A DNA stretch of 39,181 nucleotides, taken from NCBI GenBank assembly GCA_027485045.1, contig JAIXRU010000265.1, positions 1 to 39,181 on the forward strand. Reading direction: 5' to 3'. The stretch is from Opitutaceae bacterium (GTDB taxonomy: Bacteria; Verrucomicrobiota; Verrucomicrobiia; Opitutales; Opitutaceae). Both the position numbers and the translations under genes were made by a program. Shown piece after piece: positions 1 to 39,181 of the stretch. The notes under the pieces were generated by a model. It worked only from the letters and a program-made list of their open reading frames with translations. It did not search any database and was not told the DNA's origin. Each line of letters begins with the position of its first letter. Position 1 is the stretch's first letter.

Positions 1-330
1 GATCACGAGTGGCGGGGTGGTGACGACGCTGGCGGGAACGGCGGGCAGCACAGGCTCGGCCGATGGCACAGGCAGCGCCGCACGCTTTTACAATCCGACC
101 GGAGTAGCGGTGGACGGGAACGGGAACGTGTATGTAGCGGATCTCAGCAACTCCACGATCCGTAAGATCACGAGTGGAGGGGTGGTGACGACGCTGGCCG
201 GAAATCCGGGCGTCCCTGGTTTGGTCAATGGCACGGGCAGTGCCGCGCGGTTTAATGGTCCGCTAGGAATCGCCGTGAGCCCTTCCGGCCAAGTGGTGCT
301 CGCCGATTCCGGCAACCACCGCATCACGAC
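1..330 (+). repeat. NHL repeats visible at DNA level
   Basis: The string gatcacgagtgg followed by ggggtggtgacgacgctgg occurs at position 1 and again about 165 bp later (from 166), encoding ITSGGVVTTLAG twice. Between them lies ARFxxPxGxAVxxxGxVxxAD, the NHL pattern of a six-bladed propeller. At least two units fall in the window and more probably precede it. Confidence 0.7.
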
Positions 331-1264
331 CGCCGCGCCCTACCTGACGACGGCGGCGACGGCCTCGGGCACGGTAGGGGTGGTGTTTGGCGGCTTCACC
401 ATCACGGCCAACGGGCTGATGGGCACCTATGGCGCGACCGGGCTGCCAGGCGGGCTCACGGTCAACCCCACGACGGGCGTGATCAGCGGAACGCCCACGG
501 CGGCAGGAACCTACGCAGTCACGCTTTCGGCGACCAACGTCTACGGGCAGACCGGCACAGCGGCGCTTAGCCTCACCGTCGCCCCTAACATTCCCCCCAT
601 CGCCAATGCCGGCGGGCCCTACACGCTCACGGGCGGCGGGAGCCTCGTGCTCAATGGCGCGAGTTCGCACGATCAGGATCTCGGCGATGAGCTGGTCGCC
701 TATGCTTGTGATATTAATAACGATGGCGTTTTTGGCGACCTCACTGGTGCCCAGCCCGCGCTCTTGCGCTCGGCCTTTTCCCTCGCCGCCGGTAATCGCA
801 CGATTTCCCTGCGGGTGACCGATTCGAAGGGCGCTGTGAACACAGCCACGGCGGTGCTTTCAGTGGTGGGTGGTAACGATTCACATTTTTCCGTCTATGG
901 AGCCTCCAGCGGCCAAGGCGATAAGGCTGCAAATCCTTATGCAGGTCTGGTGCAGGCCAGCGATGGTCGGTTTTATGGCACCACGTATTATGGTGGATTT
1001 TACAACGCAGGTACTATCTTCCGCATCAATGCTGATGGCACGGGCTTCTTCGTGCTGCGTTCACTGAACTATCAAACCGACGGGGGCTATCCCTCTGCCG
1101 GGCTGGTACAGGCGAGCGACGGCAAGCTCTACGGCACCATGACTAACGGCGGGAGCATTGGCTATGGTACGATCTTTTCCCTCGCTATGGACGGTAGCTT
1201 TACCGTGCTGCATTCGCTAGAGTACACGACCGACGGGGGCAATCCCACTGCCGGGCTGGTGTAG
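2..1264 (+). CDS. NHL / PKD / GloVer repeat secreted protein, N-terminal part (5' truncated by window, ends at in-frame amber)
   Basis: The frame is open from the window edge, so the true start lies upstream. In order it shows NHL-type beta-propeller repeats (ARFYNPTGVAVDGNGNVYVA, about 1-330), a putative-Ig (He_PIG-like) segment with GLPGGLTVNPTTGVISGTP (about 340-580), a PKD-like domain (NIPPIANAGGPY to RVTDSKGA, about 585-865), and from 944 the first GloVer repeats (GLVQASDGKLYGT...GTIFS). It stops at TAG 1262-1264, exactly where every other repeat has CAG (Gln) in GLVQASDG. The same frame continues open to 2995, so this is the front part of one longer gene. GloVer repeats (TIGR03803) are known from Verrucomicrobia and Gloeobacter; their function is unknown. 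Likely exported; no enzymatic motif seen. Confidence 0.8.
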   Translation: MTSGGVVTTLAGTAGSTGSADGTGSAARFYNPTGVAVDGNGNVYVADLSNSTIRKITSGGVVTTLAGNPGVPGLVNGTGSAARFNGPLGIAVSPSGQVVLADSGNHRITTAAPYLTTAATASGTVGVVFGGFTITANGLMGTYGATGLPGGLTVNPTTGVISGTPTAAGTYAVTLSATNVYGQTGTAALSLTVAPNIPPIANAGGPYTLTGGGSLVLNGASSHDQDLGDELVAYACDINNDGVFGDLTGAQPALLRSAFSLAAGNRTISLRVTDSKGAVNTATAVLSVVGGNDSHFSVYGASSGQGDKAANPYAGLVQASDGRFYGTTYYGGFYNAGTIFRINADGTGFFVLRSLNYQTDGGYPSAGLVQASDGKLYGTMTNGGSIGYGTIFSLAMDGSFTVLHSLEYTTDGGNPTAGLV

Positions 1265-2100
1265 GCGAGCGATGGCAAGCTCTACGGCACCACGCGTGAC
1301 GGCGGGAGTGATAATTTCGGCACGATCTTTTCCATTACGACGGGCGGGACTTATACCGTGTTGCGTTCGCTGAGTTCTGCGACCGACGGGGCCAATCCCG
1401 TGGCCGGGCTGGTGCAGGCGAGTGACGGCAAGCTTTACGGCACCACGCAGAGCGGCGGGAGTGAGGGCTATGGCACGATCTTTTCCATCACGCCGGACGG
1501 GACGTATAACGTTCTGCGCTCGCTGAGCTATTCGACCGACGGGGCGTATCCCCAGGCTGGGCTGGTGCAGGCGAGCGACGGCAAGCTCTACGGCATCTCT
1601 CGGAGCGGCGGGAGCTATGGCGCTGGCACGATCTTTTCCATTACAACGGACGGGACGTATACCGTGCTGCGTTCGCTGAGTTCTGAGACCGACGGGGCCA
1701 ATCCATACGCCGAGCTTATGCAGGCGAGCGACGGCAAGTTCTACGGCACCATGTCTGAAGGCGGGAGCAATGGCTATGGTACGATCTTTTCCATTACCCC
1801 GGGCGGGACGTATACCGTGCTGCATTCGTTAAACTATTCGACTGACGGGGCCAATTCCCAGGCCCGGTTGGTGCAGGCGAGCGACGGCAAGCTCTACGGC
1901 ACCACGGTGAACGGCGGGAGCAATGGCGGCGGCACGATTTTTTCCCTCACCACGGGCGGGACGTATACCGTGCTGCATTCGCTAAACTATTCGACTGACG
2001 GGGCCAATCCCTTGGCCGGGCTGGTGCAGGCGAGCAACGGCAAGCTCTACGGCACCACGCGTGTCGGCTGGAACAATGGCTATGGCACGATCTTTAGCTG
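944..2100 (+). repeat. Eight tandem GloVer repeats (153-156 bp each)
   Basis: Units begin at 944, 1100, 1253, 1406, 1559, 1712, 1865 and 2018. The first encodes 52 residues and the next six 51; the eighth is shortened and runs into PKD sequence. Consensus: GLVQASDGKLYGTT, then GG..GYGTIFSI, then TYTVLRSLS and TDGANP. Units 3-7 are close at DNA level, consistent with unequal recombination. The amber codon is in unit 3. Confidence 0.9.
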
Positions 2101-2995
2101 GGCCAACGCCACTCCCGTCGCGGCCTTTACCGCCACACCCAATCCCGCCACGACCAACGCCAGTATCGCCTTCGACGGCACAAACTCCAGCGATCCCGAG
2201 GGCGATACGCTGTCCACCTACACCTGGACTTTCGGCGACGGCTCGGCTCCGGTCTCCGGAGCGAGTCCTACCACGTCTCGCACCTACACCATCGCTGGCA
2301 GCTACACCGCCACGCTCACCGTCACCGATGCCTATGGTGCAACGAGCACGCCGACCGCTGTTAACGTAGTGGTCAACGCCGCCAGCCAGACGATCACCTT
2401 CGGCAGCCTTGGCAACAAGACCTACCCCGCCGCCGCGTTCACCGTCTTGGCGACGGCCAGCAGCGGTCTCACGCCGACTTTTAGCATCGTCTCCGGTCCG
2501 GCGACCCTAAACGGCAACACCCTTACCCTCACCGGCGCAGGAACCGTGGTGGTGCGCGCCAGCCAGGCGGGCAACAGCACGTGGGCAGCGGCGACACCGG
2601 TGGATCAGAGCTTTACGGTGGTCGATGCCTTTACCGGCTACCTGGTGAATGCCGGGGTGCCCGCCGACAAACGCGCCGCCACCGACGATCCCGACGGCGA
2701 CGGAGTGTCCAACCTGCTCGAATACGCCCTCGGTCTCGCACCGATGACACCCAATCCGACCGGTCTGCCCGTTTCCCAAATCAGCGGTGCTAACCTCACT
2801 CTCACCTACAATCGCGCCGTCGCCACCGGCATCACCTACGCCGTCCAGACGACAACCGATCTGACCAACCCCGCCTCGTGGACGAGCGTCGGCGTCACCC
2901 AAGGCACACCCGATGTGAACGGCAACGTCACCGCTACCATACCGTACAGCACCGGCGTGCGTTACCTGCGGCTCAGCGTCAGCCTTGTGCCTTGA
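1265..2995 (+). CDS. GloVer repeat / PKD protein, C-terminal part of the amber-interrupted gene
   Basis: Same frame as the preceding segment, continuing after TAG 1262-1264. A caller could start it at GTG 1358, but that codon lies inside a repeat (TYTVLRSLS) with no ribosome binding site, so an independent start is unlikely. It carries the rest of repeat 3 and repeats 4-8 (51 residues each), then a PKD domain (ATPVAAFTATPNP, YTWTFGDGS, LTVTDAYG; about 2100-2380), a bacterial Ig-like stretch (QTITFGSLGNKTY), and a C-terminal module (2630-2992) with a DDPDGDGVSNLLEYALG Ca-binding-like motif. That module recurs at the end of the next gene. The whole is probably an exported or surface protein. 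If the amber is real, this part is translated only by readthrough or suppression, otherwise the gene is a pseudogene or carries a sequencing error. Confidence 0.75.
   Translation, partial: ASDGKLYGTTRDGGSDNFGTIFSITTGGTYTVLRSLSSATDGANPVAGLVQASDGKLYGTTQSGGSEGYGTIFSITPDGTYNVLRSLSYSTDGAYPQAGLVQASDGKLYGISRSGGSYGAGTIFSITTDGTYTVLRSLSSETDGANPYAELMQASDGKFYGTMSEGGSNGYGTIFSITPGGTYTVLHSLNYSTDGANSQARLVQASDGKLYGTTVNGGSNGGGTIFSLTTGGTYTVLHSLNYSTDGANPLAGLVQASNGKLYGTTRVGWNNGYGTIFSWANATPVAAFTATPNPATTNASIAFDGTNSSDPEGDTLSTYTWTFGDGSAPVSGASPTTSRTYTIAGSYTATLTVTDAYGATSTPTAVNVVVNAASQTITFGSLGNKTYPAAAFTVLATASSGLTPTFSIVSGPATLNGNTLTLTGAGTVVVRASQAGNSTWAAATPVDQSFTVVDAFTGYLVNAGVPADKRAATDDPDGDGVSNLLEYALGLAPMTPNPTGLPVSQISGANLTLTYNRAVATGITYAVQTTTDLTNPASWTSVGVTQGTPDVNGNVTATIPYSTGVRYLRLSVSLVP
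2630..2992 (+). repeat. C-terminal module, copy 1
   Basis: About 121 codons from FTGYLVNAGVP to the stop, homologous to 5196-5558 in the next gene. Positions 2822-2934 are identical base for base to 5388-5500 (113 bp). The motif DDPDGDG followed by NLLEYALG resembles a calcium-binding type-3-repeat loop and is common at the C-termini of verrucomicrobial exported proteins. Confidence 0.9.
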
Positions 2996-3038
2996 ACTCA
3001 CCTCTTACGCCGCAACATAGTCGTCTATCTCCCTATTT

Positions 3039-5561
3039 ATGAAACGCATCTACGCGCCCGTTATTTCCCTACTTGGACTGTCGGCCTTCCTTGTGTGTCC
3101 GCTGCTCCGGGCTGCTAGTGTTGTAGAGATGGTGTATGTCTCCAAGGCCATCGATTATGTGCAAACGGGGGCGGATAGCTCCACCATCATCGTGGATCCT
3201 GCCCCCTTGAGCCCCACGAACGGTGGCCCTTATGGTTTCGCGGTCAATGTAGTGGGGGTGGATCTCGCTGGCATCACACCACCGACAGTCACCGGACCGT
3301 TTAATCTCAATCAATCGAATGGGCCCAGCACGTTTTCCCACAATGGCGGAATCTTGGGCTATGATGCGGATGATCAAAGTTGGCGCTACGGTGCCTCAAA
3401 CTTCAATGACTGGGGCACTACAAGTCAGGCCGCTAACGACACCTTCTTCCCCAATGGTACGTATACGGTCACGGTTAATAATACATCGGTCTCCCTGCAT
3501 CTTTCGGGGGACGCTTACCCAAACACGCCCGCCCTCACCTTGACCGGCGGCCAATGGGTAGACGGGGCCTATGAAATCGTCGTGGGACAACAGCTTGGCA
3601 TCACCTCCAACACGTTTAGCGGGTATGGTACGCATGTAAACGACGCCATCACGCTCTGGCTAGGCGATAATAGGGTGATGCAATCGTTTGCGGCAACTGC
3701 CCCGAACGCCAATTCGGTTTCACAGGTCGTAGATACCAGCAGCTTAATCAGCGGATCCAGCTATGACCTGGATTTGGATTTCACGGCCATCGTGGCGCAG
3801 AGTTCGGCCCTGCCCGGCACGTTAGCTGTCGCTGCCTACAACAAATCGGTCGGGGTCATTATCCGCGCCGTGACGGTGGCCACGCCCGCCCCGAGCGCGT
3901 TTACCAACTCGACCAGCATCGCCATCCCCGATAATGCGCCCACACCCTCAACTTCTAGTATAAACGTGAGCGGGCTTACGGGACCGATCACCAAAGTCAC
4001 CGTGACGCTAAACCAGTTTAGCCACACGTGGACGCGCGATGTCGGTATTCTCTTGGTCGGTCCGCACGGGCAGACGATTTTGACCGGTATGGTGGGCGTC
4101 GATGGCGATGGTACCAATGGAACGACGGCCAACAACGTGACCCTGACCTTTGATCAAACGGCCATAACGTCGTTTTTGGCGATTCAGACGGGCAATATCG
4201 CCAATCTGCTTTCGGGCATCTATGCGCCGGCCATCAGTCCGCTTGAGTATAACCGTTTCAGTTTCCTCGGCCACGGAACCTATTCGGCCGCCGATGCCAA
4301 TCTGAATGCGTTTAAAGGCACCGATGCCAACGGCACTTGGACACTGTACGTGCAGGATTTTGCCGAGGGGGACGTGGGCAACATCGTCGGGGGGTGGACC
4401 TTGAAGATCTCTACCGATTCGACCGCCCAACCCGCCAGTTTGGAATTCGTGACCGTCTCCAAAGATATCGATTACGTTCAGACGAGTGCGGATAGCGCCA
4501 GTGTGATCGTAGACCCTAAGCCGTTGAGCCCTACTTACGGCGGTCCCTATGGTTTCTCCGCTAATGTCCAAGGCACTAACCTCGCTGGAATCACCGCACC
4601 GACCGTCACCGGTCCGTTTAATCTTAATCAATCGAACGGGCCTAGCACATTTTCCCACAATGGGGGAAGACTGGGCTATGATTCTAATGATCAAAGTTGG
4701 CGGTATGGAGCCACAAACTTCAACGACTGGGGGATCACCAGTAAATTGGCAAACGACACTTCGTTTCCGAATGGCACCTATACAATTCAGGTTTTAGGCA
4801 CCCCGGTTGCCCTTAATCTGACGGGGGATGCCTATCCCAACACGCCTTTCGTTACCTTGACCGGTGGCAGTTGGGTTAATGGGGCTTATGAAATCGTTGT
4901 GGGCCAAACGCTTGGAATCAGCACCAACACGTTTACGGCGTATGGCACCCATGCGAACGATGTCATAACGCTCAGTGTAGGGGATGATACGCTGGCTGAA
5001 TTATTTTCCTCGACTAATTCGACCACTAAATCGGTTTCACGTAGTTATAATACCAGCGCTTTGGTTGGCGGTTCGAGTTACGATCTGGATTTGGGTTTTT
5101 ATGCAATTGTGGATCAAAACCCTGTATTCCCCGGCGTTTTTTCCGGAGCGGTTTACGGCAAGGAGCTCCGCGTCACTATCCGCGCCGCGACCCTGTTTAC
5201 GGCTTATTTGATTAACGCTGGTGTCCCAGTCGAGAAACGCGCCGCCGCGGATGACCCCGATGGTGATGGAATCCCCAACCTGCTCGAATACGCCCTCGGT
5301 CTCGCACCGATGACGCCCAACCCGACCGGGCTACCTGTTTCCCAGACCAGCGGCGGCAACCTCACTCTCACCTACAAACGCGCCGTTGCCACCGGCATCA
5401 CCTACGCCGTCCAGACGACAACCGATCTGACCAACCCCGCCTCGTGGACGAGCGTCGGCGTCACCCAAGGCACACCCGATGTGAACGGCAACGTCACCGC
5501 CATTATTCCCTACAGCACCGGCACGCGCTTCCTGCGCCTCCAAGTAAACGTGACGCCCTAA
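3039..5561 (+). CDS. Large secreted protein with internal duplication flanking a P-domain-like segment
   Basis: 840 residues, starting ATG 43 nt after the preceding stop. Residues 1-26 form a signal peptide (MKRIYAPVISLLGLSAFLV...LRAA). Residues 31-279 and 470-718 are a duplicated unit (VSKxIDYVQT, VDPxPLSP, GPYGF, PFNLNQSNGPSTFSHNGG, FNDWG, VVGQxLGI). Between them, residues about 285-460 resemble a proprotein-convertase P/Homo-B domain (IPDNAPTPSTSSINVSGL, DVGILLVGPHGQT, GTDANGTWTLYVQDFAEGDV, GGWTLKIS). Residues 720-840 are the module shared with the gene upstream. No protease catalytic motif is present, so the P-domain-like part is probably adhesive or structural. The body of the gene is visibly AT-richer and less codon-biased than the housekeeping genes. 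Role unknown; extracellular or surface location likely. Confidence 0.85.
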   Translation: MKRIYAPVISLLGLSAFLVCPLLRAASVVEMVYVSKAIDYVQTGADSSTIIVDPAPLSPTNGGPYGFAVNVVGVDLAGITPPTVTGPFNLNQSNGPSTFSHNGGILGYDADDQSWRYGASNFNDWGTTSQAANDTFFPNGTYTVTVNNTSVSLHLSGDAYPNTPALTLTGGQWVDGAYEIVVGQQLGITSNTFSGYGTHVNDAITLWLGDNRVMQSFAATAPNANSVSQVVDTSSLISGSSYDLDLDFTAIVAQSSALPGTLAVAAYNKSVGVIIRAVTVATPAPSAFTNSTSIAIPDNAPTPSTSSINVSGLTGPITKVTVTLNQFSHTWTRDVGILLVGPHGQTILTGMVGVDGDGTNGTTANNVTLTFDQTAITSFLAIQTGNIANLLSGIYAPAISPLEYNRFSFLGHGTYSAADANLNAFKGTDANGTWTLYVQDFAEGDVGNIVGGWTLKISTDSTAQPASLEFVTVSKDIDYVQTSADSASVIVDPKPLSPTYGGPYGFSANVQGTNLAGITAPTVTGPFNLNQSNGPSTFSHNGGRLGYDSNDQSWRYGATNFNDWGITSKLANDTSFPNGTYTIQVLGTPVALNLTGDAYPNTPFVTLTGGSWVNGAYEIVVGQTLGISTNTFTAYGTHANDVITLSVGDDTLAELFSSTNSTTKSVSRSYNTSALVGGSSYDLDLGFYAIVDQNPVFPGVFSGAVYGKELRVTIRAATLFTAYLINAGVPVEKRAAADDPDGDGIPNLLEYALGLAPMTPNPTGLPVSQTSGGNLTLTYKRAVATGITYAVQTTTDLTNPASWTSVGVTQGTPDVNGNVTAIIPYSTGTRFLRLQVNVTP
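3129..3877 (+). repeat. Internal duplicated unit, copy 1
   Basis: About 250 codons, aligning with 4446-5192 of the same gene. The best-conserved stretch is PFNLNQSNGPSTFSHNGG. The copies differ at many synonymous sites, so this duplication is older than that of the C-terminal module. Confidence 0.85.
4446..5192 (+). repeat. Internal duplicated unit, copy 2
   Basis: Second copy of the unit at 3129-3877, separated from it by the P-domain-like segment (about 3890-4420). Confidence 0.85.
5196..5558 (+). repeat. C-terminal module, copy 2
   Basis: Pair of 2630-2992. It encodes FTAYLINAGVPVEKRAAADD to LRLQVNVTP. It shares a 113-bp identical block with copy 1 and further near-identical stretches around NLLEYALGLAPMTPNPTG. 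Confidence 0.9.
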
Positions 5562-5639
5562 TTTGAATTGCTCGGTCTCAGGGGTAAAAAGTTCGGTCGA
5601 TTTGCCTCTCGGCGCGGACTGCTCCACGCTTTGTTCTTT

Positions 5640-6527
5640 ATGAACCGCCTCTCCCTCTCCGTCTGCTTTGCCCTGCTCAGCTTGTTTTGGCTGAGTTTTT
5701 CGCCCGCGCTCGCCCAATCCTTCAGTCGCGCGCGCACCCTCACCGAGGAATTCGATCTCACCGCAAGTTTCTCGGGCCGCAGCGATCTCACCTCGCGCGG
5801 CGTTGACGCGGGTGATTTCGCCGTGGCGTCCTTCGGGGGCGGCGTGCGCACCTTCCGCCCCATCGCCTCCGGGGGGCGCGGTCTCGTCTTTGGTCTGGAG
5901 TGGACGGAACACCAACTCGACGCCTCTGCCGCCGCCGCCCTGCCCGACCAGTTGCGAGAGGTTCGCGCCGTCTTGGGCCTCAACTATCCCATCGGTGAGC
6001 GGTGGAGCGCGCGCGCCTACATCTGGCCCGGCCTTTATGGAGACTTTGAAAACGTCTCGGCGCGCGATTTCAACGCCCCCGCCCTCTTGCTCGCGTCCTA
6101 CAAGGTCAGCCCGGAGCTGATTTGGTCGTTTGGGCTACGCGTCGATGCTTTTTCTGACAATCCAGTCATCCCCATCGTCGGCGTGCGCTGGGCCTTCGCG
6201 CCCGCCTGGACCTTTAACGTGGGCCTGCCGCGCACCGGCCTTTTTTACGACGTCAACGAACGTCTCGCCGTCCGCTTCGGTGTGAGCCTGCACGGCGGTT
6301 CCTACCATGTCTCCGACGCCGTAGCGCCCGGTCTCCAGCGCACCCTCCTCGATTACCGGGAGTTCCGCGTCGGCTTGGGCGCGGCTTATCGCCTCGGCGA
6401 AAATCTAAACCTCGATCTGGAAGTCGGCTCCAGCCTGGACCGTCGCTTCGATTACCATGAGCGCGGGGTGAAACTCGAAGGCGAGAACGCGGGCTTCGTC
6501 AGCCTCGGCCTCAATGGTAAGTTTTAA
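5640..6527 (+). CDS. Outer membrane beta-barrel protein (DUF6268-like)
   Basis: 295 residues from ATG 5640. An in-frame TTG at 5568 would add 24 residues ahead of the signal peptide and is unlikely. Residues 1-26 are a clean signal peptide ending SPALAQ. The rest alternates short amphipathic strands and turns (RVDAFSDNPVIPIVGVRWAF, FNVGLPRTGLFYDVNERLAV, LGAAYRLGENLNLDLEVGSS) and ends in an aromatic residue (LGLNGKF), typical of outer membrane barrels. This pattern matches the uncharacterised DUF6268 family from memory. It follows the secreted repeat proteins on the same strand at 78 nt. Function unknown. Confidence 0.75.
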   Translation: MNRLSLSVCFALLSLFWLSFSPALAQSFSRARTLTEEFDLTASFSGRSDLTSRGVDAGDFAVASFGGGVRTFRPIASGGRGLVFGLEWTEHQLDASAAAALPDQLREVRAVLGLNYPIGERWSARAYIWPGLYGDFENVSARDFNAPALLLASYKVSPELIWSFGLRVDAFSDNPVIPIVGVRWAFAPAWTFNVGLPRTGLFYDVNERLAVRFGVSLHGGSYHVSDAVAPGLQRTLLDYREFRVGLGAAYRLGENLNLDLEVGSSLDRRFDYHERGVKLEGENAGFVSLGLNGKF

Positions 6528-6543
6528 GCCCAACGTTGATTGG

Positions 6544-6571
6544 CGGGGATAGTTCGCCCCGGAGACTTTTT
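6544..6571 (+). terminator. Possible intrinsic terminator
   Basis: Short hairpin cgggg (6544-6548) / ccccg (6557-6561) with an 8-nt loop, followed by a run of five T (6567-6571). It sits 17 nt after the barrel gene stop, in a convergent gap. The stem is short, so support is modest. Confidence 0.35.
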
Positions 6572-6611
6572 CGGGCGTCGTATCGGCGCCGGTGCCTATG
6601 GCGAAAGCTTT

Positions 6612-7388
6612 TTAAGGCCGCAGCCAGACGCGGTGGAAATCGGCGCGGTCCACCGGCCAGGTTTTCCAGGCCACGCGGGGCTGGCGGGCGGCGAGCAGGA
6701 GGTTGTGCGCCGCCACCCGGACGTCTTCCGGGGACCAGAAATCCGCCGCCAACGCGGCCGCACGCTCGCCGCCGGCGCGCGCCAATTGGGCGGCTTGCGA
6801 AAGTACCAAGCCGGAGAGCGGAGGCAGGGTGCAGCCGAGGGTCACCAGCACGCCTTGCAGGCGGGAGAGCACGCCTTTGCCGCCCGTGCTATGCTCGGTG
6901 ACGAGCACCGCGACCGGCTTGCCCAGCCAGAGCTGGGTGGCCTCGGCGGGGGTGGCGTCTTCCAGGAATTTTTGCAGGGGCGAGCTCCAGGAGTCCCAGT
7001 GCGTGCCGGTGGCGATGACGAAGGCGTCGGCGTTGCGCAGGGCGGGTTCGAGTCGCTCGAAACCGAAGGCGTCGGGTCCGGCGAGCTCGGCGCGCACCAG
7101 ATCGGCGTGGGGCGAGAGGTGGCTTTCCAGCAAGGCGAGCAGGCGGGCGGAGTTGCCCAGCGGGCCGGCCAGGGAGGCGTTGAGAATCAGGATGCGGGGG
7201 CGGGGCGCAGCCGTTGCGCCGGGGGTTCCGGGAGCGAGGCTTTTCGAGGTCGCGGCAGCAGGGGAGGAGGGTGCGGTCGGCGCGCCGGGGTCGGCGGGGG
7301 CGGAGCGCCACCAAGGCGGAGTGAGGAGTTGGGCCAGGCGGCTCAAGGCGTTGCGCGCGAGGGTTTGCTTAAGCGGTTTTTGGGTCAT
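6612..7388 (-). CDS. Flavodoxin-fold NAD(P)H-dependent oxidoreductase
   Basis: 258 residues, ATG start. Residues 1-62 are a poorly conserved Pro/Ala-rich leader. The fold begins at about 65 with RILILNASLAGPLGNSARL, which fits the first strand and FMN phosphate loop of the NADPH-dependent FMN reductase (flavodoxin-like) superfamily. FVIATGTHWDSWSSPLQKFL (about 123-142) corresponds to the second flavin-binding loop (typically TPxYxGxxxxxLKxxLD), and GKPVAVLVTEHSTGG to the next strand. It is convergent with the barrel gene and divergent from the acidic protein. Substrate unknown. The long N-terminal leader is unusual and the true start could be further in. Confidence 0.7.
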   Translation of the reverse strand: MTQKPLKQTLARNALSRLAQLLTPPWWRSAPADPGAPTAPSSPAAATSKSLAPGTPGATAAPRPRILILNASLAGPLGNSARLLALLESHLSPHADLVRAELAGPDAFGFERLEPALRNADAFVIATGTHWDSWSSPLQKFLEDATPAEATQLWLGKPVAVLVTEHSTGGKGVLSRLQGVLVTLGCTLPPLSGLVLSQAAQLARAGGERAAALAADFWSPEDVRVAAHNLLLAARQPRVAWKTWPVDRADFHRVWLRP

Positions 7389-7516
7389 GGCCGGGAGGGC
7401 GGTGAGGGAGGAGAGGAGCTCGCGTTGGCATGGTTAAAGAAGTAGCGGCGCACGGTCGCAAGCCTGCGGCGTGATTGCAGGCTGGCGGGCGAACGTGCGG
7501 GCCTTATGGTCTGGGC

Positions 7517-8884
7517 ATGGCTTGGCGTATAGAAGAACCCCTGATACGTGGAGAAATCGATAACACGACGCGTGGTCGCGTTACCGGACGCTTGTGGTTT
7601 TTGGGGCGCGATGAGCCGGTGGTTTTGAATCTGTCCGGCAACGCGTGGCGCGATGTGGCGGGCCATGTGTTGCGGTTTACCAACCCCGCTCCCGTTTTGG
7701 TGGCCAAGGGGCATGGGCTGGATGGGCTGGCCGGCGAGCAGCGCGGCGCGGTGGGCGACATCACGGCTTCGCGCAAGGTTAAGGTGCCGGATTGCTCGAT
7801 GGACGAAGTCATGGCCTGCATCGAGGCGAAGCGACCTTTTCCCTGGCATTGGGGCAACAGCGTGTATCTCGAATGGTACAGCGAGCAAAACGGACGCGTG
7901 GTGATCGAGTCGGCCGATTATGAGCTGGAGCTTTTGGGGGAGCCTACGTGGGTGATGTCCGAGGCCGAGGAGGCGGAGCAGCAGGCGGCCAACGGGCGGG
8001 CGGGTCTGGAGTTTTTGACGCGCTTGACCGAACAGATCGAGGGTGAGGCGGGAAATGAAGCCGGTTCGGAATACGACCCCTTGGCGGACGACGAGGATGC
8101 CCCGACGAGCGCCGGTGAGGCGATGGCGGACGCGGAGCAGGCGCGCATGGATTTGCTGCTGGATCGGGTGCAGGCGCGCATCGCGCGGGCGCAGGCGGCG
8201 GGCGAGGCGCTGGATTTTGAGCGTATCATGGAGGAAGAGCGGGCGCGTCTGCGGCGTGAACGCGACGAACCTGAGCCCGATCCGGCAACACCGGAGGAGG
8301 AGGCGGCGCGGGCGGAATGGATCGAGGAGATGAACGCGGCGGCGGAGGCGGCGCTGACCGAGATCGGCGCCGATGCGGATAACGCGGAGCCGGGCGAGGA
8401 GGACGAGGACTGGCTGACGGGCGAAGAGGAGCTGGAGCATCCGTTGGTGACGCGGTGCACACTGCTTACCGAGCGGGTGCATGCGGATTTAAAGACGCGT
8501 GGGTGGTTGGATGATGCGAGCTCGGCCGAGCATCCTTTGTGGGAGCTGGCCAACGGCACGATGATCGCCGGGGCCAAGCTGGCGGGGGCTTTTGGCGCGG
8601 CGGGCGACGAGGAAACCTGGCCGCCCGAGGCCTTGTTTGCCGGCGGGGTGTTGGTGCGGTTGAAGAAGGCCCGGGGGCACTTCCACGATGCGCTGGCCGG
8701 CTTGGTCGCGGCTGAGGAGCAGGATCTGGCCGAACCGGTCTGGCTGGCGGAGGTGCACGCCGAGGTGACGGCGATTTTGGCCGAGTTGGACGGGTTGATT
8801 GTTGAGGTGCGTGCGGTATTGGAAAAGGCCGACGACGCACCTGAGGGCAGCGCTGGCGACGGCGGCGGCGACGACTTGAAGTAG
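7517..8884 (+). CDS. Very acidic protein of unknown function
   Basis: 455 residues from ATG 7517; starts further upstream (7475) add a poor leader. I do not recognise the family. Residues 1-150 look like a compact beta-rich domain (IRGEIDNTTRGRVTGRLWFL, EPVVLNLSGNAWRDVAGHVL, WHWGNSVYLEWY, GRVVIESADYELELLGEPTW). Residues 150-310 are dominated by Glu, Asp and Ala with helical, possibly coiled-coil character (DLLLDRVQARIARAQAAGEA, MEEERARLRRERDEPEPD). Residues 320-445 form a helical C-terminal domain (HPLVTRCTLLTERVHADLKT, KKARGHFHDALAGLVAAEEQ). No signal peptide or membrane segment, so probably cytoplasmic. No catalytic motif seen. Confidence 0.8.
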   Translation: MAWRIEEPLIRGEIDNTTRGRVTGRLWFLGRDEPVVLNLSGNAWRDVAGHVLRFTNPAPVLVAKGHGLDGLAGEQRGAVGDITASRKVKVPDCSMDEVMACIEAKRPFPWHWGNSVYLEWYSEQNGRVVIESADYELELLGEPTWVMSEAEEAEQQAANGRAGLEFLTRLTEQIEGEAGNEAGSEYDPLADDEDAPTSAGEAMADAEQARMDLLLDRVQARIARAQAAGEALDFERIMEEERARLRRERDEPEPDPATPEEEAARAEWIEEMNAAAEAALTEIGADADNAEPGEEDEDWLTGEEELEHPLVTRCTLLTERVHADLKTRGWLDDASSAEHPLWELANGTMIAGAKLAGAFGAAGDEETWPPEALFAGGVLVRLKKARGHFHDALAGLVAAEEQDLAEPVWLAEVHAEVTAILAELDGLIVEVRAVLEKADDAPEGSAGDGGGDDLK

Positions 8885-8943
8885 TTAATACAGGGTTTGA
8901 AACGCTAATGCGGCGGCTCAATGAGCGCCGCTTGGTAGCAGCG

Positions 8944-8960
8944 GTTTCGCTTCGCGAAAC
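8944..8960 (+). terminator. Small perfect hairpin after the acidic protein gene
   Basis: gtttcgc-ttc-gcgaaac, a 7-bp stem with 3-nt loop, 59 nt after the stop codon. No T run follows, so terminator function is only possible. The rest of the 318-bp gap 8885-9202 holds an inverted repeat (8979-9019) and a repeat element (9092-9198). Confidence 0.3.
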
Positions 8961-8978
8961 ACGGGAGGCGATGGTTCG

Positions 8979-9019
8979 GCCAATGGCCTCAGGGATATTC
9001 CGTGGCCGAGGGCATTGGC
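8979..9019. repeat. Imperfect inverted repeat
   Basis: gccaatggcctc (8979-8990) pairs imperfectly with gccgagggcattggc (9005-9019), giving a long stem around a short loop in the convergent gap between the acidic protein and the ABC transporter. Confidence 0.45.
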
Positions 9020-9091
9020 ATCCGATTAGCCCGTAACCTCATAACCAAAGTATTCGATCCGTGCCCAGCCGTGGGCAAAATTCATGCTGAG

Positions 9092-9198
9092 TAATACCAA
9101 ATTCTCCGCGAAATGAGACTTTAGAAACGAAACGGCCCTGCCGTTCCGCTGCCTCCGGCGAACGCGGCGGAATCGCGGAGCGCTTCCGGCTCGGGGCG
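9092..9198 (-). repeat. Structured interspersed repeat, copy 1
   Basis: Matches the reverse complement of 34431-34542 over about 107 bp. Shared landmarks are gaaatgagactttagaaac followed by gaaacgg, the hairpin arms ttccgctgc / gcggcggaa, then aatcgcggagcg and ggctcggggcg. It begins taatacca. The end at 9198 lies 5 bp from the ABC transporter stop codon, where similarity to copy 2 is lost. Non-coding. Strand is set so that copy 2 reads '+'. Confidence 0.85.
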
Positions 9199-9202
9199 CA
9201 GC

Positions 9203-10987
9203 TCAGGCGCGGAGTTGCTGGCCTTGTACGAGTTCTTGGAAAAGGCCGGGGCGGCTCGCCAGCTCGTCGTAGCTGCCAGCCTGCACGATGCGGCCGCGCT
9301 CAATCACGAAGATGCGGTGGCAGTGTTTCACCGTGGAAAGCCGGTGGGCGATGAAGAGGGCGGTGCGGTCGCCGAGGTTTTTCTCCAGCGCGTCGGAGAT
9401 GAGTTGCTCGCTCAACGTGTCGAGCGCGCTGGTGGCCTCGTCGAAGATGAAGCAGGCGGGCGCGGCTAGCAGGGCGCGGGCGATGGCGAGGCGCTGGCGC
9501 TGTCCGCCGGAGAGCATGGTGCCGCCTTCGCCTACGCGGGAGTCGAGACCTCCGGGCAGGGCGGCGATGAATTCCCAAGCGTTGGCCTGCTCGCAGGCGC
9601 GGCGGATGGCGTCGTCGGTGGCGTCGGGCCGGGCCACGCGCAGGTTGTCGCGCAGGGTGGTGTTGAAAACAAAGGGATCCTGCGGGACCACGCCGAAGTG
9701 GCGGCGCAGGGAGGAGGCGGCCACCTGGCGTATATCCACGCCGCCGATACGCACCGCGCCGGATTGCGGATCGTAGAGACGGAGTAAGAGCTGGGTAAGG
9801 GTGCTTTTGCCCGCGCCGGAAGGGCCGACGAAGGCCACGCGTTCACCGGGGGCGATGGTGAGGTTGAGGTCGGCGAGCACGGGCTGGGCGGGGTCGTAGC
9901 CGAAGGTGACGTGGTCGAAAACGATCTCGGCGCGGGCCGGCAGACTGGACACGGGCGCGGCCGGGTCGGGCGTGGTGCTGGCGGTGTCGAGCACCACGCC
10001 GATGCGGTCGAGCGCGGCGGAGGCCCCGCCCCAGAGGGTGAAGGCGGTGAAGATGACTTGAAGCGGCCAGGTGAGGCCGAGGTAGGCGGCGAGGCAGGCG
10101 GCGACGATGCCGAGGTCGATGTCGCCCGAGAGGTAGCGCCAGGTGCAGGCGGCCATGAGGGCGGCGTAGCAGACGTAGGTGAGGCCTTCTTGTTTGATCC
10201 ATTCGACGTGGGAATAGACGTCGCGCTCGTAGGTCTTGCGCCGGATGACGTCGGCCTGGCTTTCAAATTTCTGCGAGACCTCGGTCTCCATGGCGTAGAG
10301 TTTCACCGCCTTGCTGCCGCGCAAGAGGTCGGAGACCTGGCCGCTGACGTTGCCTTCGAGGGCTTGGAATTCGCGTTGGATTTCTTCGATGCGGCGGCGG
10401 GAGCGCATCATCATCCATACACTTACGCAGGCGGTGGCGAGCAGGAGGGTGGCGATGATGTGGTCCCATTGCCAGAAGAGGGCGAGGGTGATGACGACCG
10501 ACATCACGGAGCCGGGCAGCGACATGGTGGCGTGTTGGAAAAACTGCATCACGTTGTTGAGCGGCGAGCCGAAGAGATAGCTGAAGAGTTCGCCCGAGGA
10601 GTGTTCGCCGTGGAAGCGCAGGCAGAGCTGGTTGACGTGGCGGAAGAAGCGGGCGCGCATGGCGAGGACGACGAGTTCTCGGGCGTGGGTGAAGAGGCGG
10701 TAGCCCACGTGCCAGAAGGCCATGCGCACGATGGTGGTGAGTACGAGGTAGCCGAGGGCAAGCCAGACCAGGCGGCGCCAGCGCTCGGCGGTGGGAAGGT
10801 CGGGCACATCGAGCACGTAGGAGAAAAGCCACTTGGGAAAAACGTTTTGCACCGCGATCGCGCCGCCGCTCAGGCCGACGAGGGTCACCGCGCCGATCAA
10901 GTGCCAGCGGTAACGCAGCAAGAGCGGCCAGACATGGCGGCGAAAGGAGGAGGGGCGCGGGGAGATGGCGGCGGACGGGGCGGACAT
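9203..10987 (-). CDS. ABC transporter, fused permease/ATPase exporter (MsbA-like)
   Basis: 594 residues, ATG start. An N-terminal transmembrane domain (about 20-325, six predicted helices, e.g. WHLIGAVTLVGLSGGAIAV, VMSVVITLALFW) is followed by a nucleotide-binding domain. Walker A is GPSGAGKST (about 385-393), the signature is LSGGQRQRLAIARA (about 490), Walker B is CFIFDEATSALD (about 510) and the switch motif is AHRLS (about 545). All residues needed for ATP hydrolysis are present. Such half-transporters homodimerise in the inner membrane and export lipids, lipopolysaccharide precursors, peptides or drugs. The substrate cannot be told from the sequence. Not in an operon: divergent from the TM2 gene, convergent with the acidic protein. 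Confidence 0.93.
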   Translation of the reverse strand: MSAPSAAISPRPSSFRRHVWPLLLRYRWHLIGAVTLVGLSGGAIAVQNVFPKWLFSYVLDVPDLPTAERWRRLVWLALGYLVLTTIVRMAFWHVGYRLFTHARELVVLAMRARFFRHVNQLCLRFHGEHSSGELFSYLFGSPLNNVMQFFQHATMSLPGSVMSVVITLALFWQWDHIIATLLLATACVSVWMMMRSRRRIEEIQREFQALEGNVSGQVSDLLRGSKAVKLYAMETEVSQKFESQADVIRRKTYERDVYSHVEWIKQEGLTYVCYAALMAACTWRYLSGDIDLGIVAACLAAYLGLTWPLQVIFTAFTLWGGASAALDRIGVVLDTASTTPDPAAPVSSLPARAEIVFDHVTFGYDPAQPVLADLNLTIAPGERVAFVGPSGAGKSTLTQLLLRLYDPQSGAVRIGGVDIRQVAASSLRRHFGVVPQDPFVFNTTLRDNLRVARPDATDDAIRRACEQANAWEFIAALPGGLDSRVGEGGTMLSGGQRQRLAIARALLAAPACFIFDEATSALDTLSEQLISDALEKNLGDRTALFIAHRLSTVKHCHRIFVIERGRIVQAGSYDELASRPGLFQELVQGQQLRA

Positions 10988-11093
10988 GGCAGGCCGCAGA
11001 CTCGCGGATGCGGGCGGGTGGAGTCAGTCTTAAACCCGACCTGCTTTCATGTCCTGCCAGGGCTCGGTCAGGCGGAGCTGGCTTTGGAAGGTT

Positions 11094-11132
11094 GCACAGA
11101 GGGCACTTGAGCGGACACAGAGGTCACAGGGA
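11094..11132. repeat. Degenerate 'cacagag' repeats upstream of the ABC transporter
   Basis: gcacagagggcac (11094-11106) and acacagaggtcacaggga (11115-11132) are imperfect copies of one motif. Repeats of this type occur in intergenic regions of several phyla. They lie in the 270-bp divergent gap 10988-11257, where no further gene or firm promoter is seen. Confidence 0.5.
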
Positions 11133-11257
11133 TCCGAAACGACGCTAAGCCGTTTTTACTCTATGTTAGCCCGATTAGTAACTGGTTGACGCGGCGCAGT
11201 TAATTAAGTGCCCTGCAAATAGACTGCTAAAATCTTTAACCTTTAAAAAAACGAAAC

Positions 11258-11521
11258 ATGAGCGACATCAAACCAGCCGGCGCGGAAAAGAAAATCGTGG
11301 CGGGCATCCTAGGCATTCTGCTGGGTGCCTTGGGCATCCATAAGTTCGTCCTCGGCTACACCAAGGCGGGCGTGATCATGCTTTTGGTCACGGTGCTCAC
11401 CTTTGGCATTGCGGGTTTTGTGATGGGCATCATCGGCTTGATCGAGGGGATTTTGTATCTGACGAAGTCCGACGAAGAGTTCGTGGCCACTTACATTACG
11501 GGCAAAAAAGAGTGGTTCTGA
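11258..11521 (+). CDS. TM2 domain-containing membrane protein
   Basis: 87 residues, ATG start after an AT-rich leader without a clear Shine-Dalgarno. The sequence AGILGILLGALGIHKFVLGY (first helix) then TKAGVIMLLVTVLTFGIAGF (second helix) and a GLIEGILYLT tail is the TM2 pattern: two membrane helices joined by a short loop carrying a His-Lys-Phe/Gly-Tyr motif. TM2 proteins are small inner-membrane proteins of unknown molecular role. It stands alone, with the Fic remnant convergent downstream. Confidence 0.9.
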   Translation: MSDIKPAGAEKKIVAGILGILLGALGIHKFVLGYTKAGVIMLLVTVLTFGIAGFVMGIIGLIEGILYLTKSDEEFVATYITGKKEWF

Positions 11522-11560
11522 GGCGTGGGGGCGGTTTTGGGGGCGAGCTAAGCAGACATT

Positions 11561-12025
11561 TCACAGCGGCTCGGTGCCTTCGCTTAGGATGCGTAGGTAG
11601 GCATCGTAGGCGAAGACTCGGTTGCGCGGGGTGCCGGTGAGTTCGCGGGCGATACCGAGCTCGACGAGTTTTTCCAAGGCCCCGTTTACCGCTGGAAAAG
11701 ACAGATCCAGCTTGGTGGCCGCGGTGCGGGCACTGGTGGAGAGTTGTTTTTGTAGTAGCCGGTGAACCCGGAGCGTGGTGGTGGCGGCGCGACCGAGGGT
11801 TTCAATGCGTTGTGCGTCGGCGGCGAATAAGGCTACGGCGCGTTTCACGGTGCCCGCAGCTCGTTCGGCGGTTTCGGCCAAGCCACGTAGGAAGAACAGA
11901 ATCCACTCCTCCCAAACGCCGTCATCGGGACTATTAAGCAATGGGCCATGAAAACGTAATAGCCGTGGATTAATGTAACGAAGGCTTAATAGCGGAAATC
12001 GTATTAAAGGAAGATGGAGCTTTGT
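11561..12025 (-). pseudogene. Fic-family protein, C-terminal remnant
   Basis: The clear part (11561-11941, TTG start at 11941) encodes WEEWILFFLRGLAETAERA, a winged-helix stretch and ends TGTPRNRVFAYDAYLRILSE-GTEPL. This matches the C-terminal quarter of long Fic/DOC proteins, which carry a DNA-binding winged helix after the AMP-transferase core. The frame stays open upstream to the stop at 12026-12028, adding 28 codons (with FPLLSLRYINPRLLRF) that resemble the degraded segment usually preceding this region. The Fic core and its HPFxxGNGR motif are absent. It is either a decaying remnant or a residual DNA-binding protein. The 5' end is bounded by the SNF2 helicase gene. Confidence 0.7.
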
Positions 12026-12084
12026 TTAATAGCGTGAGGGTCCGAGAAGGGTGGAGTCGCTACCGAGGCGTGTTCGTGTTTCTC

Positions 12085-15381
<3,297 letters not shown>

Positions 15382-15384
15382 AGA

Positions 15385-18054
15385 TCAGGACAGAATGCGG
15401 CGCAGGCTTTCGAGGTCCATGACTTTGGCGAGGGATTCTTCCTGCACGACGGCGTCGGCCAGGGCGGACTTTTCGCGCTGCAGGGCGCGGATTTTTTCCT
15501 CGATGGTGTCCTTGGCGATCAGGCGGTAGGCGATGACGGTATTTTTCTGGCCGATACGGTGGGTGCGGTCGATGGCCTGGGCCTCCACGGCGGGGTTCCA
15601 CCACGGGTCGAAGAGCACGACGTAGCTGGCGGCGGTGAGGTTGAGGCCGGAGCCGGCGGCTTTGAGCGAGAGTAGGAAAACGGCGGGGCCGCCCTCGGCT
15701 TGGAATTGGTTGACGAGGTCCTGGCGGTTTTCGGTCTGGCCGGTGAGCAGGAGGTGGCTGATCTCGCGGGCGAGCAGCTCTTCGCGGATGAGCTCCAGCA
15801 TGGTGACGAATTGGGAAAAAACGAGGACGCGGTGGCCCTCGGCGACGAGCGGTTCGATGGTGTCGAAGAGGGCGTCGAGCTTGGCGCTGCTGGGGCGGGT
15901 GGAGGGGGCGTCGTCGTCGGTGGCGGCGGGGGCAGTGACGGAGGTATTGGCGGAGGCGGATTTGGCTTTTTTCCGGGTGGCGGCGGGTTTGGCCGGGGAG
16001 GGGGCGGAGTCGTCGAGGCCGACGAGGCGGGGGTCGCAGCAGATTTGGCGTAGGCGGAGCAGGGATTGCAGGATGTTGAAGCGGGCGGCGTCGAACTGGC
16101 GGGAGGTTTCGACCTTGAGCAGGAGTTGGCGGGTTTTTTTGAGCTCGGCGTCGTAGAGGGCGCGTTGGGGGCCTTCGAGTTCGCAGGAGATTTCCTCTTC
16201 GATGCGGGCGGGCAGATCGCGGGCGACCTGGCCCTTGGTGCGGCGAAGGAGAAAGGGGCGCACACGGGTGGCGAGGCGGGAGCGGGAGCCCTCGGGGTCG
16301 TCCTTGTCGTTGTAGAGGCGCTGGAAAACGGCTTGGGGGCCGAGCAGGCCGGGCTGGGCGAAGGCGAGCAGGCTCCAGAGATCGAGCAGGCGGTTCTCGA
16401 TCGGGGTGCCGGTGAGCACGAGGCGGTGGCGGGAGGGCAGGTCGCGGGCGGCGCGGGCGGTGGCGCTGCCGGGGTTTTTGATGTTCTGGCCTTCGTCGAG
16501 GATGACGGCATCCCAGGATACGGTGGCGAGATCTTCTGCGCGAAGGCGGAGCTGGGTGTAGTTAATAACCAGGACGCGGGCTTCGGGCGGCGGGGGCAGG
16601 CCGGGGGCGAAGCGGGCGGTGGTGAGGGCGGGGGCGAAGCGGGTGGCCTCGATGGCCCAGTTGGGCACGACGGATTTGGGCGCGACGACGAGGGCGCGGA
16701 AGGTGCGCTCGGGGGAGGCGGCGGCTTGGGTCTCGGCGAGCCAGAGTAGCCAGGCGAGGGTTTGCAGGGTTTTGCCCAGGCCCATATCGTCGGCGAGCAC
16801 GCCGCCGAGGCCTTGGGCGGAGAGGTGGGCGAGGAAGTGGTAGCCTTCGAGTTGGTAGGGGCGGAGCTCGGCTTGAAGGCCGACGGGCAGGGCTGGCGGG
16901 GGGACGGCGCGGAGCTCGGCGGCGCGGGTGCGGAGGCGGGCGGCGAGGGCCTCGTCGTTGACCGGGGCGTCGGCGAGCTGGAGGGCGTGGAAGCGGTGGG
17001 TGCTGCGTTTGCCGGAGAGGGTTTCGGAGTCGGCGGTAAGGCCGAGGCGGTCGAGGGCGGTGCTGGCCTCGGGATTGACGGCCTCGTCGAGGGCGAGGCG
17101 TTGCCAGCCGCGTTTGGGGAGGCGCACCCAGGCGCCGCGGGCTTTGACCAGCAGTTGGATTTCCTCGGGGGTGAGGGTGGTGTCCTCGGGCTGGAGGGCG
17201 ACGGAGAGGTCGAACCAATCAACGCCGGAGCCCTCGGCGGGGGCGATGTCGACTAAGAGGCGGGCTCGAAGAGGGGCTCCGAGCAGACCGCGCAGTTCGG
17301 GGGCGACCTCAAATTCGAGGTCGGTGGGTAGCTGGGCGTGCCAGGCGATGAAGTCTTCGGGGAAGGTGCGGTGGACGGGGCGGTTCCACGCTTCCGAGGA
17401 GTCCCACCATTCGAGCCGGAAGGCGGCGAAGTGGGCGCCGACGGCGTTGGCGGCGGAGAGGTCGAAATGGAGGTGGGGGGCGTCGGGACGGGGCGGGGGC
17501 GGGGAGGCGTCCGGGAGCCAGCACCAGCCTTGGTAGCCACGCCATTCCTGGCAGATGGAGAGCGTCTCGGCGCGGGCGAACAGACGGACGCGCAAGACGG
17601 GTTGCTGGCTGTAGGTGTTTTCGTCCAGCCAGGCGCGGAGCAGGGGACGAAGGGTGATGGACTCAAAACGGGGGGAGCGCTTTTCAGGCTGGCGGTTGCG
17701 GGCGGCGATTTCGGGGTCTTTGAGGGCGACGACGGGTTGGTGAAGCGAAGGTGGCTTGGCGGTCCTGGTTTCCAGCCAATGGGCGGCTAGCGCGTAGGCA
17801 TGGGCGCAATTGATACGAGCGGCGCAGTTGCAGGTCGCGTTCCAGCCGTTCTGGCCGCGGGAGAGAACCACGTCGTGTTGTGTCGCGCTGTCGCGGACCT
17901 TGCCCCGGATCGGGGCGGCGCGACCTTCGCCAGTGCCGCCGGTGCACTCGGACACCACCAGGGTTTGCGCCGCTTGGGTGCGGGCGGCGCTAAAGCTCTG
18001 GGTGTAGAGCTTCAGCGACTCGCGGTGGCTTTGCAGGCTCGGGTGGTTGGCCAC
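15385..18054 (-). CDS. SWIM zinc finger SNF2-family helicase (proximal copy)
   Basis: 889 residues, GTG start 18 nt after the glycyl-tRNA synthetase stop. The SWIM finger CNCAARINCAHAYA lies at about residues 74-84. Motif I LADDMGLGKTLQT is at about 419, motif II ILDEGQNIKNPGS at about 518, motif III LTGTPIENRLLDLWSLL follows, and the C-terminal lobe has RVLVFSQFVTMLELI, LSLKAAGSGLNLTAASYVV and DPWWNPAVEAQAIDRTHRIG. It is a paralogue of the gene directly downstream, shorter by about 200 residues, mostly in the N-terminal and middle regions. It has a distinct Ala/Lys/Ser/Thr/Pro-rich insert (around 15900-16010, with ATRKKAKSAS) within the second lobe. The start is supported by the short gap to glyS and alignment of the SWIM region. 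Probably cotranscribed with glyS. Confidence 0.92.
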   Translation of the reverse strand: MANHPSLQSHRESLKLYTQSFSAARTQAAQTLVVSECTGGTGEGRAAPIRGKVRDSATQHDVVLSRGQNGWNATCNCAARINCAHAYALAAHWLETRTAKPPSLHQPVVALKDPEIAARNRQPEKRSPRFESITLRPLLRAWLDENTYSQQPVLRVRLFARAETLSICQEWRGYQGWCWLPDASPPPPRPDAPHLHFDLSAANAVGAHFAAFRLEWWDSSEAWNRPVHRTFPEDFIAWHAQLPTDLEFEVAPELRGLLGAPLRARLLVDIAPAEGSGVDWFDLSVALQPEDTTLTPEEIQLLVKARGAWVRLPKRGWQRLALDEAVNPEASTALDRLGLTADSETLSGKRSTHRFHALQLADAPVNDEALAARLRTRAAELRAVPPPALPVGLQAELRPYQLEGYHFLAHLSAQGLGGVLADDMGLGKTLQTLAWLLWLAETQAAASPERTFRALVVAPKSVVPNWAIEATRFAPALTTARFAPGLPPPPEARVLVINYTQLRLRAEDLATVSWDAVILDEGQNIKNPGSATARAARDLPSRHRLVLTGTPIENRLLDLWSLLAFAQPGLLGPQAVFQRLYNDKDDPEGSRSRLATRVRPFLLRRTKGQVARDLPARIEEEISCELEGPQRALYDAELKKTRQLLLKVETSRQFDAARFNILQSLLRLRQICCDPRLVGLDDSAPSPAKPAATRKKAKSASANTSVTAPAATDDDAPSTRPSSAKLDALFDTIEPLVAEGHRVLVFSQFVTMLELIREELLAREISHLLLTGQTENRQDLVNQFQAEGGPAVFLLSLKAAGSGLNLTAASYVVLFDPWWNPAVEAQAIDRTHRIGQKNTVIAYRLIAKDTIEEKIRALQREKSALADAVVQEESLAKVMDLESLRRILS

Positions 18055-18072
18055 GGCGAGGGCGGCGGCGGG

Positions 18073-19605
18073 TTAATACACCTGTTCTTCGAGCAGGGCG
18101 AAGAGTTCGGCTTCGGTTACGCGGCGTTGGGCCATGGAGTCGCGTTCGCGCAGGGTGAAGGTGTCGCCGGGCTTCTCGATGGTGTCGAAGTCGATGGTGA
18201 CGCACCACGGCGTACCAATCTCGTCCTGGCGGCGGTAGCGGCGGCCGATGGCACCACCCTCGTCGTAGAATACGGCGTAGCGGCGCTGGAGTTTTTTGTA
18301 GAGGGTCTTGGCGCGGTCGGTGAGGACTTCCTTGTTTTTGAGCAGGGGCAGGATGGCGACCTTGACCGGGGCGATGCGGGGGCTGAAGCGCAGGACGGTG
18401 CGCATCTCGGTGTTGCCCTTCTCGTCGGTGACGGCCTCTTCGGCGTAGCCGGCGCAGAGGGTGGCGAGGAAGATGCGGTCGAGGCCGACGGCGGGCTCGA
18501 TGACGTGGGGCACGAATTTCTTTTTGGAGGTTTCGTCAAAGATGGCCTGGGGCACGCCGCTGGCTTTTTCGTGCTGGCCGAGGTCGTAGTTGCCGCGGGC
18601 TGCGATGCCCCAGAGCTCCTGCACGCCGAAGGGGAACTTGAACATGATGTCCGTCGTGCCCTTGGAGTAGAACGCGAGTTTCTCCTTGAGGTGATCGTAT
18701 TCGGAAAGGTGGGACGCGGGCAGGCCGATGCTTTTGAGCCAGCCGGTGCACCAGTCGATCCAGTAGCGGTGCCATTTGGCCCAGTCGTCGTCCTCGTGGA
18801 TGAAGAACTCCATCTCCATCTGTTCGAACTCGCGGGAGCGGAAGATGAAGTTGCGCGGGGTGATTTCGTTGCGGAAGGATTTCCCGGTCTGGGCGATGCC
18901 GAAGGGGAGTTTAACGCGGCCGGTGTCCACGACGTTCTTGAAATCGACGAACATGCCCTGGGCGGTCTCGGGGCGGAGGTAGGCGACGGACGAGGCGTCG
19001 GTCATGGCGCCGACGTTCGTCTGGAACATCATGTTGAAGGCGCGGGGCGGGGTGAGGTCGGGGTTGCCGGTGGCGGGCGAGGGGATCTTGGCGACCTCGT
19101 CGGCGGTGGCTTCGGTGAAGTCCTTGGGCTGGACGGGGGCGAGGGTGCCGACGATGGCTTTTTTGCGTTTGAAGAGCTCGGCGGCGGCTTGGAGTTCCTC
19201 GGTGGTTTTTTCGTTTTCGAGGGCCGAGACGTAGCCGTGGATCGTGCCGTCGATGACGATGGGGGACCAGAAGAGTTGGTCGGCGCGGTAGCGGTTTTTG
19301 GAGACCTTGCAGTCCACGAGGGGGTCGCTGAAGCCGGCGACGTGGCCGGAGGCTTCCCAGACCTTGGGATGCATGATGATGGAAGTCTCGATGCCGACGA
19401 CGTCGTCGCGGCGGCGGACCATGTCGTTCCACCAGCAGTCGCGGATGTTTTTCTTCAGTTCGACGCCGAGGGGGCCGTAGTCGAAGAAGCCGTTGAGTCC
19501 TCCGTAGATCTCGGAGGAGGGGAAAACGAAGCCGCGGCGTTTCGCGAGGGAGACGACGGCTTCCATGAGGTTGGCGGGTTCGGTGGCGGCGGCGGGCGTG
19601 GACAT
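18073..19605 (-). CDS. glyS: Glycine--tRNA ligase (dimeric class II type)
   Basis: 510 residues from ATG 19603-19605; a TTG three codons upstream is also possible. It charges tRNA-Gly with glycine in the cytoplasm. It is the single-chain alpha2 form, not the alpha2beta2 GlyQ/GlyS form. Seen: [20 protein letters not shown] and [16 protein letters not shown] near the N-terminus, class II motif 2 region [24 protein letters not shown], and motif 3 [10 protein letters not shown]. The C-terminal anticodon-binding domain includes [10 protein letters not shown] and [20 protein letters not shown]. Length fits the family, and two SNF2 helicase genes follow closely. The symbol follows the common usage glyS/glyQS for this form. 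Confidence 0.95.
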
Positions 19606-19672
19606 AAAGTTCAACGTTTAGCGGGGGTGGGGTGGCGTGGTCAATGGCGGTGCGCAGGGGAGTGGAGCGAAG

Positions 19673-19705
19673 CGGGCAAAGTAACCCAATAGGTCATTTT
19701 GCCCG
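19673..19705. repeat. Inverted repeat in the glyS upstream region
   Basis: cgggcaaa (19673-19680) and tttgcccg (19698-19705) form a perfect 8-bp stem with a 17-nt loop, between divergent glyS and the hypothetical gene at 19775. It could be an operator or a leader hairpin. No T-box or riboswitch core was recognised. Confidence 0.4.
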
Positions 19706-19774
19706 GAGGGGTATTTGGGGTGGGTTTCTTACGGCCTTGCGCCCCGGGGGTGGGGCGGTGCATTTCGACGGGCT

Positions 19775-20242
19775 ATGAAGGTCATGTTCACCGCCAAGGA
19801 ATACGCCCGCCTGCTCGAACTCGTTTACCTGGGGTCGCGCGTGGTCGCCGGCTCGCGGCCGCCCGAGGAGGAAAATCCGCATCTCGCCCGGTATGTCGAA
19901 ATTCAGCAAAAGTTGTTCGATATGGCCACGCCGCTGGGCTGCGCGGACATGGTGACGGTGGCGAGCAACGGCTTGCTGATGCCTTCGGAGAAGGTTTTGG
20001 AGGACGAGCGACTGCGCAAGATCGAGGGAGATTACTCCAACGATCTTTTCTGGCATGAGCTGGTGGCCCGTCTGGCCGACCGTGATCTCGGGGCGGAGCA
20101 GGCGCGCAGTCACGCCAAGGGCAAGGACGGGCCGCCGATCGATGCCGATTTGCGACTCAAGGAAATCGAGGACGTCTACTGGGATGAGTTTGAGAAATAT
20201 GATCTGGCGCACGTGATTTTGTTGAGAGGCGCCAAAGGTTGA
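19775..20242 (+). CDS. Hypothetical protein
   Basis: 155 residues from ATG 19775 (MKVMFTAKEYARLLELVYLG). An upstream in-frame start at 19715 would add a low-quality Gly/Arg/Trp leader. The protein is helical and charged (EENPHLARYVEIQQKLFDMA, KIEGDYSNDLFWHELVARLA, LRLKEIEDVYWDEFEKYDLA), with no signal peptide or membrane segment. I do not recognise a family or catalytic motif. The DUF4202 gene begins 15 nt after its stop, so the two are probably cotranscribed. Confidence 0.75.
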   Translation: MKVMFTAKEYARLLELVYLGSRVVAGSRPPEEENPHLARYVEIQQKLFDMATPLGCADMVTVASNGLLMPSEKVLEDERLRKIEGDYSNDLFWHELVARLADRDLGAEQARSHAKGKDGPPIDADLRLKEIEDVYWDEFEKYDLAHVILLRGAKG

Positions 20243-20257
20243 GCTTCTGAAAACCCG

Positions 20258-20845
20258 ATGAGCAACGAAGCCTATGCCCGGGCGCGAGCAGCGGTGGACG
20301 CCGCGCATGCGCTCGATCCGAAACGCGCCGCCGACGGTCGCGCCGCCGAGCTGGTGTATGGGGAGCGAGTGGAGGCTTGGGTGGTGCGGCTGGTGCCGGA
20401 TGCCGCGCCGCATTTGCGGCTGGCGGCACGGTGCCAACATCTGGAGCGCTGGCTCACGCCGCGGGCGAGTTATCCGCTGGATAAGGTCGGTTACCATGCC
20501 TGGCGGCGCGGGCTCTATGTGAAGCAGGCGGAGCGGGCGCGGGAGTTGTTAATCGCGGCCGGGGTTGAGGCAGGGGAGGCGGCGGAAGTGGCTACTTGGG
20601 TTTCGAAAACCGGACTTAAGACCAATCCGGGCACACAGGCCTTGGAGGATGCGGCGTGTCTGGTGTTTTTGGAAAACGAGATCGCGGATTTCGCCTGGGC
20701 GCACGCGGACTATACCGAGGAGAAGTTCGTCGATATCCTGCGCAAGACTTGGCGGAAAATGAGCCCGGCGGCGCAGGCGGCTGCGCTTGGGCTGGAGTTG
20801 CCCGCGCCGATTGCGGCGCTGGTGCGCAAGGCGTTGGCGGGGTGA
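20258..20845 (+). CDS. DUF4202 family protein
   Basis: 195 residues, ATG start 15 nt after the preceding stop. The features HLRLAARCQHLERWLTPRAS, YPLDKVGYHAWRR, then ALEDAACLVFLENEIADFA and DILRKTWRKMS follow the DUF4202 pattern. The His/Arg/Trp-rich helical arrangement (RCQHLERW, ALEDA) is reminiscent of HD-domain-like metal-binding helices, but enzymatic activity is not established for the family. Convergent with the YkgJ-like gene, 7 nt apart. Confidence 0.85.
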   Translation: MSNEAYARARAAVDAAHALDPKRAADGRAAELVYGERVEAWVVRLVPDAAPHLRLAARCQHLERWLTPRASYPLDKVGYHAWRRGLYVKQAERARELLIAAGVEAGEAAEVATWVSKTGLKTNPGTQALEDAACLVFLENEIADFAWAHADYTEEKFVDILRKTWRKMSPAAQAAALGLELPAPIAALVRKALAG

Positions 20846-20852
20846 GGACGGA

Positions 20853-21209
20853 TTAGACGGAGGCGGCGGGGCGGCCGGCTTTGAGGGCGCGTTCGCCCTC
20901 GCACTCGGGGGAGCCTCGGGCGAGGTCGCGGCAGGTTTGCGGGCGGCGGTCGTAGATGCCGCAAAAATACTCTCGGGCTCCGTCGGCGGCGGTGCGTACG
21001 GCGAGGGCGGCACAGTGGCCGGCCGTCATGCGCAGATAGGCGCGGTGGCCGATGAAGTGGGCGAGCCGTTCGGCGTCGGGGCCGAGGCGGGTCCAGTCAG
21101 CGCCGGTCACCCGCACGTAGGTTTCGAGGTGGGAAAAACAACAGACTCCGCAGCGCAGGCAGGCGGCGGAGTCTTCAAGAACGGCGGCGGGGTCGGGAGC
21201 GGCGGACAC
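20853..21209 (-). CDS. YkgJ-like cysteine cluster protein
   Basis: 118 residues, GTG start. The cysteine pattern CLRCGVCCF (N-terminal), GHC, YFCGIYDRRPQTCRDLARGSPEC matches the YkgJ/UPF0153 zinc- or iron-binding cluster family: CxxCGxCC followed by a CxxYxxRPxxCR segment. Function is unknown in the family; some members act in metal-related modification. The start is 42 nt downstream of the tlpA-like stop, same strand, so the two may be cotranscribed. Confidence 0.88.
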   Translation of the reverse strand: MSAAPDPAAVLEDSAACLRCGVCCFSHLETYVRVTGADWTRLGPDAERLAHFIGHRAYLRMTAGHCAALAVRTAADGAREYFCGIYDRRPQTCRDLARGSPECEGERALKAGRPAASV

Positions 21210-21251
21210 GGCGGGTGAACGCGAGCTCGAACCGGGTGCGGTTCGGCGGGA

Positions 21252-21797
21252 TCAGAGCAGGGACAGAATGAGCTTTTCGTACTCCTCGGTTTCCATGGCG
21301 CCGACTTTGCGGTGGCGGATTTTGCCTTCGCGATCGATCAGGAAGGTGGTGGGGATGGCCTCGATGCCGCCGAAGGTTTCGACGATTTCGGGGGAGACCA
21401 GGGCGAGGGGGTAGTTGACGGCGTTTTTCTTGGCGAAGGGTTCGACCACGGCGGCGCCTTTCTGGTCCACGGAGAGGCCGACGATGACGAGGCCTTTTTC
21501 GGCATATTTCTTTTGCAACTGCACGTAGCCGGGGATCTCGCGCACACAGGGCGGGCACCAGGTGGCCCAGAAGTCGAGGACGACGATCTTGCCCTTGAGG
21601 GTGTCTTTGCCGATTGGCTTGCCGTCGAGCGTGGTTAATTGCCAGGCGGGCGAAGGGCCGATGACGGGAAGGGCGGCGGTTTTGGTGGAGGGGAGCAGAG
21701 GCTGGGCGTGGGCGCGGAAGGCGGGGATGGCGACGCCGGCGATCAAGAGGGCGAGGGCGGCCAGGCTAAGCGGGAGGAGGCGAAGGCGGGAATTCAT
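21252..21797 (-). CDS. TlpA/ResA-like thiol-disulfide oxidoreductase
   Basis: 181 residues, ATG start. Residues 1-31 are a signal peptide or membrane anchor (SLAALALLIAGVAIPAFRA). The thioredoxin fold follows: IVVLDFWATWCPPCVREIPG with catalytic Cys81 and Cys84 (WCPPC), LVIVGLSVDQKG, and the cis-proline loop EAIPTTFLIDREGKI. It is an envelope protein that probably reduces disulfides, for example in cytochrome c maturation or repair of exported proteins. No cytochrome-biogenesis genes are nearby to decide. Followed 42 nt later by the YkgJ-like gene. Confidence 0.92.
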   Translation of the reverse strand: MNSRLRLLPLSLAALALLIAGVAIPAFRAHAQPLLPSTKTAALPVIGPSPAWQLTTLDGKPIGKDTLKGKIVVLDFWATWCPPCVREIPGYVQLQKKYAEKGLVIVGLSVDQKGAAVVEPFAKKNAVNYPLALVSPEIVETFGGIEAIPTTFLIDREGKIRHRKVGAMETEEYEKLILSLL

Positions 21798-21941
21798 GGT
21801 TGGTGGAGGTTAAAGGGGACAGCGACGACGTGCATGAGATACGCCAAGAAACAAAAATATTCCCACGCTTTGGCCGGTGGCCGGGTTTCGGGCGGGTTGG
21901 GCCCGGCGGGAAAGCGACGAAAGGGAGAGCGTTGCCGTCGG

Positions 21942-22844
21942 TTAGCCCGGACCGCCGATGCCGAGTTCCATACCCAGGGTGTCGATGAATTTCTTCATCG
22001 CGGGGGTGAGCACGCGGCCCTTGCGGTAGAGGATGGCGAGGGGGCGGGTGAAGTCTTTGCCCTTGAGCTTGAGCATGGTGAGGGTGCCGGCGCGGACCTC
22101 TTGCTGCACCGTGGCCTGGGGCACGATGGCTATGCCGTGGTCGATTTCGACCGCGCGTTTAACGGTTTCGATATTGTCGAACTCCATCACGGGTTCGCAG
22201 TTTTCGAGTTTGTGGTCGCGGAAGATCTGGTCGACCGCCTTGCGGGTGGGGATGTCGGGGTCGAAGCCGATGAATTTGTGGCCGGCCAGTTCGGCGACGG
22301 AGACCTCGCCTTTTTTTGCCAAGGGATGGTTGGGCGGGGTGATGAGAACGAGGCGGTCGTTGCGGAAGGGGAGGATCTCGATCTGGCGCTGTTTCTGGGG
22401 GAAGGCGACGAGGCCGAAGTCCACGGAGTTGTGCAGGATGTCTTCGTAAACGAGGTTGTTGCGCCGGTATTCCACCCGGACGTTCACGGAAGGGAAATCG
22501 TAGAGGAACTTTTTAATGTAGGGCGGCAGCTCGTGCAGGCCGATGGAGTAAATGGTCGAGATACGGATGGTGCCGCTGATGACTTTTTTGAGCTCTTGCA
22601 GGTCCGAATCGAGCTTATCGTAGGTGTGCAGAATCTCTTTGGCCGATTCGTAAACTTGGTAGCCCTCGCGGGTGAGCTGGAATTGTTTCTGGCTGCGGTC
22701 GATGAGGAGGGCTTTGAAGTGCTTTTCCATCGCGCGGGCCTGCTGGCTGACCGCCGACTGGGTGATGTTATTGAGCTTTGCGGCTTTGGAAAAGCTCTTC
22801 GTTTCCACGAGGTCGGCAAAGATTTTGAAGTTCTCGATTTGCAT
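21942..22844 (-). CDS. LysR-family transcriptional regulator
   Basis: 300 residues, ATG start. The N-terminal winged helix-turn-helix spans about residues 1-60 (SFSKAAKLNNITQSAVSQQA, then LTREGYQVYESAKEIL). The effector-binding domain has two alpha/beta subdomains (GTIRISTIYSIGLHELP, VDFGLVAF, DRLVLITPPNHPLA, VEIDHGIAIVPQATV). Full family length. It is divergent from the YggS-type gene across 77 bp, the usual layout when a LysR protein controls its neighbour and itself. The inducer is unknown. Confidence 0.93.
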   Translation of the reverse strand: MQIENFKIFADLVETKSFSKAAKLNNITQSAVSQQARAMEKHFKALLIDRSQKQFQLTREGYQVYESAKEILHTYDKLDSDLQELKKVISGTIRISTIYSIGLHELPPYIKKFLYDFPSVNVRVEYRRNNLVYEDILHNSVDFGLVAFPQKQRQIEILPFRNDRLVLITPPNHPLAKKGEVSVAELAGHKFIGFDPDIPTRKAVDQIFRDHKLENCEPVMEFDNIETVKRAVEIDHGIAIVPQATVQQEVRAGTLTMLKLKGKDFTRPLAILYRKGRVLTPAMKKFIDTLGMELGIGGPG

Positions 22845-22848
22845 GGGG

Positions 22849-22880
22849 AATTGGGCCTAAATTGTGCTTTCAGCTATAAA
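22849..22880 (+). promoter_or_regulatory. Putative yggS promoter overlapping a dyad (LysR operator candidate)
   Basis: A possible -35 ttgggc (22851-22856) and -10 tataaa (22875-22880) are spaced 18 bp apart, 42 nt before the YggS ATG. The -35 lies in an aatt-N7-aatt dyad (22849-22863) next to the lysR start. The combination fits LysR-type control but is weak. Confidence 0.35.
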
Positions 22881-22921
22881 TCCTACTAATCTCCCCGCAA
22901 CAGAGAAAACCCACTTTCACT

Positions 22922-23635
22922 ATGATTACCTATGAAGATTTCTTTTCCCGTGTCGAAAAAGTCGAAGCGCGTATCGCGGCAGCTTGCCTAGCGTCGGGGC
23001 GGGCGGCGGGAGAAGTAAAACTTCTAGCTGTGACTAAAACGCATCCGGCCGATGCGGCAATTTATGCGGCGCGGCACGGGTTGGCGGCGGTGGGTGAAAA
23101 CCGGGTGCAGGAGGCGGCGGCCAAACGACCGCTGGCGGCGGCAGCGGGGGCGGCGGCTTTGCGGTGGGAGTTGATCGGGCATTTGCAAAGCAACAAGGCG
23201 AGGCTGGCGGCCGAGACTTTTGATCGGGTGCAGAGCGTGGATTCGGAGAAACTGGTGCGCCAACTGGACAAGGCGGCCGGCGAGCTGGGGCGGCCCCTGG
23301 CGGTATTGTTACAGGTGAATGCGGGGCGGGATCCGGCGAAGTTCGGCTGCGAACCGGAGGACGCGCCGCGTTTACTGGAGGCGGCGCTGGCGGCTCCGAA
23401 TCTGCGGGTGGACGGTTTGATGACCATCGCGCCGCTGGGCGCGGATGCGGCGGAGACGGCCGAGCATGCGCGGCGAACCTTTGCCAATCTAAGGACGCTC
23501 CGCGATGAATTCGCGACGCGTTTCGGGGTGGCCTTGCCCGAGCTTTCGATGGGGATGAGCGCGGATATCGAGCTGGCCATCGCGGCCGGCAGCACGTGCG
23601 TGCGGGTGGGATCGGCGTTGTTCGGGGCGCGTTGA
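22922..23635 (+). CDS. YggS-family pyridoxal phosphate homeostasis protein
   Basis: 237 residues, ATG start. It is the single-domain PLP-binding TIM barrel related to the N-terminal domain of alanine racemase. Seen: KLLAVTKTHPADAA with the PLP Schiff-base Lys39, AVGENRVQEA, WELIGHLQSNKAR, the signature LSMGMSADIELAIAAGSTCV, and RVGSALFGAR at the C-terminus. These proteins buffer free PLP and affect amino-acid balance; no catalysis is firmly established. In many bacteria the gene sits beside proC or cell-division genes, but here it is divergent from a LysR regulator. Confidence 0.95.
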   Translation: MITYEDFFSRVEKVEARIAAACLASGRAAGEVKLLAVTKTHPADAAIYAARHGLAAVGENRVQEAAAKRPLAAAAGAAALRWELIGHLQSNKARLAAETFDRVQSVDSEKLVRQLDKAAGELGRPLAVLLQVNAGRDPAKFGCEPEDAPRLLEAALAAPNLRVDGLMTIAPLGADAAETAEHARRTFANLRTLRDEFATRFGVALPELSMGMSADIELAIAAGSTCVRVGSALFGAR

Positions 23636-23648
23636 GCGGGGCGGGCTC

Positions 23649-23672
23649 GGGGATCGACGCGGGGATCGACGC
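23649..23672. repeat. 12-bp perfect tandem duplication
   Basis: ggggatcgacgc occurs twice head to tail in the 46-bp gap between the convergent YggS and PrmA genes. No function is evident. Confidence 0.7.
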
Positions 23673-23681
23673 TTGTTTCGG

Positions 23682-24557
23682 CTAGGGCCGCGTCAGCGCG
23701 ATATCGCTCCACTCGCCCATCGCGCGGTGCTCCATTTGCCAGCCTAGGGTGGCGGGGGCGAAGGCGGCGCGCACCTGTTCGTTTTCGTGGGCCAGGATAC
23801 CACTGAGTACGAGGAGGCCGCCGGGGGCGACTGCGCCGGTGAGTTCGGGCACGAAGCGCATGAGCACATCGGCTTGGATGTTGGCCAGCACGACGCCGGC
23901 TTGTTTGCCGCCGGCCAGTCCGCCGACTAAGTCGCCGGTGAAAAAGCGCACTGCGTCCGCAAGTTCGTTGAGGGCGGCGTTTTCCTCGCTGACGCGTACG
24001 GCCTCGGCGTCGTTGTCGAAACCTTCGACGTCGCCCCAACCCAGTCGCGAGGCCGAGAGGGCGAGGATGCCGGAGCCGCAGCCGGCGTCGATCACGCGAC
24101 CAGCGGTGCCGTGGGATTCGGCGCGAGCGACCAGACGTTCCACGCAGAGGCGGGTCGTCTCGTGGTTGCCGGTGCCGAACGCGAGACCGGGGTCGAGCCA
24201 GATGGCGGTTTCGCCGGGGCCGAGGATGTGGGTCGCGCGTTCCCAGACAGGCACCCAGTGGAGCCGTCCGCAGCGCCAGGCTTTGAAGTGGGCCTTGTAA
24301 CTATCGCGCCAATCCTGATCGCCCAGGGGACGCTCCATCGGCGTGCCGGCGGCAGCTTCGGGAGGGAGCAGGGCGGCGAGTTGGGTCCACTCGGTGCGCG
24401 CTAGTTCTGCGGAGGTAAAAATACCGACGATCCAGGCGCGGGCGATAATCACGTCTTGCAGCAGGCTCCAGCCGTCCACGCCCAGTTCCAGCAGGACGTC
24501 GTCGATGGCGTCCACGGATGCCGGGGCCACTTCCACCTTGAGCTCGAATAGATTCAT
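23682..24557 (-). CDS. prmA: Ribosomal protein L11 methyltransferase
   Basis: 291 residues, ATG start. PrmA transfers methyl groups from S-adenosylmethionine to lysines and the N-terminus of ribosomal protein L11. An N-terminal recognition domain (about 1-60) precedes the Rossmann methyltransferase fold. Characteristic stretches are WLDPGLAFGTGNHETTRLC (about 120-138), the SAM-binding loop VIDAGCGSGILALSA (about 155-169), VEGFDNDAEAV, LANIQADVLMRF (the PrmA N-I/L motif region) and LLVLSGIL. Length fits the family. The DUF192 gene precedes it at 73 nt on the same strand. Confidence 0.93.
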   Translation of the reverse strand: MNLFELKVEVAPASVDAIDDVLLELGVDGWSLLQDVIIARAWIVGIFTSAELARTEWTQLAALLPPEAAAGTPMERPLGDQDWRDSYKAHFKAWRCGRLHWVPVWERATHILGPGETAIWLDPGLAFGTGNHETTRLCVERLVARAESHGTAGRVIDAGCGSGILALSASRLGWGDVEGFDNDAEAVRVSEENAALNELADAVRFFTGDLVGGLAGGKQAGVVLANIQADVLMRFVPELTGAVAPGGLLVLSGILAHENEQVRAAFAPATLGWQMEHRAMGEWSDIALTRP

Positions 24558-24630
24558 AGATTCGGAGCGTCCCTGTCCGCGCGGCAGGGTTCAAGGTTCA
24601 AGCAACGGAAGCGCGGGCCGCGGTTCCGGC

Positions 24631-25173
24631 TCAGGGGGCGTTGACTCCGTAGCGTTCGGGTTTGAACCCGCGGGCACGCAGCGCCGAGGCCAACTCGCGG
24701 AGATCGAGCTGGGCGCCGGGTTTTACGCCGTTTTTCGCGAACCAACCTTGGTTGAGTTCGAGGGCGAGGGTGTAGTCGGTGCCGGTGGATTTCACCGGGG
24801 TTTCGTCAAAGGCGTACATTTGATAAACTTCCCCCAGTTTTCCGTCGGCGGTGAAAAAGCCGATGTCGAGCGGGGTGGGGGTGTTGCGCATCCAGAAACT
24901 CATACGGGTGGGGGCGGGATAAACGAAGATCATCGCATCGTCCGGCCCGAGGTCGCGGCGGCCCATGAGGCCGCGTTGCATCTCTTCCGATGTGACGGCA
25001 ATTTGCACCCTTACTTTATGGCCGTCCACGGTGAGCGGGAAGAACTCCAGGACGTTTTTAACCGCTGCGCCGGTGGCGACGGTTTGGGTGGCGGGATCGC
25101 TGCCCTTGGCGCAACCGGTGAGGCCGAGCAGCAGCAGGGAGAGTGCGATACCTTTGAGCTGGGTGAAGGACAT
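24631..25173 (-). CDS. DUF192 lipoprotein
   Basis: 180 residues from ATG 25171-25173. An earlier in-frame start (25230) would place 19 basic residues before the signal peptide. The signal ends in a lipobox, LLLLGLTGC, with Cys21 the likely lipidated residue. The DUF192 domain follows: VTSEEMQRGLMGRRDLGPDD, AMIFVYPAPTRMSFWMRNT, PLDIGFFTADGKLGEVYQM, NQGWFAKNGVKPGAQL. DUF192 proteins are small exported beta-barrel-like proteins of unknown role. Probably periplasmic and anchored to a membrane. Confidence 0.9.
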   Translation of the reverse strand: MSFTQLKGIALSLLLLGLTGCAKGSDPATQTVATGAAVKNVLEFFPLTVDGHKVRVQIAVTSEEMQRGLMGRRDLGPDDAMIFVYPAPTRMSFWMRNTPTPLDIGFFTADGKLGEVYQMYAFDETPVKSTGTDYTLALELNQGWFAKNGVKPGAQLDLRELASALRARGFKPERYGVNAP

Positions 25174-25277
25174 GCCTAAAGGACGTAACGGTTTAATGCG
25201 CGCCGTCCATCGCAGAGGAGTGGGGCGCACGCGTTATCGTTATTCGCCCAGGCGACGCGTCGGGTGGGCGGCGCAAG

Positions 25278-25646
25278 TCAGAACTCCTTGAGCCGGCAGC
25301 GCACCAAAATCGCCGGCGGCGAGGTGGGCGTGGGCAGGGTGTCGAAGCCCGGGGGGCGGGCGGCGCCGCCTTCGGGGTAGTAACAAAACTGCATCAGGGT
25401 GCCGCGTCGGCGCACGATGGCACGGATGCGCCGGACTTCGCCGCCGCTGGAATCCCGCCAGATGAGGTCCAGGCAGGCGGGTTCCTGGGTGGAGACGTAT
25501 TCCACGCCGCCGACCTCGCGCGGGGTGCCGCCGATTTGAATGGCGAAGCGGGGGGCGATGATCTGCAGCCGTCCGGTGCGGTCGGGCAGGGGCTCGCCCG
25601 CGAAGTCCACCCCCAGAATCTGCCATTCGCCGTCGAGTCCGTTCAT
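25278..25646 (-). CDS. Small TIGR03067-like hypothetical protein
   Basis: 122 residues, ATG start. LDGEWQILGVDFAGEPLPDR, then RLQIIAPRFAIQIGGTP, a central GGVEYVSTQEPACLDLIWRD and the late PEGGAARPPGFDT resemble the TIGR03067 (lipocalin-like) pattern known from Planctomycetes and Verrucomicrobia, in which a LxGxW start and an RPxxF end are typical. No signal peptide. Assignment is from pattern memory only; function unknown. Confidence 0.55.
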   Translation of the reverse strand: MNGLDGEWQILGVDFAGEPLPDRTGRLQIIAPRFAIQIGGTPREVGGVEYVSTQEPACLDLIWRDSSGGEVRRIRAIVRRRGTLMQFCYYPEGGAARPPGFDTLPTPTSPPAILVRCRLKEF

Positions 25647-25680
25647 AAGAGGATTTGAAAGCGAGGGCAGGGCGGGGGAC

Positions 25681-25699
25681 GCGAGGATAAACGCCTCGC
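25681..25699. repeat. Small perfect hairpin upstream of the AsmA-like gene
   Basis: gcgagg (25681-25686) / cctcgc (25694-25699) with a 7-nt loop, in the 141-bp divergent gap before the AsmA-like gene at 25788. Possible leader or regulatory structure. Confidence 0.3.
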
Positions 25700-25787
25700 A
25701 GTCTTCCTGCGCAAGGGGTTGGTCGTGCCGGGTGGTGGCGGACTGTTCCGGGTTGCGGCGCTTGGTTTGGTCGTTTTTGTCCGGCCC

Positions 25788-26546
25788 ATGAAAAAACTTC
25801 TTTTGGTCTCCGCAGTGCTCGTGGTTTTGGGGTTAAGCGCGGTGGTGGTGGCTGGATTTTTTCTTGGTCCGATAGTAACCAAGGCGGTGAACACGGTAGG
25901 GCCGCGCATTACGGGGACCAAGGTCGAGCTGGCTTCGGCCAGCATCTCGCCCTTGACCGGTGGCGGCACCTTGAAGGGTTTGTTGGTCGGCAACCCGGCC
26001 GGTTGGACGAGTGACAAGGCGATCATCATTGGCGAAGCTCGGGCGAGTATCCAGCCGGCTTCGTTGCTGGGTTCGCATATCCTGATCAACGAAGTCTTCG
26101 TGGACGGCCCCGAGTTCGTTTTTGAGCAGCGCCTTTTGGGCGGCAATAACATCGCCGCCCTGCTGAAACAGATCGAGGCCAACACCGGTGGCGGTTCGGC
26201 CGCGCCCGAGGCCAAGGCGGGCGAAGCGAAGGCGGGCGAGCCGTTGAAGTTTGCGATCAAGTCCTTTCGTATCCAAAATGCCAAGATGGCGCTCAGTATC
26301 GCCGGGCAGAGCCTCACCGTGCCCTTGCCGCCCTTGACGATCACGGATCTCGGGGTGGCGGAGGGCGGCATCACGGCCGACCAAGTGGTGGGACAGGTTT
26401 TGAAGCGGGTGCTGGCCCAGCTTGGCGTGGCTGCGACCGAGGCGGCGATGAAGGTGGGCGGGGCTTTCCTGGACGGCGGAGCGGAGGGAGCAAAGAGCGC
26501 GCGAGAGGCGGCCAAGGGGGCCTTTAACAAGCTGCTGGGCAAGTAG
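25788..26546 (+). CDS. AsmA-like membrane-anchored periplasmic protein
   Basis: 252 residues from ATG 25788 (MKKLLLVSAVLVVLGLSAVV, an N-terminal membrane helix). An upstream in-frame start at 25719 is less likely because it precedes the charged start of the helix. After the anchor comes ITGTKVELASASISPLTGGG, LKGLLVGNPAGWTSDKAIII, ASIQPASLLGSHILINEVFV, then VDGPEFVFEQRLLGGNNIAA: the start of the AsmA/TamB-like repeating beta-groove fold. Large members move phospholipids between membranes, but this short one has only the N-terminal unit plus an Ala-rich tail. Role unknown. Convergent with ftsK. Confidence 0.7.
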   Translation: MKKLLLVSAVLVVLGLSAVVVAGFFLGPIVTKAVNTVGPRITGTKVELASASISPLTGGGTLKGLLVGNPAGWTSDKAIIIGEARASIQPASLLGSHILINEVFVDGPEFVFEQRLLGGNNIAALLKQIEANTGGGSAAPEAKAGEAKAGEPLKFAIKSFRIQNAKMALSIAGQSLTVPLPPLTITDLGVAEGGITADQVVGQVLKRVLAQLGVAATEAAMKVGGAFLDGGAEGAKSAREAAKGAFNKLLGK

Positions 26547-26577
26547 CCGGGCCGGGCGCGGCGGCCGTTTTAGGGGC

Positions 26578-29073
26578 TTAGAGTTTATCCAGATCGACGA
26601 GAATCTCGCGCGGGCTGGAGCCGTTTTCCGGGCCCACGATGCCGCGTTCTTCCATGAGGTCGACGATGCGGGCGGCCCGGTTATAGCCGATGCGCAGGCG
26701 GCGCTGGAGGGTGCTGGTGCTGGCGCGTTTGGTGGCGCGGAGCACGGCCATGGCTTTTTTGTAGAGTTTTTCGTCGTCCTCCACGTCGCCATCTTCTGCG
26801 ACTTCGTCGTCGTTGTCGGAGTTGGCGGCGGCGTCGTCTTCGATCTGGTTTTGCACGTTTTCCGCGTATTTGGGCGGGCCGTTGCGTTTGAGAAATTCGA
26901 CGAATTCGGCGACCTCTTCGTCCGAGACAAAAGCACCTTGGGCGCGCACCAGGCGGGAGGTGCCGGGAGGGGAAAAGAGCATGTCGCCGCGGCCGATGAG
27001 GGTGTCGGCTCCCTTGCCGTCGAGGATGGTGCGGGAGTCGACCTGCGAGGCGACCTGGAAGGCGATGCGCGAGGGCAGGTTGGCTTTGATCACGCCGGTG
27101 ATGACGTTTACCGAGGGGCGTTGGGTGGCGATGATGAGGTGGATGCCGGCGGCGCGGGCGAGCTGGGCGAGGCGGGCGATGCTGGTTTCGATCTCGGCCG
27201 GGGCGACCATCATGAGATCGGCGAGCTCGTCGATGATGGCGACGATGTAGGGCAGGCGAACGGGAATGGTGAGGCCGTCGTCGGCGCTGGCGGCGGGGTC
27301 GATGCCGCTGAGGCCGCCCTGCGCAGAGGTTTCGGGGGCGGAAGCGCCGGGGGCGGGTTTCTTGCGAGTGTTAAAGCCCACGATGTTGCGCACGCCGACT
27401 TTGGCGAAGATCTGGTAACGCTGCTCCATCTCGCCGAGCAGCCACTTGAGGGCGGAGGGCACTTTTTTCGGCTCGGTGACGACCGGGATGAGCATGTGCG
27501 GCAAGGTGTTGAACACCTTCAGCTCGACGACTTTCGGGTCCACCATGATCAGGCGCAAATCCTTCGGGCTCTTGCGGTAGACGATGGAGGCGATGATGGA
27601 GTTGATACACACCGACTTGCCGGAGCCGGTGGCGCCGGCGATCAGGAGGTGGGGCATCTTGGCCAGATCGGAGATGAGGGGTTTGCCGGAGACGTCTTTG
27701 CCCAGTGCGATGGGGATCTCGGCCTTGGCGGAGACCCAGTCCTCGGATTCGAGAATCTCGCGCATGCCGACGGGGGTCGGGGTGCGGTTGGGGATTTCGA
27801 TGCCGACGGCGGCCTTGCCGGGGATGGGGGCGAGGATGCGCACGGACTGGGCGCGCATGCCGAGGGCGATGTTTTTGTCCAGATTGGCGATTTTCTCCAC
27901 CCGCACTCCGGGGGCGGGCACGACTTCGTAGCAAGTGATGACGGGGCCGACATGGATCTCGCCGGGGGTGACGGTCACGCCGAATTCGCCGAGGATGCGG
28001 ATCAAGTCATCGAGGTTGCGCAGGTGCTCGGTATCGGTGTCGGCCGAGGCGGGTTGGGCCTGTTCCTTGAGCAAGGAGAGCGGGGGAAACTGGTAATCGG
28101 TCTCGGAGACGGGCACGGCCGAAGCGCGGGCCTTTTTGGTTTCTTCGGGTTTGACGATGGCAACCGGGCCACCGGCGGAGGGTGGCGGGGTGGCGGTGGC
28201 CGGGGTGCTGCGCAGGATGCGTGGGTCGCTGTTGGCGAGCGGTGCCAGGGGATCGGCGGGAGCGGCGGCGGGGGGTTGCGGGCTGGGAGCGGAGGCGGGG
28301 GGCTCGGCTGGTTTGGCAAACGGGGAACGGGAGGGCGGGCGGAACGGGTCGCGGGTGATTTCGAGTTTTTTGTTGGCCGGGGGCGCGGGGGCGATGGCGA
28401 TGGCTTTGCCGGCGTCCACCTTGCGTTTTTCGGCTTCGACCCGGGCTTCGATGAGCATCTGGGCTTCTTGCGCTTTGAGTTCTTTGCGGTGGGCGCGCCA
28501 TTCCTGGAATCCGTGAAAAAGCCGGTCGAACTCCGCTCCTATGTCGGTGGTGAGGATGAAGATCAGGCTGAGCAGATAGATGAGGCCGAGCAGCAAGGCG
28601 GACCCGAAGCCGCCCATGAGTTCAGCCAGCAAGCCGCTATAGAACCAGTGCCCGACTGAGCCGCCCAAATCTTTGGGAAAGTAATTGCCGGTGAATCCGC
28701 CCACCATGTCCGCCAGGCCGGCCCCGGAAAGCAGGCAAAGTAAAACGGCGATGCCGCGAGTGGCGACTAGTTGACGCACATTGCGCAGGGCCACGTAGCA
28801 CATCCACCCGAGAAAGGCGGGCACAAGCCATGCCCCGATGCCAAACCAATAGAGCAGATAGAACGTAACATAGGTGCCAAACAATCCGACCGCATTATGA
28901 TCGGTGGGATTGGTGGTGATAAGGGGGCTCTGTTCCGGGCGGTAATCGATAAACGCGACTCCGAGTAAAAGTGCCGCCACCGCACATCCACTGGCCGTGA
29001 TCCAGCGCGGGCGATGGCGCGGGGGTTGGAAAGAGGGCCCGTTGTTTGGGTTTGAACTCGCGGCTTTCGGCAT
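26578..29073 (-). CDS. ftsK: DNA translocase FtsK/SpoIIIE
   Basis: 831 residues from ATG 29071-29073; an earlier in-frame ATG at 29151 adds 26 residues of no evident signal. At the N-terminus several membrane helices (WITASGCAVAALLLGVAFID, VTFYLLYWFGIGAWLVPAFL, GIAVLLCLLSGAGLADMV, ALLLGLIYLLSLIFIL) anchor it at the septum. A Pro/Ala-rich linker follows, then the motor: Walker A IAGATGSGKSVCIN (about 478-490), Walker B VAIIDELADLMM (about 614), and IHLIIATQRPSVNVITGVIK. The C-terminal gamma domain (about 768-831, STLQRRLRIGYNRAARIVD, MEERGIVGP) reads oriented sequence motifs. It pumps chromosome ends through the closing septum. Complete and normal in length for the family. Confidence 0.95.
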   Translation of the reverse strand: MPKAASSNPNNGPSFQPPRHRPRWITASGCAVAALLLGVAFIDYRPEQSPLITTNPTDHNAVGLFGTYVTFYLLYWFGIGAWLVPAFLGWMCYVALRNVRQLVATRGIAVLLCLLSGAGLADMVGGFTGNYFPKDLGGSVGHWFYSGLLAELMGGFGSALLLGLIYLLSLIFILTTDIGAEFDRLFHGFQEWRAHRKELKAQEAQMLIEARVEAEKRKVDAGKAIAIAPAPPANKKLEITRDPFRPPSRSPFAKPAEPPASAPSPQPPAAAPADPLAPLANSDPRILRSTPATATPPPSAGGPVAIVKPEETKKARASAVPVSETDYQFPPLSLLKEQAQPASADTDTEHLRNLDDLIRILGEFGVTVTPGEIHVGPVITCYEVVPAPGVRVEKIANLDKNIALGMRAQSVRILAPIPGKAAVGIEIPNRTPTPVGMREILESEDWVSAKAEIPIALGKDVSGKPLISDLAKMPHLLIAGATGSGKSVCINSIIASIVYRKSPKDLRLIMVDPKVVELKVFNTLPHMLIPVVTEPKKVPSALKWLLGEMEQRYQIFAKVGVRNIVGFNTRKKPAPGASAPETSAQGGLSGIDPAASADDGLTIPVRLPYIVAIIDELADLMMVAPAEIETSIARLAQLARAAGIHLIIATQRPSVNVITGVIKANLPSRIAFQVASQVDSRTILDGKGADTLIGRGDMLFSPPGTSRLVRAQGAFVSDEEVAEFVEFLKRNGPPKYAENVQNQIEDDAAANSDNDDEVAEDGDVEDDEKLYKKAMAVLRATKRASTSTLQRRLRIGYNRAARIVDLMEERGIVGPENGSSPREILVDLDKL

Positions 29074-29181
29074 GTGGCGTGTGGTCGGGCTTTGGCTCGA
29101 TTTACATGCTAACCAATCCGCCACATGGTCAAAGGCAATAACGCCCTTCATTCCACTTGTCGTTAGATTCCCTCCTTTTTT

Positions 29182-30156
29182 ATGAACGGATTACTTCAGT
29201 TTGAGCCGCTTTATCAGGAACGCGTTTGGGGTGGCCAGGCCCTGGCCGGTGCCTTGGGCCGGACTTTACCCGGTAAGAAACCTATCGGCGAAGCGTGGGA
29301 AATCGTGGATCGCCCCGAAGCCCAATCGGTCATCAAGGGCGGCAAATACGCGGGAAAAACCTTGCGCCAAGTGCTCAAAGCCAACGCCACCGAGGTCATG
29401 GGCCCGGGCTGGCCGAAAACCCGTGCCTTCCCGATTTTGGTCAAATGGCTCGACTGCCACGAACGCCTCAGCCTGCAAGTTCACCCGCCGGCCGCGATCG
29501 CGCCTCAACTCAAGGGCGAGCCCAAAACCGAGATGTGGTTTATCGCCGATACCCAGCCGGGTGCCGGTTTGCTGGTGGGCCTCAAAAAAGGCGTTACCCG
29601 CGAACAGTTTGAGACCGCCTTGCAGGCAAACGCGCTCGAACCGCTCGTGCACCGGTTCAACGTGGCCGAGGGCGATAGCATCCTGGTGCGCAGCGGCCAG
29701 ATTCACGCGATCGACGCGGGCAATCTGATCCTCGAAATCCAGCAAAACTCCGACACCACCTACCGCGTTTACGACTGGGGTCGGGTCGGGCTCGACGGCA
29801 AACCCCGCCAGCTTCACGTCAAAGAGTCGCTCGCCTCGATCAAGTGGGACGATTTTGAACCCGCCCCGGTCCGGGCCGCACCCACCGGCGGCGTACTCGC
29901 CGAGTGCGCCGAGTTTCGCATCCGTCGCATCGTTTTGGACGCCGGCGAGACCCTGCACTTCGCGGCGGGCGAACAACCTCGCATCCTCAGCGTTATCACC
30001 GGCTCTCTTGAGCTGGCGGGCAAGGCGCCCAAGTTGGCCGGCGGCCTGGCTCGCGGGGAAAACGCGGTGCTGCCCTACTCCGATGAGTTCACCTTCAAGG
30101 CGGCTGCCGCCTCCCTGGTTCTTGTCACGGAAAACTTTACCGGCCAGTCCGCCTAA
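29182..30156 (+). CDS. manA: Type I phosphomannose isomerase (class I mannose-6-phosphate isomerase)
   Basis: 324 residues, ATG start. It interconverts mannose 6-phosphate and fructose 6-phosphate. The short, cupin-fold zinc type is shown by WGGQALAGALGRTLP, GEAWEIVDRPEAQS, the metal ligands Gln99 and His101 (SLQVHP), Glu117 (KTEMWFIAD) and His175 (SGQIHAIDAGNLILEIQQ), then NSDTTYRVYDWGR and the C-terminal cupin half. All expected metal ligands are present. Divergent from ftsK across 108 bp. The product feeds GDP-mannose for polysaccharide synthesis. Confidence 0.93.
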   Translation: MNGLLQFEPLYQERVWGGQALAGALGRTLPGKKPIGEAWEIVDRPEAQSVIKGGKYAGKTLRQVLKANATEVMGPGWPKTRAFPILVKWLDCHERLSLQVHPPAAIAPQLKGEPKTEMWFIADTQPGAGLLVGLKKGVTREQFETALQANALEPLVHRFNVAEGDSILVRSGQIHAIDAGNLILEIQQNSDTTYRVYDWGRVGLDGKPRQLHVKESLASIKWDDFEPAPVRAAPTGGVLAECAEFRIRRIVLDAGETLHFAAGEQPRILSVITGSLELAGKAPKLAGGLARGENAVLPYSDEFTFKAAAASLVLVTENFTGQSA

Positions 30157-30199
30157 CCCCTTCCCCGGGCGGTGCCTGCGCGGGCGGCACGGCGGAGTA

Positions 30200-30808
30200 T
30201 TGGTCTGGCTGGCCGGGGCATTGGTGTTTGGCGCCGCGGCACTCGTGCTCGGCTGGATGCTGCTTTTGCCGCTGGCTGCGCAAGCCCGGTTCACCGCCGC
30301 GACCGGGGCGCAGTTGCAAATCCAGGGTTTGATGGGCGATCCCTTTGGCGGCACCGCCACCGTGGCCGCTTGGAGTCTGCGCGCGGACGAAAGCGCCCAG
30401 GCACCCGTCCTGGCGCGCGGCGGCGCGGCCCGGGCTTTGGCACCCAAGTGGAGCGCCGCCCTGGACGCCGCTCCGGGCACCCGCATCGAAATCGAACAAC
30501 TGGAACTCTCCGTGACCGAGGCCCGGCTCCTGCCGGATGCCACCGGGCGCTGGCCCTTGCTTGCAGTCTGCGCCGCCGCCGGCCTGCCCTACGAACGCGG
30601 TGGCGCGGTCGGCACCGGACCGCGTGTGCGCATCAAAAAACTGCACCTTAAAGTGGAAACGCTGCTGGTGCGCGACGCCGCCAGCGGACGCGAGACCCGG
30701 GTGCGGGTCGACTGGACGGGTACCTTTACCGAGCTCGATCACCTGAGGCCGGTGGTGACCGCCTTGCTGGCTGCGGCGCGCAAGGCGGGCCGCACGCCGG
30801 AGCGGTGA
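30200..30808 (+). CDS. Membrane-anchored AsmA-like hypothetical protein
   Basis: About 202 residues. The start is uncertain: the frame is open from 29855, inside manA, but the sensible product begins near TTG 30200 (MVWLAGALVFGAAALVLGWM), giving an N-terminal membrane helix. After it, FTAATGAQLQIQGLMGDPFG, TVAAWSLRADESAQAPVLA, GTRIEIEQLELSVTEARLL and VRIKKLHLKVETLLV recall the short AsmA-like gene at 25788 (GTKVELASASISPLTGG, NPAGWTSDKAIIIGEARA). Both may belong to one verrucomicrobial family. It lies between manA and grpE on the same strand. Function unknown. Confidence 0.6.
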   Translation: MVWLAGALVFGAAALVLGWMLLLPLAAQARFTAATGAQLQIQGLMGDPFGGTATVAAWSLRADESAQAPVLARGGAARALAPKWSAALDAAPGTRIEIEQLELSVTEARLLPDATGRWPLLAVCAAAGLPYERGGAVGTGPRVRIKKLHLKVETLLVRDAASGRETRVRVDWTGTFTELDHLRPVVTALLAAARKAGRTPER

Positions 30809-30892
30809 TAGGAGGGTTTTTCGTCATTTCGGACGTCGCGGCCACAGGGCTTGCGCCGCTGCGGTTCTTCTTTTTCATTCAATTCTTTTTCC

Positions 30893-31513
30893 ATGAGCCA
30901 GACCGAATCCACCCAAGCCAATCCGACTCCTCCCACGCCTGAAACCGAGCCTGTCGCCGCGGCAACACCTCCGCCAGTCGAGCCGGGTGTATCCTCCGTA
31001 ACCGCCGCCGAGTACGAGGCCTTGCTCGCCACCGCGAAGAAGGAGGCGGCCGACAACTACGAGCGCTACGTCCGCTCGGTCGCCGATTTGGAAAACTACC
31101 GCAAACGCGCCGTGCGCGACCGTGAGGATGCCGCCCACCGCTCCGCCACCCGCATTCTCGAAGACCTCATTCCCGTACTCGATAACCTCAGTCTCGGCCT
31201 GCAAGCCGCCAAAGCGCCCAACGCCGATCTCAAAACCCTGGTCGGCGGCGTGGAAATGGTCGGCCAGCAACTCAAGTCCGCCCTTGCCGGTCACGGGCTC
31301 GCGGAGGTTTCGCCGCTCGGCCAGACCTTCGATCCCAATCTGCACGAGGCGATCTCGCAGCAGCCCCACGCGGAAATCGCCGCCGACCGGGTGTGCGGAG
31401 TCGTCCGCATCGGTTACACCCTGAATGGCCGCCTGGTGCGCGCCGCCAGCGTGATTGTCTCCACCGGCGCACCGGAAAAGCCCGCCGACCCCGTGGCCGG
31501 CGTGGTGGTTTAA
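30893..31513 (+). CDS. grpE: GrpE nucleotide exchange factor
   Basis: 206 residues from ATG 30893; an earlier in-frame start (30851) lacks support. It releases ADP from DnaK. A disordered acidic/Pro-rich leader (1-45) precedes the long dimerising helix (SVADLENYRKRAVRDREDAA). The head domain has LIPVLDNLSLGLQAAK, VGGVEMVGQQLKSALAGHGL and QTFDPNLHEAISQQPH, the GrpE signature, ending VGYTLNGRLVR-type sequence (IGYTLNGRLVRAASVIVS). dnaJ follows at 61 nt; dnaK is not in the window. No CIRCE element is visible upstream. Confidence 0.95.
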   Translation: MSQTESTQANPTPPTPETEPVAAATPPPVEPGVSSVTAAEYEALLATAKKEAADNYERYVRSVADLENYRKRAVRDREDAAHRSATRILEDLIPVLDNLSLGLQAAKAPNADLKTLVGGVEMVGQQLKSALAGHGLAEVSPLGQTFDPNLHEAISQQPHAEIAADRVCGVVRIGYTLNGRLVRAASVIVSTGAPEKPADPVAGVVV

Positions 31514-31574
31514 CCGCTGGCGCAAAACGCGTTTCCTTTAACGACCGCACACTGGCACCGACCGAATCCCGCAC

Positions 31575-32741
31575 ATGGCCGAAGAAAACTACTACACCCT
31601 GCTAGGCGTCGAGAAAGGCGTCACGGAGGAGGAACTCAAGAAAGCCTACCGCAAGAAGGCGGTGCAGTTTCACCCCGACAAGAACCCCGGTAACAAGGAG
31701 GCGGAGGAGATGTTTAAAAAAGTCTCCGAGGCCTACGAAGTGCTCAAGGATCCCCAGAAGCGCGCCGCCTACGATCAATACGGGCATCGCGCCTTCACCC
31801 AGCAGGGCGGGGCCGGTCCGCGCGGACCCGGCGGCATGGGCGGAGGGGCGGGCGGCTTTCACGATCCGTTCGACATCTTCCGCGAGGTTTTCGGCCAGCA
31901 AGGCGGCGGTGGTGGCGGGGGCGGGGTTTTTGATCAAATGTTTGGCGGCGGTGGCGGTGGCTCGGACCGCGATGGTTCCGACCTGCGTTACGACTTGGAA
32001 ATATCACTCGAAGAGGCGGCCAAGGGCGTGGAAAAGGAAGTTTCCTTCCGCCGTCTGCACGCTTGCGAGCGTTGCGACGGCTCGGGGGCCGAGCCCGGCA
32101 CCAAGAAGGTCGTGTGCCCCACCTGTCGCGGGGCCGGCCAGATCCGGCGCAGCGGCGGCATCATTACCTTTGCCCAGACTTGCCCCACGTGCGGCGGCGC
32201 GGGCCAGAAAGTGGAAAAAGCCTGCACCGCTTGTCGTGGTGAGGGCCGCGTCGCCAAGACCGCGAAGGTCAATGTGCGCATCCCGCCCGGCGTCGATACC
32301 GGCACCCGGCTGCGCTCCAGCGGCAATGGCGAGGCCGGTCTCGCCGGCGGGCAGAGCGGTGATCTCTACATCGTGATCAATGTAAAGGCGCACGAGCTTT
32401 TCGAGCGCCAGGAAGACGATCTGTTCTGCGAGATTCCGATCAAGTTTACCCTCGCCAGCCTGGGCGGCACCTTGGAGGTGCCCACGCTTTCCGGCAAAGC
32501 CTCGCTCAAGGTGCCGGTCGGCACGCAGAGCGGCACCACCTTCCGTTTGCGCGGCAAGGGCATGCCCTCGCTCCGCCAGCGGGGAGCGCAGGGTGACCAG
32601 CTCGTGCGCGTCCACGTCGAGGTGCCGACCAAGCTCACTTCCGAGCAGGAAAAACTGCTCAAGGAATTCGCCCGCGTCTGCGGCGACGCCGACCATCCGA
32701 CCAGCGAGAGCTGGTTCGAAAAAGCGAAGAAGTTCTTCTGA
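31575..32741 (+). CDS. dnaJ: Chaperone protein DnaJ
   Basis: 388 residues, ATG start. The J-domain (1-70) has the HPD motif at 33-35 ([10 protein letters not shown]), which stimulates DnaK ATPase. A very Gly-rich linker (about 75-140) follows, then four zinc-binding CxxCxGxG units ([32 protein letters not shown]) at about 163-230. The C-terminal client-binding domains contain [20 protein letters not shown] and [19 protein letters not shown]. This is a complete type I DnaJ. Directly downstream of grpE, and purN follows at 35 nt. Confidence 0.96.
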
Positions 32742-32776
32742 GTTAACGTCCCGGCGCTCGCCGAATCTCTCTCTCC

Positions 32777-33364
32777 ATGCGCGTCGTGATTCTCGGCTCC
32801 GGTCGCGGCTCCAATGCCGAGGCGCTCTGTCTGGCCCGGCAGGCGGGGCGGCTCGGGCGCGCGGAAATCGTCGCCATTTTTTCCGATCGCGCCGACGCAG
32901 GCATCCTGGCGCTGGGCCCGCGTTTCGGCATCGAGGCGCGCTACCTCGACCCCGCCCCGTTCAAGACCAAGCTGGAGGGGGCGGGCGAGCAGCGCTACAT
33001 CGACGCCGTCGGCGCCTGCGCGCCCGATCTGGTGGTGCTGGCCGGTTTCATGCGCGTGGTGAAGCCCGGTTTCCTGGCCGCCTTTGCCGGCAAGGTCATC
33101 AATCTGCACCCGAGCCTGCTGCCCAGCTTCCCCGGTTTGGACGGCATCGGGCAGGCTTTCCGGCACGGGGTGAAGTTCACCGGCTGCACGGTGCACCACG
33201 TCTCGCCGGAGGTGGACGCCGGGCGCATCATCGACCAGGCGGCGGTGCGTATCGAGGATAACGATACGCAGGAAACGCTCGCCGCCCGCATCCATGCCGC
33301 CGAACACCGGCTCCTGGTCGAGGTCGTGGCGCGTTTGAGCCTGGCCGTTCGCGTCGCTGATTAG
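32777..33364 (+). CDS. purN: Phosphoribosylglycinamide formyltransferase
   Basis: 195 residues, ATG start 35 nt after dnaJ. It formylates glycinamide ribonucleotide with 10-formyl-tetrahydrofolate in purine synthesis. The N-terminal phosphate-binding loop is LGSGRGSNAEAL (6-17). Catalytic Asn109 and His111 lie in KVINLHPSLLPSFPGLDG, and Asp147 in PEVDAGRIIDQAAV. Length is normal. Same strand as grpE-dnaJ and argC, probably one transcript by spacing, although the functions are unrelated. Confidence 0.94.
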   Translation: MRVVILGSGRGSNAEALCLARQAGRLGRAEIVAIFSDRADAGILALGPRFGIEARYLDPAPFKTKLEGAGEQRYIDAVGACAPDLVVLAGFMRVVKPGFLAAFAGKVINLHPSLLPSFPGLDGIGQAFRHGVKFTGCTVHHVSPEVDAGRIIDQAAVRIEDNDTQETLAARIHAAEHRLLVEVVARLSLAVRVAD

Positions 33365-33414
33365 CCCTTGAGCCCGGCGTCCGGGCGGGGGACTGTATGC
33401 GTCCTATCACCTCT

Positions 33415-34362
33415 ATGAAAACCAAGGTCTTTGTCGACGGGCAGGAAGGCACCACCGGGTTGCAGATTTTTGAACGCCTCGCGGCGCGTGCCGATATCGA
33501 GGTCATCCAGATAGATGTCGCCTTGCGCAAGGACATCGCCGCGCGCGCCGCCTGTCTGAACGCCGCCGACATCGCCTTCCTCTGTCTGCCGGACGACGCG
33601 GCCAAACAATCCGCCGCGCTCGTGACCAACCCCCGCACCTGCGTGATCGACGCGTCCACCGCGCACCGCGTGGCCGAAGGCTGGACCTACGGCGTGCCGG
33701 AGCTCGGCGCGGGCTACCGCGAGGCGATAAGGGCCAGCAAACGCATCGCCAACCCGGGTTGCCACGCCACGGCCTTCGCCCTTGCGATCCGCCCGCTGGT
33801 CCAGCGCGGACTGGTGCCGGCGGATTTCTCGCTCTCGTGTTTTTCGCTCACCGGTTACAGTGGCGGCGGCAAAAAGATGATCGCCGACTACGAACAAAAC
33901 CCGCCCGCCAAGCTGCGCAGCCCACGCCCCTACGCCCTCGCCCTCATGCACAAGCACCTGCCCGAGATGCGCGTGCACACCGGCCTGGACCGCCCGCCGA
34001 TTTTTAATCCCATAGTTGCCGGCTTTTACCAAGGCTTGACCGTCACCGTGCCGCTCGCGCTCTCCGACCTGCCCGCCGCGCCCGGCCCGCAAGCGTTGCA
34101 CCACGCCCTGACCGAGACTTATGCCGGCGAGAAATTCATCCGTGTATTGCCCTTTGGCGACGAAAGCGTGCTCGATGGAGGCTTCTTCGATGTGCAGGCC
34201 TGCAACGGCACCAACCGCTGCGATCTGGCGGTCTTCGGCCATGCCGAGCAAGCCGTGGTCATGGCGCGGCTCGACAACCTCGGCAAAGGCGCATCCGGCG
34301 CGGCGATTCAGTGCATGAACCTGCACCTCGGCCTGGCCGAAGATCTCGGCCTCACCGCCTGA
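33415..34362 (+). CDS. argC: N-acetyl-gamma-glutamyl-phosphate reductase (short type)
   Basis: 315 residues from ATG 33415 (MKTKVFVDGQEGTTGLQIFE). An in-frame start at 33397 adds six residues. It reduces N-acetylglutamyl-phosphate with NADPH in arginine synthesis. It fits the shorter ArgC type 2 class: the N-terminal GQEGTTGLQ loop binds the dinucleotide, FLCLPDDAAKQ follows, and the catalytic Cys116 is in RIANPGCHATAFAL. FSLTGYSGGGKKMIADYE is the conserved Gly-rich loop, and HKHLPEM the late His motif. Last of the run from manA; after it comes the repeat-bearing gap 34363-34695. Confidence 0.94.
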   Translation: MKTKVFVDGQEGTTGLQIFERLAARADIEVIQIDVALRKDIAARAACLNAADIAFLCLPDDAAKQSAALVTNPRTCVIDASTAHRVAEGWTYGVPELGAGYREAIRASKRIANPGCHATAFALAIRPLVQRGLVPADFSLSCFSLTGYSGGGKKMIADYEQNPPAKLRSPRPYALALMHKHLPEMRVHTGLDRPPIFNPIVAGFYQGLTVTVPLALSDLPAAPGPQALHHALTETYAGEKFIRVLPFGDESVLDGGFFDVQACNGTNRCDLAVFGHAEQAVVMARLDNLGKGASGAAIQCMNLHLGLAEDLGLTA

Positions 34363-34397
34363 GCCGTAGTTCGCAGCCGGTTGCTCATTGTAACGTT

Positions 34398-34542
34398 TAA
34401 TACCAATTACGTATTGCTTTGAAACCATCCGCCCCGAGCCGAAATCGCTCCGCGATTCCGCTACGTTCGGCGGATGTAGCGGAAAGGGCAGTGCCGTTTC
34501 GTTTCTAAAGTCTCATTTCGAGCAGAATCTGGTATAATACCA
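34398..34542 (+). repeat. Structured interspersed repeat, copy 2
   Basis: Longer copy of the element at 9092-9198, in the opposite orientation. It begins taataccaa (34398) and ends near ggtataatacc (34531-34541). The hairpin arms ttccgctac (34456-34464) and gtagcggaa (34476-34484) pair perfectly. A conserved block tttcgtttctaaagtctcat (34497-34516) follows. Homology to copy 1 covers 34431-34542; positions 34398-34430 are absent from copy 1. It lies between convergent argC and the TonB-receptor-type gene, non-coding. Confidence 0.85.
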
Positions 34543-34563
34543 ACAGCCCAAGAGATGCAGGCT

Positions 34564-34636
34564 TTAACCACGAATATCCCGGATGGGAACGGATTGGTCG
34601 GTTTTATCTGTGATTATCCGTGCTATCCGTGGTCAA
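34564..34636. repeat. Inverted repeat of the accacg / ccgtggt type
   Basis: ttaaccacgaat (34564-34575) faces atccgtggtcaa (34625-34636) in inverted orientation. Just before the right arm, attatccgtg (34614-34623) repeats its start. Short imperfect repeats of this kind (atccgtg / accacgg) are found between genes in many bacteria. No coding function is seen in the rest of the 333-bp gap. Confidence 0.55.
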
Positions 34637-34695
34637 AAAAATCTTCCCATAATCTGATAATCACGGGCCTTTGGTGTAAGCCAGGCGGGGTTGCT

Positions 34696-37155
34696 TTAGA
34701 AGCGGGCGCTCAGGGTGAAGCGGTAGGTTTCGCGTGAGTATTGGTTTTGCGTTACGCGATCGCTGGCGGCCTCGCTGGCGCGCTCGGGGTAGTCGAGCAG
34801 GTTGGTGACTTCTATGCCGGCTTGCAGGGCTTTGTAGCGCCAGGTGAGGGAGGGCGTGAGGGATACGACGTTGCCGCGGTAGACGTCCTGCTGGGTGGTC
34901 TCGCCGACGCTATCCAGGGCCTGACTCTGGAATGAGCCGGCGAGCTGGGCGGTCCAGGCACCGCGTTCCCAGCGCACGCTGGAGCGCACGAGATGGCGGG
35001 AGCGTTCGGGCATGGGCAGAACGTAGCCCGGGCGGCCCGGGATTTCGGCCTGGGTGTCGGAGTAGGTGTAAACGTTTTCCATGCGCCAGAGACCGAGACT
35101 GGTTTTGAGCGGCTGTTGGTGGAAAAGCTGAAAGCCCTGGATGGTGCCTTCGCCGCCGTTGTCCACCCGGGTCACCGAGTAGAGCGAGCCGTCGAGTAAC
35201 TCGATGGCCCGGGCGCCATGGAAAAAGCCTTCGACGCCGATGTGGTAAAGTTCGACGCCGACTTTTCCCGAGCCGGGCAGGGAGCGTTCGACGGCGATCA
35301 GGGTGGTGAAGAGCTCGGTGGGTTCGAGCGAGGGGTTGCCCTCGGTGATGGTGCGGGTGGGCGGGTTTACGCGGCGGTAGGCGACGAGGTCGAAATACTG
35401 CGGACGCATCAGCGACTGGTAGGCGGCGGCGCGAAAGACGTAGGGTTTAAAGTCTTTCCATGCGAGGCCGAGCGAGGGCAGGGCGGTGCGGTAGTCCTTT
35501 TCGCCGGAGTTTTGGCGAATGTTTTGGGTGACTCCGTTTTCCACTACGGCGGCGAGGAGGGGGCCGGTGCCGGTGTCGAGCGTGGCCGGGGTGATGGTGG
35601 TGCCGAGGGTGGTGTTCTGGGTGTCTTCGAGGCGGAAGCCGCCTTCGATTTCCCATTTGGGATGGGCGATGAGGCCGCCTAAGTGTGCTGCGTTGACGGA
35701 TTCGCTGGAGTCGTAGAATTGCTGGTAGTTTTCGATGAGGGAGCGGCTGGGGCTGTAAGCGAAGGAGGAGGCCCGGGCGTTCAGGGCATGCAGGCCGGAG
35801 GCGAAATCGATGCCGCGGGGCAGTACGTAGGTGTTCTGGATGATTTTGTCCGGACCCTCGGTGCGGGCGATTTCGGAAAGGGCGAGCGGGGCGGCCGCAT
35901 TGCTCAGATAGACGCTGCGGCTCTCGCGGTTGGTGCGTTCCTTGCTGCGGTAACTCACGCCGGTGAGCAGCCAAACTTTGGTTTCCTGATCGATCAGCTT
36001 CCAATCGGTTTCAAGCCGGAGGGCGCGATCACGATCCAGGGTGAGCGGGCTTTGCTGCCGAAGGTCGCCAAAGAGGGACTTGGTAAGGTCGGTGTAGGGG
36101 GTGCCGGAGGTTTTTTCCAAGCGAGGGAACCACGGCGAGGAGTTGTCGTAACTAAGGGCGACCTTGCTTTCGTTAAAATTCCAGGCGTCGGTGGAGACGT
36201 TGTTTTCCCAGTCGCTGAGGTAACCGCGCAGGTCGGCATTGAAGCGGGGACGTTCGAGGATGAGGCCGGCGGAGTAACGGCGGATTTCGCGCTCGGTTCT
36301 GGCATCGCTGAAAAAGCGGCGGGTGCCGGCATTGGTCGAGTTGGCTTGGGTGAGGGAGCCATCCGAGGAAATCAGGGGCGTGCCGGAGGGGGAGCTGAGG
36401 GTGCCGGCGCCGTAGTTTAACTCGATGCGGTTACGCCGGGCCGAGTCTTCGTAGTTGGCGCCGGTAAACTGGGCGAAGGCGAGCAGGCCGGGGAAAAGTT
36501 TTTTCTCCAAGGCGACGCGGGCGGTGTCGTTGGTGGTGTCGATGTCGTCTTGGGAGATGCGGGCGCGCTCGAGGTAGCGGGTGTTGGCGGCGAGGGTGGC
36601 GGGGGTGTTTTGCCAGACCGCTTCGTAAAACTGAATTGCGCGCACCGCGCTCTGCTTTTGCACGCGCAAGTCGATAATGAGGGGATTTTTGCCCTCGGTC
36701 GCGCCGCGCCAGTTTAGCTGGCCGCCCCAGGCTCCGGCGGCGGCCAGAGCGTTGTAAGTGAAGTTCAGTTCGGCGGTGCCGGACTTGGGACCAGGGCGTT
36801 TGAGCCCGGGGTTGAGGAAAAAGGCGCGAAAATCCACGCCCTCGCCGTCGCTGGCCACGCCGGGGATGCGGCCAAAGGCGCTGGGTTCCTGGTATTCGGA
36901 GGCGATGGGGTTGCGCTTGGTCAAAACCCGGCTGCGTTCGCGGGGGCTTTGGTTGGCGCTGTCGTCGTCGGTATTGGTGGTGGGTTTGGGAGCGGTTTTT
37001 GCTCCACTCGCCGGAGTGGAGGCAACCAGCGCGGGGGCTTTCTCCGCCGCACCCAAGTCAGATAGAGAGCTGTGCCACGCCACAACCAGGGCCCAGGCAA
37101 GGAGCTGGGCGGAGCGTGAGGCAGGACGAAGGAAAAAAGACGGGCAGTGTGGCAT
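34696..37155 (-). CDS. TonB-dependent-receptor-type outer membrane barrel, plug not recognisable
   Basis: 819 residues from ATG 37153-37155. The signal peptide is about MPHCPSFFLRPASRSAQLLA to SSLSDLGAAE. A Ser/Thr/Pro/Lys-rich segment follows to about residue 75. I cannot find a normal plug domain (no TonB box or VRGLxxxxNxVxLDG block); barrel-like strands begin by about residue 105 (GTAELNFTYNALAAAGAWGG, LRGYLSDWENNVST). The typical receptor motif TEGNPSLEPTE is present. The end (YSRETYRFTLSARF) has the terminal Phe of outer membrane proteins. Probably imports or binds a ligand at the outer membrane. Standing alone, followed by the pncC-type gene upstream on the same strand; ligand unknown. 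Confidence 0.75.
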   Translation of the reverse strand: MPHCPSFFLRPASRSAQLLAWALVVAWHSSLSDLGAAEKAPALVASTPASGAKTAPKPTTNTDDDSANQSPRERSRVLTKRNPIASEYQEPSAFGRIPGVASDGEGVDFRAFFLNPGLKRPGPKSGTAELNFTYNALAAAGAWGGQLNWRGATEGKNPLIIDLRVQKQSAVRAIQFYEAVWQNTPATLAANTRYLERARISQDDIDTTNDTARVALEKKLFPGLLAFAQFTGANYEDSARRNRIELNYGAGTLSSPSGTPLISSDGSLTQANSTNAGTRRFFSDARTEREIRRYSAGLILERPRFNADLRGYLSDWENNVSTDAWNFNESKVALSYDNSSPWFPRLEKTSGTPYTDLTKSLFGDLRQQSPLTLDRDRALRLETDWKLIDQETKVWLLTGVSYRSKERTNRESRSVYLSNAAAPLALSEIARTEGPDKIIQNTYVLPRGIDFASGLHALNARASSFAYSPSRSLIENYQQFYDSSESVNAAHLGGLIAHPKWEIEGGFRLEDTQNTTLGTTITPATLDTGTGPLLAAVVENGVTQNIRQNSGEKDYRTALPSLGLAWKDFKPYVFRAAAYQSLMRPQYFDLVAYRRVNPPTRTITEGNPSLEPTELFTTLIAVERSLPGSGKVGVELYHIGVEGFFHGARAIELLDGSLYSVTRVDNGGEGTIQGFQLFHQQPLKTSLGLWRMENVYTYSDTQAEIPGRPGYVLPMPERSRHLVRSSVRWERGAWTAQLAGSFQSQALDSVGETTQQDVYRGNVVSLTPSLTWRYKALQAGIEVTNLLDYPERASEAASDRVTQNQYSRETYRFTLSARF

Positions 37156-37243
37156 GGACGCGGTGAAAAAGGCGTCCGCCAAGCACGAAGCGTTCCATGC
37201 GCTTCAGATTTTTACGAAGAGGGTGGGAGGGAGGGACCGGATC

Positions 37244-37768
37244 TTAATCCGCGGGCTTCGCAGGCGATGTATCTTCCGCCAGTAGTTCGACGAGGAGGCG
37301 CAGGGCGGCGGCGGCGGTCTGGGTCTGCATCCCGGTGCGGGCGAGGTCTCCGCCGCCGATGCAGGCGGTGAGTACACAGGGACCGCGCACCGCCGCCACC
37401 CAGGCATAGGGCGCGGATGCGCCACGCGTTGGATCGGGCTCGGCGTAGCCGGTGGTGGCGAGGCCGAGTTCGCATTCGTAGAGCCGGGCGACGCCGCGAG
37501 CCATCTCCATGGCAACACGTTCCGAGACGGCGTTGACTGCCGCCGCGTGAGAGGCGTCCACGCCGAGCAGACGCACCTTGGCGGCGAGGGCGTAGACAGT
37601 GACGCCGCCGACGAAGTAGGCCGAGGCACCGCTTTGCCGCCCCAGCGCGGCCTGCACGTGGCCGACGGTGAGGCTCTCGGCCACGGCCACGCGTTGTCCG
37701 GAGGCAAGCAGGCGGGCGTGCAGAGCCCGGCTCTCGTCCTCGGTCCAAGGCGTGTCGCAGTCGATCAT
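37244..37768 (-). CDS. pncC: CinA C-terminal-domain protein (PncC-like nicotinamide-nucleotide amidase)
   Basis: 174 residues from ATG 37766-37768; upstream in-frame sequence is Arg-rich and overlaps xthA. PncC deamidates nicotinamide mononucleotide in pyridine nucleotide recycling. It has the fold pattern VAVAESLTVGHVQAALG, GASAYFVGGVTVYALAAKVR, VNAVSERVAMEMARG, ATTGYAEPDPT and GMQTQTAAAALRLL. Compared with the usual ESCTGG and TGIAGP motifs it has ESLTVG and TGYAEP: the catalytic-type Ser32 is kept but two loop glycine/cysteine positions are changed. Activity is therefore uncertain. It starts 51 nt after xthA, on the same strand. Confidence 0.75.
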   Translation of the reverse strand: MIDCDTPWTEDESRALHARLLASGQRVAVAESLTVGHVQAALGRQSGASAYFVGGVTVYALAAKVRLLGVDASHAAAVNAVSERVAMEMARGVARLYECELGLATTGYAEPDPTRGASAPYAWVAAVRGPCVLTACIGGGDLARTGMQTQTAAAALRLLVELLAEDTSPAKPAD

Positions 37769-37818
37769 GGCGGGCGGCGGGCGGGCGGGTTGACGGTGTT
37801 TTTGCGGAAACGAAAAGC

Positions 37819-38583
37819 TTACAACGCGAGCTCGACGCCGACGGGGCAATGGTCGCTGCCGAGCACGGTCGGTTCGATCCACGCGTTGATCAGTTTCGGG
37901 CGCAGGGCGGCGGAGGTCAGGAAGTAGTCGATGCGCCAGCCCACGTTCCGGCTGCGGGCGCCGCCGCGATAGCTCCACCAGGAGTATTTGCCGGGCGAGG
38001 GGTCGAAGACGCGGAAAGTGTCCACGAAGCCGGCGTCGATGAAGCGGGTGAAGCCGGCGCGTTCCTCGGGGGTGAAGCCGGGGTTGGCGACGTTATCCTT
38101 GGGCCGGGCGAGGTCGATGGGTTGGTGGGCGACGTTGAAATCGCCGCAGACGACGACGGGTTTGGTTTTTTCGAGGCCTTGGAGGAATTCGAGGAAAACG
38201 CGGTCCCAGACCTGGCGGTAGGCGAGGCGGCGCAGTTCGTCCTGGGCGTTGGGAGTGTAGACGTTAACGAGGAAAAAGGTGTCGAACTCGGCGGTGAGCA
38301 CGCGGCCCTCGGAGTCGTGCCCGGGGGTGCCCATGCCGAAGCGGACGGAGAGCGGGGCGTGTTTGCTGAGAAGGGCGGTGCCGCTGTAGCCCTTTTTTTC
38401 GGCGGCGTAGAAGGTGACGGATTTGTAGTCACCGGGCCAGGAGACGTGGGCGATGTCGCCCGGGTGGCACTTGGTTTCCTGGAGGCAAATCGCATCGGCC
38501 CCGCTGGCGAGCATCCAGGGCAGCAGGGTGTTTTTATCAAGCCCGGCGCGGGCACCGTTTACGTTCCAGGAGAGAAATTTCAT
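37819..38583 (-). CDS. xthA: Exodeoxyribonuclease III
   Basis: 254 residues, ATG start. It is an AP endonuclease and 3'-5' exonuclease in base-excision repair. The endonuclease/exonuclease/phosphatase fold shows FLSWNVNGARAGL (Asn7), ICLQETKC (catalytic Glu36), YSGTALLSK, VNVYTPNAQ, VCGDFNVAHQPIDLA (Asp/Asn catalytic pair), WRIDYFL and LGSDHCPV (catalytic Asp-His). All are intact and the length is normal. The pncC-type gene follows on the same strand. Confidence 0.95.
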   Translation of the reverse strand: MKFLSWNVNGARAGLDKNTLLPWMLASGADAICLQETKCHPGDIAHVSWPGDYKSVTFYAAEKKGYSGTALLSKHAPLSVRFGMGTPGHDSEGRVLTAEFDTFFLVNVYTPNAQDELRRLAYRQVWDRVFLEFLQGLEKTKPVVVCGDFNVAHQPIDLARPKDNVANPGFTPEERAGFTRFIDAGFVDTFRVFDPSPGKYSWWSYRGGARSRNVGWRIDYFLTSAALRPKLINAWIEPTVLGSDHCPVGVELAL

Positions 38584-38708
38584 CGCGGGTTAAAGGGGCA
38601 TAAACTGTGCGGCGTTGCGAGCGCGGCAACCCTGGTTGCGAAGGAGAGACGCATTTCTTGGGGAGCGGGCAGAGTTTTTGTTAGGCCGGATCTGCTACGC
38701 GGTAAATT

Positions 38709-38930
38709 CACGCCGCGCCGCTTACGCGTGTAACTCAAAGTGATGTCAGCTTCGGAAGGACCGACCCGCAATTGAAGTGCTGGGCTTTTTTTTCGACTCT
38801 CCGGGGTAGGCTTGGGCGTGAGCCCAAGTTCGTCGTCTTTGCCCTAGCCATTGAGCTCACGCTCAATCCTACCGGAAAGAATCCAATCAAGCCTCTGACA
38901 TCAGTTTGTGTTACGCCGCGCCGCTTACGC
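38709..38930. repeat. Nested inverted-repeat (MITE-like) element
   Basis: In the 396-bp gap 38584-38979. Outer arms: gcgtgtaactcaaagtgatg then tcag (38736-38749... ) faces the reverse complement of ctgacatca-gtttg-tgttacgc (38895-38916), with tgatgtcag / ctgacatca (38741-38749 and 38895-38903) perfectly inverted. Directly outside each arm is cgccgcgccgcttacgc (from 38711 and from 38914), in direct orientation. The REPIN-like core (38806-38872) is inside. No ORF is seen in the element. Confidence 0.6.
38806..38872. repeat. REPIN-like inverted pair of GTAGG-hairpin units
   Basis: Unit 1: gtagg (38806-38810), then cttgggc-gtga-gcccaag (38811-38828). Unit 2 on the other strand: gtagg (complement of 38868-38872), then attgagc-gtga-gctcaat (complement of 38850-38867). 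Both have a 7-bp stem and an identical GTGA loop, with a 21-nt spacer between them. A GTAG tetranucleotide before an imperfectly conserved palindrome, in inverted pairs, is the hallmark of REP/REPIN elements moved by RAYT (TnpA-REP) proteins. No RAYT gene is in the window. Confidence 0.7.
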
Positions 38931-38979
38931 CGCGCGGCTTCGCCGTTTGACGTTCCTAGAGCGAGTAAGACAGTAAGAC

Positions 38980-39159
38980 ATGACCACGACACTTTCGAGC
39001 AAGGGGCAGATCGTTTTGCCTGTAAGTGTCAGGCGGCGGCTGGGTTTTAAGCCGGGGATGAAGTTCTCATGCCGGGTCAGCGGCGGAGACATCGTTTTGA
39101 CGCCCACTTTTAAGGGTAAGCGTCCGGCCGGAGACCTACTAGGCGTGGCATGGTCATAG
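38980..39159 (+). CDS. AbrB/MazE/SpoVT-type DNA-binding protein (probable antitoxin)
   Basis: 59 residues, ATG 38980 to TAG 39157-39159. It begins MTTTLSSKGQIVLPVSVRRR, then LGFKPGMKF and GGDIVLTP, which is the swapped-hairpin AbrB fold: S-K-G-Q-I/V-x-L/I-P followed by a R-x-x-LG-x-x-xG basic turn. Such proteins are mainly antitoxins of VapBC- or MazEF-type pairs. Only 22 bases remain after it, so a toxin (for instance a PIN-domain gene) may follow beyond the edge but is not visible. Two head-to-tail copies of gtaagaca (38965-38980) directly precede or overlap the start, a possible operator. The REPIN-like element lies just upstream. Confidence 0.85.
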   Translation: MTTTLSSKGQIVLPVSVRRRLGFKPGMKFSCRVSGGDIVLTPTFKGKRPAGDLLGVAWS

Positions 39160-39181
39160 TGATAAAGTGTCCGGCATGGAA

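Follow-up and report, generated by a model that had tools for sequence, protein, structure and literature searches.

The 193-bp unit at positions 38726-38918 of the analysed window (by the window we mean the whole stretch of 39,181 nucleotides, contig JAIXRU010000265.1 of an Opitutaceae bacterium) is, with a probability that we put at about 0.85, a MITE that descends from an insertion sequence of the ISKra4 family and that took up a REPIN, now spread along with it as cargo. The unit has 24-nt terminal inverted repeats and a 10-bp target duplication, and its core appears to be mobile DNA of another kind than its outer arms. The arms together with the adjoining non-core sequence are called the shell below; G, C and L numbers denote genomes, contigs and loci, the window's own genome being G000 (3.45 Mb, 334 contigs, 83.8% complete).

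Architecture and distribution of the element

The core, at 38806-38872, consists of two REP units in opposite orientation, GTAGG-CTTGGGC-GTGA-GCCCAAG at 38806-38828 (forward strand) and GTAGG-ATTGAGC-GTGA-GCTCAAT at 38850-38872 (reverse strand), separated by a REPIN spacer at 38829-38849. The first-pass annotation had recognized exactly here an inverted pair of GTAGG hairpins with GTGA loops and unlike but intact stems, and had read it as REPIN-like. The pair was confirmed and the reading is supported by REPIN anatomy: a REPIN is composed of two inverted REPs (PMC3116915), and the core is made up of two inverted GTAG-tagged REPs forming a hairpin. Perfect GTAGG-N7-GTGA-N7' units number two in the window and none in 300 mononucleotide shuffles of it, and 27 REP units were counted throughout the window's genome; a chance palindrome is ruled out by the shuffles and by the BLASTN copies described below. 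As for the view that a REPIN in Verrucomicrobiota would in itself be notable, GTAG repeats have been described for the PVC superphylum, and Opitutus terrae, of the same phylum, is highly enriched in them (PMC3733652), so that the occurrence of such repeats in Verrucomicrobiota is already published and the main reason initially given for interest in the locus fails.

The outer inverted arms around the core were found independently at 38730-38749 and 38895-38914 (20 nt, 90% complementary). Related copies extend them to 24 nt, i.e. to 38726-38749 on the left (GCGTGTAACTCAAAGTGATGTCAG, forward strand, one mismatch to the arm consensus GGGTGTAACWCAAASTGATGTCAG) and to 38895-38918 on the right (CTGACATCAGTTTGTGTTACGCCG, reverse strand, two mismatches); 19 of the 24 positions are complementary in the window copy. 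The larger inverted repeat, in which the REPIN-like element had been described as nested, does not belong to a REPIN; its features are those of the terminal repeats by which a MITE from an ISKra4-family DDE transposon is bounded. Between the arms and the core lie the subterminal shell sequences, the left one (38750-38805) with BLASTN matches to copies on contigs C14, C202 and C17 of the same genome and in genome G003, and the right one (38873-38894) with BLASTN matches to related copies. When the consensus was checked over the 138 arms of the 69 shells defined below, G occupied the first three positions in 0.88, 0.91 and 0.94 of them.

A 246-bp query over the region gave 13 BLASTN matches in the window's genome, those on C14, C202 and C17 being near-full copies, and four in G003, which belongs to the same genus; the similarity among the copies starts at GGGTGTAAC and stops at GTTACACCC. 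With up to 3 mismatches allowed, the arm TGTAACACAAANTGATGTCAG was matched 13 times in the window's genome, against 0 for a control read backwards, and 297 times in 19 genomes among 150 of the family, against 4 for the control. Most of these matches belong to G077 (221), followed by G005 (21), G079 (16), the window's genome (13) and G131 (9); genomes with a single match may owe it to chance. A strict pattern run over GTDB species genomes returned 21 stretches, in three Verrucomicrobia MAGs only, from a collection in which records near the window's genome were possibly left out. For annotation, the composite accounts for a family of non-coding repeats of Opitutaceae, mostly 100-200 bp long, whose arms, sought with a longer pattern, number 242 in G077 alone (0 in the control). 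A pure REPIN or BIME cluster is ruled out, since the arms have a distribution and duplications of their own. Two shells of the window's genome, one degraded and one truncated (L004 and L005, on C17 and C120), are adjoined by TTGATCAGTTAAG, possibly another repeat that cut into them.

Target-site duplications and the unoccupied site

Just outside the arms, within 38709-38930, there are direct repeats on which the first-pass annotation had not remarked. An identical 10-mer, CGCCGCTTAC, abuts both ends of the element, at 38716-38725 and 38919-38928, within a wider direct repeat, GCCGCGCCGCTTACGC, at 38712-38727 and 38915-38930. Such repeats were sought in a set of shells taken from the loci retrieved and defined as facing arm pairs with at most 6 mismatches each, 50-900 bp apart and flanked on each side by 25 bp or more, other pairs being dropped. 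After removal of identical copies the set comprised 69 distinct shells, among them 43 of G077, five each of G000 and G005, and four of G003; it takes in the transposase-bearing copies L141 and L154 and a few weak pairs, e.g., L122, and it counts both L056 and L057, which are apparently one insertion common to two genomes. Exact direct repeats 7 bp or longer, no more than 3 nt from the element ends, were present in 37 of the 69 shells, as compared to a mean of 0.24% and a maximum of 2.9% in 200 control trials in which the right flanks were dealt out among the shells. The commonest length was 9 bp (22/69), with 8 bp and 10 bp in 6/69 each, and in 18 of the 69 the repeat was exactly 9 bp long and directly abutting. 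The 32 shells lacking a direct repeat of at least 7 bp include three of the five from the window's genome and all four from G003; a greater age of the shells would explain the missing duplications in these two genomes.

The comparison of orthologous loci, proposed initially as a check, revealed a site in G005, of the same genus, that is unoccupied, though not base-for-base. The region 37819-39181 was compared with 15 genomes of the genus including the window's own, and 14 of them matched (13 of the 14 relatives). In G005 the matches to window positions 37819-38723 (94%) and 38927-39115 (89%) are contiguous, with a 14-bp overlap at C58:4498-4511; this site lacks the 193-bp unit together with one repeat copy, and a GC-rich tract is shorter there by about 14 bp. 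The G005 site is thus about 14 bp shorter than the inferred pre-insertion site and is therefore not its base-for-base precursor. G005 alone is informative in this respect, because the unique-flank matches of the other relatives end at or just past the exonuclease gene.

Relation of the shell to ISKra4-family insertion sequences

The origin of the arms is indicated by copies in which they enclose transposase remnants. On contig C139 of G077 (locus L141, the same as L162) an arm pair 835 bp apart, with 0 and 4 mismatches, encloses a broken ISKra4-family transposase, whose 158-aa open piece matches NF033572 with an E-value of 2e-21; it has an NCBIfam match and none in Pfam, and 4 of the 10 tblastn matches listed for it are annotated as ISKra4 family transposase. 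In G003 (C100, L154) the remnant between arms with 4 and 4 mismatches is a 126-aa piece (NF033572, E 3.3e-07). A transposase fragment on C11 of G005 (L153) continues into the outer portion of one arm (...TTGTGTTACACCC), and more distant ISKra4 matches in G109 and on the TAV5 plasmid are preceded by the related ends GGGTGTAATTGCGATTGGTGGCAG and GGGTGTAATCGGAAGTGATGGAGA, the plasmid copy having only an upstream end recognizably related to the arm. Since two relatives have ISKra4 remnants enclosed by such arms, the shell is, on this sequence evidence, most likely an ISKra4-derived MITE.

The properties of the shells agree with those described for p-MULT 4, the ISKra4 group, namely inverted repeats 18-39 bp long whose terminal C is conserved, along with duplications of 8 or 9 bp (PMC3942029). 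The 24-nt arms have an outer G, which corresponds to the terminal C, their ends are in common with elements containing ISKra4 transposase (the remnants L141/L162 and L154), and direct repeats of 8 or 9 bp occur across the shells, that of the window copy being 10 bp long. Several p-MULT 4 members insert upstream of sigma-A-type promoters (PMC3942029); in the 138 shell flanks we found no outward promoter and one inward promoter, using an E. coli-type consensus that may not suit this phylum.

The search with NF033572 gave matches in 7 of 13 genomes, one of them above the cut-off, and among the 13 genomes searched none had an intact ISKra4 gene accompanied by these arms. Both intact ISKra4 genes of G077 are surrounded by other flanking repeats. 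There was no NF033572 match in the window's own genome, which is 83.8% complete, so the element may be immobile there at present. As a separate observation, locus L158 (G077:C1:52599-56891) contains an ISKra4-family gene with an open frame of 490 aa and ends, GGGCGCAMATCAG, different from the arms; G077 therefore has at least two types of ISKra4-family ends.

Variety and orientation of the cores

The same kind of shell encloses unlike cores in different genomes. The GTAGG REPIN is the core in G000 and G003, two GTAGCGGCGG REPIN types, TGTAGCGGCGGTC and GTAGCGGCGGGC, occur in G077, an inverted pair of GTAGGGGCGCAC in G019, and an inverted pair of GTGACACAG in G005 and G003; the cores of G079, G131 and G109 are long pyrimidine/purine palindromes. 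GTAG-headed inverted pairs serve as the core in four genomes and other palindromes in others. The interiors of L095-L097, L076, L077 and L100 (G079, G131 and G109), long palindromes of CTTTCTTCTTTCC/GGAAAGAAGAAAG, are nearly simple sequence. When ten representative interiors were folded as DNA, nine folded better than their dinucleotide shuffles, with z-scores from -2.35 to -12.64; the weakest of these nine was that of the window copy (-2.35), which was equalled by 4 of 200 shuffles. The only exception among the ten was L056 (G100), whose interior is not palindromic (z +2.11).

In G077 at least one GTAG-REP unit, in some cases only half a REPIN, was present in 33 of 34 arm-found shells, a sample of those in a genome rich in arms; the single exception is the transposase copy, and no other core-free shell was found among the 34. 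In many G077 shells the core follows GCCTCGGT, and both REPIN types follow this same shell sequence (GCCTCGGT|GTAG). The orientation of the REPIN spacer in the 15 G077 shells fitting a strict description was one way in six, the other way in eight, and different in one.

REP units also occur without arms. With the arms judged at up to 8 mismatches, 11 of the 27 units of the window's genome were armless (16/27 within shells); in G077, where 503 units were counted, 3 of the 30 loci opened were armless, several loci sharing one site (27/30 of the units examined within shells), and in G005/G003 4/29 core units examined were armless (25/29 within shells). Because most of the core units examined in each of the genomes opened lie inside shells, their recent spread probably proceeded as shell cargo. 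Ten of the 11 armless units of the window's genome, six of them in one cluster on C62, have stems CTTGARC, as opposed to CTTGGGC and ATTGAGC of the shell REPs, and are therefore sister types and not identical copies; the remaining one, on C277, is an isolated ATTGAGC unit and probably what is left of a worn shell. The C62 cluster (L179/L180, G000:C62:19097-20044) contains its six armless units, of the GTAGGCTTGAACGT type, in two groups about 700 bp apart.

Nested palindromes were also encountered. At about 2777-2910 of C141 of the window's genome (L006/L007) the two REPs of a core are separated by a GTAG REPIN of a second type (GTAGGGCGGGGTCGCC ... GGCGACTCCGCCCTAC), and a half-unit related to it is present in the G005 shell L093. 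A third type of GTAG palindrome (GTAGGCCCGACCGGTGGTCGGGC ... ACCGGTCGGGGCTAC) is located in or beside the truncated shells L009 and L013 (G000:C283 and C133) and in part in L011 (C277).

These observations bear on the question of whether the core was captured at all. It might have been suggested that the core is a hairpin that arose within each MITE lineage, e.g., by inverted duplication, and the non-GTAG cores of G079, G131 and G109 do resemble expanded simple-sequence palindromes. However, in G077 two REPIN types follow one shell sequence, the core stands in both orientations and such REPINs are also found armless, and in the C141 copy of the window's genome a different GTAG REPIN sits between the two REPs; we consider an origin in situ unlikely. 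Still less probable is that the unit owes its maintenance and spread chiefly to a host function of its hairpin (as a terminator, an RNA element or a protein-binding site), its mobility being incidental. The perfect pairing of both unlike stems and the favourable folding of nine of the ten interiors would agree with such a function; on the other hand, the cores differ from genome to genome, some of them being palindromes of almost simple purine/pyrimidine sequence, while the only Rfam matches up to an E-value of 1 were to mir-6794 and scored 24-25 bits, the cut-off being 74, by which a known structured RNA is ruled out. Capture of a REPIN by the ISKra4-derived MITE remains our preferred reading of the core.

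Y1 transposases

Further copies and a Y1 transposase of the RAYT type were the two findings on which the first-pass annotation had made its REPIN-like reading depend, and the absence that would have refuted it was not observed in the window's genome. The candidate RAYT is a single Y1 gene on C27 (L044), whose 336-aa product resembles REP-associated tyrosine transposases and contains HYH and YIHLNPV motifs; its match to NCBIfam NF047646 (64.6 bits) stays below the cut-off of 80. No GTAG-headed hairpin with a perfect stem of 5-11 and a loop of 3-7 was detected in 1998 bp around this gene; published RAYTs are often, though not always, flanked by the same REP (PMC3733652).

Searching with PF01797 gave Y1 matches in all eight genomes, 46 of them listed. 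Thirty of these 46 loci were examined, in most cases with flanks of about 1.5 kb in each direction; none of them had an arm with 5 mismatches or fewer beside the Y1 gene, and outer arms of the sort expected of a TIRtron or TIRYT did not flank it; one locus, L122, had a single arm hit with 6 mismatches. Y1 transposition of the IS200/IS605 type is not known to make a 9-bp target duplication, unlike the events in which the duplications common here arose. That the whole composite was moved by a RAYT/TIRYT (Y1) transposase, its outer arms being the TIRs of a TIRtron, is hence hardly credible in spite of the TIR families that flank Y1 genes in other bacteria (PMC3733652) and of the general presence of Y1 matches in the genomes searched.

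Possible mechanism and comparison with known systems

The capture of a REPIN by an ISKra4-derived MITE could have proceeded as follows. The ends of the non-autonomous 193-bp unit would come from an ISKra4-family insertion sequence, which encodes a Mutator-like DDE transposase; this transposase, acting in trans, would recognize the 24-nt ends, move the MITE and duplicate about 9 bp of the target. In place of the transposase gene the MITE carries the REPIN with its two inverted GTAGG-tagged hairpins, presumably a mobile module in its own right, of the type whose movement is ascribed to RAYT (Y1/HUH) transposases. A RAYT might have inserted it where the hairpin of the MITE exposes its loop, which would be in line with the single-strand habits of HUH enzymes, and after this entry the REPIN would have been copied along with the MITE as cargo. 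A more general proposal, which we advance tentatively and at odds somewhat against it, is that composites of MITE and REPIN recur in Opitutaceae as a mobile unit served by two enzymes, in which the palindromic loop of ISKra4-type MITEs acts as a landing pad for single-stranded, HUH/RAYT-moved REPINs that then ride the DDE pathway. It would predict several unlike core types within one kind of shell, cores in both orientations, a REPIN in the spacer of a core, and, within a single genome, one shell sequence followed by either of two REPIN types, all of which were observed; if it is true, the cargo would be exchangeable while the shell remains unchanged.

The spread of REPINs is usually thought to depend on RAYTs. 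If a REPIN travels in a DDE-type MITE, this would be a second, independent route of spread, which could confound both REPIN population counts and the RAYT dependence inferred from them. The shells also constitute natural material for the question of insertion into hairpin loops, as one shell is available with different cores and with the core in both orientations, and cores with and without shells. The link between REPINs and RAYTs was proposed in PMC3116915.

We found no description of a MITE-REPIN composite, nor any paper on ISKra4 MITEs with such interiors, among the matches listed from the open-licence literature, and a review of MITEs (PMC10969869) makes no mention of ISKra4, REPIN, REP elements or "nested." The shell resembles elements of the ISKra4 group (PMC3942029) in its 24-nt inverted ends with terminal G/C and its mostly 9-bp duplications, and ISKra4-group MITEs in being non-coding and having ends in common with the ISKra4 transposase remnants of relatives; it differs from what the available part of that paper describes in an interior of interchangeable palindromic cores, REPINs among them. 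The core resembles REPINs and GTAG REPs (PMC3116915; PMC3733652) in its pair of inverted GTAG-tagged hairpins, which have compensated stems and are set apart by a short spacer, in its several copies and in the presence of a RAYT-like gene, albeit one below the NF047646 cut-off, in the genome. Unlike the REPINs of the available parts of these sources, many copies here occupy a fixed place inside a DDE-type MITE, with which they apparently spread.

A GTAG repeat is combined with another palindrome also in TIRtrons and in the TIRs of Pseudomonas, those of P. putida and P. fluorescens linking degenerated GTAG-1 units with unrelated stem-loops (PMC3733652). However, these TIRs flank a Y1 gene, and no 9-bp duplication is mentioned for them in the available part of PMC3733652, whereas the outer ends here agree with a DDE element, the GTAG unit being internal. 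In the BrickBuilt MITE of Porphyromonas gingivalis (PMC4596501) the interior likewise represents another class of repeat, but this cargo is, according to the available part of the source, a minisatellite and not a second kind of mobile element.

Flanking genes and the contig end

The element is preceded by a gene of the exonuclease/endonuclease/phosphatase family (37819-38583, reverse strand; Pfam PF03372, E 1.1e-35), which we take to be of the exonuclease III type, and followed by a short MazE-type antitoxin frame (38980-39159, forward strand; Pfam PF04014, E 8.4e-07) that starts 51 bp past the right duplication. The last 66 bases of the window (39116-39181) have copies with 96-100% identity on C306, C153, C38 and C269, and 31 of these 66 bases recur on C88; several of the recurrences are at contig ends. 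The start of this repeat, GTAAGCGTCCGG, presumably resembles an end of the IS66 family. Based on the recurrence at contig ends and on this IS66-like start, the contig break may be located at an insertion sequence within the MazE-type antitoxin frame.
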